From Oscillospiraceae bacterium (GTDB lineage: Bacteria; Bacillota; Clostridia; Oscillospirales; Ruminococcaceae): a stretch of 64,000 nucleotides of DNA. Positions 1-64,000 of the stretch are shown one piece after another. Where the stretch lies: assembly GCA_014799395.1 (NCBI GenBank), contig JAAVID010000046.1, positions 1 through 64,000 of the forward strand, written 5' to 3'. The notes under the pieces were generated by a model. It was given only the letters and a program-made list of their open reading frames with translations, did not search any database and was not told the origin of the DNA. Position numbers and translations under genes: made by a program. Positions within the stretch are counted from its first letter, which is position 1, and each line of letters begins with the position of its first letter.

Positions 1-2
1 GG

Positions 3-96
3 AAGAGGAAACCCGTAGGGAGAGAGGGGGCGGCATGTAACACGTCCTCTATTCGTCACGAGACCCAGTCCCCTCTTTCCCGAAGGGTGTCCTCTT
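3..96. repeat. Nested imperfect inverted repeat at left edge of origin region
   Basis: Positions 3-29 are the imperfect reverse complement of 70-96: two 12-bp blocks (3-14 with 85-96, 18-29 with 70-81) each have one mismatch and are separated by a 3-nt spacer on both sides. The arms enclose about 40 nt. The stretch is purine/pyrimidine-skewed and GC-rich, unlike the AT-rich origin to its right. It could be a hairpin RNA, a terminator-like or cruciform structure, or a MITE tip. No gene is visible in 1-180. Confidence 0.6.
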
Positions 97-301
97 GCAC
101 CGTGTGTCGACATAGAAATAAAAAGAAACCAAACCACCGCTGACAACAAATTAAACCTTACCCGTGCGGCAACACAATAAAACTATAATTTACCGCTTTA
201 CTTTCGGATAAAATGAAAAAATATTTTCAACATTCCACTGCAAGAAGTTAATAAAAAAGTTATCCTCAAAAAATCAACCGACATTCAACCCGACTTATAA
301 C

Positions 302-388
302 TTATCCACTTAATAAATTTTTCTTTTAATAAAGCGGTTTTTTAACATATTCAACATAGTTTTCAACATAAATCACCGATTTTACACA
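302..388 (+). promoter_or_regulatory. DnaA-box-like cluster 1
   Basis: TTATCCACT (302-310) is one base from the classical box. TTTTACACA (380-388) fits TTWTNCACA. Between them lie TATTCAACA (348-356) and TTTTCAACA (360-368). These are likely DnaA binding sites in the upstream half of oriC; binding is inferred. Confidence 0.55.
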
Positions 389-613
389 GTTTCAATGTAG
401 AAAAATATCCCGAAAAAGCCGTTGAAAAATTGTAAACAAATTATTTTCAACTAAATAATGATAATGATTACTGAAATAGCATTTTAACATTATTATCTTG
501 AATAAATAAAATAATAACAATCTGTATATTTTGTTGTATCGTAAATGTTAAGTTTCACTGAAAAATATAAAACGAAAAGATTTTTCAAGAAAAAAATGAC
601 ATAAATAAAGGAC

Positions 614-643
614 TTTTTCACATATTCAACAGAGTTTTCAACA
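614..643 (+). promoter_or_regulatory. DnaA-box-like cluster 2
   Basis: Three 9-mers lie within 30 bp: TTTTTCACA (614-622), TATTCAACA (623-631) and TTTTCAACA (635-643). All face the same way. The close tandem spacing suits cooperative DnaA binding. Confidence 0.55.
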
Positions 644-775
644 GTAAAGTACAACTTTCCCGAGGGTATAATTGGATTTTTTAGTTTCAACCGAATAATG
701 TTAAAAGTTCGTGGACAGACTGTAAAAAATTCGGTATTTTCAAAAATTTTTATATATGATGAATGTATTTGTTAA

Positions 776-784
776 TTATTCACA
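776..784 (+). promoter_or_regulatory. DnaA box TTATTCACA upstream of the dnaA promoter
   Basis: The 9-mer fits TTWTNCACA exactly and ends 32 bp before the -35 element of the predicted dnaA promoter, so it is well placed for autoregulation of dnaA. Confidence 0.55.
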
Positions 785-816
785 GTTTATTCCGTATTTT
801 ATGGCGTTATTTCTGC

Positions 817-845
817 TTGAAAAAAATTGTCGGTTATGGTATAAT
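817..845 (+). promoter_or_regulatory. dnaA promoter
   Basis: TTGAAA (817-822), 17-bp spacer, TATAAT (840-845). It would give a leader of about 65 nt before the dnaA start. Confidence 0.75.
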
Positions 846-918
846 TATTATATGAAATTCTGTTTGTTTGTGAATTTTTTTTGGATATTTTAATTTTAAT
901 GGAATGGTGAAAAAAATA

Positions 919-2277
919 ATGAACCCTTTGACTTCTCTTTCGGATATTTACAGATGCGTAGTGGATAACTGCGTAAAGGAACACGAAATATCCGGCGCCG
1001 CGCGGGAGCTGTGGCTTGACCCTCTCGTGCCCATAAAAATGGAAAATAATACCTTTGTGCTCGCGACTAACCACGAATTTAAAAGGGAGACCTTAAATTC
1101 AATATATCTTCCGTATATCGAAGAGCAGTTAAAGGTAATTCTCGGTGTTCCGATAGGCGTTGAGATAATTGTTGACGACAGTATCCCCGTACAGAAATCG
1201 CCTATTTCCGACATTATCAAAACCGAACCGATAACCGAAACGGTCGGCGCGATAGATAAGAAGATAACCTATACCTTTGATAACTTTATAGTAGGTCCGT
1301 CAAATAACCTCGCGTTCGCTGCGGCTAAGGCTGTATCGAAAAAACAGCACGAGAAATACAATCCGCTGTTTATCTACGGCGACTCGGGTCTCGGAAAGAC
1401 GCACCTGCTGTCGGCTATCGAGAGCGAAATGAAAGCGAACTTCCCCGGGATTAACATCATATCTATCCCCGCGGAGACGTTTACAAACGAATTTCTCCAC
1501 TCGATCTCCGCGAATAACGTCGAGGTGTTCGACGAAAAGTACAGAAGCGCCGACGCACTGCTTATCGACGATATTCAATTCATCGCGGGCAAGGAGCAGA
1601 CCGAGGAGAAGTTCTTCCACATATTCAACGAGCTGTACAATCAGAATAAGGTCATCGTTTTAACGTCGGATAGACCCGCAAAGGAAATAAAGTCCATTTC
1701 CGACAGACTGCGCACGAGATTTTCAAGCGGTCTCGCGGCGGACGTAAAGCCTCCCGAGTATGAGACAAGGCTCGCGATAATTCAGCGCAAGGCGGAGCTT
1801 TTACACTTCAACATCTCCGAGGACGTTATCGACTATATAGCGACTAAGCTCAAATCAAATATCCGACAGATAGAGGGCGTTGTTACAAAGCTGAACGCGC
1901 TGTATATGGTCTCTCAGGTCAAGCCGACTATCGCGGTGGCTCAGAATGTCATAAAGGATATAGTTACCGATCATCAGCCTATCCCCGTGACCGTCGATAA
2001 GATAATCGGCGAGGTCGCTAAGATATATAATGTAGAGCCCGACGAAATGCGCTCCCAGAGGAGGACCGCAAACATCTCCCAGGCGAGAAAGGTCGCTATC
2101 TACGTTATTCAGGACGTGACGGGTCTGCCGTATGAGTCGATAGGGCAGGAGTTCAACGGGCGCGATCACTCCACCGTCGTGTACGCGATAAAGTCCGTCA
2201 AGGAGGAAATGGAGCGCGACAGCGGCTTCCGTTCCATTGTCGAGGATATTATTAAAAATATCAAGACAAATCAATGA
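919..2277 (+). CDS. dnaA: Chromosomal replication initiator protein DnaA
   Basis: DnaA is the AAA+ ATPase that binds DnaA boxes, melts oriC and loads the helicase. The Walker A motif GDSGLGKTH lies about 155 residues in, Walker B LLIDDIQF near 215, and the C-terminal signature GRDHSTVVYA of the box-binding helix-turn-helix near 415. Length (452 residues) is normal for the family. An in-frame ATG at 904 has no ribosome site; the ATG at 919 has GGTGA (906-910) at 8-nt spacing and is preferred. The gene heads dnaA-dnaN-rlbA-recF-remB and probably autoregulates through the boxes upstream. Confidence 0.97.
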   Translation: MNPLTSLSDIYRCVVDNCVKEHEISGAARELWLDPLVPIKMENNTFVLATNHEFKRETLNSIYLPYIEEQLKVILGVPIGVEIIVDDSIPVQKSPISDIIKTEPITETVGAIDKKITYTFDNFIVGPSNNLAFAAAKAVSKKQHEKYNPLFIYGDSGLGKTHLLSAIESEMKANFPGINIISIPAETFTNEFLHSISANNVEVFDEKYRSADALLIDDIQFIAGKEQTEEKFFHIFNELYNQNKVIVLTSDRPAKEIKSISDRLRTRFSSGLAADVKPPEYETRLAIIQRKAELLHFNISEDVIDYIATKLKSNIRQIEGVVTKLNALYMVSQVKPTIAVAQNVIKDIVTDHQPIPVTVDKIIGEVAKIYNVEPDEMRSQRRTANISQARKVAIYVIQDVTGLPYESIGQEFNGRDHSTVVYAIKSVKEEMERDSGFRSIVEDIIKNIKTNQ

Positions 2278-2578
2278 TGAACGGTTGAATTTTCGAGGGC
2301 TTTTCAACAGGTTATTGTTTTTATTTCAACGCCTTGTTGAAATATGCACGGACTTTTAACATTTCAATATTTTTTCAATATTGAGAGGTTAAAAAATTTG
2401 TCCTTGCGATCCCGCTTTACAAACGGAATCGGAAAATTTTTAACACTTTCCACCGCCCTTATTATTGTTATTAAAATATAATAATAATAAAAATCGTTTT
2501 TTTGAGAAATTTGATATTGCGGAAACGGAAGCGTTTTGACCGCGTATTGCTCATATAATTGAAAGGAGAATTTCCGAG
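2278..2578. other. dnaA-dnaN spacer with further DnaA-box-like sites and AT-rich tract
   Basis: No gene lies in these 301 bp. TTTTCAACA occurs at 2301-2309 and its inverted form TGTTGAAAT at 2335-2343, and more TTCAA-type words follow. A nearly pure A/T tract (about 2460-2494) could be the DNA-unwinding element. Many Firmicutes have a bipartite origin with boxes on both sides of dnaA, and this spacer fits that. TATAAT at 2554-2559 lacks a properly spaced -35 and sits too close to the dnaN ribosome site to be a convincing promoter. Confidence 0.55.
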
Positions 2579-3679
2579 ATGAAATTCAGCTGTAAAAAAG
2601 ACACTATTCTTGAGGCTGTTATGACTACCTCAAAGGCAGCGTCGTCAAAGTCCACTATCGCTGTTCTTGAGGGCGTGCTTATGGAGCTTGATAATAACGT
2701 TCTGTCTATCACGGGATATAATCTCGATATAGGCATCAGGACGGAAGTGACCGTTGAAAACGGTGAAAACGGCAGTACCGTAATAAACGCGAAAATGCTG
2801 TCGGATATTATAAGAAAAATGCCGTCGGGCGTTCTTGATTTTGAGATAAGCGATAACAATATGGCGACTATCGTCAACGGGGCTTCGGAGCTTTCGGTTA
2901 TGTGTATGAGAGCGGACGAGTATCCTCCCGTTCCGCAGGCGAGCGTTGAAAACGGATTTACTATGCCGCAGAAAACGCTCAAGAGCATGATAAACCAGAC
3001 AAAGTACGCGTGCGCCGTTACCGATACAAAGCCCGCGCTTACGGGCTGTCTGTTCGATATTTCGGAGAACGTGCTGAATGTCGTCGCGGTCGACGGTATC
3101 AGAATAGCGCTTCGCCGCGAGCCTTTGACTTACGAGGACACAAAATTTATAGTTCCCGCTAAGACTTTGGATGATCTGGTTCATTTACTTTCAGATGAAA
3201 ATGATAAAAATACAACTATCAGTATAGAAAAGAATCAGATCTCGTTTGAGATTGGCAAGTATACAATGATCTCCCGTCTGATAAACGGCGAGTTTATGGA
3301 ATACAGAAAGCACCTTGAGTGCACAGACACGGTATACGCCGAGATAAAGTGCCGCGAGATAATGGAGGTTCTCGACCGCTCTATGCTGTTTATCAACGAG
3401 AAGAACAAGTCTCCCGTGCGCTGCGAGTTCAACGGAGATTCTCTGACGGTGAGCTGTTCCACGGCGCTCGGCAGGGTCAACGACAAGATCTCGGTAAAGT
3501 ATAACGGCGAGCCGATAACGATAGGCTTTAACGCCAAGTTCCTGCTGGACGCTTTCAAGGCTTCCGATACGGATATGGTAAAGCTGATTTTTACGGGCTC
3601 GGCGGTATCGCCCGTTATCATCAATCCTATGGAGGGCAGGGAATTTACGTTCCTGCTGCTTCCCATGCGTTTAAAATAA
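2579..3679 (+). CDS. dnaN: DNA polymerase III beta subunit (sliding clamp)
   Basis: The beta clamp dimerises into a ring around DNA and tethers the replicative polymerase and many repair proteins. The protein has 366 residues, the usual length for three repeated clamp domains of about 120 residues, and begins with the typical MKFSC start. The C-terminus ends in a P-M-R-L pattern like other clamps, next to the peptide-binding pocket. The start follows AAGGAG (2563-2568) at 10-nt spacing. It is the second gene of the origin operon. Confidence 0.97.
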   Translation: MKFSCKKDTILEAVMTTSKAASSKSTIAVLEGVLMELDNNVLSITGYNLDIGIRTEVTVENGENGSTVINAKMLSDIIRKMPSGVLDFEISDNNMATIVNGASELSVMCMRADEYPPVPQASVENGFTMPQKTLKSMINQTKYACAVTDTKPALTGCLFDISENVLNVVAVDGIRIALRREPLTYEDTKFIVPAKTLDDLVHLLSDENDKNTTISIEKNQISFEIGKYTMISRLINGEFMEYRKHLECTDTVYAEIKCREIMEVLDRSMLFINEKNKSPVRCEFNGDSLTVSCSTALGRVNDKISVKYNGEPITIGFNAKFLLDAFKASDTDMVKLIFTGSAVSPVIINPMEGREFTFLLLPMRLK

Positions 3680-3719
3680 AAGATTTTGTTAAAACTAAGT
3701 AAAGATAAGGATGGTAAAT

Positions 3720-3983
3720 ATGGAAGAACTTAAAATCATTACACCTTCGATCAAACTGGATCAGCTCGTGAAGTTTTCGGGTTTTACCGAAACAGGCGCA
3801 AAGGCTAAGATACTCATTGACCTCGGCGAATTCAACGTAAACGGCGAGTGCTGCACCAAGCGCGGAAAGAAGATAAAGCCCGGAGACGTTATCGAATACA
3901 AGAACAAGAAGTACAAGGTAGTATTCGATGAGGAGGGCGCCGCTGCCGCAGAAGCTGAAAAAGCTGCAAATCCCGAGGAATAA
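3720..3983 (+). CDS. rlbA: S4-domain RNA-binding protein (YaaA/RlbA type)
   Basis: This small protein (87 residues) consists mainly of one S4 RNA-binding fold (about residues 10-70, with the pattern LDQLVKFSG, GGAKAKILI-like and GEC-TKRGKKIKPGDVIEY). Its place between dnaN and recF matches B. subtilis yaaA (rlbA), which is linked to ribosome assembly. The first ATG (3711) directly abuts AAGG and is a poor start; ATG 3720 has AAGGA at 8-nt spacing. The tail is alanine/glutamate-rich. The stop overlaps the recF start by one base, implying coupling. Confidence 0.88.
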   Translation: MEELKIITPSIKLDQLVKFSGFTETGAKAKILIDLGEFNVNGECCTKRGKKIKPGDVIEYKNKKYKVVFDEEGAAAAEAEKAANPEE

Positions 3984-5110
3984 TGTATATTACCAAGCTG
4001 TATATACGCAATTTTCGGAATATAGGCGAGGCGGAGCTCGAGCTCGATAAAAACCTGAACATTTTCGTCGGACGTAACGCCCAAGGCAAAACCAATCTCT
4101 GCGAGGCTATTTCGGTTTGTCTGGGCGGCAGCTTCCGGCGTGTTCGTTTTTCGCAGTATATTCCCGCGGACGATCCAAAGGCGGAGGTCGCGGTCAAGCT
4201 GTTTTTTCGTGATGATATTACCGAGCGTGAAAATATTATTGATTATACTATCAGTAAAAATAATGTATCGGTAAAGTATAACGGAATAAAAATGAAAGAC
4301 GCTGCGGAATTATACGGAGTGTTAAAATACGTTGTTTTTATACCGGAACACTTAAATTTGATAAAGGGTTCTCCCGAGCTGCGGCGCGATTATCTTGACG
4401 ACGTTGCTCTTATGCAGACGAAAACGCACCTGAAAAAGCTCTCGCGCTACAACAAGGGGCTGAAACAGCGCAATAATATTCTGTCGTTCAATAACGGCGA
4501 TACACGAAATATTATGGCGCAGCTTGTCCCCTGGAACGAGGTGCTTGCCGCGGAGGGTATCAACGTAACATACGGGCGGCTGAAGTATTTCACGTTCTTG
4601 AAAAAGTGCGCGGGGGATATTTATTCCGATTTGACGAACGGCTCGGAGAAGCTCACGATGGAGTATATAAGCTCCGTTTTCAAGACCGAGAGTATAAATT
4701 TTGACAGTATAGACAATCTGTATAAAAAATACCTCGCCGAGCTGGAGAAAAATCTCGAAGCGGAGATGAAGCTCCACTACACCTTGGCGGGAATTCACCG
4801 CGACGATGTTAATTTCTTTATCAACGGAATGGCGGCGCGGGATTTCGCGTCACAGGGGCAGGTAAGGAGCGTGGCGCTGGCGCTTAAATTGTCCGAGGCT
4901 GAGATAATCCGCCGCAAAAACAAGACCGACCCCGTGATAATCCTCGATGATATTTTAAGCGAGCTGGACTGCGTAAGGCGGGATTTCGTAATTCACAATA
5001 TTGAAAAATCGCAGGTATTTATTACTTGCTGTAATATTGACGACCTGTCCTCGCTGTCGGGCGGAAAGATCTGGACGGCGGACGGCGGTACGTTTACGGA
5101 GATGAGGTAG
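3983..5110 (+). CDS. recF: DNA replication and repair protein RecF
   Basis: RecF is an SMC-like ATPase that works with RecO and RecR to load RecA at gaps. The Walker A motif GRNAQGKTN lies near residues 30-38. An ABC-type signature region (DFASQGQVRSVALALKL) and Walker B (VIILDDILSELD) lie near residues 290-330. Length (375 residues) is normal. The ATG overlaps the stop of the S4 gene (TAATG), so translation is probably coupled. The next gene begins one base after its stop. Confidence 0.96.
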   Translation: MYITKLYIRNFRNIGEAELELDKNLNIFVGRNAQGKTNLCEAISVCLGGSFRRVRFSQYIPADDPKAEVAVKLFFRDDITERENIIDYTISKNNVSVKYNGIKMKDAAELYGVLKYVVFIPEHLNLIKGSPELRRDYLDDVALMQTKTHLKKLSRYNKGLKQRNNILSFNNGDTRNIMAQLVPWNEVLAAEGINVTYGRLKYFTFLKKCAGDIYSDLTNGSEKLTMEYISSVFKTESINFDSIDNLYKKYLAELEKNLEAEMKLHYTLAGIHRDDVNFFINGMAARDFASQGQVRSVALALKLSEAEIIRRKNKTDPVIILDDILSELDCVRRDFVIHNIEKSQVFITCCNIDDLSSLSGGKIWTADGGTFTEMR

Positions 5111-5111
5111 T

Positions 5112-5345
5112 ATGTTTCTTTTTCTGGGCGGAGACGTCTCGGTGAAGTTGGAGGACGTTGTCGGGATATTCGACATTGAGGAATGCTCGGTCAGCCGCGT
5201 GACCGCCGATTATCTGAACGCGTGTCAGAAAAAGGGGAAGATAGTCAACGTTTCGGAGGATATGCCGAAGAGCTTTGTCGTCACGGTTGACAAGACGTAC
5301 ATTTCAAACGTCTCGCACAGCACTATTGTAAAACGCGGAAAATAA
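5112..5345 (+). CDS. remB: RemB-like regulator (DUF370 family, YaaB type)
   Basis: The 77-residue protein begins with MFLFLGGDVSVKLEDVVGIFD, the hallmark of the RemA/RemB (DUF370) family; RemB is the longer, YaaB-like branch found between recF and gyrB. RemA is a DNA-binding regulator of matrix and osmoprotection genes in Bacillus; the exact job of RemB is less clear. The start lies one base after the recF stop, so it is the last gene of the dnaA operon, followed directly by a terminator. Confidence 0.88.
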   Translation: MFLFLGGDVSVKLEDVVGIFDIEECSVSRVTADYLNACQKKGKIVNVSEDMPKSFVVTVDKTYISNVSHSTIVKRGK

Positions 5346-5370
5346 AAGGGAGCGAACGCTCCCTTGTTTT
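5346..5370 (+). terminator. Terminator of the dnaA-remB operon
   Basis: The hairpin AAGGGAGC / GCTCCCTT with a GAAC loop (5346-5365) is followed by TGTTTT. It lies directly after the remB stop and abuts the end of the opposing small gene. Confidence 0.8.
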
Positions 5371-5602
5371 ATTCCGAGATAAGCCGCAGGGTGATTTTCA
5401 TTCCGGCGTAAAAACCTCGCCTTTCGGCGTCGATTATTATTTCGGAGAGAAAATTTTCAAATTCCTCTATCTGCTCCTTTGTCATACCGTATTTTTCTTC
5501 TATTCCGTTTGTTCTGAAATACTCGTGCGCGGAAGGATCGGGGGGCTGTATATTCAGGTTCTTCTCGCAGTATGTTTCGTAAATTCCTCGCCAAATTTCC
5601 AT
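5369..5602 (-). CDS. Small acidic protein of unknown function
   Basis: The 77-residue product has no signal peptide or membrane segment. The central part is an acidic helix (residues about 40-60, EQIEEFENFLSEI) and the end reads GFYAGMKITLRLI. This recalls small DUF6809-like proteins of Clostridia, but that is only an impression. A clear GAAAGGAA ribosome site precedes the ATG. A leftward promoter at 5754-5783 could supply it through a leader of about 145 nt containing two strong hairpins. It is the last gene of the leftward island between remB and gyrB. Confidence 0.65.
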   Translation of the reverse strand: MEIWRGIYETYCEKNLNIQPPDPSAHEYFRTNGIEEKYGMTKEQIEEFENFLSEIIIDAERRGFYAGMKITLRLISE

Positions 5603-5628
5603 AATTAAAAATTCCTTTCAAAATGTAC

Positions 5629-5658
5629 TTGACAAGAACACCCTATTCATAGTATAAT
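5629..5658 (+). promoter_or_regulatory. Strong rightward promoter with dyad overlapping the -10
   Basis: TTGACA (5629-5634), 18-bp spacer and TATAAT (5653-5658) form a near-consensus promoter. A 13-bp inverted repeat with one mismatch (ACAAGAACACCCT on the left, AGGGTTTTCTTGT on the right) flanks the -10 box, an arrangement typical of an operator. The only thing it can transcribe is the short hairpin unit that follows. Confidence 0.75.
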
Positions 5659-5664
5659 ATTTAT

Positions 5665-5733
5665 GGACAGGGTTTTCTTGTTCGTTAAGGTAAACCGTTG
5701 CTCTTTTCGAGAGGGGGCAGCGGTTTATTTTTT
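5665..5733 (+). ncRNA. Candidate small RNA: promoter-hairpin-terminator unit
   Basis: Transcription from the promoter at 5629-5658 would start near 5665 and stop at a long hairpin. AAACCGTTGCTC pairs with the segment ending in CGGTTT (5692-5726, mostly Watson-Crick with G-T pairs), followed by six T (5728-5733). The product would be about 70 nt with no open frame. It lies antisense to the predicted leader of the leftward 77-residue gene and could regulate it. No known RNA family was recognised; expression is untested. Confidence 0.5.
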
Positions 5734-5736
5734 GTT

Positions 5737-5787
5737 CACTTTTGAACACCTTAATTATAACATATATGAACACCAAAAGTCAAGTAC
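5737..5787 (-). promoter_or_regulatory. Promoter/operator repeat copy A (leftward)
   Basis: This 51-bp stretch matches 6029-6079 at 45 of 51 positions. Read leftward it holds TTGACT (complement of 5778-5783), an 18-bp spacer and TATAAT (complement of 5754-5759). ACTTTTG and CAAAAGT words flank the -10 as a dyad. It would drive the 77-residue gene at 5369-5602. Confidence 0.7.
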
Positions 5788-5841
5788 TTTTTATATATTT
5801 TTATAAAAAAACACTTTGTACAAATACAAAGCGTTTAAAAA

Positions 5842-6018
5842 TTATTTATCTTTTAAATCAGCTTCGAGTTTTCTTATAGCTCGTCTGACAGCTTCCATTT
5901 GAGGAACGTTTTCTTGTTTACAATATTTTTCAATAATGCTTTTGCATTTTTCATCAATGCGAACATTAACTCTATATGGTTTTGGATTATCGGTGGGTCT
6001 GCCTGTTCTGGGGCTCAT
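5842..6018 (-). CDS. Ribbon-helix-helix (CopG-like) small DNA-binding protein
   Basis: The product has 58 residues: MSPRTGRPTDNPKP, then a basic strand YRVNVRID and two helices (EKCKSIIEKYCKQENV, QMEAVRRAIRKLEADL). This is the standard build of short RHH regulators in Clostridia, which bind short dyads as dimers. GAGGTGA precedes the ATG. The gene has operator copy B at its promoter and copy A just downstream, so it is the natural candidate to bind both and to autoregulate; binding is inferred. Confidence 0.8.
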   Translation of the reverse strand: MSPRTGRPTDNPKPYRVNVRIDEKCKSIIEKYCKQENVPQMEAVRRAIRKLEADLKDK

Positions 6019-6028
6019 TATGTCACCT

Positions 6029-6079
6029 CACTTTTGATTACCATAATTATAACATATTTGACCGCCAAAAGTCAAGTAC
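6029..6079 (-). promoter_or_regulatory. Promoter/operator repeat copy B (leftward)
   Basis: This is the second copy of the 51-bp element, directly upstream of the RHH gene. TTGACT (complement of 6070-6075), 18-bp spacer and TATAAT (complement of 6046-6051) make a leftward promoter. The ACTTTTG...CAAAAGT dyad brackets the -10. Six differences separate it from copy A, mostly in the spacer and inner arms. Confidence 0.7.
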
Positions 6080-6106
6080 AAAAAAACAAGCTCCTTTCGG
6101 AGCTTG
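6080..6106 (-). terminator. Terminator of the 49-residue gene
   Basis: On the minus strand CAAGCTCC GAAA GGAGCTTG (complement of 6087-6106) is followed by seven T (6080-6086). It ends the gene at 6115-6264 just before promoter copy B begins. Confidence 0.8.
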
Positions 6107-6114
6107 AATATTTA

Positions 6115-6264
6115 TCAAATTTCCTGCTCTTTCGCCAGTGCAAGTTTATCAAGCAGTTCAACAATTTCTTCGATTGAATAGTTTTTCTTTTCGCCGTTTG
6201 AAAAAATCAATCTCAATTGGTAAATTGTTGCCATTTTAGTATCTTGTCTTTCTTTTTCTGTCAT
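6115..6264 (-). CDS. Small hypothetical protein (49 residues)
   Basis: The sequence begins MTEKERQDTKMATIYQLRLI, contains a polar segment FSNGEKKNYS and ends in an amphipathic helix (IEEIVELLDKLALAKEQEI). AAGGAGG lies 7 nt before the ATG, and an excellent promoter (6307-6335) and terminator bracket it, so it is a genuine monocistronic unit despite its size. No family was recognised. It shares the leftward orientation of the island between remB and gyrB. Confidence 0.65.
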   Translation of the reverse strand: MTEKERQDTKMATIYQLRLIFSNGEKKNYSIEEIVELLDKLALAKEQEI

Positions 6265-6306
6265 AATGAAAACCTCCTTTTTACAACAAAACTTACCTCT
6301 GATTAT

Positions 6307-6335
6307 ATTATATATTTATTTTCTTATACTGTCAA
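6307..6335 (-). promoter_or_regulatory. Promoter of the 49-residue gene
   Basis: Read leftward: TTGACA (complement of 6330-6335), 17-bp spacer, TATAAT (complement of 6307-6312). Perfect consensus hexamers. Confidence 0.8.
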
Positions 6336-6453
6336 GTGCTTTTTAAAAAATGCCTTGTTCAAATGCCTAAAAAACGCTGTCAAATTTGCGGATAATTTGG
6401 CGTGAATAAAGGATCTATTTATTGAAAAATATTACAAAAAAGCCTTAAAATGC

Positions 6454-6482
6454 TTGAAATTTACGCCGATTTGTGGTATACT
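6454..6482 (+). promoter_or_regulatory. gyrB promoter
   Basis: TTGAAA (6454-6459), 17-bp spacer, TATACT (6477-6482), about 30 nt upstream of the gyrB ribosome site. It restores transcription after the leftward island. Confidence 0.75.
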
Positions 6483-6519
6483 ATATATAATATAGGTGAT
6501 TTGAGATAAGGAGTTATTT

Positions 6520-8499
6520 ATGGCTGAAGATGAAAAGGTATTGGATAATTACGGCGCGGACGATATTGTCGCGTTGAAGGGTCTTGAGCCCGTCCGTAAG
6601 CGCCCCGGTATGTATATAGGTTCGACGGGTGAGAGCGGTCTGCACCACCTTGTTTACGAGATCGTCGACAATGCCGTCGACGAGGCTCTGGCGGGGTACT
6701 GCACCGAGATAGACGTGTCGATACTTCCGGGTGACATTATCCGCGTTATAGATAACGGTCGAGGTATTCCGACGGGCATTAACCACGCCGAGGGAATTTC
6801 CGCGGCTACGCTCGTGTTTACCGTGCTGCACGCGGGAGGTAAGTTCGGCGGCGGCGGATATAAAGTCTCGGGAGGTCTGCACGGCGTGGGCGCGTCTGTT
6901 GTAAACGCGCTGTCCGAGTGGCTTGAAGTCGAGATACACGACGGCAAAAACGTACATTTTCAGCACTTCGACCGCGGCGAATATACCGAGCCGATAAAGA
7001 TCGTCCGCGATACCGACCACACGGGTACGCAGGTAACGTTCAAGCCGGACGGCGAGATATTCCACTCCACAGTGTTCAGCTACGAAACGCTTAACGAGCG
7101 TATGCGCGAAAAGGCGTTTCTGAACGGCGGACTGAAAATTACTCTGCACGACCTCCGCGACGAAAACAATATCGTTGAGGAAACAATGCAGTACGAGGGC
7201 GGTATCCGCTCATATATCGAATGGCTCAACAAAAAGCGCGGCGCGGAGGTTCTCCACCCCGATATTATTTACCTCAGCGGCAAGGTCGACGATGTTCTTG
7301 TCGAGGTCGCGTTCCAGTATACGACTGATTTCAACAGCGAGGTTTTCCGTTCGTTCGCGAACGATATTCACACGGGTGAGGGCGGTATGCACGAGCTTGG
7401 ATTTAAACGAGCTTTGAGCAAGGTAGTCAACGATTTCGCTAAGACTTATAAGGAAAACGATAAGTTCAAAGCAAAGAAAAAGCCCTCCAAAAAGGGCGAG
7501 GAGGAGAAGCCGTTCAACGGGTACAGCGGCGAGGCTATCCGCGAGGCTATCAACGCGATAATTTCCGTTAAGCTCCCCGAGTGCGAGTTTGAGGGTCAGA
7601 CGAAAGGCAAGCTCGGAAATCCCGAGGTTCAGCCCGCGGTCTATAAGATTGCGACGGAGCAGCTTACCTACTATTTCGAGGAACACCCCGAGACCGCTCA
7701 GATAATCGTTAATAAGGCTGCGAATTCGCAGGCGGCGCGCGACGCTGCTAAAAAGGCAATGGAGGCAAAGCGCAAGTCCATAATGGACAGCAACGGTCTC
7801 CCGGGCAAGCTCGCGGACTGCTCCGACAGCGACCCTACGCACACCGAAATTTACATCGTCGAGGGAGACTCGGCGGGCGGTTCGGCTAAGGAGGGTCGCG
7901 ACAGACGTTTCCAGGCTATACTTGCACTTTGGGGCAAAATGCTGAACGTTGAAAAGGCGCGCGTTGACAAGGTCTATAATAACGAGAAATTGCTTCCCGT
8001 CGTTAAGGCTTTGGGAACGGGCATTGCGGACGAGTTCGACATAACCAAGCTGCGCTACGGGCGCGTTATAATAATGGCGGATGCCGACGTTGACGGTCTG
8101 CATATCCGCACGCTTATGCTGACGTTCTTCTTCCGCTTTATGAGACCGCTTATCGAGCAGGGTCACGTTTACTGCGCTCAGCCGCCGCTGTTTAAGGTCG
8201 CAAAAGGCAAGCAGGTTCGGTACGCGTTTTCCGATGAGGAGCGCGACGCGTACATTGCCGAACTTGGCGGAGACGGCGGTAAAGTCGACGTACAGCGCTA
8301 CAAAGGTCTTGGCGAGATGGATCCCATTCAGCTTTGGGAGACCACTATGAATCCGGAAACTCGCACAATGCTCCGCGTCTCGGTTGAGGACGCGGCAAGG
8401 GCGGACGAAATTCTGACAATTCTTATGGGCGACAAGGTAGAGCCGCGCCGCGAGTTTATTGAAGCGAACGCGAAGCTCGCTCAAAATCTGGATATTTAA
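6520..8499 (+). CDS. gyrB: DNA gyrase subunit B
   Basis: GyrB is the ATPase subunit of gyrase, which introduces negative supercoils. The GHKL ATPase shows EIVDNAVDEALAGYC (about residue 46) and GLHGVGASVVNAL (about residue 122). The TOPRIM domain shows the metal-binding VEGDSAGGSAKEGRDRRFQA (about residue 447) and DADVDGLH. The C-terminus carries QRYKGLGEMDP. Length (659 residues) is normal for the short form. AAGGAG precedes the ATG. It lacks the direct linkage to remB seen in Bacillus. Confidence 0.97.
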   Translation: MAEDEKVLDNYGADDIVALKGLEPVRKRPGMYIGSTGESGLHHLVYEIVDNAVDEALAGYCTEIDVSILPGDIIRVIDNGRGIPTGINHAEGISAATLVFTVLHAGGKFGGGGYKVSGGLHGVGASVVNALSEWLEVEIHDGKNVHFQHFDRGEYTEPIKIVRDTDHTGTQVTFKPDGEIFHSTVFSYETLNERMREKAFLNGGLKITLHDLRDENNIVEETMQYEGGIRSYIEWLNKKRGAEVLHPDIIYLSGKVDDVLVEVAFQYTTDFNSEVFRSFANDIHTGEGGMHELGFKRALSKVVNDFAKTYKENDKFKAKKKPSKKGEEEKPFNGYSGEAIREAINAIISVKLPECEFEGQTKGKLGNPEVQPAVYKIATEQLTYYFEEHPETAQIIVNKAANSQAARDAAKKAMEAKRKSIMDSNGLPGKLADCSDSDPTHTEIYIVEGDSAGGSAKEGRDRRFQAILALWGKMLNVEKARVDKVYNNEKLLPVVKALGTGIADEFDITKLRYGRVIIMADADVDGLHIRTLMLTFFFRFMRPLIEQGHVYCAQPPLFKVAKGKQVRYAFSDEERDAYIAELGGDGGKVDVQRYKGLGEMDPIQLWETTMNPETRTMLRVSVEDAARADEILTILMGDKVEPRREFIEANAKLAQNLDI

Positions 8500-8502
8500 G
8501 GG

Positions 8503-9138
8503 GTGATCGTTATTTCAAGCAGTTTATTACCCGATCTTAATAAAGAACAGCAGGATAAAAGGGGAGAGCCGATAATCAGCTTCAGTTACGACAATACCCT
8601 TGAGGAAACGGACAGCGCAATGAAAACTTTTCAGCACCGTTTCGCGAGTAAAAAGGGTAAGCTGGCGCTGGCGGCATACGCGCTTTTGTCTGTTGCGGTC
8701 ATAGGCGGAATTTTTCTTAATCCGTCGAATGTTCCGCTGTATTTCGCGTTCGTTTTCTGCGCGTTTGGGTTCTTTTACAGTCTGACGGATAAGTCGAGAA
8801 TGCGAAAAAAGATACTCACCGCGTTAAAGGATATGAACCCCGAGGAATACCGCTGTACGATATATCCCGAAAAGATAGAGGTTGAGACGATAATCAAGCC
8901 CAAGGAAAACGAGGTAAGCGTAAAGATCGACGAGGATAAGGACGAGGAGATAATCACGCCGCTGAAAACGGTTTTCAAATTCGGCGACGATCTTCTCAAC
9001 TTTGACGAAAACGGGGACTCGCTTTTGCTGATATTCAATCGGCGGCAGATATATTGCTTTCCGAAACGGTGTCTTTCAAAAGAACAGCAGGATACCGTGA
9101 GAGATTTTCTTTATAAGAAATTAGAGACTGAGAGTTAA
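8503..9138 (+). CDS. YcxB-like membrane protein between gyrB and gyrA
   Basis: The product (211 residues) has a soluble N-terminal strand region, two hydrophobic segments (about residues 53-71 and 75-93) and a C-terminal basic/acidic domain ending [22 protein letters not shown]. This topology and ending match YcxB-like proteins of unknown role. The start is uncertain: GTG 8503 lies directly on the AAGGGG element, so a non-standard ATT near 8512 with better spacing, or coupling to the gyrB stop (8497-8499), is possible. It probably rides in the gyrBA operon. Confidence 0.75.
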
Positions 9139-9152
9139 GACGGAGGTATATA

Positions 9153-11786
9153 TTGGATATAGATTTCAGTTTGGAGAAACTCCATAATATCGGGCTTGAG
9201 GAGACGATGAAAAAATCGTTTATCGAGTACTCGATGGCGGTTATCACCTCGAGAGCCCTGCCCGACGTTCGCGACGGCTTTAAGCCCGTTCACCGCCGTA
9301 TCATCTACACGATGAACGAGGCGGGAAATACTTCGGACAAGCCGTTCCGCAAGTGCGCGTATACTGTCGGAGAGGTTCTCGGTAAGTATCACCCGCACGG
9401 CGACGCTTCGGTTTACGACGCGCTTGTTCGTCTCGCGCAGACGTTCTCAATGCGTTATCCGCTGATAGACGGTCACGGAAACTTCGGTTCGATAGACGGA
9501 GACCCGCCCGCGGCTTACCGTTACACCGAGGCAAGGCTTGCGAGAATTGCCAACGAAATGACCTCCGATATTAACAAAAAGGTTGTCGATTTTCAGACAA
9601 ACTACGATGATAAGCTGCTTGAACCAAAGGTTTTGCCGTCGCGTTTCCCGAATTTGCTGGTGAACGGCTCAAACGGTATCGCAGTTGGTATGGCTACGAA
9701 TATCCCGCCGCATAATCTGAGCGAGGTCATTGACGCGCTTTTGCTTATGATCGATAACCCAGAGGTAACTATCGAGGAAATTATGGGCTGCATTAAGGGT
9801 CCCGATTTCCCGACGGGCGGTATTATTATGGGTTACAGCGGAATTCGCTCGGCGTATTATACGGGGCGCGGCAAGATAATCCTGCGCGGTAAGACCGAGA
9901 TAGTTGAGGAAAACAATCACACGCGCATTATCATAAGCGAAATTCCGTATATGGTGAACAAGGCGCGTTTGCTGGGGAATATGGGCGACCTTATCCGCGA
10001 CAAGCGCATTGACGGCATTTCGTTCGTTCGCGATGAGTCGGACAGAAGCGGTATGCGCATAGTTGTTGAGCTTAAACGCGACGCAAACGCGAATGTCGTG
10101 CTGAACAAGCTGTTCACTTATACTCAATTGCAGGACACTGTCGGCGTTATTATGATTGCGCTTGTTGACGGTCAGCCCAAAACGCTGACGCTTATGGATA
10201 TGCTGAAATACTACCTCGACCACCAGATCGACGTAGTTACGCGCCGCACGCAATACGACCTTGACAAGGCTAAGGAACGCGAGCATATTCTTGAGGGTCT
10301 GATGATCGCGATCGACTTTATTGACGAGGTCATTGCTATTCTGCGTTCGAGTAAGAATATTCCCGAAGGTAAAGAGCGGTTGATCGAGCGTTTTAAGGAC
10401 GTTGACGTTTCGTCGACGGGAATTTTCCCCGCGGCTGCTTATTCGCTTACCGAGGTTCAGGCGGACGCTATCGTGAAGATGACGCTCGGAGCGCTGACGG
10501 GTATGGAAAAGAGTAAGGTTCTCGACGAGCTTATGGAAAAGCGCGAGCTTATCAAGTCTATGGAGGAGCTGCTGGCGGACAGAAGCAAGCTGCTGCACCT
10601 TATCGGCGAGGAGCTTTCCGCTGTGAAGAAGCGCTACGGCGACGAGCGCCGCACGGCTATCGAGCCCGTAAGCGGCGAGGTCGATATTGAGGATCTTATC
10701 CCCGAGGAAGACTGCGTTGTAACGTTCACGAATATGGGCTATATCAAGCGCCAGCCCGCCGAGGTCTACAATATCCAGAAGCGCGGCGGCCGCGGCGTTT
10801 CGGGAATGAAGCAGCGCGACGAGGATTTCGTTGACAGTATGTTTATCGCGAGCTCGCACGAGAATATTCTGTTTATCACGAACAAGGGCAATATGTTCCG
10901 CTTGAAATGCTATCAGATACCCGAGGGGAGCAGGCAGTCGCGCGGAATGAATATTGTTAATCTGCTGCAATTGTCCGAGGAGGAAAAGGTCGCGGCGATG
11001 ATGACGACTATTGATTTCGCCGAGAACAAGTATTTTATCTGCCTTACGAAGAACGGTCTTGTAAAGCGCACGAAGCTCTCAGAGTTCAAGAATATCCGCA
11101 AGGGCGGACTTCGAGCTATTACGCTGGTCGACGGCGACGAGATAGCGGGCGGCTTCCTCACCGAGGGCGACTGCACCGTTATGGCGGCTACCAGAAACGG
11201 CGCGGCTATCCGTTTTGACGAGAACGACATTCGCGTAATGGGAAGAACGGCGCGCGGCGTTCGGGCAATCAAGTTCCGCGGCGATGATTACATTGTCGGC
11301 GCGACGAAGATTTTCGACGAAAACGCGACTATCCTCACCGTTACAGAGCGCGGAATGGGCAGACGGTGCGCGGCGGCTTCTTACCGTTTACAGCGGCGCG
11401 GAGGTATGGGCTTAAAGAACTACCCCGTTTCCGATGAAAAGGGTTATATTGTCGGTATTCGTACGCTTGGTCCCGATGACGACGTTATTCTGATAAGCGC
11501 GGACGGCGTTATTATCCGTATTCGCGCGAACGATCTGCGCGTTATGGGGCGCACCGCTTCGGGTGTTCGCGTAATGCGTCTCGGCGAAGATGACAGAGTT
11601 GTGACGTTCTCGCGCACTCAGCATGACGACGAGGAAAAGACCGAGGAGGTGGAAACGGTTTCCGAGGAGGAGGTCGAGGCTTCGCTCAAGGAGGAGGCTG
11701 CCGAGGAAATTCCCGATGACGAGCCTGTTGACGATGACGACATTGAGGACGGCGAGGAAGATTCCTCCGATGATTCCGAGGAGTAA
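9153..11786 (+). CDS. gyrA: DNA gyrase subunit A
   Basis: GyrA cuts and rejoins DNA in the gyrase tetramer. The catalytic tyrosine lies in AAYRYTEAR (Tyr124). The quinolone-determining region reads [10 protein letters not shown], with Ala85 where E. coli has Ser83. The C-terminal beta-pinwheel carries the GyrA box QRRGGMG near residue 750, with further repeats. A TTG start is preceded by CGGAGG at 6-nt spacing. The protein is long (877 residues) because of a ~55-residue acidic tail (from about residue 822, rich in E, D and S) after the pinwheel. A terminator follows. Confidence 0.97.
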
Positions 11787-11798
11787 TTTTGATTTAAT

Positions 11799-11833
11799 AA
11801 TTTTTCCCGAGCTGTGGTTCGGGAAAAATTTTT
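11799..11833 (+). terminator. Terminator after gyrA
   Basis: AATTTTTCCCGA (11799-11810) pairs with TCGGGAAAAATT (11819-11830), followed by further T. The hairpin ends the gyrBA unit. Confidence 0.8.
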
Positions 11834-11846
11834 GCAATATGAAAAA

Positions 11847-11862
11847 TGTTCCACGTGGAACA
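11847..11862. promoter_or_regulatory. parS: parS site 1
   Basis: TGTTCCACGTGGAACA is a perfect 16-bp palindrome fitting the conserved parS consensus TGTTNCACGTGNAACA. It is bound by ParB, which spreads and loads SMC near the origin. Confidence 0.92.
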
Positions 11863-11876
11863 TTTTTAAAAATTAA

Positions 11877-11907
11877 ATATCCACGTGGAACAGTCCACAG
11901 TGGAACA
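11877..11907. promoter_or_regulatory. Degenerate parS-like half-sites
   Basis: ATATCCACGTGGAACA (11877-11892) keeps the core and right arm but has lost the left arm. The adjoining 11892-11907 keeps only GTGGAACA on the right. They lie 14 bp beyond parS site 1 and upstream of mnmG, and look like decayed or low-affinity copies. Confidence 0.5.
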
Positions 11908-11944
11908 TTTTTAAATTATTTTGTACACTTGAAAGGTTTTTTCA

Positions 11945-13837
11945 ATGAATTATATACTTGAAGAATACGATGTCTGCGTTATCGGCGCGGGTCACGCGGG
12001 GTGCGAGGCGGCTTTGGCGGCGGCTCGGCTGGGGCTTAGAACCGCCGTCTTTACGCTGTCGCTGGATTGTATCGCGAATATGCCATGCAATCCGTGTATC
12101 GGCGGCTCGGCTAAGGGGCAGATAGTCTGCGAGATCGACGCGCTCGGCGGCGAAATGGGCAGGGCGGCGGACGCTACGTTTATCCAGTCGCGCATACTGA
12201 ACAGGGGAAAGGGTCCCGCCGTTCACAGTCTGCGGGTTCAGAGCGACCGCGTGAAGTATCATTCGTATATGAAGCAGACGTTGGAGAATACGCCGAACTT
12301 GTTCATCAAGCAAGCCGAGGTCACGGCGGTGGACGTTGAGGACGGGAAAATTACCGCCGTGCGGACGAAGCTCGGTGCGGTTTATCCGTGCAGGGCTGCG
12401 ATAATCACTACGGGAACGTATCTTAACGGCAAAATACATATCGGTGAGCTGAACTACGCGGCGGGTCCCGATAACGTTCTTCCGAGCACGGAGCTTACCG
12501 AGTGCCTGAAAACGCTCGGAGTTTCAATGCGGCGATTTAAGACGGGAACTCCCGCGCGTGTTCATAAGCGCTCTATCGACTTTTCGGTAATGGAGAAGCA
12601 GGAGGGCGACGAGGATATTATGCCGTTCGCGTTCGATAATACGCGTGAAATGCGGAATATCGCCGAGTGCTATGTTACCTACACCAATTCGGAAACTCAC
12701 CGCGTTATTCTCGAAAATCTTGACCGTTCGCCGCTCTATTCGGGGAGAATTGAGGGAATAGGTCCGCGGTACTGTCCGAGTATCGAGGATAAGATAGTGC
12801 GTTTTAAAGATAAGGAGAGACATCAGCTTTTTGTCGAGCCTATGGGATTGGATACAGACGAGTACTATTTGCAGGGAATGAGTTCAAGTCTGCCGGAGGA
12901 CGTTCAATTGAAGTTTCTGCGGACGATAAAGGGTCTTGAGAACGCCGAGATTATGCGCCCCGCGTACGCTATCGAGTACGACTGCTGCGACCCGTTGGAG
13001 CTTTTGCCGACCTTGGAGTTCAAGAAAATTTCGGGATTGTACGGCGCGGGGCAGTTCAACTGCACCTCGGGCTATGAGGAAGCGGCGGCGCAGGGAATTA
13101 TCGCGGGAATAAACGCCGCGCGGAAGATAACGGGTAAAATGCCGATAATTCTCGACCGAGCGACAAGCTACATCGGCACGCTTATCGACGATCTTGTGAC
13201 AAAGGGCTGCTCCGAGCCGTACCGAATGATGACTTCGCGCAGCGAGTACCGTCTTATTCTTCGTCAGGATAACGCTCCCGAAAGACTTTTGCCGATAGGT
13301 CACGAGGTCGGTCTCGTTACCGATGAACGATTTGAACGGTTCAAGTCCGACTGCAAGACCGTTGAGGACGAGCTGGAGCGAATAAAGCGCGTGACCATTC
13401 ACCCGACGGACGAGGTAAACGCGCTGCTGACCGCAAAGGGAACGTCGCCGATAACCGCGGGAATACGTCTTTACGAGCTTCTGAAACGTCCGCAGCTGGA
13501 TTACTCCGACTTCGACGTGTTTGACGCGGAGCGCCCGAAGCTGAAATTCTCGCTCATCAACAAGCTCGAAATTGAGATGAAATATTCGGGGTACATTAAA
13601 ATTCAGCTTGAACAAATCGAAAAAATGCGGAAACTGGAGGAGAAAAAACTCCCGACCGACGTTGATTACAAGACGATAAAGGGCTTGCGTCTGGAGGCGC
13701 AGGAGAAGCTGAATAAGCACAAGCCGCTTAACGTCGGACAGGCGGGGCGTATTTCGGGGGTAAATCCCGCCGACGTTCAGGTGCTGCTGATCTGGCTTGC
13801 GGGAAAGGGGGAGCGCAATGACAAAGAGAATAATTGA
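11945..13837 (+). CDS. mnmG: tRNA uridine-5-carboxymethylaminomethyl modification enzyme MnmG (GidA)
   Basis: MnmG works with MnmE to add the carboxymethylaminomethyl group to U34 of certain tRNAs, using FAD and methylene-THF. The FAD-binding [17 protein letters not shown] lies near residue 15. The conserved [13 protein letters not shown] follows near residue 48, and [13 protein letters not shown] near residue 370. Length (630 residues) is normal. It precedes rsmG, as in many bacteria, and its 3' end overlaps the rsmG start by 20 bases. parS site 1 lies in its upstream region. Confidence 0.96.
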
Positions 13838-14510
13838 GATGTTCGGCAGCGCCGGTATTTCCGTTACCGAGAAGCAGGCGGAGCAATTTCTCACGCTGTG
13901 CGAGTTTATGGTGGAGTACAATAAAAACGTGAATTTAACGTCGATAACGGGGTTTGAGGACGTTGTTATGAAGCATTTTATCGACAGCGTGCTTCCGTTT
14001 CAAATGGTCGAAATTCCCGAGGGTGCGAGATTCATTGACGTGGGAACGGGCGCGGGATTTCCGTCTTTGCCGCTGCTTATCGTCCGCCCCGACTTGAAGG
14101 CGACCCTTTGTGACAGTCTCGGCAAGCGGTGTACATATCTGGAGCTTGCGCTCGGGAAGATTGGCGCGAATGCCGAGGTTATTCACGCGCGCGGCGAGGA
14201 GCTCGGACGAAAACGCCGTGAACAGTACAACTTCGCGACCGCGAGAGCTGTTGCGGCGCTTCCCGTTTTGACGGAGCTTTGTCTGCCGTTCGTTAAGGTC
14301 GACGGTGAATTTGTCGCTTTGAAGTCTGTTAATGAAGATGTTACCGCCGCTGAAAACGCGATAAAACAGCTCGGCGGAAAGCTCGATAAGTCGACCGATT
14401 ACAAGCTCCCGAATGGCGATGGCAGGCGGCTTGTACTTGTCAAAAAAATATCGCAAACTCCGACAAAATATCCGCGCGGCTACGCGAATATCACAAAAAA
14501 GCCCCTCTGA
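13818..14510 (+). CDS. rsmG: 16S rRNA (guanine527-N7)-methyltransferase RsmG (GidB)
   Basis: RsmG methylates N7 of G527 in 16S rRNA using S-adenosylmethionine. The SAM-binding motif [15 protein letters not shown] lies near residue 72. RARGEEL-type and ATARAVA motifs follow, and the tail YPR...KKPL is characteristic. A GTG or upstream in-frame start is possible, but ATG 13818 has GGGGGAG at good spacing and overlaps mnmG. The stop codon (14508-14510) lies inside the terminator hairpin. Confidence 0.94.
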
Positions 14511-14525
14511 CGGGGCTTTTTTTGT
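14495..14525 (+). terminator. Terminator overlapping the rsmG stop
   Basis: AAAAAGCCCC (about 14495-14504) pairs with GGGGCTTTTT, loop TCTGAC, followed by a T-run. The rsmG stop codon is in the loop. Confidence 0.85.
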
Positions 14526-14567
14526 TGCGCGGAGTTGATTGCTGTCGGGAAATGCGATAACTTTCTG

Positions 14568-14596
14568 TGGAAATAATTTCCCTTTGGTGTTACAAT
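14568..14596 (+). promoter_or_regulatory. Candidate noc promoter overlapping a palindrome
   Basis: TGGAAA (14568-14573), 17-bp spacer and TACAAT (14591-14596) make a moderate promoter. GGAAATAATTTCC (14569-14581) is a perfect odd palindrome over the -35. It resembles, but does not match, the Bacillus Noc site (ATTTCCCGGGAAAT), so it may be an operator for Noc. Confidence 0.45.
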
Positions 14597-14624
14597 TGAA
14601 TTATCAAAACACAGGAGGTATATT

Positions 14625-15437
14625 ATGAACACATTTTTCGGAAAAAAGGACAAGGTCGCGGGGCAGATAGTTATGCTGGAACTCGGCGAGCTTTTGCCGA
14701 ATAAGTCGCAGCCGCGCCGCCAGTTCAGCGAGGAACAGCTTCTGTCGCTTTCGCAGAGCATTAAGGAAAACGGGATCATTCAGCCGATATGCGTGAGGAA
14801 AAAGGGCGCGGTCTATGAGATAATCAGCGGCGAGCGGAGAATGCGCGCGGCTAAGCTCGCGGGTCTGAACGAGGTGCCGTGTATTGTGATGTCCGTCGAT
14901 GACGAGCAGTCGGCTGTTCTCGCGCTTATTGAGAACATTCAGCGTAAGGATCTAAGTTATTTTGAGGAGGCTCTCGCAATTGAAAAGCTTATCTCGTTTT
15001 ACGGATTAACGCAGGAGAACGCCGCCGCGAGACTTGGAAAAGCGCAATCCACCATCGCGAATAAGCTCCGCCTTTTGAGGTTCACCGATACCGAGCGGCG
15101 AATGCTGATAATGGGTAATCTTAACGAAAGACAGGCGCGCGCGCTGGTTCGTATTGAAAATGTGGAGCAGAGACTTGACGCGATAGAAAAGGTCGTCACC
15201 AAAAACTTAAACCTTTCGCAGACCGAGGAATTAGTCAGCCAAGTGCTGAACGGCGTACAGAAACGCGAGAAGAAGCAAAAGAAAAAGCTCCCGATAACCG
15301 CGCCGCCGAGATTGTATATGAATTCGCTGAATGCGCTGCTTAAGCGTATTAAGGAGGATAAAGTCCCGTGCGAGCTTACGACGGAAAAATCTGACAGATT
15401 TTATGAGTATACTATAAGATTTCCGATAAATATATAA
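14625..15437 (+). CDS. noc: Nucleoid occlusion protein Noc-like (ParB family)
   Basis: This is a 270-residue ParB-family CTPase. The N-terminal domain carries SQPRRQFSEEQL, GIIQPICVR, the nucleotide-binding SGERRMRAAKLAG and LIENIQRKDLSYFEEA. A helix-turn-helix follows (GLTQENAAARLGKAQSTIANKLRLL). It lies between rsmG and parA exactly where B. subtilis noc lies, and is distinct from the second ParB protein after parA. Noc blocks Z-ring assembly over the nucleoid. The assignment rests on this synteny; it could be a diverged second ParB. AGGAGG precedes the ATG. Confidence 0.85.
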   Translation: MNTFFGKKDKVAGQIVMLELGELLPNKSQPRRQFSEEQLLSLSQSIKENGIIQPICVRKKGAVYEIISGERRMRAAKLAGLNEVPCIVMSVDDEQSAVLALIENIQRKDLSYFEEALAIEKLISFYGLTQENAAARLGKAQSTIANKLRLLRFTDTERRMLIMGNLNERQARALVRIENVEQRLDAIEKVVTKNLNLSQTEELVSQVLNGVQKREKKQKKKLPITAPPRLYMNSLNALLKRIKEDKVPCELTTEKSDRFYEYTIRFPINI

Positions 15438-15465
15438 ATTTCGCGGTCAATTGTTCACCGTGAAT

Positions 15466-15481
15466 TGTTCCACGTGGAACA
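15466..15481. promoter_or_regulatory. parS: parS site 2
   Basis: Perfect palindrome TGTTCCACGTGGAACA. A degenerate copy (15452-15465, TGTTCACCGTGAAT) lies immediately upstream. Confidence 0.92.
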
Positions 15482-15507
15482 GTTTCGGTGGAAGATGAAT
15501 ATTTAAT

Positions 15508-15523
15508 TGTTCCACGTGGAACA
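15508..15523. promoter_or_regulatory. parS: parS site 3
   Basis: Perfect palindrome TGTTCCACGTGGAACA, 42 bp from site 2 (start to start), about four helical turns. Confidence 0.92.
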
Positions 15524-15548
15524 TTTTTCGGTCAATTTGCCGAAAAAA

Positions 15549-15564
15549 TGTTCCACGTGGAACA
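15549..15564. promoter_or_regulatory. parS: parS site 4
   Basis: Perfect palindrome TGTTCCACGTGGAACA, 41 bp from site 3. Sites 2-4 form an evenly spaced array upstream of parA; TATAAT at 15604-15609 is the likely parA -10 box, so ParB binding here could also repress parAB. Confidence 0.92.
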
Positions 15565-15644
15565 TTTTTGTAAAAAGGGCTTTTCTTTTGTCGATAAGTG
15601 TGTTATAATAAATAAGTAATGATTTTGACAAAGGGGGAAAAATC

Positions 15645-16442
15645 TTGGGTATTGTAATTGGAGTTGTTAATCAAAAGGGCGGAGTTGGCAAAACGACTAC
15701 TGCCGTAAACATCGCGGCAGGTCTCGGAGCGCTTGGCAAAAAGGTTTTGCTTATCGATTTCGACCCGCAGGGCAACTCGACAACAGGCTTTGGAATAAAG
15801 AAAAAGACGCTCGACCACACTACATACGACGTAGTTACCGGAAACTGCCGCCCCGCGGAAGCGATTATCCCGACGCGCTACAAGAATATTTCGATAATGC
15901 CCGCAAATCCTAAGCTCAGCGACGCGGAGCCCGCGCTGACGAATATGGAGCAGAAAAATATGCAGCTCCGCAAGGCGGTGCTGCAAATACGCGCCGATTA
16001 CGACATAATCATAATCGACAGTCTGCCGTCGCTTGGCGTGCTGGCGGTGAATACTCTCGTTGCCTGTGATACGATAATCGTGCCGATGGTGTGCGAGCAC
16101 TTCGCGCGCGAGGGCTTGGCGCAGCTTATGTACACGATCAAGACCGTTAAGCAGAAGTTCAACCGCGACTTGACGATAATGGGCATTGTTTTCACAATGG
16201 TGGACAAGCGTCTGCTTTCGTCAAACGAGATAAAGGACGACATAAAATCGGCGTTCGACAAAAAGGCGATATTCAAGACCGAGATACCGCGCAACGTCCG
16301 CATTTCCGAGGCGCAGAGCCACGGCGAGCCCGTTATTTTCTACGATAAAAGCTCCAAGGGCGCGGAGACCTACGCAAAGTTGTCAAAGGAAGTTTTAACA
16401 AAATGTCGTGAAATGGAGAAGGTAAATGCCAAGAAAAACTGA
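15645..16442 (+). CDS. parA: Chromosome-partitioning ATPase ParA (Soj)
   Basis: ParA/Soj is a deviant Walker ATPase that drives origin segregation with ParB and affects DnaA activity. The N-terminal KGGVGKTTTAVNIAAGL (about residue 10) is the deviant Walker motif. DFDPQGNSTTGFG and the switch region YDIIIIDSLPSLG follow. Length (265 residues) is standard for Soj. Translation begins at TTG 15645, with AGGGGG about 8 nt upstream. It overlaps parB by 17 bases. Confidence 0.95.
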   Translation: MGIVIGVVNQKGGVGKTTTAVNIAAGLGALGKKVLLIDFDPQGNSTTGFGIKKKTLDHTTYDVVTGNCRPAEAIIPTRYKNISIMPANPKLSDAEPALTNMEQKNMQLRKAVLQIRADYDIIIIDSLPSLGVLAVNTLVACDTIIVPMVCEHFAREGLAQLMYTIKTVKQKFNRDLTIMGIVFTMVDKRLLSSNEIKDDIKSAFDKKAIFKTEIPRNVRISEAQSHGEPVIFYDKSSKGAETYAKLSKEVLTKCREMEKVNAKKN

Positions 16443-17286
16443 AAGCAGCTTTAACGATCTGTTCTTTGACAACAGCGTTGACAGCGGCGAAAACGGAACG
16501 ACGCTTCGGCTCACCGAGATAGAGCCGAATAAGGATCAGCCGCGAAAAAATTTCGACAACGAGAGCTTAAAGCAGCTTGCCGAGTCGATAACCGAGCACG
16601 GCGTTTTACAGCCGCTTATCGTGAGGTCGCTGTCGGACGGGAGTTATCAGATAATCGCGGGAGAACGCCGTTGGAGAGCCGCGAAAATGGCGGGATTAAG
16701 CGAAATTCCCGTTATCATACGCGACGATATAACCGAGGAACAGGCAATGCAAATAGCGATGATCGAGAATTTGCAGCGCGAAAACCTCAACCCGATTGAA
16801 GAAGCGCTCGGCTACAAAGAGCTGATCGACAAGTACGATATGACGCAGGACAAGCTCGCGAGGGCACTCGGAAAGGCGCGTTCGTCAATTGCGAACAGTC
16901 TCGGACTGCTTGCGATGCCAAACGGAGTTCAGGAGCTTCTGCGCAACGGAAGCCTGTCTGCGGGACACTGCAAGGCGCTGAAAAAAATCAAGGACGAAGC
17001 GCTTATGATAGAGCTTGCGCACAAGACCGCCGAGGGCGAGTTATCCGTGCGGCAGGTAGAGGCTATCGCAAGGCGCGAGACCAAACGTCTCCAAGAGGAG
17101 TACGAGGATAAATCGCACGAAATAAAGCCGCGAATGACCTACTACACCGAGGTCGAGGTAAGTCTGAGAGAACAGCTCGGCACAAAGGTGAAAATATCCG
17201 AGGGCAAAAAGGGCAACGTTTTGCAGATCTGCTTTAACGATAAAGAACAGCTTGAGGGCATACTTAAGCATTTTCAAGAAAATTAA
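16426..17286 (+). CDS. parB: Chromosome-partitioning protein ParB (Spo0J)
   Basis: ParB binds parS, clamps DNA using CTP and recruits SMC. Motifs are DQPRKNFDNESL, VLQPLIVR, the CTP-binding AGERRWRAAKMAG, IENLQRENLNPIEEA, and a helix-turn-helix DMTQDKLARALGKARSSIAN. Length (286 residues) is typical. The ATG lies inside parA (17-base overlap), so the pair is translationally coupled. Four perfect parS sites lie 1-5 kb upstream. Confidence 0.95.
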   Translation: MPRKTESSFNDLFFDNSVDSGENGTTLRLTEIEPNKDQPRKNFDNESLKQLAESITEHGVLQPLIVRSLSDGSYQIIAGERRWRAAKMAGLSEIPVIIRDDITEEQAMQIAMIENLQRENLNPIEEALGYKELIDKYDMTQDKLARALGKARSSIANSLGLLAMPNGVQELLRNGSLSAGHCKALKKIKDEALMIELAHKTAEGELSVRQVEAIARRETKRLQEEYEDKSHEIKPRMTYYTEVEVSLREQLGTKVKISEGKKGNVLQICFNDKEQLEGILKHFQEN

Positions 17287-17298
17287 GGAGATAGAAAA

Positions 17299-18579
17299 AT
17301 GATAGACATTAAATTTTTAAGGGAAAATCCCGACGCGGTAAAGGAAAACATCAAGAAGAAGTTCCAGGACAGCAAGCTCCCTCTGGTAGACGAGGTTATC
17401 GAGCTTGACCTTGAACGCCGCAAAACACTCCAGCGCGCCGAGGCTCTCCGCGCGGACAAGAACCGCATTTCCAAGGAGATAGGCAAGTTTATGGCGAACG
17501 GTCAGAAGGACGACGCGGAAAAGGCAAAGGCGCAGGTCGCGGAGTTCGCGAAGGAGCTTGCGGAGCTCGAAAAGCAGGAGCCCGTTATCAATGAGAAAAT
17601 AAACAAGATAATGATGACTATCCCGAACATTATCGACCCGTCCGTACCGATAGGCAAGGACGACAGCGAGAATGTTGAGATAAAGCGTTACGGCGAGCCC
17701 GTTGTTCCCGATTTTGAGGTTCCGTATCACTCGGAGATAATGGAAAAGCTGAACGGCATCGACCTCGATTCCGCGCGTAAAGTTGCGGGCAACGGCTTCT
17801 ATTACCTTATGGGCGACATTGCGCGTCTGCATTCCGCCGTTATTTCGTATGCGCGTGACTTTATGATCGACAGGGGCTTCACCTACTGCGTTCCGCCGTT
17901 TATGATCCGCTCCAACGTCGTTACGGGCGTTATGAGCTTCGCGGAAATGGACGCTATGATGTACAAGATCGAGGGTGAGGACTTGTATCTTATCGGTACT
18001 TCCGAGCACTCGATGATAGGAAAGTTCATTGATACCATTTTAGATGAAGAAACTCTCCCGAGAACATTGACGAGCTACTCTCCCTGCTTCCGCAAGGAAA
18101 AGGGCGCTCACGGTATCGAGGAGCGCGGCGTTTACCGTATCCACCAGTTTGAAAAGCAGGAGATGATAGTAGTCTGCAAGCCCGAGGAGTCGCCGATGTG
18201 GTTTGATAAACTCTGGCAGAATACCGTTGATCTGTTCCGCAGTATGGACATTCCCGTGCGCACTATCGAGTGCTGCTCCGGAGACCTTGCCGACCTTAAG
18301 GTCAAGAGCTACGACGTTGAGGCATGGTCGCCGCGTCAGAAGAAGTACTTCGAGGTAGGCTCGTGCTCCAACCTCGGCGACGCGCAGGCTCGCCGCTTGA
18401 AGATACGCGTAAACGGCAAGGACGGAAAGTACTTTGCCCACACGCTCAATAACACCGTTGTCGCACCGCCGAGAATGCTTATCGCGTTTCTTGAAAACAA
18501 CCTCAACGCGGACGGCACGGTAAATATTCCCGAGGTTCTTCGTCCGTATATGGGAGGCAAGGACAAGATCGGCGGATAA
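17299..18579 (+). CDS. serS: Serine-tRNA ligase
   Basis: SerS charges tRNA-Ser. The N-terminal coiled-coil arm (about residues 25-105) binds the long variable arm of tRNA-Ser. The class II core follows: motif 2 (PCFRKEKGAHGIEERGVYRIHQFEK) near residue 255, a GTSEHSMIG segment before it, and motif 3 (NNTVVAPPRMLIAFLEN) near residue 390. Length (426 residues) is normal. It starts 12 bases after parB behind AAGGAG, so it is probably cotranscribed. No T-box leader is present. Confidence 0.96.
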   Translation: MIDIKFLRENPDAVKENIKKKFQDSKLPLVDEVIELDLERRKTLQRAEALRADKNRISKEIGKFMANGQKDDAEKAKAQVAEFAKELAELEKQEPVINEKINKIMMTIPNIIDPSVPIGKDDSENVEIKRYGEPVVPDFEVPYHSEIMEKLNGIDLDSARKVAGNGFYYLMGDIARLHSAVISYARDFMIDRGFTYCVPPFMIRSNVVTGVMSFAEMDAMMYKIEGEDLYLIGTSEHSMIGKFIDTILDEETLPRTLTSYSPCFRKEKGAHGIEERGVYRIHQFEKQEMIVVCKPEESPMWFDKLWQNTVDLFRSMDIPVRTIECCSGDLADLKVKSYDVEAWSPRQKKYFEVGSCSNLGDAQARRLKIRVNGKDGKYFAHTLNNTVVAPPRMLIAFLENNLNADGTVNIPEVLRPYMGGKDKIGG

Positions 18580-18667
18580 CGTTGTTTTCACACATTTTTT
18601 AACAAAATATAACATATTTTTCGGTGTGAAAATGTAAAATTATAATGATCGGCTGAGATAATTTATT

Positions 18668-18698
18668 CGGCACCGTACAGCAGTGCGGTGCCGTTTTT
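18668..18698 (+). terminator. Terminator after serS
   Basis: CGGCACCG (18668-18675) pairs with CGGTGCCG (18686-18693), followed by five T. TATAAT at 18641-18646 upstream lacks a good -35, so it may be only a terminator rather than an attenuator for the next gene. Confidence 0.8.
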
Positions 18699-18710
18699 AT
18701 TGAGGTAATT

Positions 18711-19337
18711 ATGGGTGATAAAAAGAAATTAGGCAAGGCGGGCTGTATTTCGGCTGTCGCGTCGGTCGTGCTGATGTTCACGGGAATTATGGTGACGTGT
18801 TATTCGGTAAAGCTCGGAACGGATAAACTTCTTGTCCTCGGGATAATTTTGAGCGTGCTGCCGCTGATAGCTGTACCGATACTTACACTGCTTCCGGCAA
18901 AGCTCCGCGGAGTTGAGGAAGTTCCGCGCGGTGAGCGCATTATACAGATGTTGATGATGCTGTTTTTTGTAATGCTCATAGTCGGTTTTGTTACGGCGTT
19001 GGTTATGGCTTGGTCGGTCTCGGAGGACGATTTGGAGAAAGACCTTCCGTTAATAATTTCGGGCTGTGTGGCGGCGGTCGGGTTTGTCGGAGTGATCGTA
19101 ACGTTCTTTGTGAATAAGCGCGTTACGGGCAAGGATTCGGTGACTATCCAACTGTTTCCCGAGAACGAGAAAACTCAAGAGGTCAGCGAAATAATACTCG
19201 ACAAGGTGCTTAAAACCGCGGATAAACTGTCCGCCGAAGAACGCGAACGCGAGCTTGAACGTATCGAAAAGAACACGGTCGGCGCTATGAGCAAAGAGCA
19301 GGTCGAAGAATACGAAAATAAAAAACATCTCTTTTAA
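18711..19337 (+). CDS. Four-helix membrane protein of unknown function
   Basis: The 208-residue product has four hydrophobic segments (about residues 12-31, 39-61, 77-101 and 111-133). A cytosolic-type charged C-terminal helix follows (LSAEERERELERIEKNTVG). No family was recognised. It lies 13 bases before an ABC ATPase gene and may belong to that exporter unit. Confidence 0.7.
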   Translation: MGDKKKLGKAGCISAVASVVLMFTGIMVTCYSVKLGTDKLLVLGIILSVLPLIAVPILTLLPAKLRGVEEVPRGERIIQMLMMLFFVMLIVGFVTALVMAWSVSEDDLEKDLPLIISGCVAAVGFVGVIVTFFVNKRVTGKDSVTIQLFPENEKTQEVSEIILDKVLKTADKLSAEERERELERIEKNTVGAMSKEQVEEYENKKHLF

Positions 19338-19350
19338 CGGAGGATATACT

Positions 19351-20052
19351 ATGGCATTTGTAACTCTGAAAGACGTTTACAAGCGTTATCACGTCGGCGA
19401 GGTGACAATAAACGCGGCGGACGGAATGACGTTCGATATTGAAAAGGGCGAGCTCTGCGTTATCGTCGGACCGTCGGGTTCGGGAAAAACGACCGTGCTG
19501 AATATGCTCGGCGGTATGGATACCTGCGACGAGGGGATAATCTCGGTCGACGGCGCAAGGGTCGACGGATACAACCGCAAACAGCTCACATTGTATCGCC
19601 GTTTTGACATAGGTTTTATCTTCCAGTTCTACAATCTGCTTCCGAACCTCACGGCAAAGGAGAACGTCGAGATAGCGGCGCAGACCAAAAAGGACTACAT
19701 CCCCGCCGAGGAGATACTTGCCAAGGTAGGTCTCGGCGAGCGAATACATAACTTTCCCGCGCAGCTTTCGGGCGGCGAGCAGCAGCGCGTTTCCATTGCG
19801 AGAGCGCTGTCGAAAAAGCCAAAGCTGCTGCTTTGCGACGAGCCCACGGGCGCGCTCGATTACAACACGGGCAAGATGATACTAAAGCTGTTGCAGGACA
19901 CCTGCCGCACAGAGGGAATGACGGTAATTCTCGTTACGCACAACACCGCGATAACTCCCATGGCGGACAGGGTCATCAAGATAAAAAACAGCAAGGTCGC
20001 CGAGATGACGCTCAACGACAACCCCACTTCCGTAGAGGACATCGAATGGTAA
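19351..20052 (+). CDS. ABC transporter ATP-binding protein (MacB/LolD type)
   Basis: This 233-residue ATPase has Walker [10 protein letters not shown] (about residue 38), signature [14 protein letters not shown] (about residue 140) and Walker [13 protein letters not shown], followed by the H-loop LVTHN. Together with [15 protein letters not shown] these features place it in the MacB/LolD/FtsE-like group, which partners FtsX-like permeases. CGGAGG precedes the ATG. It lies 10 bases before the permease gene, so the two form one transporter. Confidence 0.93.
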
Positions 20053-20062
20053 CGGAGGAAAA

Positions 20063-23000
20063 ATGAAAGCGGTAAATAAGAACACGATACGCGAAATATC
20101 CAAGTCCCGAAATCGCTTTCTGTCGATTTTTCTGATATGCGCTATCGGAGTTGGATTTTTCAGCGGAGTCCGCGCGACTTGTGAGATAATGAAGGTCTCC
20201 GCGGACGATTATTACGACAAGCAAAATCTGTTCGACCTGCGCGTGCTGTCAACGTTCGGGCTTACGGACGACGACGCAAAGGCTATCGCGGAGATAGACG
20301 GAGTGGACGGCGTGTACACGTCAAAATATACCGATCTCGCTATGCACGATAACGAACTTGAATATTTAACGCGCGTGTACTCGAAAACTCCCGACGAGAT
20401 AAATCTGGCGGATATTATCGAGGGCACAGCGCCGACAAAAGACGACGAGTGCATAGTAAGCTACAACATTCTCGGCAGAGGAATAAGCGTCGGCGATACG
20501 GTAACGCTTGAGGATCTTACCGACGCGGAGGAATTTCCGCTGAAACGAAAAGAATACAAGGTAGTCGGGATATACAATACCCCGATGTACATCTCCAAAA
20601 CTCAGCGCGGAAGCACGAATATCGGCGACGGCGCTCTTGACGCGTTTATGATAGTTCCCGAGGAGCATTTCACTCAGGAGGTCTACACCGAGATATACAT
20701 AAAGTCGGACATACTTCGCGGAATGCAGAGCTATTCCGATGAATACGCCGCCCTGCGCGATGAAATATCCGACAAGCTCGAACAGCTCGGAAAAGAGCGG
20801 AGCGTTATCCGTTACGACGAGGTAATAGGCGACGCGCAGGCGGAGATCGAAAAGGGCGAAAAGGAACTCGCCGAGGCAAAAGAGGACGGTCAGCGCGAGC
20901 TTGACGACGCGAAAAAACAGCTCGACGACGCAAAGAAGCAGATAGAGGACGGCGAAAAGGAGCTTGCCGACGCGGGCGAGGAAATAGCGGACGGAGAGGT
21001 TCAGCTTGCCGACGCGGAAAAGGAACTCGCCGACGCGTGGCGGGAGATAGAGGACGGCAAGCGCGAGCTTGAAGAAAACAAGCCCCTCCTGGACGACGCG
21101 AAAAAACAGCTCGAGGACGCAAGAAAAGAGATCGAGGACGGCGAACAGCAGCTCGCCGACGGAAAAAAAGCTCTCGACGACGCAAAGGCTCAGATAGAGG
21201 ACGCGAAGAAAGAACTCGAGGACGGCAGAAAGCAGTACGACGACGGCAAAAAAGAGCTCGACGACGCTCAGGCGGAGCTCGATGAAGCGCGAAAAGAGCT
21301 GAGCAGCGGAAGCTCTCAGCTCTACTACGCGCAGGGAGAGATAGACAGAAACAGCGCGGAGCTCAGCGCGGGCAGAGCCCAGCTCGAAGCCGCAAAGCAG
21401 GAAGTCGAGGACGGCGAGCGCCAGCTTGAGGAGGGCAAAGCTGCTCTCGAGGAAGCAAGAGCGCTTCTTGAAAGATACGAGGGCGAACTCGGAGCGCTGG
21501 AGGATCAGTACGGTCCGGACAGCGAGATAGTTATTCGCGCGAAAGCGGCAATGCAGGCGGCGCGTGACGGCGTTACCCGTGCGGAGGAGGAAGTCGTAAA
21601 CGGCGAAGCGCGGATAGAAGAGGGCAAACGCGAGATAGCCGAAAACGAGAAGAAGATCGCGGAGGGCGAGGCTCAGCTCAACGCCGCTCAAAGTCAGCTC
21701 GACGCGGGCTGGGCGGAGTATCGCGGCGGCGTTCGTCAGATAGACGACGCGCAGAAGCAGATAGACGATGGCAGAGCTGAGCTCGAGGAAGCAAAGGAAA
21801 AGCTCTCCGACGGCGAGCGGCAGATAACGGACGGTCTCGCGGAATACGCCGCGGGTCTCGAGGAATATCTGAAAAACGCCGAGCTTCTCGCCGAGGGCAA
21901 GTCGGAGTACGTCAAGGGTATGCAGGAATATACCGACGGTCTCATGGAGTACGCCGACGGTGTGCAGAAGCTCTCCGACGGCGAGGTGCAATATTACGAG
22001 GGCTTGGCGACTATCGCGGAAAAAAAGCTCGAATTGACGGACGGAAAACAGCAGTACGAGGACGGTCTCGCGGAGCTGGAGGAAGCTAAGAAAAAGTACG
22101 AGGACGGTCTTGTCGAATACGAGGACGGACTTTACGAATTCAACCGTGAAATTGCCGACGCGGAGAAGAAGCTCGCCGATGCGAGGGAGAAAATATCCGA
22201 CGCGGGAAACGCCGAGTGGTATATCTTCAAGCGCGACGACAACGTCGGCTATGCGGAATACGAGTCAAATTCCGAGAGAATAAACAAGATAGCGGCGATA
22301 TTCCCCGTGTTCTTCCTGCTGGTTGCGGGCTTGGTGTGCCTTACCACAATGTCGAGAATGGTCGAGGAGCAGCGCACGCAGGTCGGAACGCTCAAAGCGC
22401 TCGGTTATTCCAACAGCGCGATAATGCGGCATTATATGACCTACGCGGTCTCGGGCGCGGCGGCGGGAGGAGCTATCGGCGCGGTAGGCGGCTGTTTCCT
22501 TTTCCCGAGCGTTATCGTCTACGCGTATTCAATGATGTACAATATCGTTGATATTCATTATCTGTTTACTCCCGAAAATATGATAGTTTCCATAGGCTCT
22601 ATGGTTTTGGCGATAGCGGCTACGGTATTTTTCAGCTGCAACAAGGCATTGCAGGAGACCCCCGCTTCGCTTATGAGACCGAAAGCCCCCAAGGCGGGAA
22701 AGCGTGTGCTTATCGAGCGCATACCTTTCCTTTGGAACAATATGAACTTCTTCGCCAAGGTAAGCGGACGAAATCTTTTCCGTTACAAGCGCAGAATGTT
22801 TATGACGGTAGTCGGTATCGCGGGCTGTACGGCATTGTCCTTAACGGGCTTCGGTTTAAAGGACTCGATATCCGATATTGTAGATTTACAGTATGACGAA
22901 ATTTACCAATACAGCGGCTATATGGCATATGACGATGAGATAAAGCCTTCGGAGCTGAAAAGCATTTACGACACGCTTCTTGATTACGACGAAAACACCA

Positions 23001-23887
23001 AGTACACCCGAGCGCTGATCAAGCAGTACAGCACGGAGTTTTCGGGAAATAACGTTCAGGTCTACGTTACCGCGGTTGAGAATACGGAGCTGTTCGAGCA
23101 GTTTATCGACCTGCACGAGCGCGTATCCCGCGAAAAGCTGACCCTGTCGGACGGCGCGGTCATCACCGAAAAAGCGGCAAAGCTCCTAAACGCGGAGCAG
23201 GGCGACGAGATCACCCTGCAAATAAGCGACGGCGTAAACAAAAAGGTAAAGATAGCGGGAATTACCGAGCAGTACACGAGCCACTATCTCTATCTTTCCG
23301 AGGACCTGTACAAGGAGGTTTTCGGAAGCGAGCCGTACTACAATATGATCTATTTCGACAACGGCATTTCGCGTGACAAGGACGTTCAAAACGGCTTTAC
23401 CGAGCATATGCTGAAAAACGACAACGTTCTCGCGGTGATAATGAACGCAAGCTCGCTGTCGAGCGTTCACGATACGCTTCAAATTATGGACTTGGTAACG
23501 ATAGTGCTGATAGTTTCGGCGGCGGCGCTCGCGTTTGTGGTGCTGTACAATCTTACCAACGTCAACATTACCGAGCGCATACGCGAGATCGCAACGCTTA
23601 AAGTCCTCGGCTTCTATGACGCGGAGGTCTCGAGCTATGTGTTCCGCGAGAACATCATATTGTCGATAATGGGCGGCGTTGTCGGATTATTCCTCGGTCA
23701 CGCGCTCTGCCTGTTCGTGATCAACACGGCGGAGATAGACGAGGTCATGTTCGGACGAAACATTCACGTTCCGAGCTACATCTGGGCGCTTCTCGTTACC
23801 GTTGCGTTTTCGCTTATAGTCAATCTGATAATGACGAGAGTTTTGAAGAAGATCAGTATGGTCGAGTCCTTGAAATCCGTCGAATAA
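20063..23887 (+). CDS. FtsX-like ABC permease with giant extracellular coiled coil
   Basis: The 1274-residue protein has an N-terminal helix (about residues 14-34), an extracellular domain, then some 460 residues (about 253-712) of uninterrupted heptads of the form xxx-L/I-x-D/E-A/G. A first FtsX-type helix bundle follows (PVFFLLVAGLVCLTTMSRM and two more helices). A second extracellular domain and a second bundle complete it, with ATLKVLGF and VEIVTIVL-type segments near the end. This is the two-bundle ABC3 architecture with a coiled-coil stalk inserted in the first extracellular domain. It probably works with the ATPase upstream by mechanical transmission; the substrate is unknown. Confidence 0.88.
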   Translation: MKAVNKNTIREISKSRNRFLSIFLICAIGVGFFSGVRATCEIMKVSADDYYDKQNLFDLRVLSTFGLTDDDAKAIAEIDGVDGVYTSKYTDLAMHDNELEYLTRVYSKTPDEINLADIIEGTAPTKDDECIVSYNILGRGISVGDTVTLEDLTDAEEFPLKRKEYKVVGIYNTPMYISKTQRGSTNIGDGALDAFMIVPEEHFTQEVYTEIYIKSDILRGMQSYSDEYAALRDEISDKLEQLGKERSVIRYDEVIGDAQAEIEKGEKELAEAKEDGQRELDDAKKQLDDAKKQIEDGEKELADAGEEIADGEVQLADAEKELADAWREIEDGKRELEENKPLLDDAKKQLEDARKEIEDGEQQLADGKKALDDAKAQIEDAKKELEDGRKQYDDGKKELDDAQAELDEARKELSSGSSQLYYAQGEIDRNSAELSAGRAQLEAAKQEVEDGERQLEEGKAALEEARALLERYEGELGALEDQYGPDSEIVIRAKAAMQAARDGVTRAEEEVVNGEARIEEGKREIAENEKKIAEGEAQLNAAQSQLDAGWAEYRGGVRQIDDAQKQIDDGRAELEEAKEKLSDGERQITDGLAEYAAGLEEYLKNAELLAEGKSEYVKGMQEYTDGLMEYADGVQKLSDGEVQYYEGLATIAEKKLELTDGKQQYEDGLAELEEAKKKYEDGLVEYEDGLYEFNREIADAEKKLADAREKISDAGNAEWYIFKRDDNVGYAEYESNSERINKIAAIFPVFFLLVAGLVCLTTMSRMVEEQRTQVGTLKALGYSNSAIMRHYMTYAVSGAAAGGAIGAVGGCFLFPSVIVYAYSMMYNIVDIHYLFTPENMIVSIGSMVLAIAATVFFSCNKALQETPASLMRPKAPKAGKRVLIERIPFLWNNMNFFAKVSGRNLFRYKRRMFMTVVGIAGCTALSLTGFGLKDSISDIVDLQYDEIYQYSGYMAYDDEIKPSELKSIYDTLLDYDENTKYTRALIKQYSTEFSGNNVQVYVTAVENTELFEQFIDLHERVSREKLTLSDGAVITEKAAKLLNAEQGDEITLQISDGVNKKVKIAGITEQYTSHYLYLSEDLYKEVFGSEPYYNMIYFDNGISRDKDVQNGFTEHMLKNDNVLAVIMNASSLSSVHDTLQIMDLVTIVLIVSAAALAFVVLYNLTNVNITERIREIATLKVLGFYDAEVSSYVFRENIILSIMGGVVGLFLGHALCLFVINTAEIDEVMFGRNIHVPSYIWALLVTVAFSLIVNLIMTRVLKKISMVESLKSVE

Positions 23888-23902
23888 GGCGGCGCGAATT
23901 TA

Positions 23903-25039
23903 TCAGAACGAAGTCATCTCCGAGACGATAAGCCACAAGCATTTCCAGAAATTCATTTTCGGAATATCGCGCGTCGCTATCATTTCCGAGCGGAACACCT
24001 CCGCTCCGTCCAGCGTTACCAGATACTCGCCGAGGAACTGCCCCGCCTCAACGGGAGCCTCGCACTGCTCGACGAACGTGTACTCGTACTTAACATCGGC
24101 GGAGCGCCCCTTTTTGATAACGCACTCCACGCCCTGCGACTTGATAACGGGGTCTATCTCCCGTTCGGTGCCGCGTACTACTTTTATCGGCTTGATTTTC
24201 GTATAGTCGGTCTCGGGAGTGAATTTCTCAAACCCGCCGAACCCGTAATCCAACAGCTCCTTTGCGGAGGAAAAGCGCTCGTCGTCGTCCGCGCACCCAA
24301 GCGTTACCGCGACGAGCCGCATATCGCCGCGTTCCGCGCACACCGTAAGACAGCACCCCGCGTTGTCGGTAGTGCCTGTTTTTCCGCCGATAATACCGCT
24401 ATAAGAGCGTATGAGCTTGTTGGTATTGACGAGCTGAGTTTCCCCGCCGCGCAGATAGTCCAGCCACGTCAGCATCCAGCCGCGGAAAACCTCGTGCTTC
24501 ATAAGCTCGGCGGTGACTACGGCAATATCGCGCGCGGTCGAATAGTGCAGATTATCGTCATAGCCCACGCAGTTTGCGTATCGGGTATCTTTCATTCCGA
24601 GCTCCTTGGCGCGTTCGTTCATTCGCTTGACGAACGCCGCTTCGCTTCCCGAGATATGCTCGGCAAGGGCGATACAAGCGTCGTTCGCGGAGCTGACTAT
24701 CACCGCTTCGAGAAGCTCCGCCGCGGTCATTTCCTCGCCCGCGTTAAGCCATATAACAGAGCCCTCCGCGCTCGAGGCGTATGAGCTCGCCTTGACTTTA
24801 TCCTCAAGCGCGAGATTTCCCGCCTCTATTTCCTCCGCGCAGATAAGCAGAGACATAGTTTTGGTTATCGAAGCCATAGGCAGTTTTTTGTCGCTGTTCT
24901 GCGAAAACAACACCTGCCCCGTCTCCGCTTCCACAAGTATCTCGGCTTTTGCCGAGGCGGCGTATGCGGTGGTTGACGGCAGGAAAAACGCTGCCGTCAG
25001 TAATGCGAAACCGGATAAAATACAAACAAGCTTTTTCAT
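23903..25039 (-). CDS. D-alanyl-D-alanine carboxypeptidase (PBP5/DacF family)
   Basis: This is a low-molecular-weight penicillin-binding protein that trims the terminal D-Ala of peptidoglycan stem peptides. All three active-site motifs are present: S57-ITK60, S117-AN119 and K220-TG222. A signal peptide covers residues 1-27 and cleaves at the AYA-A region. The last ~20 residues (MNFWKCLWLIVSEM) form an amphipathic membrane anchor. Length (378 residues) is normal. It converges with the ABC permease gene, and the 16-bp gap between them has no clear terminator. Confidence 0.94.
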   Translation of the reverse strand: MKKLVCILSGFALLTAAFFLPSTTAYAASAKAEILVEAETGQVLFSQNSDKKLPMASITKTMSLLICAEEIEAGNLALEDKVKASSYASSAEGSVIWLNAGEEMTAAELLEAVIVSSANDACIALAEHISGSEAAFVKRMNERAKELGMKDTRYANCVGYDDNLHYSTARDIAVVTAELMKHEVFRGWMLTWLDYLRGGETQLVNTNKLIRSYSGIIGGKTGTTDNAGCCLTVCAERGDMRLVAVTLGCADDDERFSSAKELLDYGFGGFEKFTPETDYTKIKPIKVVRGTEREIDPVIKSQGVECVIKKGRSADVKYEYTFVEQCEAPVEAGQFLGEYLVTLDGAEVFRSEMIATRDIPKMNFWKCLWLIVSEMTSF

Positions 25040-25188
25040 AAATTTTCTCCTTAGGGGTTAATAAAATATAGTTTTTCCAAAAGCTGTTGAGCTATTCTCT
25101 AAGGAAAAATATGTAAAAGCGTTTCGTTAGCTTTCGTTGGCGGAACAATAAAATTGTAAATTCCGATTTACAAGAACAGGAGAAATCT

Positions 25189-26115
25189 ATGATCGAAAAT
25201 ATAGTCACCGTAAAGCTGAACGTGGACGAGGAGCTTACGATAAAAAAGAACACTCTCCGCGGCGTGAACGCCGAGAACGGCAAGCGTATCGCTATCGTCA
25301 CGGGAATACACGGCGACGAGCTGGAGGGGCAGTATATCTGCTATCAGCTCGTGAAAAAGCTCACTGCGAATATGACGAACCTCACGGGAACGGTCGAGAT
25401 ATACCCCGCGGTAAATCCGCTCGGAATGGAGTCGGTCTCGAGAGCCGTCCCGATGACGGGACTTGATATGAACCGTGTGTTCCCGGGCTCAAATATCGGC
25501 TCTATCGCCGAAAATATCGCGAAAAAGCTCGTTGAGGACATTGCGGGCGCGGATATGTGCGTGGACATACACGCCAGCAACATCTTTATCCGCGAGATAC
25601 CGCAGGTGCGCGTCCGCCCGGAGAACAGCGACTATCTTTTGAGATACGCGAAAATGCTCAACACCGATATGGTGTGGGTACACGAGTCGGGCGCGGTCGG
25701 CGACGGTTCTCTCGCGGAGTCGCTTATCGCGGCGGACGTTCCAACTCTCGTCGTGGAAATGGGAGTCGGTCAGCGTATCGACCTCGAATATTGCGACCAG
25801 CTCCTGCACGGCATTTTCAATTTAATGCACAATCTCGGTATCTGGTCGGAGGAGGAGCACGGCATTTCGCACCCTATGGTCTCCACGGACGGCGCGGTGC
25901 ACGTTGTTCACTCCTCGGGCAGCGGGATCTTCATTCCGACCGCCGAGCATAATATGTGGCTCGCCAAAGGCTCGGTCATCGGCGAGATAGTGACACCGAT
26001 TACGGGCACGGTGGAGCAGGAAATAACCGCTCCCGTCGACGGAGTGATATTCTCCCTGCGCGAGTACCCGATAGTGTACGAGGGCAGTGTAATCGCGCGT
26101 ATGCTGAGTATGTAA
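25189..26115 (+). CDS. Succinylglutamate desuccinylase/aspartoacylase-family hydrolase
   Basis: The 308-residue protein has the zinc motif H41-GDE44 and a third ligand H128 (CVDIHAS). It also has the substrate-binding DMNRVFPG (about 93-100) and a glutamate in VVEMGVG. A C-terminal beta domain (about 225-308) is typical of this M14-like deacylase group. It cleaves an N-acyl amino acid or similar amide; the substrate cannot be read from sequence. AGGAG precedes the ATG. It appears monocistronic. Confidence 0.88.
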   Translation: MIENIVTVKLNVDEELTIKKNTLRGVNAENGKRIAIVTGIHGDELEGQYICYQLVKKLTANMTNLTGTVEIYPAVNPLGMESVSRAVPMTGLDMNRVFPGSNIGSIAENIAKKLVEDIAGADMCVDIHASNIFIREIPQVRVRPENSDYLLRYAKMLNTDMVWVHESGAVGDGSLAESLIAADVPTLVVEMGVGQRIDLEYCDQLLHGIFNLMHNLGIWSEEEHGISHPMVSTDGAVHVVHSSGSGIFIPTAEHNMWLAKGSVIGEIVTPITGTVEQEITAPVDGVIFSLREYPIVYEGSVIARMLSM

Positions 26116-26199
26116 AAAATTTTTAAAAAAAATGAAACCTATTGGAAGTTTATTCGGTATTATATACAAGAGCGTGACCCGCCGGTAATTTCGCAGTAC

Positions 26200-26228
26200 T
26201 TGACTAATTTGCCGAAAAGTGGTACAAT
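26200..26228 (+). promoter_or_regulatory. Promoter of the dtxR-like/serpin operon
   Basis: TTGACT (26200-26205), 17-bp spacer, TACAAT (26223-26228). It lies 39 bp before the regulator gene and is the only clear promoter before the four serpins. No obvious iron-box dyad was seen over it. Confidence 0.75.
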
Positions 26229-26266
26229 AGGTTTAAGCATTAGAATTATTATGAAAAGGCGGAACT

Positions 26267-26656
26267 ATGAAAGACAGAATTTTTGAATCCAAGGAAAATT
26301 ACCTTGAAACTATCTTGATTTTGCATAATCGCAACGGCGAGGTGCGCTCGGTAGATATTGCCGCGGAAATGGATTTTTCCAAGCCGTCGGTAAGCGTCGC
26401 AATGAAGAACCTCCGTGAGGAGGGCTGTATTTCCGTTGATAAGAACGGCTATATCTCGCTCACAAAATCGGGGCAGGAGATAGCGGAGCGCGTCTACGAG
26501 CGGCATTTGCTGTTTACAAGCTGGCTTACCTCTATGGGAGTTCCCGAGGATATAGCCTCCGAGGACGCGTGCAGGATAGAGCATTGTATCAGTGCGGAAA
26601 GCTTTGCGGCAATAAAGGAATTCGTGCAGAAGCACGGAGAGGGAATGCCGAAATAA
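26267..26656 (+). CDS. DtxR-family metal-dependent transcriptional regulator
   Basis: The 129-residue protein has an N-terminal winged helix-turn-helix (VDIAAEMDFSKPSVSVAMKNL, residues 29-49). A dimerisation/metal domain contains RH80, and Cys102, Glu105 and His106 in ACRIEH. These three match the primary iron site of DtxR (Cys102, Glu105, His106) even in numbering; the fourth DtxR ligand, Met10, is Asn11 here. It has no SH3-like domain. It sits 54 bp upstream of the first serpin, same strand, under one promoter, so it may couple serpin production to iron or manganese; that link is inference. Confidence 0.88.
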   Translation: MKDRIFESKENYLETILILHNRNGEVRSVDIAAEMDFSKPSVSVAMKNLREEGCISVDKNGYISLTKSGQEIAERVYERHLLFTSWLTSMGVPEDIASEDACRIEHCISAESFAAIKEFVQKHGEGMPK

Positions 26657-26710
26657 GAATGTTCGCGTTTTTCGTCGGTGTTCCCGTATTACAGCAAGGG
26701 GGAATACCGA

Positions 26711-27934
26711 ATGAAGAAAAGAATTATCGCAGTACTGGCTGCCGCGCTGTCCTTGACGGCTTGCGGCAAAACCGACGCTCCCGCAGCCGGCGGAATGGTC
26801 GCGGGAAAACACGAGCAGAATATGCTGTCGCCTATCGAGGTGACGGAGGACAACGTGCTGAATTCCGTCCGTCTGTTCGACGCGGTGAGCGCGGACAAGG
26901 CGAACAGTATGTTCAGTCCGCTGTCCTTGAATATGGCGCTCGGAATGCTCGCCGAGGGCGCGGAGGGAACTTCAAAGGAAGCGCTCGACAAGTACCTCGG
27001 CACGTCCGATTACGGCACGTTCGCCGAGAGCTATATGAAGCTCGCAAAGGATAAATACAACGGCAAGAGCGGCAAGGACGAAAATTATTTTGAGATCGCC
27101 AACTCGTTCTGGGGCGACGACAAATTCCCGTTCAAGCAGGACTACAAGAACGCGGTCACTCAAAAATTCGGCGCAGAGATACGCAATATGGACTTCGACG
27201 CCGCCGACAAGGTGGTAAGCGAGGTCAACCGCTGGGTATCGGACAAAACTCACAAGATGATACCGACCCTGCTGGAGAGTATCGAGCCCGAGACCGTCGC
27301 AATTCTCGTAAACACGGTTTACTTTGAGAGCGCTTGGAGCTCGGAATGGGATTACGATACCAAAAATAAAGACGCGTTCACTCTCCTCGACGGCTCATCA
27401 AAGGAGCTCACGCTTATGCGCAAAAGCGGCGGCGCGTACTTCGAGAACGACCAAGCGACCGCTTTCAGCAGCTCTTACAAAAACGGTCTGGAGTTTATCG
27501 GGATATTGCCGAAAGAAACGGGCGATTTCACGTTAGAAAGCCTTGACATTCCGTCGCTTTTGGAGAGCAGGAGCTATGAATATGACGTCACGAAGCGTAT
27601 GCCAAAGCTGACGTTCGATACCGAACTTCCGCTCGCGGACGCGCTGTCGGCGGCGGGTCTGTCGGAGTTATTCGACCGCGACATAGCAGACCTTTCGGGT
27701 ATGTCAGAGGATCCGATGTGGGTATCGGACGTTCTGCAAAAAACGCGGCTGGAGCTTGACGAGCACAAGACAAAAGCTGCCGCGGCTACGGCGGTAATGA
27801 CGAACGGTATCACCGCCGCTCCGTCCGAGCCGAAAATACGCAAAGAGGTATTTCTCGACCGTCCGTTCGCGTTTGTTATATACGACCCCGACCAAGAGCT
27901 GATAGTATTTGTCGGCAAGGTCACAGAGCCGTAA
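26711..27934 (+). CDS. Lipoprotein serpin 1 (serine protease inhibitor family I4)
   Basis: Serpins trap proteases when the reactive centre loop is cut. The product (407 residues) starts with a lipoprotein signal (MKKRIIAVLAAALSLTAC, Cys18). The body carries NSMFSPLSLNMALGMLAEGA and the C-terminal signature DRPFAFVIYD. The loop begins EHKTKAAAATAVMTNG, so the P15 position is Lys where most inhibitory serpins have Gly; predicted P1 is near Ile. The alanine-rich P12-P9 suggests it can still insert. An upstream in-frame ATG (26678) lacks a ribosome site; ATG 26711 follows AAGGGGGAA. Confidence 0.95.
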   Translation: MKKRIIAVLAAALSLTACGKTDAPAAGGMVAGKHEQNMLSPIEVTEDNVLNSVRLFDAVSADKANSMFSPLSLNMALGMLAEGAEGTSKEALDKYLGTSDYGTFAESYMKLAKDKYNGKSGKDENYFEIANSFWGDDKFPFKQDYKNAVTQKFGAEIRNMDFDAADKVVSEVNRWVSDKTHKMIPTLLESIEPETVAILVNTVYFESAWSSEWDYDTKNKDAFTLLDGSSKELTLMRKSGGAYFENDQATAFSSSYKNGLEFIGILPKETGDFTLESLDIPSLLESRSYEYDVTKRMPKLTFDTELPLADALSAAGLSELFDRDIADLSGMSEDPMWVSDVLQKTRLELDEHKTKAAAATAVMTNGITAAPSEPKIRKEVFLDRPFAFVIYDPDQELIVFVGKVTEP

Positions 27935-27947
27935 GGGGGGTGAGCGT

Positions 27948-29186
27948 ATGAAAAAAAGAATTATCTCCGTTATCGCGGCTTTGCTCACAATAACAATGAC
28001 GGCGTGCTCTAACGAAGAACCTTACGAGGCTCCGAGCGACGGCGTAGTCATCGGAAAATCGGAGCATACGGCTTTAAGTCAAATTGAAGTAACAAACGAC
28101 AATGTTCTGAATTCGATACGCGTTTTCGACACGGTAAGCGCGGACACGGCGAACAGTATGTTCAGCCCCTTGTCGCTGAATATGGCGCTCGGTATGCTCG
28201 CCGAGGGCGCGGGCGGAACTTCAAAGGAAGCTCTCGACAAATACCTCGGCACGTCCGATTACGGCAAATTCGCCGAAAGCTATATGAAAACCGTACAAAA
28301 GTACAACGTCAACAAGGGCGACGAGGGCGAATACAAAAACGCGCTCGAGATAGCGAATTCGTTCTGGGCTGACAAGGACCTCCCGTTCAGGAGCAGCTAC
28401 AAGCACAGCTTGGCGCAGAAATTCGGCGCGGAGGTGAGCAATGTCGACTTCGGCAATAAAAACAAAACGCTCAAGGAAATAAACGGCTGGGTCAACAAAA
28501 AAACTCACGAAATGATCCCGTCGATTTTGAGCGATTATTCGGGCGACATCGCGGCGGTGCTTATCAACAGCGTTTATTTTGAGTCGGGCTGGAGCAATTG
28601 GTGGGGCTATAACGCGAGAAATACGGACGAGTTCACCTTGCTCGACGGCTCGACAAAGGAGCTTGCGTTTATGCACAACAACGGCGAGCAATATTTCGAG
28701 AACGACAAGGCGATCGCGTTCGCGTTCGGTTACAAAAACGGTCTGGAGTTTATCGGCATACTCCCCAAGCAGACGGGAGATTTCACGATAGAGAGCCTTG
28801 ACATACCCTCGCTGCTCGCAAGCGAAACGAATGAATACGCCGTTTCCGCGCAAATGCCGAGGCTGACATTCGATACCACTCTGCCGCTTCTGGAGGCGCT
28901 TTCCGCGGCGGGATTGTCGGAGCTTTTCGGCTTTGGCACGGCAGACCTTTCGGGTATCTCGAACGAGGAGCTTTTCATTTCAGAGGTTCTGCAAAAGACC
29001 CGTCTGGAGCTTGACGAAAACGGCACAAGAGCCGCCGCGGTCACGGAAATGATGATGTCAGGCGGCGCGATTATGCCCGACCCGCGCGAGATAAAAGAGG
29101 TTTGGCTCAACCGTCCGTTCGCGTTTATGATCTACGACAGCGCGGAGGATCAGATCGTCTTTCTCGGCAAGGTAACGGAGCCGTAG
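27948..29186 (+). CDS. Lipoprotein serpin 2
   Basis: This 412-residue paralogue has a lipobox TMTAC and the same serpin core. The loop hinge is canonical (ENGTRAAAVTEM), so an inhibitory mechanism is likely. By length the scissile bond would fall near SGG-AIM, a small or hydrophobic P1 that suggests elastase-like or subtilisin-like targets; this is an estimate. It starts 13 bases after serpin 1 behind AGGGGGG. The C-terminus DSAEDQIVFLGKVTEP is nearly identical across the paralogues. Confidence 0.95.
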   Translation: MKKRIISVIAALLTITMTACSNEEPYEAPSDGVVIGKSEHTALSQIEVTNDNVLNSIRVFDTVSADTANSMFSPLSLNMALGMLAEGAGGTSKEALDKYLGTSDYGKFAESYMKTVQKYNVNKGDEGEYKNALEIANSFWADKDLPFRSSYKHSLAQKFGAEVSNVDFGNKNKTLKEINGWVNKKTHEMIPSILSDYSGDIAAVLINSVYFESGWSNWWGYNARNTDEFTLLDGSTKELAFMHNNGEQYFENDKAIAFAFGYKNGLEFIGILPKQTGDFTIESLDIPSLLASETNEYAVSAQMPRLTFDTTLPLLEALSAAGLSELFGFGTADLSGISNEELFISEVLQKTRLELDENGTRAAAVTEMMMSGGAIMPDPREIKEVWLNRPFAFMIYDSAEDQIVFLGKVTEP

Positions 29187-29197
29187 GAGGTATTCGG

Positions 29198-30439
29198 GTG
29201 AAAAAAAGAATTATCTCCATACTCGCGGCTATACTCGCGCTGTCAATGACGGGCTGTTCCGCCGGCAATAACGCAAGCGATGACGGCATAGTTATCGGAA
29301 AATCCAAGCATACGGCGCTGTCTCCGATTGAGGTTACGGACGACAACGTTCTCAACTCGATTCGGGTATTCGATTTGATAAGCACGGATATGGCGAACAG
29401 TATGTTCAGTCCGTTGTCCTTGAATATGGCGCTCGGTATGCTCGCCGAGGGCGCGGAGGGAAGCTCAAAAGAAGCCCTCGCCAAATACCTCGGCACGGAC
29501 GATTACAGCGCGTTTGCCGAAAGCTATATGAAGCTTGTTGAGAGCAAATATAATAACAAGTCCAAAGAGGACAAAGGCTATAACAACGCCTTTAAGATCG
29601 CAAATTCGTTCTGGGCTGACCAAGGTTATCCGTTCAAGGAGGACTATAAAAACGCGCTGGTTGAAAAATTCGGCGCGGAGATAAACAACGTCAATTTCGC
29701 CGATAAAAGCAAAACGCTCGACGAAATAAACAGCTGGGTCAAGGAAAAGACGAATAAGATGATACCGTCAATTCTTGCCGATTATCGTGACGACGTTGTC
29801 TCGGTGCTTATCAACACGGTTTATTTTGAGTCGGGCTGGGTTCGCGAGTGGTCGCTTGACAAAAACGACAAGCAGACGTTCACGCATTTCAGCGGCTCGA
29901 CAAAGGAAATTCCGCTTATGGTGAAAAACGGCAGCAGCTACTACGTCAGCTATTTCGAGAACGATATGGCGACAGCGTTCAGCTGCGGCTACAAAAACGG
30001 CACGGAATTTATCGGTATACTGCCCAAGCAAACGGGCGATTTCACGATAGAGAGCCTCGACATTCCGTCGCTGCTCGCAAGCGAAACCAAGGACTACGAC
30101 GTTATAGCGCGTATGCCCGAGCTGAGATTCGATTCGAGCTTTCCGCTGAACAACGCGCTTTCCGCGGCGGGACTGTCCGAGCTGTTCAACATTGAAACGG
30201 CAGATCTTTCGGGAATATCGGACGAGCGGCTTTGCGTTACCGAGGTACTTCAAAAGACCCGTCTCGAGCTCGACAAGGACGGCACAAAAGCCGCCGCGGT
30301 GACAGCGATAGCTCCCGGCAATATGATGCCAATGCCGAAAGAGAAAAAGGAGGTCACGCTTGACCGTCCTTTCGCATTTATGATATATGACAGCGAGGAA
30401 GAGCAGATAGTCTTTCTCGGCAAAGTAACAGAACCGTAA
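29198..30439 (+). CDS. Lipoprotein serpin 3
   Basis: This 413-residue paralogue begins at GTG 29198 (VKKRIISILAAILALSMTGC) with AGGAGG 7 nt upstream; an open frame reaches back into serpin 2 but has no start signal there. The hinge is DGTKAAAVTAIAPGN, and the loop is two residues shorter than in serpins 2 and 4, with predicted P1-P1' near Met-Met. A methionine P1 is what antitrypsin uses against elastase. The gap to serpin 2 is 11 bases. Confidence 0.94.
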   Translation: MKKRIISILAAILALSMTGCSAGNNASDDGIVIGKSKHTALSPIEVTDDNVLNSIRVFDLISTDMANSMFSPLSLNMALGMLAEGAEGSSKEALAKYLGTDDYSAFAESYMKLVESKYNNKSKEDKGYNNAFKIANSFWADQGYPFKEDYKNALVEKFGAEINNVNFADKSKTLDEINSWVKEKTNKMIPSILADYRDDVVSVLINTVYFESGWVREWSLDKNDKQTFTHFSGSTKEIPLMVKNGSSYYVSYFENDMATAFSCGYKNGTEFIGILPKQTGDFTIESLDIPSLLASETKDYDVIARMPELRFDSSFPLNNALSAAGLSELFNIETADLSGISDERLCVTEVLQKTRLELDKDGTKAAAVTAIAPGNMMPMPKEKKEVTLDRPFAFMIYDSEEEQIVFLGKVTEP

Positions 30440-30452
30440 AGGGGGTAAAAAA

Positions 30453-31838
30453 ATGAAACAAAAATTTATTTCCATAATCGCAGTAATTCTCGCGCTTACA
30501 AGTCTCTCGGGCTGTACCGAAAACGCGCCCTTGACAAGCGGACAGGACAGCACCGTTAATTCCACAAGCGGAGAGGGTTCGGATAATTCATCGACAAACT
30601 CATCGTCAAGCAGTACGAAAGACCCCGTGCAGAGCAGCTCGGAGCATACCGAAAGCAGCTCTCCCGAGGAAAGCAGTATCCCCGCTCCAATAGAGGTAAG
30701 CAGCTCGGCAAGCGTTGACATTCCGCCCGTCGAGCTCACCGCCGATAATATGCTGACCTCGATAAAGCTGTTTGACGTGATAAGTCGGGACAAGGATAAC
30801 AGTATGTTCAGCCCGTTGTCGCTGAATATGGCGCTCGGACTGCTTGCGGAGGGCGCGGGCGGCGGCTCAAAGACCGCGCTCGATACATACCTCGGCACGG
30901 ATAAATATTCCGATTTTGTCGACGGTTATATGCAGATAGTCGAGAGCCAATATAATTACGAGTCGGATTATGACACCGACTGGAAAAACGTTTTCGAGAT
31001 AGCGAACTCGTTCTGGGCGAACAAGAGTATACCTTTTAATGAGGACTACAAAAACAGGCTGTCCGAGAAGTTCAAGGCGGAGGTCCGGAATATCGACTTC
31101 GGCGACAAGACAAACGCGCTTGGCGAGATCAACGGCTGGGTCAGCGACAAGACCCACAAAATGATACCGACGATAATCAACGATTACTCGGACGACATCG
31201 CGGCGGTGCTCATCAACACGATTTATTTTGAGAGCGCGTGGAGAACGTCGTGGACGATAAACGAGGACGACAAACAGCCGTTCACCCTGCCCGACGGTTC
31301 GACAAAGGACATACCGCTTATGCGCAACAGCGTAAGGAGCTATTTCGAGAACGACAAGGCAACGGCGTTCAGCTGCGGTTATCTTAACGGTCTTGAATTT
31401 ATCGGAATATTGCCGAAAGAAACGGGCGATTTCACGATAGAGAGCCTTGACATTCCGTCGCTGCTTGAAAGCGAGAGCTACGAATTTGACGTTTACGCGG
31501 GTATGCCGAGACTGAATTTCGAGACGGAAATTCCGCTTACCGAAACGTTAAACGCGTTCGGCTTGTCGGAGATATTCGACGAAAACGCGGCGGATTTTTA
31601 TGGGATCTCCCAAGTGGCGTTACACGTTTCGGATATACTGCAAAAGACCAAGCTGGAGCTTGACGAAAACGGAACCAAGGCTGCCGCCGTGACTGCGATC
31701 TTAATTGAGGATACCTCGGCAATGCCCGTTGAGCGCGAGAAAAAATCTGTCACGCTCGACCGTCCGTTCGCGTTTATGATCTACGACAGCGCGGAAGATC
31801 AGATAATCTTTTTGGGTAAAGTCACAGACCCGCAATAA
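30453..31838 (+). CDS. Lipoprotein serpin 4 with serine-rich stalk
   Basis: This is the longest paralogue (461 residues). After the lipobox (LSGC) comes a ~60-residue low-complexity stalk of Ser, Thr, Glu and Asn (residues 22-85) that would lift the domain off the cell surface. The serpin core and canonical hinge (ENGTKAAAVTAILI) follow, with predicted P1-P1' near Thr-Ser. The end reads DRPFAFMIYDSAEDQIIFLGKVTDPQ. It is the last serpin, 13 bases after serpin 3 and 22 bases before the MBL gene, all one strand. Confidence 0.95.
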   Translation: MKQKFISIIAVILALTSLSGCTENAPLTSGQDSTVNSTSGEGSDNSSTNSSSSSTKDPVQSSSEHTESSSPEESSIPAPIEVSSSASVDIPPVELTADNMLTSIKLFDVISRDKDNSMFSPLSLNMALGLLAEGAGGGSKTALDTYLGTDKYSDFVDGYMQIVESQYNYESDYDTDWKNVFEIANSFWANKSIPFNEDYKNRLSEKFKAEVRNIDFGDKTNALGEINGWVSDKTHKMIPTIINDYSDDIAAVLINTIYFESAWRTSWTINEDDKQPFTLPDGSTKDIPLMRNSVRSYFENDKATAFSCGYLNGLEFIGILPKETGDFTIESLDIPSLLESESYEFDVYAGMPRLNFETEIPLTETLNAFGLSEIFDENAADFYGISQVALHVSDILQKTKLELDENGTKAAAVTAILIEDTSAMPVEREKKSVTLDRPFAFMIYDSAEDQIIFLGKVTDPQ

Positions 31839-31860
31839 AATATAAAGTGAGGGAAAATTC

Positions 31861-32715
31861 TTGAGGATAATTTGTCTTATCGAAAACACGGCGGTTAATG
31901 AAAAGCTGTTTTTTGAGGAGGGTATGTCGCTGTTTGTCGAATACAACGGCAGAAACTACCTTATCGACACGGGGCTTACGGGAAAGGCGGTCGAAAACGC
32001 AAAGCGTATGCGCCTGCCGATAAACGACATCGACGCTGTTGTGCTCACGCACAGCCACCTGGCGCACACGGGCGGTATAGACCAGATAATGAAGATCAAC
32101 CCGGGCGCGGACATCTATCTCCGCGCGGGCGCTAAGGAAGAGGTGTTCAGAAAAAACGGCTTGTTTAAGTCCGCGGTAGGGCAGGGCAGAGGGTTCTTTA
32201 AGAAGTACGCTCACAATCTGGTTTTGTTCAACAGCTTTTCGGAGGTTTGCGAGGGCTTTTATCTGGCGAGCTGCGAGGACTTCGACGAGAAAAGCATAAA
32301 CCCCGACCGCAGCTATTTCGTAATGTCGGAGGAGGAGAAAAAGCCGCAGCCGTTCAACTTCTCGGACGAGAGCTTTGCTGTCATCTTCCCGAAAAAGCGC
32401 AAGGCGGACGGGTTGGTGCTGGTCGGAGGCTGTTTCCATTGCGGCGCGGCGAATATGCTCGAGACCGTTCAGCGGCGCTGGCACGATATTCCGATACTCG
32501 CGATAATCGGCGGCTTCCACTTTATGGGAAGCAACCCCAAGGCGCTTAATTGCTCCGCGGATTACGTCACGGCGCAGTCGCGCGCGATAAAGCTGTCGGG
32601 CGCGGAAAAGGTATACGCGTGCCACTGCACGGGCTTCCGCGGCTTCGACCTTATGGACGAAATGCTCGGCGACAGGATACTTTATCTTGGCGGCGGCGAG
32701 GCGCTGGAGTTCTGA
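31861..32715 (+). CDS. Metallo-beta-lactamase-fold protein with altered metal motif
   Basis: The 284-residue protein resembles the MBL subgroup of COG1237 type (GGCFHCGAANM for the second histidine site and CHCTG near the end). The first motif is THSHLAHTGG (residues 63-72): the aspartate of HxHxDH is replaced by Ala68, which should weaken the second metal site. Length is normal. It starts at TTG 31861 with GAGGG upstream and no promoter of its own, so it is probably the last gene of the serpin operon. The substrate is unknown. Confidence 0.85.
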   Translation: MRIICLIENTAVNEKLFFEEGMSLFVEYNGRNYLIDTGLTGKAVENAKRMRLPINDIDAVVLTHSHLAHTGGIDQIMKINPGADIYLRAGAKEEVFRKNGLFKSAVGQGRGFFKKYAHNLVLFNSFSEVCEGFYLASCEDFDEKSINPDRSYFVMSEEEKKPQPFNFSDESFAVIFPKKRKADGLVLVGGCFHCGAANMLETVQRRWHDIPILAIIGGFHFMGSNPKALNCSADYVTAQSRAIKLSGAEKVYACHCTGFRGFDLMDEMLGDRILYLGGGEALEF

Positions 32716-32720
32716 TAACC

Positions 32721-32749
32721 AAGAGCTCCCCCACAGCAGTGGAGCTTTT
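32721..32749 (+). terminator. Terminator after the MBL gene
   Basis: AAGAGCTCC (32721-32729) pairs with GGAGCTTTT (32741-32749), one G-T pair, with the T-run inside the right arm. It closes the regulator-serpin-MBL unit. Confidence 0.6.
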
Positions 32750-32759
32750 GCTGTTCCTA

Positions 32760-32788
32760 TTGACAAACAATACCCGTTATGGTATAAT
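32760..32788 (+). promoter_or_regulatory. coaX promoter
   Basis: TTGACA (32760-32765), 17-bp spacer, TATAAT (32783-32788): both hexamers are perfect. Confidence 0.9.
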
Positions 32789-32850
32789 AAATAATAACCG
32801 TTTTCCAACAAGGCATATTGATATGATATTGGAGGTCGAGAAATAAAACA

Positions 32851-33624
32851 ATGATACTAACAATAGACGTAGGCAACACCAACACCCAGTTCGGCGGCTT
32901 TGACGACAGCGAACAGCTTGTTTTCGAGTCGCGCATTTCCACCGACCGGTCGCGAATGGCGGATCAGTACGCGATATTGCTCGCCGATATACTCCGCCTT
33001 TACAGTATCAATTTCGGCGAGATAAACGGCGCGATAATCTCATCGGTAGTGCCGCCCGTAACGGGACAGCTCCGCGCCGCAGTCGAGAAGATTTGCGGCT
33101 GCAAGATAATGACGGTAGGACCCGGAATAAAAACGGGCTTGAACATCAAGATCGACGAGCCCGCCTCTCTCGGCGCGGATATGGCGGCGGTAGCGGTCGG
33201 CGCAAAGGAGCGTTACCCTCTCCCCGCGATCGTCATCGACCTCGGCACGGCGACGAAAATTCTCGCGGTCGATAAAACGGGCGCGTTCATCGGCGGCATA
33301 ATCGCTCCCGGCGTGAAAATATCCTCGGAGGCTCTTGCCGCAAAGACTGCCACTCTGCCGCTTGTCGGAGTAACGGGCGAGCCGATAAAAAAGGTCATCG
33401 GTACAAACACTATCGACTGTATGCGCTCCGGACTGCTCAACGGCACGGCGTTTATGCTCGACGGAATGATCGAGAGCTTTGAGCGCGAGATAGGCGAAAA
33501 ATGCACCGTCGTCGCGACGGGCGGCTATTCGTCCGTAATAAAGCCTCTATGCAAGACCGACTTCACATTAGATGAAAATCTGATTTTAGAAGGCTTGCTG
33601 GAGATATACAAGAAGAACAGGTAA
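32851..33624 (+). CDS. coaX: Type III pantothenate kinase
   Basis: CoaX phosphorylates pantothenate, the first step of coenzyme A synthesis. The N-terminal phosphate-binding DVGNTNTQFGGF, the middle DLGTATKILAVD and the domain GGIIAPGVKIS mark the ASKHA-fold type III enzyme. Length (257 residues) is normal. It is followed at 54 bp by an ECF substrate-binding component, which suggests that one operon handles uptake and phosphorylation of the vitamin. Confidence 0.95.
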   Translation: MILTIDVGNTNTQFGGFDDSEQLVFESRISTDRSRMADQYAILLADILRLYSINFGEINGAIISSVVPPVTGQLRAAVEKICGCKIMTVGPGIKTGLNIKIDEPASLGADMAAVAVGAKERYPLPAIVIDLGTATKILAVDKTGAFIGGIIAPGVKISSEALAAKTATLPLVGVTGEPIKKVIGTNTIDCMRSGLLNGTAFMLDGMIESFEREIGEKCTVVATGGYSSVIKPLCKTDFTLDENLILEGLLEIYKKNR

Positions 33625-33678
33625 CAGTAAAAACAGCGATGCATCGGCAAAACTGCCGAGTGTCAGCAAGGAGGAACT

Positions 33679-34308
33679 ATGGAGATCAATTTCAATTCGG
33701 GTGAACCGAGAAAGACCAAGTGGAACACACAGAAAACACAGACCATTGTCGGAATGGGAATGCTTACCGCGCTTGTAGCGGTGCTTCAGCTGTTCGCGAT
33801 CGGTATCAAGTTAGGACCGTTCAGCATTACGCTGACGCTTGTGCCGATCATCATCGGCGCGGCGCTGTACGGCTGGAAAGCGGGAACGTGGCTGGGATTT
33901 GTATTCGGAGTTATCGTTATGTTTACGCCCGACGTTGCCGCGTTTATGGCGATAAGCGTTCCGGCAACGCTCGTCACCGTGCTGCTTAAGGGCACGCTCG
34001 CGGGCTTGTGCGCGGGAGTTGTTTACACCTTGATCGAAAAGAAAAACCGCACCGCCGCGGTCATCATTTCGGGAATAACCGCGCCGATAGTCAACACGGG
34101 AATTTTCCTGCTCGGCTGCTTTATGTTCTTTATGGAGATCGTCAACGGACTGGCGGCGGCAAACGATATGGCGGAAAACGTGCTGATGTATGTGGTAGTC
34201 GGTATGGTCGGCTGGAATTTCCTTGTCGAGCTTGCGATAAATCTTTTGCTCAGCTCGGCGGTCGTATTTATTATCGGTATCGTCAAAAAAAGAATGAAGA
34301 TCGCCTGA
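33679..34308 (+). CDS. ECF transporter S component (probable pantothenate, PanT-like)
   Basis: The 209-residue membrane protein has about six helices and the loop pattern of ECF S components (ITLTLVPIIIGAALYGWKAGTWLGFVFGVIV). S components bind a vitamin and dock on a shared energising module encoded elsewhere. The neighbouring coaX makes pantothenate the likeliest substrate. This is context-based; riboflavin or folate cannot be excluded from sequence alone. AGGAGG precedes the ATG. Confidence 0.82.
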   Translation: MEINFNSGEPRKTKWNTQKTQTIVGMGMLTALVAVLQLFAIGIKLGPFSITLTLVPIIIGAALYGWKAGTWLGFVFGVIVMFTPDVAAFMAISVPATLVTVLLKGTLAGLCAGVVYTLIEKKNRTAAVIISGITAPIVNTGIFLLGCFMFFMEIVNGLAAANDMAENVLMYVVVGMVGWNFLVELAINLLLSSAVVFIIGIVKKRMKIA

Positions 34309-34324
34309 TCCGATTTTCATAACG

Positions 34325-34354
34325 AAAATCCCCCTTTTAAAGGGGGATTTTTTT
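34325..34354. terminator. Bidirectional terminator between the ECF and XRE genes
   Basis: AAATCCCCCTT pairs with AAGGGGGATTT, followed by T on the right and preceded by A on the left. It can end the rightward ECF transcript and the leftward XRE transcript. Confidence 0.85.
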
Positions 34355-34685
34355 ACAGCTTTTGCGAAAGTATCCAGTCCATAAGGCTGAGCGCGAGACG
34401 CGCTTGCTGAGAGGACATTTGGCGGAGACGGCTTGTCATGGATTTTTGGTAATCGTTGTCGTCGTCCGATGTGGTGTCAACCAAGAGAACATCAGGAGTT
34501 GTTTGTAAAACACTGCACAGCCTCATAAGTACATCTATACTGATAACAGTCATTCCGCGTTCAATATTTGATAAGTATTTAAAACTTAAATTGGCTTTTT
34601 CCTCAACTTGCCACTGTTTTAAACCTAATTCACGGCGGCGGGCTGCTATGCGGTTTCCTACTTCTTTATAATCTACATAACTCAT
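34353..34685 (-). CDS. XRE-family transcriptional regulator
   Basis: The 110-residue protein has a Cro/CI helix-turn-helix near residues 8-60 (GNRIAARRRELGLKQWQVEEKA, FKYLSNIERG, SIDVLMRLCSVL). A Ser/Asp-rich linker follows, then a C-terminal helical segment (RLRQMSSQQARLALSLMDWIL). The inner ATG (complement of 34683-34685) is chosen because GAGGTGA lies 6-7 nt before it; the upstream GTG is part of that ribosome site. It is divergent from the zinc-ribbon gene, and the shared spacer holds repeats suited to its binding. Confidence 0.88.
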   Translation of the reverse strand: MSYVDYKEVGNRIAARRRELGLKQWQVEEKANLSFKYLSNIERGMTVISIDVLMRLCSVLQTTPDVLLVDTTSDDDNDYQKSMTSRLRQMSSQQARLALSLMDWILSQKL

Positions 34686-34713
34686 AAAATTCACCTCTTA
34701 GTCATATTATAAG

Positions 34714-34786
34714 GTGGATTACATAATGGAAAATTAGTTTTTTTTACGAAAATCCACTTGACAGTACGAAAATATTATGATATAAT
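34714..34786 (+). promoter_or_regulatory. Divergent promoter region with operator-like repeats
   Basis: A perfect rightward promoter (TTGACA 34758-34763, 17-bp spacer, TATAAT 34781-34786) lies here. TACGAAAAT is repeated directly at 34745-34753 and 34765-34773, exactly 20 bp apart. GTGGATT (34714-34720) and AATCCAC (34751-34757) form an inverted pair. They are likely sites for the XRE regulator. Confidence 0.65.
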
Positions 34787-34833
34787 TTATTCATACCCTA
34801 ATCGCCAAAAAGCGAGAAATTTTGGAGGTTTAT

Positions 34834-35457
34834 ATGAATACAAAACTTTGTCCGAACTGCCATAAGCATATTGCCGTTATTAACAATGAATGCCCGATTT
34901 GCCATACCGATCTTACAAATGTTCCCGAAGAAGAAATTCCGTCCTTTGAGCAACCTATAACAGAAAATTCCGTACAGGGTGTAAATACAGCGGCTACTAT
35001 GGTTATGCCAACAAAGAAGAAAAGAAAAAAGATAGTTATTATATCCGCGGTTGTTCTTGTAGTAGCTGTGCTTATTACAGTTTTTGTAATAAACAATCAT
35101 TTATCTTATAATGAAGAAATGGCATTAATCTATGCAAGATCGATAAAAAACAGTTTAAGATCTCCGAACTCTTTAAAGTTTTACAGTGATATTGTTTATT
35201 TAGAAGACAAAGAATACCACGATTACTATTTTTTTGATTATACTGCACAAAATGGTTATGGTGCGGAGGTAAGAGGACAACGTATTTATATTGACGGCGA
35301 CGCATACGATCTTAATGAAGATTATGACTTAGAAGAGCAAATTAAAGTTTTGAATGCAAAACAACTTATACTTATTTTTCAAATGTTCGGCGGTGATAGT
35401 ACTGAATTTAATGATTATAAGATAATTTCCGCTAAAAAAATTTCAAGAAAAATATAG
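34834..35457 (+). CDS. Zinc-ribbon membrane protein of unknown function
   Basis: The 207-residue product begins with a zinc ribbon (CPNCHK...CPICH, residues 5-22). An acidic linker, a lysine cluster and one membrane helix follow (about 66-86, IVIISAVVLVVAVLITVFVI), then an extracellular domain of ~120 residues ending with DYKIISAKKISRKI. The zinc ribbon would face the cytosol. Adenine/thymine-rich codon use differs from the neighbouring core genes, suggesting later arrival. GGAGG precedes ATG 34834; an upstream TTG overlaps that site. Confidence 0.8.
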   Translation: MNTKLCPNCHKHIAVINNECPICHTDLTNVPEEEIPSFEQPITENSVQGVNTAATMVMPTKKKRKKIVIISAVVLVVAVLITVFVINNHLSYNEEMALIYARSIKNSLRSPNSLKFYSDIVYLEDKEYHDYYFFDYTAQNGYGAEVRGQRIYIDGDAYDLNEDYDLEEQIKVLNAKQLILIFQMFGGDSTEFNDYKIISAKKISRKI

Positions 35458-35493
35458 TTGTACATATTAAAATTTTATTAAGGTGGTGAAAAA

Positions 35494-35679
35494 ATGTCCG
35501 ACATAGGTACAGCAGAAGCAGCCAAGCTTTGGGGATATTCACAAGACACTATCAGAAAATGGTGCAAGGCGGGTCTTATACCTAATGTAACACAGGATAA
35601 GCCCGGGTCAGCGTGGCACATTCCCGCAAACGCAGAATGTCCGAAAAAGATAAAAAAAACAACTCAAAAAAATACATAA
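35494..35679 (+). CDS. Small MerR-like/excisionase-type helix-turn-helix protein
   Basis: The 61-residue protein carries a single winged helix of MerR/excisionase type: GTAEAAKLWGYSQDTIRKWCKAG (residues 5-27), then LIPNV and a tryptophan-containing wing (SAWHIPA). A lysine-rich tail (KKIKKTTQKNT) may aid DNA contact. AAGGTGG precedes the ATG. It starts 36 bp after the zinc-ribbon gene and may share its promoter. Confidence 0.78.
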   Translation: MSDIGTAEAAKLWGYSQDTIRKWCKAGLIPNVTQDKPGSAWHIPANAECPKKIKKTTQKNT

Positions 35680-35684
35680 ATTTA

Positions 35685-35710
35685 CCCCCGTTTTCCCAAA
35701 CGGGGGCTTT
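35685..35710 (+). terminator. Terminator after the small HTH gene
   Basis: CCCCCGTTT (35685-35693) pairs with AAACGGGGG (35698-35706) around TCCC; only a short T-run follows. Confidence 0.7.
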
Positions 35711-35782
35711 CCATTTCACAACCTACAATAAACCCCTCCAAAAATCCCCTCAAAAATTTGTACACATTTTTATTAAATCCGC

Positions 35783-35811
35783 TTGACAAATTATTAAAAT
35801 TATGCTACAAT
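35783..35811 (+). promoter_or_regulatory. Promoter of the RHH-fusion gene
   Basis: TTGACA (35783-35788), 17-bp spacer, TACAAT (35806-35811). Confidence 0.82.
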
Positions 35812-35848
35812 TATTAACAGAGAGAACAAATTTCCCGGAGGTGAGCAA

Positions 35849-36502
35849 GTGAACAAAAGCATATACAGCCTTGTGCTGTCGGACGACGTTGTAGACGCGG
35901 TGGACGCTCTCGCGCGGACGGAGGGAATGTCGCGTTCGGCGATGATAAACCGCATACTCGCCGAGCGCGTGGCGTATACGACCCCCGAAATGCGGCTGCG
36001 CGACATACTGCAAAGCCTGGCGCGGTCAATGAACGGCGAGTTTATGCTCACCGAGCAGCCCACGGGCAGCACGCTCTCGGCGCGGACGTCGCTGAAATAC
36101 CGCTACAAGCCGACCGTGAAATATTCGGTCGAGATATACTCCGAGAACGGCAAGCGCGCAGGACAGCTCCGCATATCGTTCCGCACGCAGAACGCGCAGC
36201 TTATCGCCGACCTTATGGGATTTTTCCGCCGTTGGGCGGCGCTGGAGCAGAAGTATATCGCGGATAAATTATCCAATGATATAGTATACACGATAGCGGA
36301 CGGACGTTTCGAACGAACCCTGAATATGCCGAGCAATCAGATCACCGACGACGAACTCGGAACAGCGGTCGCCGAATATATGGCAATGTTTGACGGTGCA
36401 ATGAAAGCATATTTCGCCGAGCTGCCGGATGAGAATTCCGCCCAAACCGCCGTCAATCGGCTCTACAAACAAGCGATCTCACAACAAAATGTAATAATAT
36501 AG
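35849..36502 (+). CDS. Ribbon-helix-helix protein with large unrecognised C-terminal domain
   Basis: Residues 1-45 form an RHH DNA-binding unit (YSLVLSDDVVDAVDALARTEGMSRSAMINRILAER). The remaining ~170 residues are unusual for RHH proteins: a basic beta-rich stretch (SLKYRYKPTVKYSVEIYSE), FFRRWAALEQKYIADKL, and a helical end. It may sense a ligand or contact a partner. Translation begins at GTG with GGAGGTGA upstream. It has its own promoter. Confidence 0.75.
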   Translation: MNKSIYSLVLSDDVVDAVDALARTEGMSRSAMINRILAERVAYTTPEMRLRDILQSLARSMNGEFMLTEQPTGSTLSARTSLKYRYKPTVKYSVEIYSENGKRAGQLRISFRTQNAQLIADLMGFFRRWAALEQKYIADKLSNDIVYTIADGRFERTLNMPSNQITDDELGTAVAEYMAMFDGAMKAYFAELPDENSAQTAVNRLYKQAISQQNVII

Positions 36503-36545
36503 CTTTTGGTATTTTTGTTATTATAAATCAGTGGAGGTGTGTTCT

Positions 36546-37085
36546 TTGTTAAGTATGCAGCAGGCAAAGGAATTCTTTTGCAGTTATAACGGCTTCAAAT
36601 TCCATATGGCTAGGGAAGAGCCGGGAATGATGATGGAATACAATAAATCGAACATCTCCCGCGAGACGGAAGAGGAGTGGAGGCAAGAAATACTCGACAA
36701 ATTGGAAAATATGTATTATACACGATATGATACTGGAGAGTATGACTGTTGGTGTATGTTTTCAAATTTTTTGAAGGTGCTTAGCGATACGAAGACCGAA
36801 TGTGACAAAAACGGAGAAAGGCTGTTGAAAATAATAGACCACGCGGCTGAAAACCTCGACCAAAAGCAAAAAATACTTATTATGGAGGAAATGCCGCTTG
36901 TTATCTGCTATATAAGCAAATATACTAATCTAAAAGAAAATTTGATGCCGCTGACAAACCGACTTATGGACTTCCGCGTTTCGCTCATCTCATCCGAACA
37001 TGGGTGGACACGTCCGCAAGAGAGATATGACATGGCATACAAAGACATTCGCAAGGCATTTTCTCAATACTTGAGATTGGAATAG
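36546..37085 (+). CDS. Hypothetical soluble protein
   Basis: The ~179-residue product has no signal or membrane segment and is largely helical and charged (EEEWRQEILDKLENMYY, DQKQKILIMEEMPLVI). No family was recognised. The start is uncertain. GGAGG (36533-36537) places TTG 36546 at 8-nt spacing, with ATG 36555 as an alternative and a GTG at 36531 that overlaps the ribosome site. It lies 43 bp after the RHH-fusion gene and may be cotranscribed with it. Confidence 0.65.
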   Translation: MLSMQQAKEFFCSYNGFKFHMAREEPGMMMEYNKSNISRETEEEWRQEILDKLENMYYTRYDTGEYDCWCMFSNFLKVLSDTKTECDKNGERLLKIIDHAAENLDQKQKILIMEEMPLVICYISKYTNLKENLMPLTNRLMDFRVSLISSEHGWTRPQERYDMAYKDIRKAFSQYLRLE

Positions 37086-37144
37086 CTTTTTCATGCAGAA
37101 AAAATGCTGTAATTGAATACAAATTTTTTGGAGGAGGCAACTTT

Positions 37145-39730
37145 ATGAACGCTAACAAATTAACTCAGAAATCACTGGAAGCCGTACAGTCCGCGCAGGA
37201 CTTGTCGGTTTCGTATCAGAACAACTGCGTTGAGCAGATGCATTTACTATATGCGCTGCTCGCGGACGAGGGCGGACTGGTGCCGCAGATATTCACGAAA
37301 ATGGGTATCGACGCTAACGGGATAAAAACGGCGGCGCTGAGATTTGTCGAGGGAATGCCGCGCGTTACGGGCGGCAGGGGCGAAATTTACGTCTCGCACG
37401 AATTGAACGAAGCCCTCATCGAATCGGAAAAACAGGCGGAGCGCATAAAGGACGAATACGTTTCCGTTGAGCATTTGCTGCTGGCGCTTATCGAAGTTCC
37501 CGACAGCGACGTCAAGGGCATTCTCAAGAGCTTTAACGTCGACAAGAACGCGCTGCTGAAAGCCTTGCAGGAGATACGCGGAAATCAGCGCGTGACCTCG
37601 CAGAACCCCGAGGAGACCTACGACGTTCTCAAAAAATACGGTCAGGACTTGGTGGAGCTGGCAAGGCAGAACAAGCTCGACCCCGTTATCGGCCGTGACT
37701 CGGAGATACGCAACGTTATCCGCATACTCTCGCGAAAGACGAAAAACAATCCGTGCCTTATCGGCGAACCCGGCGTCGGCAAGACCGCTATCGCCGAGGG
37801 CTTGGCGCTGCGAATAGTCCGCGGCGACGTTCCCGCGAACCTTAAAGACCGCAAGCTGTTCAGTCTGGATATGGGTGCGCTTATCGCGGGCGCGAAGTAT
37901 CAGGGTGAGTTTGAGGAGCGCCTTAAAGCCGTGCTGAACGAGGTCAAGAAATCGGACGGGCGTATAATCCTGTTTATTGACGAATTGCACTTGATAGTCG
38001 GCGCTGGCAAGAGCTCGGGCGCAATGGACGCGGGCAACCTGTTAAAGCCCATGCTGGCGCGCGGCGAGCTTCACTGTATCGGCGCGACTACTCTTGACGA
38101 GTACTCTAAATATATCGAAAAAGACCCCGCTCTCGAACGCCGTTTCCAGACCGTGCTCGTCGACGAGCCTACGGTTGAGGACACCATTTCGATATTGCGC
38201 GGACTTAAAGAGCGGTATGAGGTTTTCCACGGCGTTAAGATACACGATAACGCGATAATCGCGGCGGCTACGCTCTCGAACCGCTACATCACCGACCGTT
38301 TCCTCCCGGACAAGGCGATAGACCTTGTGGACGAGGCGTGCGCGATGATACGCACCGAAATGGACAGTATGCCGCAGGAGCTTGACGAAATTTCGCGCGG
38401 TATTATGCAGCTTGAAATTGAAGAGGCGGCTCTGAAAAAGGAGACCGATAAGCTCTCGCAGGAGCATTTGGCGGATATTCAAAAGGAGCTTGCCGATAAG
38501 CGTGATAGCTTCAACGCTATGAAAGCAAAATGGGAAAACGAGAAGAACGCCATTTCCAAAGTCCAAGACCTGCGCAAGGAGATCGAGCAGACCAACGCCG
38601 ACATTGAAAAGGCAAAGCGCGAGAACGACCTGAATAAGGCGGCAGAGCTGATGTACGGAAAGCTCCCGAAATTGCAGGAGGAGCTTAAACAAGAGGAGGA
38701 CATTGCCGAGGAAGCAAAGGCGAATTCCTTGCTCCGCGATAAGGTGACGGACGAGGAGATCGCGCGTATCGTCGGGCGCTGGACTGGTATTCCGGTTGAG
38801 AAATTAGTCGAGGGCGAGCGCGAGAAGATACTCCACCTTTCCGATACTCTGCATAAGCGCGTTATGGGTCAGGACGAGGCGGTCAGCCGCGTTACCGAGA
38901 GCATTATGCGCTCCCGCGCGGGAATAAACGACCCGAGAAAGCCGCTCGGCTCGTTCCTGTTTCTAGGACCGACGGGCGTGGGCAAAACGGAGCTCGCAAA
39001 GGCACTCGCCGAGTCGCTGTTTGACGACGAGCACAACATTATCCGTCTCGATATGAGCGAGTATATGGAGAAGCACACCGTCAGCCGCTTGATCGGAGCG
39101 CCTCCCGGATATGTAGGCTACGAGGAGGGCGGTCAGCTCACCGACGCGGTTCGCCGCAAACCGTATTCCGTCGTACTGTTCGACGAGGTGGAAAAGGCGC
39201 ACCCCGACGTGTTCAACGTGCTGCTGCAAATTCTCGATGACGGCAGAGTTACCGACTCGCAGGGACGCACTATCGACTTTAAGAATACGATAATCATACT
39301 CACCTCCAACCTCGGCTCGCAGTTTATTCTTGACGGCATAGGCGAGGACGGGCAGATAACGGAAGAAGCGCGGAGTAACGTCGACAAACTGCTCAAACAG
39401 TCGTTCCGCCCCGAGTTCCTCAACCGTCTGGACGAGATCGTATTCTACAAGCCGCTTACCAAAACGGAGATATTCGGCATTATCAATTTGCAGTCGGCAG
39501 ACCTCGCAAAGCGCTTAAAGGACAAGCAGCTTTCACTTGAAATTTCCGACGAGGCAAAACAGCTTATCGTTGACGAGAGCTACGACCCGAGCTTCGGCGC
39601 GAGACCTCTCAAGAGGTATATGCAGCGAAATCTCGAAACGCTTATAGCAAGGGAGATACTTGCCGACAAGCTGAAACAGGGCGACACTATTCATATTGTC
39701 GTTAAAGACGGCGCACTAGCCGTAGAGTAA
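37145..39730 (+). CDS. clpB: Protein disaggregase ClpB
   Basis: ClpB is a hexameric AAA+ chaperone that pulls proteins out of aggregates with DnaK. It has N-terminal Clp repeats (residues 1-145), a first ATPase ([15 protein letters not shown] near 204), a coiled-coil middle domain (about 410-525), a second ATPase ([14 protein letters not shown] near 605) and a C-terminal D2-small domain ([13 protein letters not shown]). The middle domain and the lack of an IGF/ClpP loop distinguish it from ClpA/ClpC. Length (861 residues) is normal. No CIRCE or CtsR operator was recognised upstream. Confidence 0.96.
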
Positions 39731-39799
39731 AGTTCGCAACTTAAATCAAGATTTTCTCCTTGAAGCTGTGGTATATTTTTTACAGGGAGAGTGGACGGC

Positions 39800-40699
39800 G
39801 TGTTTGAATGGAACGAAGCAATTCAAAAGATGATAGACTGGATAGAGGACAATCTGTGCGAAAATCCGTCGCTGCTGCAAATGTCGGAGCAGATAGGGTA
39901 TTCGCCGTATTACTGCTCGGTTCGGTTTCACGAGATCACGGGTATGACGATAAAAAGCTATATAGCGGGCAGACGGCTTGCGCGCGCGGCTTTTGCTATC
40001 CGCGATACGGATGAGCGTATCATCGATATTGCGGTAAGGTGCGGGTATTCTTCGCAGGAGGCTCTGACGAGGGCTTTCTCGGCGGCGTTCGGGTGCACCC
40101 CTGCGTCCTATCGGAGAGAGCCCGTTCCGATACCTATTCCGATCAGACAAGTCGTTCTCGCTCCCGAACATTACCCGAAAGGAGAAAGAGCTATGAGCAA
40201 TAATTTATCAGAGGTTCGCGTTAAAGTCGAGTATATCCCCGCTCACAAATACCTTGGAATATGGGACGACAAAGCGAGGAATTACGGAGAATTCTGGCAA
40301 AATCACGACTGCGATAAGGTCTGCGGGATAGTCGACAGTCTCAGCAACGTATGCGACGTGATCGTTACGGGACATACAGCGGGCTGGCGGAACGCGAACG
40401 GAGAACGCAGGTATTTTTACGGCACGGGCGTACCTCACGATTACAGCGGAAAAATTCCCGAGGGCTTTGAACTTCGGGAAATCCCCGCGAGCTATTACCT
40501 TGTTTTCTACCACCCGCCGTTTGATTATTTGCAAGACAACGGCGACGTTATGAGCAGAGTAGAGGAGCTCGCCTGGAATTACGACATAAGCAAATTCGGC
40601 AAATACGAATGGAACGAGGACGAATGCCAATGTTATCAGCGGCATTATCCCGAGGGTCTTGGGTATCAGATATTAAGACCGATAAAAAAGATAGGCTGA
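39800..40699 (+). CDS. AraC-family regulator with GyrI-like effector domain
   Basis: The ~299-residue protein starts with an AraC DNA-binding domain of two helix-turn-helices (about residues 8-105: LLQMSEQIGYSPYYCSVRFHEITG, IDIAVRCGYSSQEALTRAFSAAFG, then TPASYRR). A GyrI-like effector-binding domain follows (about 135-299). This is the MarA/Rob-like layout common for drug or small-molecule responses. GTG 39800 has AGGGAGA at 9-nt spacing; an upstream GTG (39791) abuts that site. Confidence 0.88.
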   Translation: MFEWNEAIQKMIDWIEDNLCENPSLLQMSEQIGYSPYYCSVRFHEITGMTIKSYIAGRRLARAAFAIRDTDERIIDIAVRCGYSSQEALTRAFSAAFGCTPASYRREPVPIPIPIRQVVLAPEHYPKGERAMSNNLSEVRVKVEYIPAHKYLGIWDDKARNYGEFWQNHDCDKVCGIVDSLSNVCDVIVTGHTAGWRNANGERRYFYGTGVPHDYSGKIPEGFELREIPASYYLVFYHPPFDYLQDNGDVMSRVEELAWNYDISKFGKYEWNEDECQCYQRHYPEGLGYQILRPIKKIG

Positions 40700-40732
40700 T
40701 CCGAACCGCACCTCCGATCGGCTTAATCTAAA

Positions 40733-40764
40733 TAAAAATTCCCCCGAAAGAGAACTTTCGGGGG
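40733..40764 (-). terminator. Terminator of the chemoreceptor gene
   Basis: CCCCCGAAAG (40741-40750) pairs with CTTTCGGGGG (40755-40764). On the minus strand it is followed by AATTTTTATT. Confidence 0.8.
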
Positions 40765-40782
40765 ATAGCTGTATGTGTTTTG

Positions 40783-42771
40783 TTAATCGCTTTCGGTACA
40801 ACGGAAGTTCGACATAAGCGACTTGAGATTTTCCGCTTGAATGGAGAGTGTGCGGCTGGTCTCGGCGCTCTTGGCGGAGGTTGCGTTATTGGACTGAATT
40901 ACGCGGTTGATCTGCTTGATGTTTTCGGAGATCTCGCGCATATTCTCTTCCTCGCGCTGAACCGCCTCGTCAACGGTTTTCATATCCTCAACGGCACGGA
41001 GCACGACTTCGGTGGACTCGTTGAGCTGTTCGGAAACCATATTGACGACCTCCGAGCCGCGGTTTACCGACTCGAGAGAGCTGTCGATAAGCTGTTTTGT
41101 CGCCTTTGCCGCCTTGTCGGATTTGTTTGCGAGGTTGCGTACCTCGTCCGCGACTACCGCAAAGCCCTTGCCCGCGGAGCCTGCCGCCGCCGCTTCTATC
41201 TCGGCGTTGAGCGCGAGAATGTTGGTCTGATACGCAATATCCTCGATAGTCGCGATTATCTTTTCGATCTGCAAAGCCGAGTTGGTTATCTCTGCCATAG
41301 CGTCTGCCGCGTTCTGCATTTTTTCGTTGCAGTACTTGACCTGATCGCCCGCTTTTACGGCGTGCTCCGCGGCGTTCTTGGTGGTTCTGGAATTATTTGC
41401 CGAGGACTCGGACAGCGTTGTGAGCATATCCATAAGCGACTGAATTACCTCGGTCTGCTCCGCCGCGCCTCTCGCGAGGGTCTGCGCGTCCGCGGAGACC
41501 TGGTTTGCCTCCTCCGCGACAAGGTTGGAGGATTTGTTTATCTCGCTGAACGTGTGGTTCAGGGATTTCTGTATCTTCTTCAAGGATTTCTCGATAGAGC
41601 TGAAATCGCCGTCGTATTCGATCTGCGGCATTGCGAGCATATTTCCGCGCGACATTTCGTGAAGAACCTCGCCGAGGTCGCGGATATAGGACTTCAGCGA
41701 TACCAAGGTTCCGCCGAACTCGTACGCGAGCACGCCGATCTCGTCGGTGCGGTTTATGCTGTCGATAGGCGTGTACAGATCGCCGCGCGCCATAAGGGTC
41801 ATACGCTTGGACATCTGCATTATGGGCTTGGACATCTTAGTCGCGTACACGGAGATAGCAACGATACCGCCCGCGAGGAATACCAGCGAGCAAACGATAA
41901 GCGCGATGATTATCATAACCATTGCCGACAGCATTTCGCTTTCGGGCGCGGCAACGCCGTATGCCCAGCCGTCCGAGCCGTCTACTGTTCCGTACGCGCA
42001 GATACTTTTTACGCCGTTGTAGTTGAACTTGGATACGCCCGTTTCGCCGCTCATCATCTTCTTAAACAGCTCGGCGGTGGAGGCGTGAGACTTGTCGTTC
42101 CCCGATTTTTCGATATAGTTGGTCTGCGCGGAGACTACCGAGGGATCGGCGTTTGCGATCATTTTGCCGTCGTTGTCGATGAGGAAGATATTACCCGTTG
42201 TGCCGATTTTTTTGTCGGAGATAAGGTCGCTGAAATACGAGCCGTCCACCGTGAGCAGAAACGCGCCCGATTTGCACGGTACGGCGACGATAAAACGCAG
42301 CTCTCCGCCGAGGTCTATCGTCGAGGAGATCTTCGCGTCCTCGGTTTCGCCGGCGAGCACTTTCTTAACGCAGTCGAGCTCGGGTATGCGGGCGTCGGAC
42401 AAAATGTCGTAGCTTGAGCGGGTCTCGCCCGTTTTCAAGACCACTCCGCACTCGCGGAAAAAGCTGTCCTCCAGCATTTTATCCGCGTACTTCAAGGCGT
42501 TATGCGTGCCGAGCGCGACGGTCCTGTCGAACTCCGCGGCGGGCTTGAGCGCTTCGTCGAACGCCTGTTCGAGCGCAACGGAGAATGTATGCTCGGAGAA
42601 CTGCTGGATAGTCACGAGGTCGGCGTTTACGGTTTTTTCGATACCGACGTAGCCCGCGATTATCCCCGCCGTTACGGTTCCCACTATCAGCAGGGTGAAC
42701 ACAAGGCTCACCATAATGATCATTTGCGTTCGTATTGAGGTTTTTTGGTTTTTGTGTTTATTTGTTGTCAT
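40783..42771 (-). CDS. Methyl-accepting chemotaxis protein
   Basis: This 662-residue receptor has a first membrane helix (about residues 15-37), an extracellular dCache-like sensor (about 40-285, with [19 protein letters not shown]), a second helix (about 288-315) and a HAMP domain. A long cytoplasmic signalling coiled coil follows, whose hairpin tip reads [22 protein letters not shown]. No other chemotaxis or flagellar gene lies in the window; an orphan receptor is possible. AAAGGAG precedes the ATG. Confidence 0.93.
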
Positions 42772-42809
42772 ATTAAAACTCCTTTACCAGAGATTTGTTA
42801 CTAATAAAA

Positions 42810-42838
42810 ATTATAACATTTTTCGCAAAAAATTTCAA
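42810..42838 (-). promoter_or_regulatory. Promoter of the chemoreceptor gene
   Basis: Read leftward: TTGAAA (complement of 42833-42838), 17-bp spacer, TATAAT (complement of 42810-42815). It looks like a housekeeping promoter, not a sigma-28 site. Confidence 0.78.
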
Positions 42839-42989
42839 TCGCTATACAGATATTTTGTTAAAATTGCACAAGGAATTTATTTTAATATGACAAAAATTAC
42901 TATAATTGGGTAGCACTTTGGGATCGCAAATTTCTGATTTAATACAGAAAAAGAAAAGTGAAAATTGTGTGAAAACTCTCAAATCCCGA

Positions 42990-43018
42990 TTGTTGAAATC
43001 GCCGATATGTGATATAAT
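42990..43018 (+). promoter_or_regulatory. Promoter of the GH5 gene
   Basis: TTGTTG (42990-42995), 17-bp spacer, TATAAT (43013-43018). Confidence 0.68.
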
Positions 43019-43044
43019 ATAAAAAAATACGCAAAGGAGAAATT

Positions 43045-44148
43045 ATGAAAAAACTTTTATCCGCGTTTTTGGCGGTCGTGATCGCCGTTGGCTGTACGGG
43101 CTGCAATAACGGTAACGACCTTAAAGGCAACACAGTTTCGGCAAAGTCGGCGCAGGAGTTTGTAGACGAAATGGGTATGGGGTGGAACCTCGGCAATACC
43201 CTCGACCCGGTATACGGCAACGGCGACGACCTGAAATACGAGACCTCGTGGGGAAACCCGCTTACACAGCGCGAGCTTATCACATACATAAAGTCGCAGG
43301 GCTTTGACACGATACGCGTTCCCGTTTCGTGGGGCGAGCATACCGACGCCGCTCCCGATTACATTATCCGCGAGCCGTGGTTCGCGAGGGTGCAGGAGAT
43401 AGTCGACTGGTGCGTTGAGGAGGATATGTTCGTCATCATAAATCTTCACCACGACGGCGACTGGATACGCCAAGCCTCCGTCGACTACGACGGCACAATG
43501 GAGAAATACAAGGCGATCTGGACGCAGATAGCCGACCGTTTCGGCGATTACTCGAACAAGCTGATTTTCGAGTCTATGAACGAGATAGGCTTTGACGACC
43601 TCGGCACGGACAAGGGCTGCGAGCTTATCAACAAAATGAACGCCGAGTTCACCGAGCTTATCCGTAATTCGGGCAAGAACAACAAAAATCGTTATCTTCT
43701 GCTTGCGGGTTACTGGACGGACATAGACAGCTCCTGCGGACGTATCGTAATGCCCGACGATAACAAGACCATACTTTCGGTACACTATTACTCGCCGTCC
43801 GATTTCGCTATCGCGGAGCTCGGCACGGATTGGGGCTATCGTGAAACCTGGGGCACCGACGAGGATATGCAGTACCTTGACGGTCAGATGAAGAAGCTCA
43901 AGGAGAACTTTATCGACAAGGGCGTGCCCGTGATTATGGGCGAGTACGGCTGTCTTAAAAAGGACAAGGAGCTTGCAAGCCGCGTTAAATACATTTCGAG
44001 CGTTACCGAGTACTGTCTTAAATATCATATCTGCCCCGTGTTCTGGGATAACGGCGAGGAGATAGACCGCACGGCGCTGTCATGGCGCACGGAGGGTCTT
44101 GAGGAGGCGGTTCAGGCGGCTAAGCAGAACGGGCTTGCGGCTAGATAA
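43045..44148 (+). CDS. GH5 endoglucanase (cellulase), surface lipoprotein
   Basis: The 367-residue enzyme is a (beta/alpha)8 retaining glycosidase of family GH5. Motifs are GMGWNLGNTLD (about 44-54), RVPVSW (91-96), LHHDG, acid/base Glu180 in FESMNE and nucleophile Glu300 in MGEYG. The GWNLGNTLD segment resembles subfamily 4 endoglucanases and xyloglucanases. The N-terminus (MKKLLSAFLAVVIAVGCTGC) has two possible lipobox cysteines (17 and 20), so it is probably surface-anchored. It has no dockerin or carbohydrate-binding module. AAAGGAG precedes the ATG. Confidence 0.92.
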   Translation: MKKLLSAFLAVVIAVGCTGCNNGNDLKGNTVSAKSAQEFVDEMGMGWNLGNTLDPVYGNGDDLKYETSWGNPLTQRELITYIKSQGFDTIRVPVSWGEHTDAAPDYIIREPWFARVQEIVDWCVEEDMFVIINLHHDGDWIRQASVDYDGTMEKYKAIWTQIADRFGDYSNKLIFESMNEIGFDDLGTDKGCELINKMNAEFTELIRNSGKNNKNRYLLLAGYWTDIDSSCGRIVMPDDNKTILSVHYYSPSDFAIAELGTDWGYRETWGTDEDMQYLDGQMKKLKENFIDKGVPVIMGEYGCLKKDKELASRVKYISSVTEYCLKYHICPVFWDNGEEIDRTALSWRTEGLEEAVQAAKQNGLAAR

Positions 44149-44155
44149 AACTAAG

Positions 44156-44187
44156 AACGGGATAACAAATGTTATCCCGTTTTGGTT
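44156..44187. terminator. Terminator between GH5 and the leftward operon
   Basis: AACGGGATAAC pairs with GTTATCCCGTT (loop AAAT), followed by TTGGTTTT. It lies between convergent genes and can serve both. Confidence 0.82.
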
Positions 44188-44559
44188 TTATTGGATTATT
44201 TCGGTTATGTAGTTCAGGTGTATGTGTACCTTATATGTCTCGCCGACGGTCAGCTCGTCCATAAGTTCGTCTGCACAGAATTTGGTGTGCAGCATCTTTT
44301 TGCCTTTGATTCGATAGTCCACGCTTGTCATACGCATTTCGACATAGGAGCTGTTTGGATTTGATTCGGGATTGAAAAGGTCTCGGACAGTCTCGCGCTT
44401 TTTTACGATAACTATCTCGCGCACAACACCCTTATAGAAATGCATTACGACGGGCACGGCTAACGCTAGTATAACAACGCCGAGGAATACCCACCCTATC
44501 CAATTTCCCTCAAAAGTGATAGTCCCGAAATTCGGGTCGTTTATGGGATAGCAGGTCAT
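44188..44559 (-). CDS. Small membrane protein of unknown function
   Basis: The 123-residue product has one membrane helix near residues 20-41 (IGWVFLGVVILALAVPVVMHF). A basic domain follows (VREIVIVKKRETVRDLF) and then a beta-rich end (TYKVHIHLNYITEII). No family was recognised. It is the last gene of the leftward ppa operon, 15 bp after the rhomboid gene. Confidence 0.7.
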   Translation of the reverse strand: MTCYPINDPNFGTITFEGNWIGWVFLGVVILALAVPVVMHFYKGVVREIVIVKKRETVRDLFNPESNPNSSYVEMRMTSVDYRIKGKKMLHTKFCADELMDELTVGETYKVHIHLNYITEIIQ

Positions 44560-44574
44560 AGTTGCTCCTTTCGG

Positions 44575-45162
44575 TTATCTCATCATCTCGAACTTTTTCT
44601 TATAGAACCACGTCCCGAAGCCCAGCCCCGAAACGCCGCCGCAGATGTGACCGAAATGCGAGACGTTATCCTCAACGGCAATGCCCGAATAAATCTCCTG
44701 TCCGAGGTAGATAGCCGCGATTATAATAAGCGTGAGCGGTATCTCGCCCTTTTTCATATTTGTGAACGCGCTGAGGATTATCAGCATAAACACGATACCC
44801 GACGCGCCGAGAATTGCCGTGTTGAAGAACAGCATATTGAGTATTCCGCCTGCGAGCGCGGTCACGCCCATCATAATGCACAAATTCCAGCTGCCGTAAC
44901 GTTCCTCGACGATAGGTCCGACGAGCAGGAGCATGGTCATATTTCCCGCGAAGTGGGAGAAGCTCGCGTGACCGAAAACGTAGCTGAACGCGCGCAGATA
45001 GGTCAGCGGGTCGAACAGGTTGGGGTGACCGAAGCAGACGAACAGCAGTCGGTTGGTAAAGCCTTTCGTTATCCAATCCAGTATCAGCGTCACAAGGCAG
45101 ACCGCCGCGAACGTCAGAATTACGGGGGAATTGTAGCTTAGTTTTAGTTTTTTGTTGCTCAT
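44575..45162 (-). CDS. Rhomboid-family intramembrane serine protease
   Basis: The 195-residue protein has six membrane helices. The motifs are all present: HFAGN (residues 70-74), catalytic GASG with Ser121, and HFGHICGG, where His172 (HxxGxxxG pattern) is the likely partner. It cleaves membrane-bound substrates inside the bilayer; the targets are unknown. GAAAGGA precedes the ATG. Confidence 0.92.
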   Translation of the reverse strand: MSNKKLKLSYNSPVILTFAAVCLVTLILDWITKGFTNRLLFVCFGHPNLFDPLTYLRAFSYVFGHASFSHFAGNMTMLLLVGPIVEERYGSWNLCIMMGVTALAGGILNMLFFNTAILGASGIVFMLIILSAFTNMKKGEIPLTLIIIAAIYLGQEIYSGIAVEDNVSHFGHICGGVSGLGFGTWFYKKKFEMMR

Positions 45163-45175
45163 AGTTTGTCCTTTC

Positions 45176-45658
45176 TTAAAGCAGTCTTTTCATAAAAATA
45201 CAGTGGAACGTCTGATATGCGCCGCACTCCCCCGATTTTGTGAAGCCGTAGCTCTCGTACCAACGCTTGACGCGTTCGTTCGCGTCCACAACTCCGATAG
45301 TTATTTCCGAGAAGCCGAGTTCCCTCGCTCTGTCGAACGAATGATACATAAGACTTTCGCCGATCTTGTTGTGTCGGTACTCGGGATCGGTGCAGAGATT
45401 TGACAGCTCGATCTCGCCGTCCGCAATGTGCAGCGAGTAATACCCCGCGATCTTTCCGTCGACAACACAGGCGTACATCGGGCGCTGTTCGACGTGCATA
45501 TGGTAATCCAGGCGCTCCTCCGTTGTGGCAAACGCCGTGAACTTCGGGTCTTTCTCGGCGGTGAAGCCGAACTCCTGCGCCACCGTGAAAAAGCTCCGTC
45601 TGATTAGCTGTACACATTCGGGAATATCCTTTTCGGTGACTTTTCTTATCTCCTGCAT
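45176..45658 (-). CDS. GNAT-family N-acetyltransferase
   Basis: The 160-residue protein is a single GNAT domain: ITEKDIPECVQLIRRSF-like beginning, a central acetyl-CoA-binding segment near CTDPEYRHNKIGESLMYHSF, then EITIGVVDANERVKRWYESYGF. The substrate is unknown. It belongs to the leftward ppa operon between the second GNAT gene and the rhomboid gene. Confidence 0.88.
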   Translation of the reverse strand: MQEIRKVTEKDIPECVQLIRRSFFTVAQEFGFTAEKDPKFTAFATTEERLDYHMHVEQRPMYACVVDGKIAGYYSLHIADGEIELSNLCTDPEYRHNKIGESLMYHSFDRARELGFSEITIGVVDANERVKRWYESYGFTKSGECGAYQTFHCIFMKRLL

Positions 45659-45672
45659 TTATGTTCCCTTTC

Positions 45673-46206
45673 TTATTTATTGTCTATCCAATATCGCCTT
45701 ATCGTTTCGTTTTTATCATCGGGGTCGTCAACGATATTTTCAAGAATGCCGCCGCAGTTTTCTATCACCTTGGCAGAGCCGACATTTGAGGAGTGGCAGC
45801 CGAGCAGCACTCTTTGAATTTTCTTGTCCTTCGCCTCTGCCAACACCATTTTCAATATTTGGGTCGCGTATCCCTTTCGCCGCTCGCTCGGTCTTACTCC
45901 GTAACCTATATGACCCCATGTGTTATAACCATCGACGGTCAGGTAGTGGCGCAGGGACGCTGCCCCGATCAGTCTGCCGTTTTCGTCCGTTACAAAATAT
46001 GAGGTCGTTGACGAGTATTTCTTGTCAAGGTTGGCATTCTCGCAGTTGTCCAACATTTGAATAAATTCCGCGAAATCCTCCAAATTCTCAAACGGCTTAT
46101 CCAGAAACCACGGCGCGATCTGAGTGCCGCTTGTCTGCCATTCCGCCATCATTTCGTTATACTCATCAAAAAAATATAAGTCGGGCTTTGCTAAATATAT
46201 CCTCAT
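45673..46206 (-). CDS. GNAT-family N-acetyltransferase (ribosomal-alanine type fold)
   Basis: The 177-residue protein begins MRIYLAKPDLYFFDEYNEMM. It has YFVTDENGRLIGAASLRHYLT and the acetyl-CoA site IGYGVRPSERRKGYATQILK. The ATG at the complement of 46204-46206 has AAGGAGGG ahead of it; an upstream in-frame ATG would overlap the preceding gene's end and lacks a site. It lies in the leftward operon. Confidence 0.88.
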   Translation of the reverse strand: MRIYLAKPDLYFFDEYNEMMAEWQTSGTQIAPWFLDKPFENLEDFAEFIQMLDNCENANLDKKYSSTTSYFVTDENGRLIGAASLRHYLTVDGYNTWGHIGYGVRPSERRKGYATQILKMVLAEAKDKKIQRVLLGCHSSNVGSAKVIENCGGILENIVDDPDDKNETIRRYWIDNK

Positions 46207-46228
46207 AAGCCGTTCCCTCCTTGTGTTA

Positions 46229-46699
46229 TTATTCGTGCGGAATACCCGCGATAACGTCTCCGTTGTCAATTATCGAAAAGCCGCCCTTGTCCGTTTCAAA
46301 GCGCAGACCGTTCAGCGCGTTTTCGCCCTCAATGACCTCAACGCGCAGAATTTCCGCACCCTTAAATATCGACAACGGCGAATATTCCCGCCAATCCAAG
46401 TCCTCCTGCCAACCCGGAAAATCAATATTTTCGGAGAACCAGCGCGGCTTTTCCGTCGAAAAAATCTCGTTCCACGCGAGCGCGAGATAAATCTCGGAGC
46501 GCACGTTTACGGCGAGTGTTCCGTGAGCGAATTCAACGAGCGTGGGCGCGTCATCGAACCATTCGCCGTCTATATTGTCCCACACGCCGAAAATATTCAC
46601 GATACGCCGTCTTGAGAGCGCGGAAAGCAGCTCCGACCACCTTTCCCCAAACAAGACCTTGTCGCGGAAAAAATCAAAATGAAACTCGGTGAGTATCAT
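46229..46699 (-). CDS. Hypothetical protein in the ppa-maf operon
   Basis: The 156-residue protein is soluble, acidic and tryptophan-rich (EFHFDFFRDKVLFGERW, VWDNIDGEWFD, FPGWQEDLDWREYSPL). No family was recognised. Its start overlaps the maf stop by 4 bases, so it is translated in coupling with maf. Confidence 0.72.
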   Translation of the reverse strand: MILTEFHFDFFRDKVLFGERWSELLSALSRRRIVNIFGVWDNIDGEWFDDAPTLVEFAHGTLAVNVRSEIYLALAWNEIFSTEKPRWFSENIDFPGWQEDLDWREYSPLSIFKGAEILRVEVIEGENALNGLRFETDKGGFSIIDNGDVIAGIPHE

Positions 46700-47247
46700 A
46701 TACGCCCTCTCAAAATCCGTGCAAGCCTGCCGACGGGCAAGCCCATTACATTGTAAAAATCGCCGACTATTCCCTTGACGTTCGCCGCGCCCTTTTCCTG
46801 AATACCGTAAGCGCCCGCCTTGTCCATTGGGTCGCCCGTTGCTATGTACGCGGCTATTTCTTCGTCGGTGAGGGGGTAAAATTCGACCTTTGTTTCCTCG
46901 GCGAAATTCTCAATACCGCCGTCCGCGAATATCACGCACACTCCCGTAAACACGCTGTGTACGCGCCCCGAAAGCGTGCTCAGCATTTCAAACGCTTCCG
47001 CTTCGCTGTGCGGCTTGCCGAGAATTTTCCCGTCTATCGCGACTACCGTGTCGGCGGCGATAATGATTTCGTCTTTGTACCGCGCGGCGATCTCCTCCGC
47101 CTTTTGACGGGAGAGCGCAAGCACCGCCTGCTCGGGAGTAGCGCCGTCGGGGATATGCTCCTCGCCGACCGCGGGAATAACGCGGAAATCAGGTTCGATA
47201 TACGCCAACAGCTCACGGCGGCGCGGCGACTGACTGGCGAGTATCAC
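46696..47247 (-). CDS. maf: Maf-family nucleotide pyrophosphatase
   Basis: Maf/YhdE proteins hydrolyse dTTP, UTP and modified nucleotides and can arrest septation. The N-terminus ILASQSPRRRELLAYI (residues 2-17), the catalytic IIAADTVVAIDGKILGKP and the C-terminal YGIQEKGA are all present. Length (183 residues) is normal. The start overlaps the ppa stop by 4 bases. The PPi made is presumably cleared by the pyrophosphatase of the same operon. Confidence 0.92.
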   Translation of the reverse strand: MILASQSPRRRELLAYIEPDFRVIPAVGEEHIPDGATPEQAVLALSRQKAEEIAARYKDEIIIAADTVVAIDGKILGKPHSEAEAFEMLSTLSGRVHSVFTGVCVIFADGGIENFAEETKVEFYPLTDEEIAAYIATGDPMDKAGAYGIQEKGAANVKGIVGDFYNVMGLPVGRLARILRGRI

Positions 47248-47819
47248 TTTTTCGCCCCGCTTGTCTTATGCTCGGGCTCGAAAGGGTGATCGGGAGCGTA
47301 TATCTCGTTGTAGTTGTCGATACACTGCTGAATGACCTCGACAGCCTTCTTCTGCCCCTGTACTTCGTCGACCGCGGTCGCTTTGTCCTCGAGCTGTTTG
47401 TAGACCGAGAAGAAGTGGCGCATTTCCTGGAAGATATGCGAGGGCAGAGCCTCGATACCTCTGTACGCGTTGAAGGTCGGATCCTCAAACGGGATAGCGA
47501 TTATTTTTTCGTCGTTGCGCCCGTTGTCGAGCATGGTGATAACGCCTATCGGGTAGCACTGCACGAGCACGAGCGGGTCAATAGGCTCGTTGCAGAGGAT
47601 AAGAACGTCCAGCGGGTCGCCGTCGTCCGCGAGCGTGCGCGGGATAAAGCCGTAGTTCGCGGGGTAGTGCGTGGAGGTGTACAGAATGCGGTCGAGTATT
47701 ATCAAGCCCGTCTGCTTGTCAAGCTCGTACTTTTTCTTGCTTCCTTTCTCAATTTCGACTACCGCGAGGAAGTCGTTGGGGGTTATTCTTGCGGGGTTTA
47801 CATCATGCCATATGTTCAT
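47244..47819 (-). CDS. ppa: Inorganic pyrophosphatase (family I)
   Basis: This cytosolic enzyme hydrolyses PPi. The family I signature DDGDPLDVLILC lies near residue 67, with VVEIEKGSKKKYELD near the start and Tyr/Lys residues of the active site after. Length (191 residues) is normal. It is the first gene of a seven-gene leftward operon. Confidence 0.94.
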   Translation of the reverse strand: MNIWHDVNPARITPNDFLAVVEIEKGSKKKYELDKQTGLIILDRILYTSTHYPANYGFIPRTLADDGDPLDVLILCNEPIDPLVLVQCYPIGVITMLDNGRNDEKIIAIPFEDPTFNAYRGIEALPSHIFQEMRHFFSVYKQLEDKATAVDEVQGQKKAVEVIQQCIDNYNEIYAPDHPFEPEHKTSGAKK

Positions 47820-47860
47820 AGTTTTATGTCCTTTCTTATGTAAGTTTATCGGTTGTACAT

Positions 47861-47889
47861 ATTATACAACATTTAAACTTCAAAGTCAA
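47861..47889 (-). promoter_or_regulatory. Promoter of the ppa operon
   Basis: Read leftward: TTGACT (complement of 47884-47889), 17-bp spacer, TATAAT (complement of 47861-47866). Confidence 0.82.
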
Positions 47890-47891
47890 GA

Positions 47892-47924
47892 GAAAACGAA
47901 AACGGAGCCTGTGTACAGGCTCCG
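47892..47924 (-). terminator. Terminator of the acyl-CoA ligase gene
   Basis: CGGAGCCTG (47903-47911) pairs with CAGGCTCCG (47916-47924). On the minus strand it is followed by TTTTCGTTTTC. Confidence 0.85.
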
Positions 47925-47931
47925 AGGTGGT

Positions 47932-49608
47932 TTATTTATTGTCGTTTTTCGCGTTGTCAAAATCGTGCTTGCGAATTTCCGTGCGGCGAATTTTTCCGCT
48001 GACGGTCTTGGGAAGCTCGTCCACAAACTCTACTACGCGCGGATATTTGTACGGCGCGGTGTTGCGCTTGACGTGGTTCTGTATCTCCTCTTTAAGCTCC
48101 TCGCTTGGCTCGTAGCCCTTAGCTAATACGATAGTCGCCTTTACGACCTCGCCGCGGATAGGGTGGGGAGTTCCCGTTACGGCGCACTCAAGCACCGCGG
48201 GGTGCGTTACAAGAACGCTCTCGACCTCGAACGGACCTATGCGGTATCCGCTGGACTTGATAACGTCGTCGTTGCGCCCGACATACCAGTAATAGCCGTC
48301 CTCGTCGCGCTTGGCGGTGTCGCCGGTGTGGTAGTAGCCGTTATACCATACTCTGTCGGTAAGCTCCTTGCTTTTGTAGTAGCCGCGGAAAAGTCCGGGG
48401 GTGTTGCAGTACTCGCCCTTGATAACTATCTCGCCCACTACTCCCGGCGGTACGGTGTTGCCGTCGCTGTCCACAAGGTCTACCTCGTACAGCGGCATAG
48501 GCTTGCCCATTGAGCCGGGCTTGGGAGTAGTTCCGATAAGGTTGCCGATAATGCAGGTGCTCTCGCTCTGTCCGAAGCCCTCCATAAGCTTTAAGCCCGT
48601 ATGCTCGTACCACTTGTTGAATACCTCCGCGGAGAGCGCTTCTCCCGCGATATTGCAGTATTTAAGGCTCGACAGGTCGAACTTTTCAAGACCCTCGGCA
48701 ATGAAAAATCTGAACATCGTAGGCGGCGCGCAGAGCGTGGTTATCTTGTATTTCTCGATAATGCGGAGCATATTGTCGGGGATAAACTTGTCGAAATCGT
48801 ACACGAAAATGCAGGTTCCCATTGCGGTCTGACCGTAAATCTTGCCCCAAGCCGCCTTAGCCCAGCCCGTGTCGGAGATCGTCAGGTGAATTCCTTTCGG
48901 GTCGACCTTGTGCCAGTGCTTTGCGTTCTGGATATGCGCGAGCGCCATGGCGTGGTCGTGCACCGCCATTTTCGGATAGCCCGTCGTTCCCGAGGTAAAG
49001 TACATCAAGAACAGCTCGTGCGCCTTGGTGTCGACGCGCTCCATTGTGTCGGGATATTTTTCGATCTCCTTATCGAAGTCTATCCAGCCATCGCGGCAGC
49101 CGTTCACCATAAAGTTGACGTCTATCTCGTGGTCGGCGAGCTTTTCGCCCTCCTCGATATACTGCCCGACCTTGCCCGAAGAGGTCGAGATGACCGCCTT
49201 TACGTTCGCCGCGTTGAAACGGTAGGTGAAGTCTTTCGGGGTGAGCAGGTGAGTCGCGGGTATCGCGATCGCGCCTATCTTGATAAGCGCGTACAAGGCG
49301 TACCAGAACTGATAATGCCGCTTGAGGGTGAGCATTACGCAGTCGCCCTTTTTGATACCCATATCGAGGAACATATTCGCCGCTTTGTTCGACAGCTTTG
49401 ACAGGTCGCCGAATGTGAACAGCTTCTCGTTCCCCTCGAGGTCTACCCACATAAGCGCGCGGCGGTCGGGTTCCATTTCGGCGAATTTGTCGATAATGTC
49501 ATAGCCGAAATTGAAATTGTCGGGGTACTTTAACTCAAATTTTTTGAGAATTCCGTCCTCGCCGTATTCCTCGTTCACGAAATTCAAGTGATAGCTTTCT
49601 ACGTCCAT
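47932..49608 (-). CDS. AMP-dependent acyl-CoA synthetase/ligase
   Basis: The 558-residue enzyme belongs to the ANL superfamily, which adenylates a carboxylic acid and transfers it to CoA. P-loop YFTSGTTGYPKMAVHDH lies near residue 205; GYYHTGDTAKRDEDGYYWYVGR and DDVIKSSGYRIGP follow; the catalytic lysine region SGKIRRTEIRK is at the C-terminus. Overall pattern resembles medium-chain acyl-CoA ligases (ACSM-like) rather than acetyl-CoA synthetase. It is monocistronic, with a promoter element duplicated in front of the neighbouring orphan. Confidence 0.92.
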   Translation of the reverse strand: MDVESYHLNFVNEEYGEDGILKKFELKYPDNFNFGYDIIDKFAEMEPDRRALMWVDLEGNEKLFTFGDLSKLSNKAANMFLDMGIKKGDCVMLTLKRHYQFWYALYALIKIGAIAIPATHLLTPKDFTYRFNAANVKAVISTSSGKVGQYIEEGEKLADHEIDVNFMVNGCRDGWIDFDKEIEKYPDTMERVDTKAHELFLMYFTSGTTGYPKMAVHDHAMALAHIQNAKHWHKVDPKGIHLTISDTGWAKAAWGKIYGQTAMGTCIFVYDFDKFIPDNMLRIIEKYKITTLCAPPTMFRFFIAEGLEKFDLSSLKYCNIAGEALSAEVFNKWYEHTGLKLMEGFGQSESTCIIGNLIGTTPKPGSMGKPMPLYEVDLVDSDGNTVPPGVVGEIVIKGEYCNTPGLFRGYYKSKELTDRVWYNGYYHTGDTAKRDEDGYYWYVGRNDDVIKSSGYRIGPFEVESVLVTHPAVLECAVTGTPHPIRGEVVKATIVLAKGYEPSEELKEEIQNHVKRNTAPYKYPRVVEFVDELPKTVSGKIRRTEIRKHDFDNAKNDNK

Positions 49609-49706
49609 ATTACCTTTTCTCCTTATTTATATATAATGCACATTATGTGCCGTATATGGTCAATATTACCGCATTACTATGCTAAACATTCCCTTTTACA
49701 AGTATA

Positions 49707-49765
49707 ATTATATATCAATAACAATAGTTTGTCAAGCGAAATAACGTGAAGATTTTGTGTAAATT
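49707..49765 (-). promoter_or_regulatory. Duplicated promoter element, copy 1 (acyl-CoA ligase)
   Basis: Read leftward: TTGACA (complement of 49730-49735), 17-bp spacer, TATAAT (complement of 49707-49712). The 59-bp stretch matches 51165-51223 over most positions, and the similarity extends past the -35 (GAAATAA-GTGAAG-TTTT-TGTAAATT). Confidence 0.75.
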
Positions 49766-49818
49766 CCGAACGTTTTGTTAAAATTTGTGACAAACGGGTG
49801 AAGTTCGCCAAAAACGGC

Positions 49819-51090
49819 TTATACTGTTACTTTATTTTTCAGACGCCCGTTTTTGCTTTGTCTGTATAGCGTTATTTCTTTGGAAAACTCCTCGCGCTGA
49901 GCTTTAAGCTTTACGCTCTTATCGTTTGCGAGGAGATACCGCTCCGTTTTTTCGAGGAGCGCAAGCTTTTCCGTCTTTGGGATATTCATTAGCGCAAAGG
50001 CGTTGTACAGCGTGAAATAGTTGGCGGTGCCGCCGCAGATATGGGCGCAGATATTATCGACAAGTGTCTCCCAATCGTTGAACCCCAGTTCCGCAAGCGC
50101 TTTGAACGAAACGGGAGCGCCTCCCTCCGCCGCCGAGCGTTTGAAATGCTCTCGCAAAAGCATGTTGTTCTCACTGTCGCCGGGGATAATAAGGTTTATC
50201 AAAATGCTGTCAAATTTTCGATATACTCCGCGCAGGTGATCGGTGTTGTAATATCGTTTCAGGCTCTCGTCAGAAATGCGGCACAGAAACCGCACCCACC
50301 GAATATCCAATGGCTTATTAAGCGGCAGGAACGCTCCCCATACCTTTTGACGGATACCGTAAAACCAATACGGAATACCCTGATAAAATCGGTTTTTTTG
50401 TTTGTCAAAAAATGTGCCGTTCATAGTGTTCAATATTTCGGTGATGTGTTCGGAAGTACCGAAACGCTCATATGCGGCGGCATTGTCCTCGGCGAAGTAC
50501 ACGAAAAATGCCGCGCAGCCGTAAGTCAGCGGATAGTCGTCATAAAGCGACTTGACCGCTCCCGAAAATTCAAAACCCGAACGCACCGCCGTCAATATAA
50601 GCAGATCGTTCAGCAAGCGGACGAAGTTGCTCTCACAGCAGTGTGCATATGCTTCCGTAGCAAGGTTTCGGAAAAACGGGATATAATTGTGTCCGAGGAA
50701 CGTTATTTCCATAGACTTGATCTTGGCATAGTTTTCCCCGATCTTCCTCAGAACGGCGAGCATTTTATCCGACTGCTTGAACGCCGAGAGACTGAGCGCG
50801 ACAAACGCTTCCCCCGACAACTCGGCGGAGTACTGACAGTCCGCGGATATGATCTTGTCCACAACGCTGTCAAGCAGATCTGCCGCGAAGTCGGAGATGA
50901 CGTCACAGCGGCTGTAACAGTAATACGGCATCATATTCTTATTGGCGATCCCGAGATTTTCCGAGAAGAACGCGTCCGCCGTTTCGGTTCTGTATTCACA
51001 CATTTCCAGAAGCAGACGGCGCTTGTCCTCGCCCTTAGACTGCCCTATCCTTTCGGCAAGCTCTTTAACGGGATCGAATGTATAATTCAT
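49819..51090 (-). CDS. Hypothetical 423-residue protein
   Basis: No family was recognised. The protein is soluble, mostly helical, without a signal peptide. It is rich in aromatic and cysteine residues (KNMMPYYCYSRCDVISDF, GHNYIPFFRNLATEAYAHCCE, FYQGIPYWFYGIRQKVWG). Long helices suggest a repeat or scaffold protein. Its promoter (51165-51193) is a copy of the one in front of the acyl-CoA ligase gene, so the two may be expressed together. Confidence 0.72.
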   Translation of the reverse strand: MNYTFDPVKELAERIGQSKGEDKRRLLLEMCEYRTETADAFFSENLGIANKNMMPYYCYSRCDVISDFAADLLDSVVDKIISADCQYSAELSGEAFVALSLSAFKQSDKMLAVLRKIGENYAKIKSMEITFLGHNYIPFFRNLATEAYAHCCESNFVRLLNDLLILTAVRSGFEFSGAVKSLYDDYPLTYGCAAFFVYFAEDNAAAYERFGTSEHITEILNTMNGTFFDKQKNRFYQGIPYWFYGIRQKVWGAFLPLNKPLDIRWVRFLCRISDESLKRYYNTDHLRGVYRKFDSILINLIIPGDSENNMLLREHFKRSAAEGGAPVSFKALAELGFNDWETLVDNICAHICGGTANYFTLYNAFALMNIPKTEKLALLEKTERYLLANDKSVKLKAQREEFSKEITLYRQSKNGRLKNKVTV

Positions 51091-51164
51091 TTTTACTCCT
51101 TTGTATAATTTCGCTGCGGCTGCTGTTACCGTGTCAGTCCAATAAATGCTGTCTTTCCGAATAT

Positions 51165-51223
51165 ATTATATATCAATGATAAAATATTGTCAAGAGAAAT
51201 AATGTGAAGTTTTTATGTAAATT
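51165..51223 (-). promoter_or_regulatory. Duplicated promoter element, copy 2 (orphan gene)
   Basis: Read leftward: TTGACA (complement of 51188-51193), 17-bp spacer, TATAAT (complement of 51165-51170), with the same conserved upstream extension as copy 1. Confidence 0.75.
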
Positions 51224-51227
51224 GCAC

Positions 51228-51256
51228 TTGACGGCTATGTTAAAATATGATATAAT
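51228..51256 (+). promoter_or_regulatory. Promoter of the 173-residue lipoprotein gene
   Basis: TTGACG (51228-51233), 17-bp spacer, TATAAT (51251-51256). Confidence 0.8.
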
Positions 51257-51288
51257 GTCGATAAAATCAAAAGAGGGGAGTACACGGA

Positions 51289-51810
51289 ATGAAACGTTTA
51301 TTTGCGTTGCTGCTTGCGGCGGCGGTGCTGTTGTGCGCGGGCTGTTCGGATAAGAATGACAAGTTTTCCGATAAGAGGTCTAAGGCGGTCATTGCGGCGA
51401 GCGCGGACTTGAACCAAAAATTCGACGGCGGAACAAGAATAAGCTATCCCGATTACTACGGCGGCAGGTCGTTCAGCGAGGACGGCAAGAAGATGTTTGT
51501 TTATGTTACGCCGGCATATAACTCCGAGCTGGATTTCCTGTTGGAGAAGCACGACTGCGTGGAATTTATCGAGGTCGTATACAGCAAGAACGAGCTTAAT
51601 TCGCTCGCGGATCAATACCGTGCGGAGCTTGAGGAGAGCTTTCCCGAGCTGAATTACGGCGGGGTGGATATAGATGAGAAGGGCAACAGCGTTGTCATTC
51701 ATCTTAACAGCGATACTCTTGAAGATGACGGCATTATGAGCGGACTGAAAGAGCATTTCGAGGGCAGACCCGTTATATTCGGCGAGCCGATAATAGGGTA
51801 CGCCCTGTAA
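51289..51810 (+). CDS. Lipoprotein of unknown function
   Basis: The 173-residue product begins with a lipoprotein signal (MKRLFALLLAAAVLLCAGC, Cys19) and continues with a Lys/Asp-rich linker. The mature part (~150 residues) has alternating strands and helices (MFVYVTPAYNSELDFLL, FIEVVYSKNELNSLADQYRAEL, NSVVIHLNSDTLE). No family was recognised. It is followed by the rnpB promoter. Confidence 0.75.
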   Translation: MKRLFALLLAAAVLLCAGCSDKNDKFSDKRSKAVIAASADLNQKFDGGTRISYPDYYGGRSFSEDGKKMFVYVTPAYNSELDFLLEKHDCVEFIEVVYSKNELNSLADQYRAELEESFPELNYGGVDIDEKGNSVVIHLNSDTLEDDGIMSGLKEHFEGRPVIFGEPIIGYAL

Positions 51811-51813
51811 CGC

Positions 51814-51842
51814 TTGACAACGCCGAAAAAATGTGCTATAAT
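51814..51842 (+). promoter_or_regulatory. rnpB promoter
   Basis: TTGACA (51814-51819), 17-bp spacer, TATAAT (51837-51842): both hexamers are perfect. The expected start at about 51849 coincides with the beginning of helix P1 of RNase P RNA. Confidence 0.92.
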
Positions 51843-51849
51843 CTAATCG

Positions 51850-52206
51850 TGACTTTATTATATGATCGCGGTGCGTGAGAGCGCAATGAGGAAAGTCCGA
51901 GCATCACAGAGCAGGGTAGCTGATAACGTCAGCCGAGGGCGACCTTAGGGCAAGTGCAACAGAGATATACCGCAGGCTCAATCCCTAACGGGATTGAACT
52001 GTAAGGATGGAAAGGCGAGGTAAGAGCTCACCGGAGTGCGCGAGAGCGTACTGCCATGTAAACCCTATCCGATGCAACACCGATTGGTGCGGGGGATAAC
52101 GCGTCTGCTCGGCGCGCCCCGTTGAAAGGTGGCTTGATCCCGTCGGCGACGGCGGGGCTAGATAGATGATCATACACGACAGAACTCGGCTTATCGATAA
52201 AGTCAC
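51850..52206 (+). ncRNA. rnpB: RNase P RNA, bacterial class A
   Basis: This is the catalytic RNA that matures tRNA 5' ends. The universal GAGGAAAGTCCGAGC lies near 51888, ACAGAG-type and GGTAAGAGCTCACCG segments follow, and the 3' ACAGAACTCGGCTTAT lies near 52179. The ends pair to form P1: GTGACTTTAT (51850-51859) with ATAAAGTCAC (52197-52206). Length (357 nt) is typical. A strong promoter and terminator frame it. Confidence 0.95.
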
Positions 52207-52218
52207 GCCAAAAAAAGT

Positions 52219-52252
52219 AAAGAGCCATCTGCCGTTTGACAGATGGCTTTTT
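52219..52252 (+). terminator. rnpB terminator
   Basis: AGCCATCTG (52223-52231) pairs with CAGATGGCT (52240-52248), followed by a T-run. Confidence 0.9.
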
Positions 52253-52318
52253 GTACTGTGATTTGTTTAAATTATGATTTTTTACTGAAAAACTTATCAA
52301 AATTTTCTTCCGAAGATA

Positions 52319-52347
52319 TTGACAATATGAAGCACAGATAGTATAAA
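52319..52347 (+). promoter_or_regulatory. Promoter of the cysteine protease pair
   Basis: TTGACA (52319-52324), 17-bp spacer, TATAAA (52342-52347). Two similar AAAGGTGGTTTAAT-like words follow (about 52365 and 52388); only the second is placed to serve as ribosome site. Confidence 0.78.
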
Positions 52348-52402
52348 TATAATTGGGTCATCTCAAAGGTGGTTTAATATTTTTAAGAAAAGGTGGTTAA
52401 TT

Positions 52403-52975
52403 ATGAAAATCTGTTTACAAGTTATTTCGTTATTGTTATGTATTGGGATTTATTTATCCTGTGCCTCGGTACCTGCGAGTGCAATTGTGGTAAATTATGT
52501 CGTTCCGGTTGCTCCGGTTATACAGGCAAAATCCAATTGGTGCTGGGCGGCTTGTGCCGAAATGTGCGGAAAAACCATTGCCCCATCTTCAACACGGACG
52601 CAATATGACGTTGTAAAATACATTAAGGGTGATACATATAATGTAGGTGGTAATAAGTTAGAGTGCGCAAATGGTTGTAAATATGTTGCACTATCCGAAA
52701 AAGACTTTATTATCGGATATATGGATTTTTCGGTTATTGGCAATCGTACTGGCAGAAATGAAGCACTGGTTGCCTTTGGCGAGCCGACTGAGGGATCAGG
52801 TGGACATACTTTTTTGATACGCGGGTCTCAATTTGTTGATGGCAGCGGTAGCACTCAATATAATATTGATTATATTAACCCTAGTAACGGCAATAATTAT
52901 CATTGTTCTTATGAATCGTTTTGTAATGGGGAATATAATAATTTTATTTGCGAATTTATGACGTACACAAAATAA
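52403..52975 (+). CDS. Secreted papain-like cysteine protease
   Basis: The 190-residue product has a signal peptide (about residues 1-27, cleavage after ASA) and a small papain-fold domain. The oxyanion glutamine and catalytic cysteine lie in Q41-AKSNW-C47-WAAC, the histidine in GGH135TFLIRG and the Asn/Asp in IDYINPSNG (156-162). This matches the papain-like families exemplified by AvrRpt2 (C70) or C39-like enzymes. It has several extra cysteines. Base composition is lower in GC than the core genes, suggesting transfer. It is followed 20 bp on by a membrane-anchored partner. Confidence 0.86.
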   Translation: MKICLQVISLLLCIGIYLSCASVPASAIVVNYVVPVAPVIQAKSNWCWAACAEMCGKTIAPSSTRTQYDVVKYIKGDTYNVGGNKLECANGCKYVALSEKDFIIGYMDFSVIGNRTGRNEALVAFGEPTEGSGGHTFLIRGSQFVDGSGSTQYNIDYINPSNGNNYHCSYESFCNGEYNNFICEFMTYTK

Positions 52976-52995
52976 CAGAATGAGGAGGAATTGCT

Positions 52996-53841
52996 ATGAA
53001 AAAAGTAATCGCAGCCGTTTTATCGGCGGTATTATCGATGTCGCTTACGGTGCATTGTTTTGCGGATGACTTGGCGGAAACGGACTGCCGAGGATTTACA
53101 GAGGTTTTCGACAGCGGAGAATATGATGAGGTAATGAAAGATATACGGGGAGATTATTTTACGGATGCAGCGGGTATTACCTCCTCGAGCAGCACCCGCG
53201 ACAGTTCCGGCGTCGAGGCATATAAATTGTACCGTGTCGCTTCGGCAACTTTTCTCAATGAGCTGTACGAGGGGACGGATATTTTTGAATTGGTCTCAAC
53301 GGATTACTCGTGGATGCTTCCTACCCGGTACGCCGTCACCAAGGTTATACAAAACGATGAAGGCAAATGGGAGGCTATCGGATACGAGGAAATTACTCCG
53401 GAAAAAACCTCGGAAACTATTCTGTATGATAAAGCAAATTCTGCGATAAACGATTTGCTTACCGACAGCACCGAAGAAATAAAGAGCGTGATTTGCATAG
53501 ACGCTACTATGCTATACTTTACAAATTTTGTCTGTGTTACGCTTTCTTCCGGCAGCGTTTATTTGATCCCATTCGGACAACGCCCTGATTTTACCGGTCT
53601 TACGGACGGCAAAATGTATTCAATCGACGAGGTATATAACATACTTTCGGGTACGGTGGGAGTAGTAACATCTAACACCACATTACCCGACAATATCTTG
53701 GAGAGGCAATACGGCGGCATAGGCGTTGTATCGGAACAACCCAAGCAGACCATTCCGCTCCCGGTTATTATCGCTTTGATAGCCGCAGGAATTGCGGTGG
53801 TTTTGATGTGGGATAGGCTCGGAAAACGGAAAATGAAATAA
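52996..53841 (+). CDS. Membrane-anchored extracellular protein, partner of the cysteine protease
   Basis: The 281-residue product has a signal peptide (residues 1-23, MKKVIAAVLSAVLSMSLTVHC then FA-DD), an extracellular domain with a serine-rich patch near residues 57-65, and a C-terminal membrane helix (about 258-274) ending in a positive GKRKMK tail. No family was recognised. The same strand and 20-bp gap to the protease gene suggest an operon and a shared task: substrate, inhibitor or anchoring partner. AGGAGGAA precedes the ATG. Confidence 0.75.
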   Translation: MKKVIAAVLSAVLSMSLTVHCFADDLAETDCRGFTEVFDSGEYDEVMKDIRGDYFTDAAGITSSSSTRDSSGVEAYKLYRVASATFLNELYEGTDIFELVSTDYSWMLPTRYAVTKVIQNDEGKWEAIGYEEITPEKTSETILYDKANSAINDLLTDSTEEIKSVICIDATMLYFTNFVCVTLSSGSVYLIPFGQRPDFTGLTDGKMYSIDEVYNILSGTVGVVTSNTTLPDNILERQYGGIGVVSEQPKQTIPLPVIIALIAAGIAVVLMWDRLGKRKMK

Positions 53842-53856
53842 CCTAATTAGAATAAC

Positions 53857-53889
53857 AAGGGGCTGTGTTGATACGCAGCCCCGTTTTTT
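53857..53889 (+). terminator. Terminator after the protease operon
   Basis: GGGGCTG (53859-53865) pairs with CAGCCCC (53876-53882), followed by GTTTTTT. It overlaps the end of the convergent membrane gene. Confidence 0.85.
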
Positions 53890-54646
53890 ATTTCCTCTTG
53901 ATACAAAGTATATTCCCCGCGAACCACAGCACCGAGGTCACACAGACGAATATCAGCACGAACATATTAACTTCCTCGTGCCAGCGCAGGACGAGTATCG
54001 TAAAGTCGCCGAAAAGCGCAACGATAAACGGCAGGAGGGAGAAATCGCTTTCGCCGTCGCCGTCGTAGAAGCGCGAGAGCATTATCGTAAACAGCGCGAC
54101 CATTCCCGCGGAGACCACCGCTTCTATCGGTATAAACAGATACGCGAGGTCAATTGAGGTATGATACACAACGGGTATCGACATCGAATACGCCACGATA
54201 TACGCAAACGACAGCCATTTTTTATCCGCGCCCTTGTGGAGATTTATATTCTGCACGGTGTGCAAAGCCATAGAGATAAGTATCATTCCGTAGGAGATGA
54301 ACTGCATAACGGGGATAGAGCCATTGGTATGCACCATTCCGCCGAGCAGGAGAATTCCCGCGGCTATGGCGAGGTTGCCGAAAACGTCCTCGTTGGGTTC
54401 AAAATCTTCGTCGTCCCGGGATTTTGCGGCATCGGTGCATTTCATTACCGCCATTACATACGCGCCGAAAATCGCGAAGATAGTAAGCGCCATCATATAA
54501 TAGTCAAGCGTGTCGAGCTTGGACATATCGGAGGTAAAGCACACTACAAGGCTTATCGCTCTCTCGACTGTCAGTATTACAAAATACAGCGCCAGAAACA
54601 GGAATTTCAACGCGTTGAACCTTGTATGATTTATTGACTTGCCCAA
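53888..54646 (-). CDS. Multi-pass membrane protein of unknown function
   Basis: The 252-residue protein has about seven or eight hydrophobic segments (for example FLFLALYFVILTVE, MMALTIFAIFGAYVMAV, LAIAAGILLLGGMV, FIVALFGDFTILVL). Between the second and third lies an acidic loop (SRDDEDFEPNEDVFG). No family was recognised. It lies 12 bp downstream of the walJ-like gene and is probably cotranscribed with it. Confidence 0.7.
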   Translation of the reverse strand: MGKSINHTRFNALKFLFLALYFVILTVERAISLVVCFTSDMSKLDTLDYYMMALTIFAIFGAYVMAVMKCTDAAKSRDDEDFEPNEDVFGNLAIAAGILLLGGMVHTNGSIPVMQFISYGMILISMALHTVQNINLHKGADKKWLSFAYIVAYSMSIPVVYHTSIDLAYLFIPIEAVVSAGMVALFTIMLSRFYDGDGESDFSLLPFIVALFGDFTILVLRWHEEVNMFVLIFVCVTSVLWFAGNILCIKRK

Positions 54647-54658
54647 ATAATCACCGCC

Positions 54659-55447
54659 TTAAACCGCTATGTATTCTCCCGTTGTCTGCACGGGCGCGAC
54701 GTTCAGCGTGAAATCGCGTTCCTCAAGAAGTCCGCGTTCCTCGAGAAATTTTTTGGTATGCGTTCTCGCGGTCTGCGGAGTGTTGTTTTCGCGCGAGAGA
54801 TGTCCGAGTATAAGATGACGTGTCCCGCCGCGAACTAATTTTTCCGCGAATTCCGCGCAAAGAACGTTTGATAAATGACCCTGCTCTCCGAGTATACGCG
54901 CCTTTAAGATCGGCGGATAATTCGGATTTCGCCGAAGCATATCCTCCTCGTAATTGCTCTCGAGAAGCACGGCGAGACAGCCCTTCAGCGCCTGTTCCGC
55001 TTCTTCGGTAACAAATCCCGTGTCGGTGCATACGCCGTAATATTCGCCGCCGTAACGTATTTTATAGCCCACGCTGTCCGCCGCGTCGTGAGAGGTCTTG
55101 AAGCAGCTCACCTCGAACGACGCGCTTTGATAGCCGTCGTAAGCGTTGTAGATTACCGCGTTTTCCGGTATCTTTTTGAGCTCGCGGAGAGCGTCGGCAG
55201 TCGCGGGGGTCGCGAAAATCGGAACGTCCGTGTGCTTTAGTATCTGCTCGAGACCCTTGATATGGTCGGTGTGCTCGTGAGTTATAAAAACCGCTTCAAT
55301 GCCGCTCATATCGGTGTCTATAAGTCCGAGAGAGTTATTGAGCGCACGAAATGAACAGCCCGCGTCCACGAGAATACCGTGACCGCGGGTTCCGATAAAT
55401 GTTGAGTTTCCCTCGCTTGAGGAACAGATCGGGTAAATTCTTGCCAT
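54659..55447 (-). CDS. walJ: WalJ/YycJ-like MBL-fold hydrolase
   Basis: The 262-residue protein matches YycJ/WalJ: SSSEGNSTFI at the start, the intact metal motif THEHTDH (about residues 56-62), a CTDTGFV segment, LESNYEEDML and HLSRENNTP. WalJ is a putative nuclease linked to cell-wall/replication coordination in Firmicutes. Unlike the altered MBL gene at 31861-32715, the HxHxDH motif is complete. It starts one base after the murA stop, so it is in operon with murA. The symbol is given by resemblance. Confidence 0.88.
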   Translation of the reverse strand: MARIYPICSSSEGNSTFIGTRGHGILVDAGCSFRALNNSLGLIDTDMSGIEAVFITHEHTDHIKGLEQILKHTDVPIFATPATADALRELKKIPENAVIYNAYDGYQSASFEVSCFKTSHDAADSVGYKIRYGGEYYGVCTDTGFVTEEAEQALKGCLAVLLESNYEEDMLRRNPNYPPILKARILGEQGHLSNVLCAEFAEKLVRGGTRHLILGHLSRENNTPQTARTHTKKFLEERGLLEERDFTLNVAPVQTTGEYIAV

Positions 55448-55448
55448 T

Positions 55449-56744
55449 TTAGATCGCCTTTTTTACTGCGGGATCGGATACGGGATCGGGCTCGTCTACC
55501 TTGCGGATATCCGCGCCAAGTCCGCGCAGTTTGATCTCCATATTCTCATAGCCGCGTTCAACGTGGAAGATGTCGTATATCTCGGATACGCCCTCCGCGC
55601 TCAGTGCCGCAACGATCAGCGCCGCGCCCGCTCTGAGGTCGGTGGACTTTACGGGTGCGCCCTTTAAGCGCTCTACGCCCTCGATAACGGCAACTCTGCC
55701 CTCTACCGAGATATTCGCGCCCATTCTGCGCAGCTCGTCAACATAGCGGAAGCGGTTGTCGAAAATGCTCTCCGTTACCATAGACGCGCCCTTTGCGCAG
55801 GTCAGCACAGCCGACATCTGCGGCTGCATATCGGTCGGGAAACCGGGGTGCGGCTGGGTCTTTATAGTCGTGCCGACGTAATTTTCGCCGCCGATAACTC
55901 TTACGGCGTCGTCGTACTGCTCGACTTGAACGCCTATCTTAAGCAGCTTGTTTGTAATGGGCTCAAGGTGCTTCGGGATAACGTTCTTTATCAGTATGTT
56001 GCTGCGCGTCGCCGCTGCCGCCGCCATAAACGTTCCCGCCTCTATCTGGTCGGGGATAACGCTGTATGTCGTGCCGTGAAGCTCGCGTACGCCGCGTATT
56101 TTAATAACGTCCGTGCCCGCGCCGATTATATCCGCGCCCATTGAGTTAAGGCAGTTTGCGAGGTCGACAACGTGCGGTTCTTTCGCGGCGTTTTCGATAA
56201 CGGTAAGACCCTCTGCCTTTACCGCTGCCATAATGCCGTTTATCGTTGCTCCAACGGAATTCTTGTCAAAGAATATCTGGTTTCCGACCAGCTTTTCCGC
56301 GCGGAGGTTTATCATACCGCCGTCTATCTCGCACTGCGCTCCCAACGCCGAGAAGCACTTGAGGTGCTGGTCTATGGGACGGTCGCCGAGATTGCACCCG
56401 CCCGGCATGGAAACGTGCGCCGAATGAAATCTTCCGAGCAGTGTGCCGAGGAAATAGGTCGTTGCCCGCATAAGCTTTGCTTTTTCATACGGGATAGACA
56501 TATTCATCAGCGGACGGGGATCTATCTCCACCGTCGTTTTGTTCAGCATACGAATTTTCGCGCCCATTTCTTGCATAATTTGCAGGGTAATGGTAACGTC
56601 GCTGATATTGGGTATATTTTCAATAACGCAGGGCTCGTCTGAAAGGATCGTCGCGGGGATTATCGCTACAACGGCATTTTTCGCGCCGCTGACTACGACC
56701 TCGCCCGAAAGCTTCGATCCGCCCCTGATCACATATTTCTCCAA
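55449..56744 (-). CDS. murA: UDP-N-acetylglucosamine 1-carboxyvinyltransferase
   Basis: MurA transfers enolpyruvate from PEP to UDP-GlcNAc, the first committed step of peptidoglycan synthesis. The catalytic Cys117 lies in MPGGCNLGDRPID, so fosfomycin should bind. Length from the chosen start is 431 residues, normal. Translation is placed at a TTG (complement of 56742-56744) giving the usual EKYVIRGGSKLSG beginning, with AGGGGGAA upstream. The same frame stays open 34 codons further (to an ATG at 56846), but that extension is basic and atypical. Confidence 0.93.
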   Translation of the reverse strand: MEKYVIRGGSKLSGEVVVSGAKNAVVAIIPATILSDEPCVIENIPNISDVTITLQIMQEMGAKIRMLNKTTVEIDPRPLMNMSIPYEKAKLMRATTYFLGTLLGRFHSAHVSMPGGCNLGDRPIDQHLKCFSALGAQCEIDGGMINLRAEKLVGNQIFFDKNSVGATINGIMAAVKAEGLTVIENAAKEPHVVDLANCLNSMGADIIGAGTDVIKIRGVRELHGTTYSVIPDQIEAGTFMAAAAATRSNILIKNVIPKHLEPITNKLLKIGVQVEQYDDAVRVIGGENYVGTTIKTQPHPGFPTDMQPQMSAVLTCAKGASMVTESIFDNRFRYVDELRRMGANISVEGRVAVIEGVERLKGAPVKSTDLRAGAALIVAALSAEGVSEIYDIFHVERGYENMEIKLRGLGADIRKVDEPDPVSDPAVKKAI

Positions 56745-56935
56745 AAAAACACTTCCCCCTGTCCCGACCGTAAGTACTCGCCGTTTAACAAGGCGCACAG
56801 CTATTGCCGCGGCAAACCGTTCGGCTTTCCTCTGCGAGACATTCATTAAAAATTTATATATGTATCAAACTAAATTAGCATTGAAATTCATATCATTATG
56901 TGCGGTCACGCATAAGCACACACTCACACTTTTAT

Positions 56936-56964
56936 ATTATAGCATACTTTACTTGATTTTTAAA
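56936..56964 (-). promoter_or_regulatory. Candidate murA promoter
   Basis: Read leftward: TTTAAA (about complement of 56959-56964), 17-bp spacer, TATAAT (complement of 56936-56941). The leader would be about 190 nt and would include the in-frame 34-codon extension. Confidence 0.55.
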
Positions 56965-57173
56965 GCCCCAAATCGAAAAAAAGACGTTCTTTTGATTTTT
57001 TTGTGATATTTAACTAAAAAACGCTCTAAAAATAGCAAAGTTTTTCCGATATGTGGCAATACAGCACAAAGCGGAGCGGTTCAAAGCGTATGCGGTCACG
57101 GGGGAATTTTCACGGAAACAACGTCTTAAGGAAAAATATACATATATTATTCTCGGAAAATCCGTTTTTAATC
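56965..57173. other. Gene-free stretch before the dapL promoter
   Basis: No gene or clear structure was recognised between the murA promoter and the dapL promoter. GCGGTCACG occurs here (about 57091) and again at about 56902 inside the murA leader, a short repeat of unknown meaning. Confidence 0.4.
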
Positions 57174-57202
57174 TTGACAAATGAAGAAAATTGTGTTTTA
57201 AT
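57174..57202 (+). promoter_or_regulatory. Candidate dapL promoter upstream of the MITE-like element
   Basis: TTGACA (57174-57179), 17-bp spacer, TTTAAT (57197-57202). The leader would run through the inverted-repeat element to the dapL start, about 180 nt. Confidence 0.6.
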
Positions 57203-57219
57203 AAAAGTATATTGATGTT

Positions 57220-57350
57220 CCAATTAAATATTTTCGGATACCTCTCTCTTTGAGAGAGGGAGGATGTGGGGCTCCGCCCCAGCCCCCGCCAAAGGGCTGC
57301 GCCCTTTGGAAACCCGTTTTAAAAAACGAGGTTTGGAAATATTTAATTGG
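57220..57350. mobile_element. MITE-like inverted-repeat element
   Basis: Ends CCAATTAAATATTTTC (57220-57235) and GAAATATTTAATTGG (57336-57350) are near-perfect inverted repeats. Inside lie several hairpins: CTCTCT/AGAGAG, GGGGCTCCGCCCC, and AAAGGGCTGCGCCCTTT. The GC-rich centre contrasts with the AT-rich ends. No transposase. It looks like a small non-autonomous element that inserted in the dapL leader; such structured repeats are common in gut Clostridia. A minus-strand open frame across it is a by-product. Confidence 0.68.
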
Positions 57351-57386
57351 CGGAGCAATAATATTTTCTGAAAGGACAGACATACT

Positions 57387-58595
57387 ATGGCAAAGCTAAA
57401 CGAAAATTTCTTTAAATTGAAGAAGAACTACCTCTTTATTGAGATAGCAAAACGTATCCGCGCGTACTCCGAGGAGCACCCCGAGGAGGCTAAGCGCCTT
57501 ATACGAATGGGTATCGGCGACGTTACGCGTCCGCTTGCTCCCGTTGTTGTCGAGGCTATGAAGAAGGCCGCCGACGAAATGGGCAAGCGCGAGACGTTCC
57601 GCGGCTACGAGGACTCGGGCGCGGGCTACGATTTTCTGCGCGAGGCGGTCTCCAAGTATTACAAGAGCTTCGGCGCGGACGTTTCCGCCGACGAGATACG
57701 CATTTCCGACGGCGCGAAATCCGACTGCGGAAACATTATCGACATCTTCGGAAGCGGCAATGTCGTGCTTGTTACCGACCCCGCTTATCCCGTTTATGTC
57801 GACTCTAACATTATGAACGGCAACAACGTTATCTTTGCGGACTCAACCGAGGAAAACGGCTTTGCGGCTATGCCCGACAAGTCTGTAAAGGCGGACCTTA
57901 TTTACCTCTGCTCGCCGAACAATCCTACGGGCTCGGTTTACAAAACCGCTCAGCTCAAAGAGTGGGTGGACTATGCGCTGGCGAACGACGCCGTTATCAT
58001 TTACGACGCGGCTTACGAGGCGTTTATCACCGAAAACGACGTTCCGCGTTCTATTTACTGCATTGAGGGCGCTAAAAAGTGCGCTATCGAGATTTGCTCG
58101 CTTTCCAAGACCGCGGGATTTACGGGTACGCGCTGCGGCTACACGGTAGTTCCCAACGACCTCGTTCAGAAAGACAGCGCGGGCAACGACGTTAAGCTCT
58201 GCGAGATCTGGGCGCGCCGTCAGGGAAGCAAGTTCAACGGCGTTTCTTATCCCGTTCAGCGCGGCGCGGAGGCTGTGTTCACCGCCGAGGGACAGAAGCA
58301 GTGCAAGGAGAATATCGCGTATTATCAGGAGAACGCGCGCGTTATCGCCGCTACCTGCGACGAGCTGGGCATTAAATACACGGGCGGCGTAAACTCGCCG
58401 TACATCTGGCTGAAATGTCCGAACGGTATGGGTTCGTGGGATTTCTTCGATATGCTTCTGACGAAAATTCAAGTTGTCGGAACTCCCGGCGCGGGCTTCG
58501 GAAAGAACGGCGACGGCTGGTTCAGACTTACCGCGTTCGGCACTCACGAGGCAACCAAGGAAGCAATGGAAAGACTTAAAGAGCTGTTGAAGTAA
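57387..58595 (+). CDS. dapL: LL-diaminopimelate aminotransferase
   Basis: DapL converts tetrahydrodipicolinate to LL-diaminopimelate in one PLP-dependent step, bypassing the acylated routes. Typical motifs are MGIGDVTRPLAP (about 41), SDGAKSDCGNI (about 107), YLCSPNNPTGSVY (about 172) and the PLP-lysine segment SLSKTAGFTGTRCGY (about 234). Length (402 residues) is normal. The product feeds peptidoglycan and lysine synthesis. GAAAGGA precedes the ATG. A MITE-like element lies in its leader. Confidence 0.95.
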   Translation: MAKLNENFFKLKKNYLFIEIAKRIRAYSEEHPEEAKRLIRMGIGDVTRPLAPVVVEAMKKAADEMGKRETFRGYEDSGAGYDFLREAVSKYYKSFGADVSADEIRISDGAKSDCGNIIDIFGSGNVVLVTDPAYPVYVDSNIMNGNNVIFADSTEENGFAAMPDKSVKADLIYLCSPNNPTGSVYKTAQLKEWVDYALANDAVIIYDAAYEAFITENDVPRSIYCIEGAKKCAIEICSLSKTAGFTGTRCGYTVVPNDLVQKDSAGNDVKLCEIWARRQGSKFNGVSYPVQRGAEAVFTAEGQKQCKENIAYYQENARVIAATCDELGIKYTGGVNSPYIWLKCPNGMGSWDFFDMLLTKIQVVGTPGAGFGKNGDGWFRLTAFGTHEATKEAMERLKELLK

Positions 58596-58600
58596 AATTA

Positions 58601-58630
58601 AAAGAGCCTGTATAAACAGGCTCTTTTTTT
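58601..58630. terminator. Terminator after dapL
   Basis: AAGAGCCTGT (58603-58612) pairs with ACAGGCTCTT (58617-58626), T-run to the right and A-run to the left. It serves dapL and the convergent lipoprotein gene. Confidence 0.87.
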
Positions 58631-58632
58631 GT

Positions 58633-59445
58633 TTATATGCTTTTGAACATCGTCATAGCGGAGGTTATATCGTCCTCGGTCTCGCCGGAGAACGTAACTA
58701 TTCCCATATATGCGCCTTTGTTTATCGGGATCATAACCTGAACCATTTCCTGTCCTTGACTTGCGAGCTTTGTTTTCATACACGCCATTTCGCTGCCCAA
58801 AAAGTTTATCTTCGACTTTTCCGCGTCTACTTCCTCAATTCCCAGGTTCTTGAATGAAGCAGTTACATTGTCGAACGCGAGCTCGATATATTCCTCGCCC
58901 GAGAGAGCTTTTCCGCCGTTTGTTATGTTGAGGTTCTCAATGACGATGTTTACGTTTGAGATTCCTTCAGTGGTCGCTATAAGCTCGTAGAGGATAGCTT
59001 TTGTGTCAAGCGCACTGTTTACGTTTTCGGCGGACATATCGGAAACGCCGTTGTTTTCCGCGAGCATATCATCGGCGGCGCATACCCAGCCGTCGGCGAA
59101 ATCCGCTTTGATGCCGAGGAACTCCGAGGAGTAGGAGCTTTGAGCCACATTTCCGTGAACAAATCCGTCGGTCTCGGTCGCGCCGTTCTCGGGAGCGGAG
59201 CTTTCGCTCTCCGTTGTTGTCGAGCTTTCATTTTCTGTCGTCGAGCTTTCACTCTCCGTTGATGAACTTTCGCTCTCTGCTGTCGAGCTTTCCGAGGAAG
59301 AACTCTCGCTCTTCGAGCTTTCAGACGAGCTCTTGGTTGAAGTGGACGAGCTGTCCGAAGGAGTGGAGGTTATTCCGCTTTTGTCGCACGCGGTGGTCAG
59401 CATTACCGCCGCGCATACGAGAATTGTCAGTAATTTCTTTTTCAT
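58633..59445 (-). CDS. Lipoprotein with Ser/Glu-rich stalk
   Basis: The 270-residue product starts with a lipoprotein signal (lipobox TTAC, Cys20). A stalk of about 65 residues of repeated SES/STE words follows (about 25-90), then a globular domain (about 100-270) with repeated beta/alpha elements and a NKGAYMGIVTFSGETEDDIT ending. The stalk is similar in composition to that of serpin 4. No family was recognised. GAAAGGA precedes the ATG. Confidence 0.78.
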   Translation of the reverse strand: MKKKLLTILVCAAVMLTTACDKSGITSTPSDSSSTSTKSSSESSKSESSSSESSTAESESSSTESESSTTENESSTTTESESSAPENGATETDGFVHGNVAQSSYSSEFLGIKADFADGWVCAADDMLAENNGVSDMSAENVNSALDTKAILYELIATTEGISNVNIVIENLNITNGGKALSGEEYIELAFDNVTASFKNLGIEEVDAEKSKINFLGSEMACMKTKLASQGQEMVQVMIPINKGAYMGIVTFSGETEDDITSAMTMFKSI

Positions 59446-59559
59446 AGTTTTTTCCTTTCACTGTTCAATTTTGTATTCATAGGTGTTAAAAGCCTAATGT
59501 ATACAGTATAAATATTTTTATGTGATTTGTCAAGTACTTTTTGATTTTTTTGAGTTATG

Positions 59560-59586
59560 TTTTCCCCCGCCGCAGGCGGGGGAAAA
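59560..59586. terminator. GC-rich hairpin after the GH43 gene
   Basis: TTTTCCCCCGCC (59560-59571) pairs perfectly with GGCGGGGGAAAA (59575-59586) around GCA. Neither side has a long T-run beyond the arms, so it is a terminator or mRNA 3' stabiliser. Confidence 0.55.
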
Positions 59587-59596
59587 CGAAATCGGG

Positions 59597-60949
59597 TCAT
59601 TTCATAAATACAAACGACTTCAACTCAAAAAGATACCTGTTTCTGAATGATTCGCCCGACCAGTCGTTCGGGTATTCGGTCGAGATCTTGAAGAACACGC
59701 TGTGTCTGCCCGTGACTAATTTAACTCTTTCGGTGACTATGCCGCCGTCTCTGCCTATGCGGAACTGTCCTATTTCCTCGCCGTTTTCTCCGTCGATGAG
59801 AACGCGAAGAATGCAGTCGCAGCCGAGCCCGTTTGTGTTTACGGAAAGCTCCATAGTTTTACTGCCGTTGTCCTCGCCGAAATCGAAATATTTATAGCCG
59901 ATAACGCACCCCTCGGTTATCCCCGTGATAAGCCGCTCGAATACGTTCTTTTCGGTGACGACAGCGCCGCCTTTTAACACGCAGGCTATCTCGGCGGGGG
60001 TTATCTTGTACGGGTTCAGCGAGTTTTCAAAGCCGAGAGAGGTCATCTCAACGGGAGGGATAGTTCCGTCGGGAAGTATCTCGATCTTCTCAACGCAGCC
60101 GCGCCGCGACATTATAGTGCCGTTCGTCATTCTGTGATAGAAAATGTACCACTGACCGTTGATCTGCATTATAGAGCCGTGGTCGTTTCCGCCGGGATAA
60201 TCAATGCCGTTGTCGACGATATAGCCCTTGTAGGTGAACGGTCCGGTCGGCTTATCCGATACGGCGTAGGCAAGGCGGCTTCCGCGTTTGGGGGAGTATA
60301 TCATATAGTATGTATCTCCGACCTTTCTTGGGGAACACGCTTCAAAAAACAGACTGTCCTCGTCTGTAAAGCCGCCGTTTTCGGTTTTCTCGCAGGGGAT
60401 AATATGCTCGATACAGCTTCCGTCAATGACCTCGTACATATTATCGCTGTTTATCTCAGCCATAAACGAGCGCAGATAGCCGCAGTAGATGTACGTTCTG
60501 CCGTCGTCGTCGACGAGCACGCCCGGGTCGATAAACCAGCCGTTGCAGCATATCTCGTCGGGAATTGTGTACTTGTATTTCGACAAGAGCTTGAAAGGTC
60601 CCTCGGGCTTGTCGCTTACCGCAACGCAGCCGATAGAGTTTACGATATACGCGTACAGATAATACTTCCCGTCCTTTTCCACAACATCGGGAGCGTAGAG
60701 CTGATTTGAGCCGTTCGTCCAGTCGGTATCGGCGGGGCAGTCGACGGTTTCCATTGTGCGGAAAATGTCGCCGTGGCAGACCCAGTTATTTAAGTCGTTG
60801 ACGGGAGCGCTCCAGCATTTCAGAACGTAGTCGCAGAATTTTGTCGACCCCGCGATGTCGTGAGAACCGTAAATATACACTCTGTCGCCGAATACTCTCG
60901 GTTCACCGTCGGGAATGTATTCCCATGACGGAAGATAGGGATTTGGCAT
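59597..60949 (-). CDS. GH43 glycoside hydrolase with C-terminal beta domain, probably cytosolic
   Basis: The 450-residue enzyme has the five-bladed propeller of GH43 (residues 1-~310): start MPNPYLPSWEYIPDGEPRVF with a candidate catalytic base Asp, middle LYAPDVVEKDGKYYLYA, and acid Glu in FFEACSPRK. A ~130-residue C-terminal beta domain resembles a CBM6-like module. The family removes arabinose or xylose from side chains. No signal peptide, so it likely acts on imported oligosaccharides. The exact substrate cannot be told. Confidence 0.88.
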   Translation of the reverse strand: MPNPYLPSWEYIPDGEPRVFGDRVYIYGSHDIAGSTKFCDYVLKCWSAPVNDLNNWVCHGDIFRTMETVDCPADTDWTNGSNQLYAPDVVEKDGKYYLYAYIVNSIGCVAVSDKPEGPFKLLSKYKYTIPDEICCNGWFIDPGVLVDDDGRTYIYCGYLRSFMAEINSDNMYEVIDGSCIEHIIPCEKTENGGFTDEDSLFFEACSPRKVGDTYYMIYSPKRGSRLAYAVSDKPTGPFTYKGYIVDNGIDYPGGNDHGSIMQINGQWYIFYHRMTNGTIMSRRGCVEKIEILPDGTIPPVEMTSLGFENSLNPYKITPAEIACVLKGGAVVTEKNVFERLITGITEGCVIGYKYFDFGEDNGSKTMELSVNTNGLGCDCILRVLIDGENGEEIGQFRIGRDGGIVTERVKLVTGRHSVFFKISTEYPNDWSGESFRNRYLFELKSFVFMK

Positions 60950-60964
60950 AATTGTTCCTCCTCG

Positions 60965-60996
60965 AAAAAATCTCCCGCCGCAGTGACGGGAGATTT
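60965..60996 (-). terminator. serA terminator
   Basis: AAATCTCCCG pairs with CGGGAGATTT (60968-60977 with 60987-60996). On the minus strand a T-run follows (60965-60970). Confidence 0.82.
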
Positions 60997-61017
60997 AATA
61001 CATTATTATGCGTTAAA

Positions 61018-62181
61018 TTACTTGATAACGCGAACGCCGACAACATTTTCGACAGCCTTGAGCTTATCCTCGATACCCGAGGTATTGCCCGAAACGTCGA
61101 GACAGGTGTACGCGTAGTCCTTTTTGGACTTGCTCTGCATATTCTCGATGTTCATACCCGCCGCGGAGATAGGCGCGGTGATGTTGTTGATAACGCCCTC
61201 CACGTTCTTGTGGATAACGCATATCTTCGCGCTGCCCGTAACTGCCATTTCCATATTCGGCAGGTTTACGGAGTTCTTGATGTTGCCGTTCTCGATGTAA
61301 TCAACGACCTCCTGAACCGCCATAACAGCGCAGTTGTCCTCGCTCTCGGGAGTGGACGCGCCAAGGTGCGGAAGCGCGATTACGTTCTCGTGACCGATAA
61401 GCGCGTCTGTCGCGAAGTCGGTAACGTAGCAAGCCATTCCGCCGTTGTCCAGAGCGTTGATGATAGCCGCTTCGTCAACCAGAGCGTCGCGCGAGAAGTT
61501 AAGCAGACGTACGGACTTCTTCATAGAAGCGATAGCCTCCGCGTTTATCATGCCCTTTGTATCCGCGGTCGCGGGAACGTGCAGGGTGATGTAATCGCAC
61601 TGCTCGAAGATCTCCTTGTTGGACTTTACATAGTGGACTTTGCCGGAGAGCTTCAGCGCGTGTTCAACGTTCAGGAACGGGTCTGCGCCGTATACCTCCA
61701 TACCGAGAGCCGCCGCAGCGTTCGCAACGAGAACGCCGATAGCGCCCAGACCGATAACGCCGAGCTTCTTGCCCATGATCTCGGGACCTACGAACTGGCT
61801 CTTGCCTTTTTCAACGAGCTTGCCGACCTCGTCGCCCTTGCCCTTGAGGGTGGTGATCCACTCCATAGACGCGGGAATTTTACGCGAGCTGAGCAGCAGT
61901 CCGCAGATAACGAGCTCCTTTACAGCGTTAGCGTTAGCGCCGGGGGTGTTGAATACAACAACACCCTTTTCGCTGCACTTCTCTATCGGGATATTATTTA
62001 CGCCCGCGCCCGCTCTTGCGATAGCGAGGAGGTTAGAGCCGAGCTCCATATCGTGCATAGCAGCCGAACGCACGAGAATTGCGTCGGGGTTTGCTATTTC
62101 GTCGCCGAACGTGTATTTGCTCTTGTCGAGCAAGTCCGTACCGCAAGCGGCGATCTTGTTTAATGTCTGTATATTGTACAT
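61018..62181 (-). CDS. serA: D-3-phosphoglycerate dehydrogenase
   Basis: SerA oxidises 3-phosphoglycerate to 3-phosphohydroxypyruvate, first step of serine synthesis. The NAD-binding GLGAIGVLVANAAAALGM lies near residue 145; the arginine/glutamate/histidine catalytic set appears in LVRSAAM, and HLGASTPESEDN near residue 290. A C-terminal ACT domain (about 315-387) may sense serine. Length (387 residues) is the short ACT-only type. It lies 16 bases after a DUF6440-like gene, and serC precedes that. Confidence 0.94.
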   Translation of the reverse strand: MYNIQTLNKIAACGTDLLDKSKYTFGDEIANPDAILVRSAAMHDMELGSNLLAIARAGAGVNNIPIEKCSEKGVVVFNTPGANANAVKELVICGLLLSSRKIPASMEWITTLKGKGDEVGKLVEKGKSQFVGPEIMGKKLGVIGLGAIGVLVANAAAALGMEVYGADPFLNVEHALKLSGKVHYVKSNKEIFEQCDYITLHVPATADTKGMINAEAIASMKKSVRLLNFSRDALVDEAAIINALDNGGMACYVTDFATDALIGHENVIALPHLGASTPESEDNCAVMAVQEVVDYIENGNIKNSVNLPNMEMAVTGSAKICVIHKNVEGVINNITAPISAAGMNIENMQSKSKKDYAYTCLDVSGNTSGIEDKLKAVENVVGVRVIK

Positions 62182-62197
62182 TGGTTCTTCTCCTTAA

Positions 62198-62389
62198 TTA
62201 TTTTTCTATCGGGGTAACAACAGGCTTTCCGTCCTTGTCAAGGAGCGGCGTAAGTCCGCCTCCGTAGCCGTCTTTATGGAAAACATAATTCACTCCGGTT
62301 TCGGTGTCAACAAAAATCTGTGTGCTGGTTGCATTTAAAACGCTGTCCAACTGCGAATAAGTCTTTACAAATCTATCCTTATCAGCCAT
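62198..62389 (-). CDS. DUF6440-like small protein between serC and serA
   Basis: The 63-residue protein reads IFVDTETGVNYVFHKDGYGGGLTPLLDKDGKPVV in its centre, which is the DUF6440 pattern of a single small domain with a conserved glycine turn. Its function is unknown. It lies within the serC-serA transcription unit, separated from serC by 18 bases and from serA by 16, and so is likely cotranscribed. Confidence 0.8.
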   Translation of the reverse strand: MADKDRFVKTYSQLDSVLNATSTQIFVDTETGVNYVFHKDGYGGGLTPLLDKDGKPVVTPIEK

Positions 62390-62407
62390 CTGCTGCCTCC
62401 GAAAAAA

Positions 62408-63487
62408 TCAGCCGTTCTCTTCCTCGAACTTCTTCATGAACGCAACCAGCTTCTCAACGCCCTCGATAGGCATTGCGTTGTAGATAGACGCGCGCATACC
62501 GCCTACGGTTCTGTGACCCTTGAGGTTTTCAAAGCCCGCTGCCTTTGCCTCCTTGACGAACTTCGCGTCAAGCTCCTCATTGCCGGTAACGAACGGAACG
62601 TTCATCAGCGAACGATCCTCGGGGCGTACCGTGCCCTTGAACAGCTTGGACTGATCGAGGAAATCGTACAGTATCTTGGCTTTCTTCTCGTTGTGAGCCT
62701 TCATAGCCTCAAGACCGCCCATTTTCTTTATCCACTTGAATACCTTGCCGCAGATGTAGATACCGTAGCAGGGAGGAGTGTTGTACAGGCTGTCGTTGTC
62801 CGCCTGGGTCTTCCATTTGAGCATTGTGGGAGTACCGGGGAGAACGTCGTCGGTGATAAGATCCTCACGGATTATCGCGATAACAACGCCCGCAGGACCA
62901 ACGTTCTTCTGAACGCCGCCGTAGATAACGCCGTACTTGGTAACGTCAACGGGCTCGCTCAGGAAACAGGAGGAAACGTCGGCAACGAGGGTCTTGCCCT
63001 TGGTGTTGGGCAGGGTCTTGAACTTTGTACCGTAAATGGTGTTGTTCTCGCAGATGTAAACATAGTCCGCGTCCTCGGGAATGTCCAGGTCGGAGCAGTC
63101 GGGGATATACGAGAAAGTCTTGTCAGCCGAGGAAGCAACGTCAACAGCCTCGCCGTAGAGCTTAGCCTCCTGGAACGCTTTCTTAGCCCACTGACCGGTG
63201 ATGATATACGCAGCCTTCTTGTTCTTCATAAGGTTCATAGGAACAGCCGCGAACTGCTGAGAAGCGCCGCCCTGCAAAAACAGGACCTTGTAATTATCGG
63301 GAATGTTCATCAGCTCGCGAATATCCTTTTCCGCGGTCTTGATAATATCGTCATATGCCTTTGAACGGTGGGACATCTCCATAACGGACATACCCGTGCC
63401 GTTGTAATCGAGCATTTCGTCTGCTGCCTCTTTCAATACTTCCTCGGGCAGGACTGCGGGTCCCGCGCTGAAATTGTAAACTCTCAT
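62408..63487 (-). CDS. serC: Phosphoserine aminotransferase
   Basis: SerC converts 3-phosphohydroxypyruvate to phosphoserine with PLP. Typical start MRVYNFSAGPAVLPEEVL, LFLQGGASQQFAAVPMNL (about 70), and the PLP-lysine in YGGVQKNVGPAGVV (about 190) are present; NVPF and GHRTVGGMRASIYNA close it. Length (359 residues) is normal. An upstream in-frame ATG at 63559 has no ribosome site; ATG (complement of 63485-63487) has AGGAGG. It is the first gene of serC-DUF6440-serA. Confidence 0.95.
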   Translation of the reverse strand: MRVYNFSAGPAVLPEEVLKEAADEMLDYNGTGMSVMEMSHRSKAYDDIIKTAEKDIRELMNIPDNYKVLFLQGGASQQFAAVPMNLMKNKKAAYIITGQWAKKAFQEAKLYGEAVDVASSADKTFSYIPDCSDLDIPEDADYVYICENNTIYGTKFKTLPNTKGKTLVADVSSCFLSEPVDVTKYGVIYGGVQKNVGPAGVVIAIIREDLITDDVLPGTPTMLKWKTQADNDSLYNTPPCYGIYICGKVFKWIKKMGGLEAMKAHNEKKAKILYDFLDQSKLFKGTVRPEDRSLMNVPFVTGNEELDAKFVKEAKAAGFENLKGHRTVGGMRASIYNAMPIEGVEKLVAFMKKFEEENG

Positions 63488-63547
63488 TGGAATTCCTCCT
63501 GTTAATTTTTTAACGGTTATTTTAGGGTATAATAACCCACTATTTCT

Positions 63548-63576
63548 ATTATATGACATTTTCGGTGATATGTCAA
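63548..63576 (-). promoter_or_regulatory. serC promoter
   Basis: Read leftward: TTGACA (complement of 63571-63576), 17-bp spacer, TATAAT (complement of 63548-63553). A small dyad (GGTTAT...ATAACC, about 63517-63540) follows in the leader. Confidence 0.85.
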
Positions 63577-63612
63577 GATATATGCGAAAAAAATTGTGAT
63601 TTTTTGACAGTT

Positions 63613-63642
63613 AAAACGCGCCCGGAATTAGGAGCGCGTTTT
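63613..63642. terminator. Terminator before the final XRE gene
   Basis: AAAACGCGC (63613-63621) pairs with GCGCGTTTT (63634-63642), T on the right, A on the left. It ends the leftward XRE transcript. Confidence 0.8.
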
Positions 63643-63930
63643 TTACATAATTTTATTGATAAAGTTCGCGAGCGCGGCTTGCTGTTCGTCGGACAGCCGC
63701 TTGACGGCGCTTTTAAGGAAAGGGTTTATTTCATTGTCCTCGCTGAAAAATTCTTCAAGGCTCACGCCGAGCGCGTCACAGAAAAACGAGAGCGTTTCAA
63801 CGGTGGGATTTCGCTGACCGAGCTCGATCTCACGCAAATGGCTCTGCGAGATACCCGCAAGGTTAGCGAGCTTGTTTGTGGTTATTCCCCGTTTTTCGCG
63901 TAAGTATATCAGTCTTTGTGCAACGTTCAT
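63643..63930 (-). CDS. XRE-family transcriptional regulator
   Basis: The 95-residue protein has an XRE helix-turn-helix (about residues 7-60: LREKRGITTNKLANLAGISQSHLREIELGQRNPTVETL) and a short helical tail (LKSAVKRLSDEQQAALANFINKIM). The inner ATG (complement of 63928-63930) follows GGAGGA; an ATG 15 nt upstream overlaps that site and is not preferred. The target is unknown. The remaining 70 bp to the window edge hold no complete feature. Confidence 0.87.
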   Translation of the reverse strand: MNVAQRLIYLREKRGITTNKLANLAGISQSHLREIELGQRNPTVETLSFFCDALGVSLEEFFSEDNEINPFLKSAVKRLSDEQQAALANFINKIM

Positions 63931-64000
63931 AAAACAATCCTCCATCGGAGCGCGTAAGACTGTCGATAAAACCTCATCTGCTTCGTCAACCGCACGCGCG

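Follow-up and report, generated by a model that had tools for sequence, protein, structure and literature searches.

Organization of the locus

We analysed a 64,000-nucleotide stretch of DNA (the window; positions 1-64,000 of contig JAAVID010000046.1, forward strand) from the Oscillospiraceae bacterium assembly GCA_014799395.1, a draft genome of 2.76 Mb that is 97.75% complete. On its plus strand, a gene for a 129-aa regulator of the DtxR/MntR family (26267-26656; Pfam PF01325 and PF02742) is followed by four genes for lipoprotein serpins and one for an MBL-fold protein, with one promoter-like site before them and one weak terminator-like hairpin after them, as originally predicted. The serpin genes occupy 26711-27934 (serpin 1, lipobox LTAC), 27948-29186 (serpin 2, MTAC), 29198-30439 (serpin 3, GTG start, MTGC) and 30453-31838 (serpin 4, LSGC, with a long Ser-rich linker), while the MBL gene, which starts with TTG, spans 31861-32715. 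From the regulator through serpins 1-4 to the MBL gene, the intergenic gaps measure 54, 13, 11, 13 and 22 nt; the spacing of 11-13 nt claimed for the array holds between the serpins but not between the regulator and serpin 1. This anatomy supports a single transcription unit, with co-transcription predicted from the gap lengths; a start site could lie inside the 54-nt gap.

The sigma-70-like promoter at 26200-26228 (plus strand; TTGACT-17-TACAAT, extended -10 with TG) has 10 of 12 consensus matches. Since a promoter scan of the region gave 10 promoter-like sites, near the 7.1 (sd 3.2) found in shuffles, the scan alone is no evidence; support for this site comes from its place and from the -35, extended -10 and spacing, all of which are seen again in relatives with differing spacer sequences (among the rows listed). 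At the other end, a hairpin 3' of the MBL gene (~32720-32750, plus strand; -14.6 kcal/mol, z -2.18) resembles a terminator, with 8 of 200 shuffles as good and only four T, partly within the stem; an automatic terminator scan with a loop limit of 8 did not list it. Just beyond, at 32760-32788, lies a full consensus promoter (12/12, TG before the -10) ahead of a type III pantothenate kinase gene.

The MBL-fold protein matches Lactamase_B with 47.6 bits (cut-off 22.7), and its nearest solved relative is 2p4z (E 6.7e-38). The dinuclear site of the MBL superfamily typically carries an HxHxDH motif with Asp. The window's protein reads HxHxAH, and the place of the Asp is taken by Ala, Gly, Ser, Thr or Pro in all 35 pattern-matching orthologs out of 38 (L051-L087; those of G003, G016 and G027 do not match the pattern and were left out). 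The MBL protein of the sister-genus genome G159 also lacks this Asp; 2p4z keeps it. The regulator-linked hydrolase possibly has an altered metal site.

Distribution of the array among related genomes

A regulator ortholog (at least 69% identity) was found in 42 of 43 same-genus genomes and a full-length MBL gene (at least 67% identity) in 38 of 43. The exception for the regulator, G014, has only a 29% match, along with a terminal MBL fragment (73%) where a contig begins, and stands outside the 42-genome counts, although its serpin was kept in the tree described below. The resulting comparison comprises 42 loci, that is, 41 fetched regulator loci and the window. Serpins lie downstream of the regulator in 16 of these, in 1-5 copies that add up to 32: five in G028, four in the window, three each in G017, G025 and G029, two each in G001, G002 and G016, and one in eight others. 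Among the 26 genomes without in-locus serpins, the MBL gene directly follows the regulator (within 82 nt) in 22, and no MBL gene was found after it in the other four (G030, G034, G040 and G041). The MBL gene of G016 is inverted.

In the sister-genus genome G159, genes for an FtsX-type permease, an AspA-like protein, the regulator and the MBL protein stand in this order without a serpin. Because the serpin-free pair occurs both within the genus and in its sister genus, we take the regulator-MBL pair as older and the serpins as an addition; on the reverse scenario of early serpins and frequent loss, a further loss in the sister genus would have to be assumed. On a tree built from the regulator, MBL, AspA and permease sequences, in which the rows for G009, G017 and G020 are only 30% filled, serpin presence is explained by no fewer than 3 changes, where shuffled data average 12.9. 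All carriers but one (15 of 16) belong to a single group of 18, which also holds the non-carriers G032, G039 and G042; the remaining carrier, G026, stands apart from this group and has a long serpin branch. Together with the single serpin clade and the low identity of matches outside the genus (see below), this pattern points to a lineage-specific cassette that would have been inserted into an older DtxR-MBL pair and then multiplied by tandem duplication.

Upstream in the window, at 20063-23887, lies a gene for a 1274-aa FtsX/MacB-type permease (by Pfam) with weak coiled-coil matches, adjoining an ABC ATPase gene. A homolog of the permease is found upstream in 38 of the 42 loci; there is none in the fetched stretch of G009, while the loci of G017, G020 and G028 are cut off close by, at the end of the contig or of the sequence retrieved. 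Elsewhere, in G182, 3 kb separate a serpin from a DtxR-like gene, and the intervening DNA has open frames on both strands; as far as it was read, this arrangement is not the same as the window's.

The regulator and metal control

The regulator combines a helix-turn-helix domain (PF01325, 35.9 bits against a cut-off of 26) with a metal-binding dimerisation domain (PF02742, 53 bits against 27), which is what defines the DtxR/MntR family. Compared with MntR, DtxR and IdeR, it is a two-domain short form, at 129 aa presumably too short for the third domain of DtxR; its best solved match is MntR (2h09), and its scores against the NCBIfam MntR equivalogs are below the curated cut-offs (94.6 vs 153 and 66.9 vs 138). 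DtxR's iron ligands (Cys-Glu-His) had been assigned to it. The ligand set of DtxR comprises Met10, Cys102, Glu105 and His106, with Asp8 as the MntR counterpart of Met10. Cys102, as in DtxR, is conserved with Glu105, His106, His80 and Glu14 in 42 of 42 regulator orthologs, so that the Cys-Glu-His part of the assignment stands, but in none of the 42 is the place of Met10 (Asp8 in MntR) occupied by Met: it holds Asn in 30, including Asn11 of the window, and Asp in 12. The protein would accordingly classify by domain as a DtxR/MntR-family regulator with a mixed metal-ligand set that is not of the iron type.

It had further been proposed that the array is metal-gated. Spelled out, this would have the regulator, loaded with iron or manganese, occupy its own promoter and thereby turn the serpins on or off as a shield. 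The promoter-like site and short gaps common to the regulator and the serpins are consistent with this, as are the invariant Cys-Glu-His ligands and the fact that, at E <= 0.001, the regulator matches only itself in the window's genome; that genome, however, also has two Fur-family genes, and the regulator-MBL pair occurs without serpins in 22 same-genus genomes and in the sister genus. A palindrome search in the 110 bp upstream of the regulator, admittedly crude (half-site length 8, spacing 0-5, background from simple base shuffles), gave no candidate operator in the window, with 174 of 200 shuffles as good as its best. No palindrome above chance appeared in this search in 11 of 15 genomes, the window included, and the other four had marginal ones at best (28, 30, 49 and 70 of 200 shuffles as good). 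Nor did the locus have an 18-mer (up to 3 mismatches) in common with the three best FeoB-like and the two Fur loci, bar one AT-rich match with 3 mismatches. Moreover, in nine same-genus genomes the regulator follows the AspA gene by 11-26 nt, or by 11-12 nt where an earlier ATG is taken (the regulator start was placed 15 nt too late in the LESK-initial rows). There is scarcely space for a promoter in such gaps, so the regulator does not constantly have one to itself.

Metal control of the array is possible but unsupported, and we regard the metal-gated shield as unlikely. Linkage was rejected as a ground for calling the protein a dedicated serpin regulator, because the regulator-MBL pair stands without serpins. 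As far as the comparison shows, the array's link to the regulator is one of position; should the regulator act on the promoter in front of its gene, the serpins might be affected as well.

A hairpin upstream of serpin 1

The 54-nt gap before serpin 1 contains an inverted repeat, CGGTGTTCCC / GGGAATACCG, that would fold into an RNA hairpin (26676-26709, plus strand) whose right arm holds the ribosome-binding site. The stem is recognisable in all five genomes of the window's clade (the window, G025, G028, G029 and L029), with a loop of varying length; its inner ten pairs are all intact in three of them, and nine of ten are in the other two. Since the spacing varies, we favour an RNA element over a dimeric operator. 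Covariation among the 11 pairs is minimal: the outermost has substitutions on both sides, two others have them on one side only, and three are broken in one genome each. As this is slight, the case for the hairpin lies in its conservation and position. The element has one exact match in the window's genome. It is the likeliest candidate for a control element between the regulator and the serpins, and a better one than metal gating.

Hairpins also occur at serpin-free loci. In L054, L055, L056, L057 and L059, a strong GC-rich, attenuator-like hairpin lies between the regulator and the MBL gene, with 0, 0, 0, 0 and 7 of 100 simple shuffles as good, respectively.

Features of the four serpins

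All four proteins match the serpin family (PF00079) with 252-256 bits (254 for serpins 1 and 2, 252 for serpin 4) against a cut-off of 27, covering the profile from positions 7, 8, 14 and 7, respectively, through 370 of 370, and structural alignments to solved bacterial serpins agree with the serpin fold. They are the only four serpin matches in the window's genome, and serpins 2-4 are 63, 63 and 55% identical to serpin 1. By pattern match, each carries a lipoprotein-type signal with a lipobox Cys, which suggests bacterial lipoproteins anchored at the cell surface. The inhibitory hinge, P17-P8 of small residues with Thr at P14, is present in 31 of 31 readable copies among the 32 in-locus serpins. 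One deviation concerns P15, where serpin 1 and its orthologs have Lys instead of Gly; inhibitory serpins do not usually have Lys there. As sequence features, the serpin fold, the inhibitory hinge and the lipobox have good support, and the predicted four lipoprotein serpins of inhibitory type are borne out at this level by Pfam, the lipobox pattern and the hinge.

The bait loops, counted by hand from P14 to RPF, are 5-8 residues longer than that of conserpin. By an automated count they comprise 32-38 residues, as measured in 27 of the 32 in-locus serpins (of the other five, two gave no value and three were plainly mis-measured).

Copy evolution and selection

A tree of 52 serpins separates the 32 in-locus serpins from 20 other same-genus serpins by a branch with an SH-aLRT value of 99; it was made by a quick method, with midpoint drawing and no bootstrap, from 52 of 54 same-genus matches, the two serpin fragments of G005 being left out and the match of G021, which has an internal stop, being represented by one open piece. 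Tandem duplication seems to have occurred independently in G017, G016, the neighbourhood of G001/G002 and the clade of the window, with some forks left open. In-locus and other serpins are nearly exclusive, both being found in 2 of 16 carriers: another full-length serpin occurs in 2 of 16 carriers vs 16 of 26 non-carriers (Fisher p 0.003, kinship ignored).

The serpin bodies have a dN/dS of 0.16. This value and the intact hinge in all readable copies point to purifying selection and weigh against the idea that the array landed at this site by chance and is carried along, nearly neutral, by tandem duplication, an idea that the patchy presence (at least 3 changes) and the three non-carriers within the carrier group, G032, G039 and G042, would otherwise suit; we consider it very unlikely. 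Strong positive selection on the bait loops was rejected as well. Loop dN/dS is below 1 and the loop of one of nine pairs (G003/G027) is without amino-acid change, which gives no sign of diversifying selection. Serpins 4 and 5 of G028 (L077:5815-8668) differ at 6 of 291 body positions vs 9 of 15 loop positions; an acceleration of the loop was ruled out here by a tract of about 216 codons (hand count) that is identical even at silent sites, with silent changes in both of its flanks and near the loop. We take this tract to be gene conversion or assembly collapse. No such identical tract occurs among the window's four copies, which have stretches of 74-300 nt in common at 61-80% identity and a silent identity of 0.60-0.69 overall, with a few stretches up to 0.94.

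Could the targets of the serpins be proteases or wall enzymes that the cell itself exports, and not foreign ones? A lipid anchor would hold them at the cell surface, and serpins are frequent across the order (see below). Copy number and bait loops nevertheless differ between close relatives, and a full-length serpin, in-locus or other, is missing from 10 of 42 genomes, both of which fit variable outside targets better. We find this explanation improbable, and favour a cassette directed at extracellular proteases.

Serpins in the wider order and known systems

Bacterial serpins had been called rare in the original prediction, which the genome counts in this order do not support: a serpin match was found in 34 of 43 same-genus genomes, in 39 of 148 sampled family genomes and in 180 of 394 sampled order genomes, the latter two samples overlapping. 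Given these frequencies, we rejected the view that the array is exceptional through serpin rarity alone. One family genome, G137, has nine serpin matches, whose open frames measure 503-665 aa. Outside the genus, none of the matches to serpin 3 listed from the 148 family and 394 order genomes, the order list ending before its weakest entries, is above 37% identity. A pattern scan gave ten Clostridia loci at 49-85% (nine apparently of the same genus) and twelve Bacteroidales/Bacteroidia loci at 27-31%.

In open PubMed Central papers, serpin and DtxR co-occur only in cancer papers, judged by title, most subscription papers lying outside the scope of this search; titles and abstract starts among the matches listed from the same literature include no tandem lipoprotein serpin operon. 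Bacterial serpins are called poorly studied in the available part of a review (PMC6718151). The closest comparison is with siropins 1 and 2 of the gut bacterium Eubacterium siraeum, which, according to the accessible text of PMC5127057, are inhibitory and 60% identical, with bait loops that are 48% identical and cleavage after Val by both neutrophil elastase and proteinase 3. Like the window's serpins, they are related to each other, with loops that differ more than the whole proteins; unlike them, one siropin is predicted to be intracellular and one extracellular, and that portion of the paper mentions no array, regulator or lipoprotein signal (PMC5127057). In Bifidobacterium, the serpin gene lies in a regulated operon, and the longum serpin is controlled by sugars; these operons differ from the window's in having other regulators, and the excerpted source mentions neither a metalloregulator nor a tandem array (PMC8012564). 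The available part of PMC8233489 assigns miropin, tengpin and the siropins to Group T among bacterial serpins. With miropin, tengpin and conserpin, the window's serpins have the serpin fold in common, at 25-31% identity in our structural alignments. Taken together, the locus is a set of known parts in a new arrangement with a readable history.

Interpretation

Our preferred reading, to which we assign a probability of roughly 0.6, is that a cassette of inhibitory-type serpins with lipid anchors, specific to this lineage, was inserted into an older metalloregulator-MBL unit, multiplied in tandem and traps extracellular proteases. What the sequences provide for it are gene order, protein families, lipobox pattern, hinge, occurrence in a single clade, tandem expansion and hairpin conservation. 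The serpins would be exported and then anchored at the cell surface via the lipobox Cys, where the suicide mechanism usual for serpins would let them capture extracellular proteases of the serine type; as the bait loop differs from copy to copy, the set might cover several proteases. Their expression would depend on the promoter that precedes the regulator, and the hairpin over the ribosome-binding site of serpin 1 probably sets serpin output per transcript.

A bolder version of this reading, which we offer as speculation and hold to be improbable in full, is a modular surface antiprotease array within a metalloregulator-hydrolase unit, in which the hairpin would act in cis as an RNA sensor or coupling device that sets output, and gene conversion would share the serpin bodies while the loops stay distinct, giving an evolvable repertoire of traps.

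For the biology of this genus, the locus offers a natural series of 0, 1, 2, 3, 4 and 5 serpins at one site in related species, and with it a comparative test of serpin use. The locus comparison also corrects the assumption that the array's function can be read from the regulator beside it. If the hairpin controls translation, it would provide a handle on how these bacteria set their serpin output.
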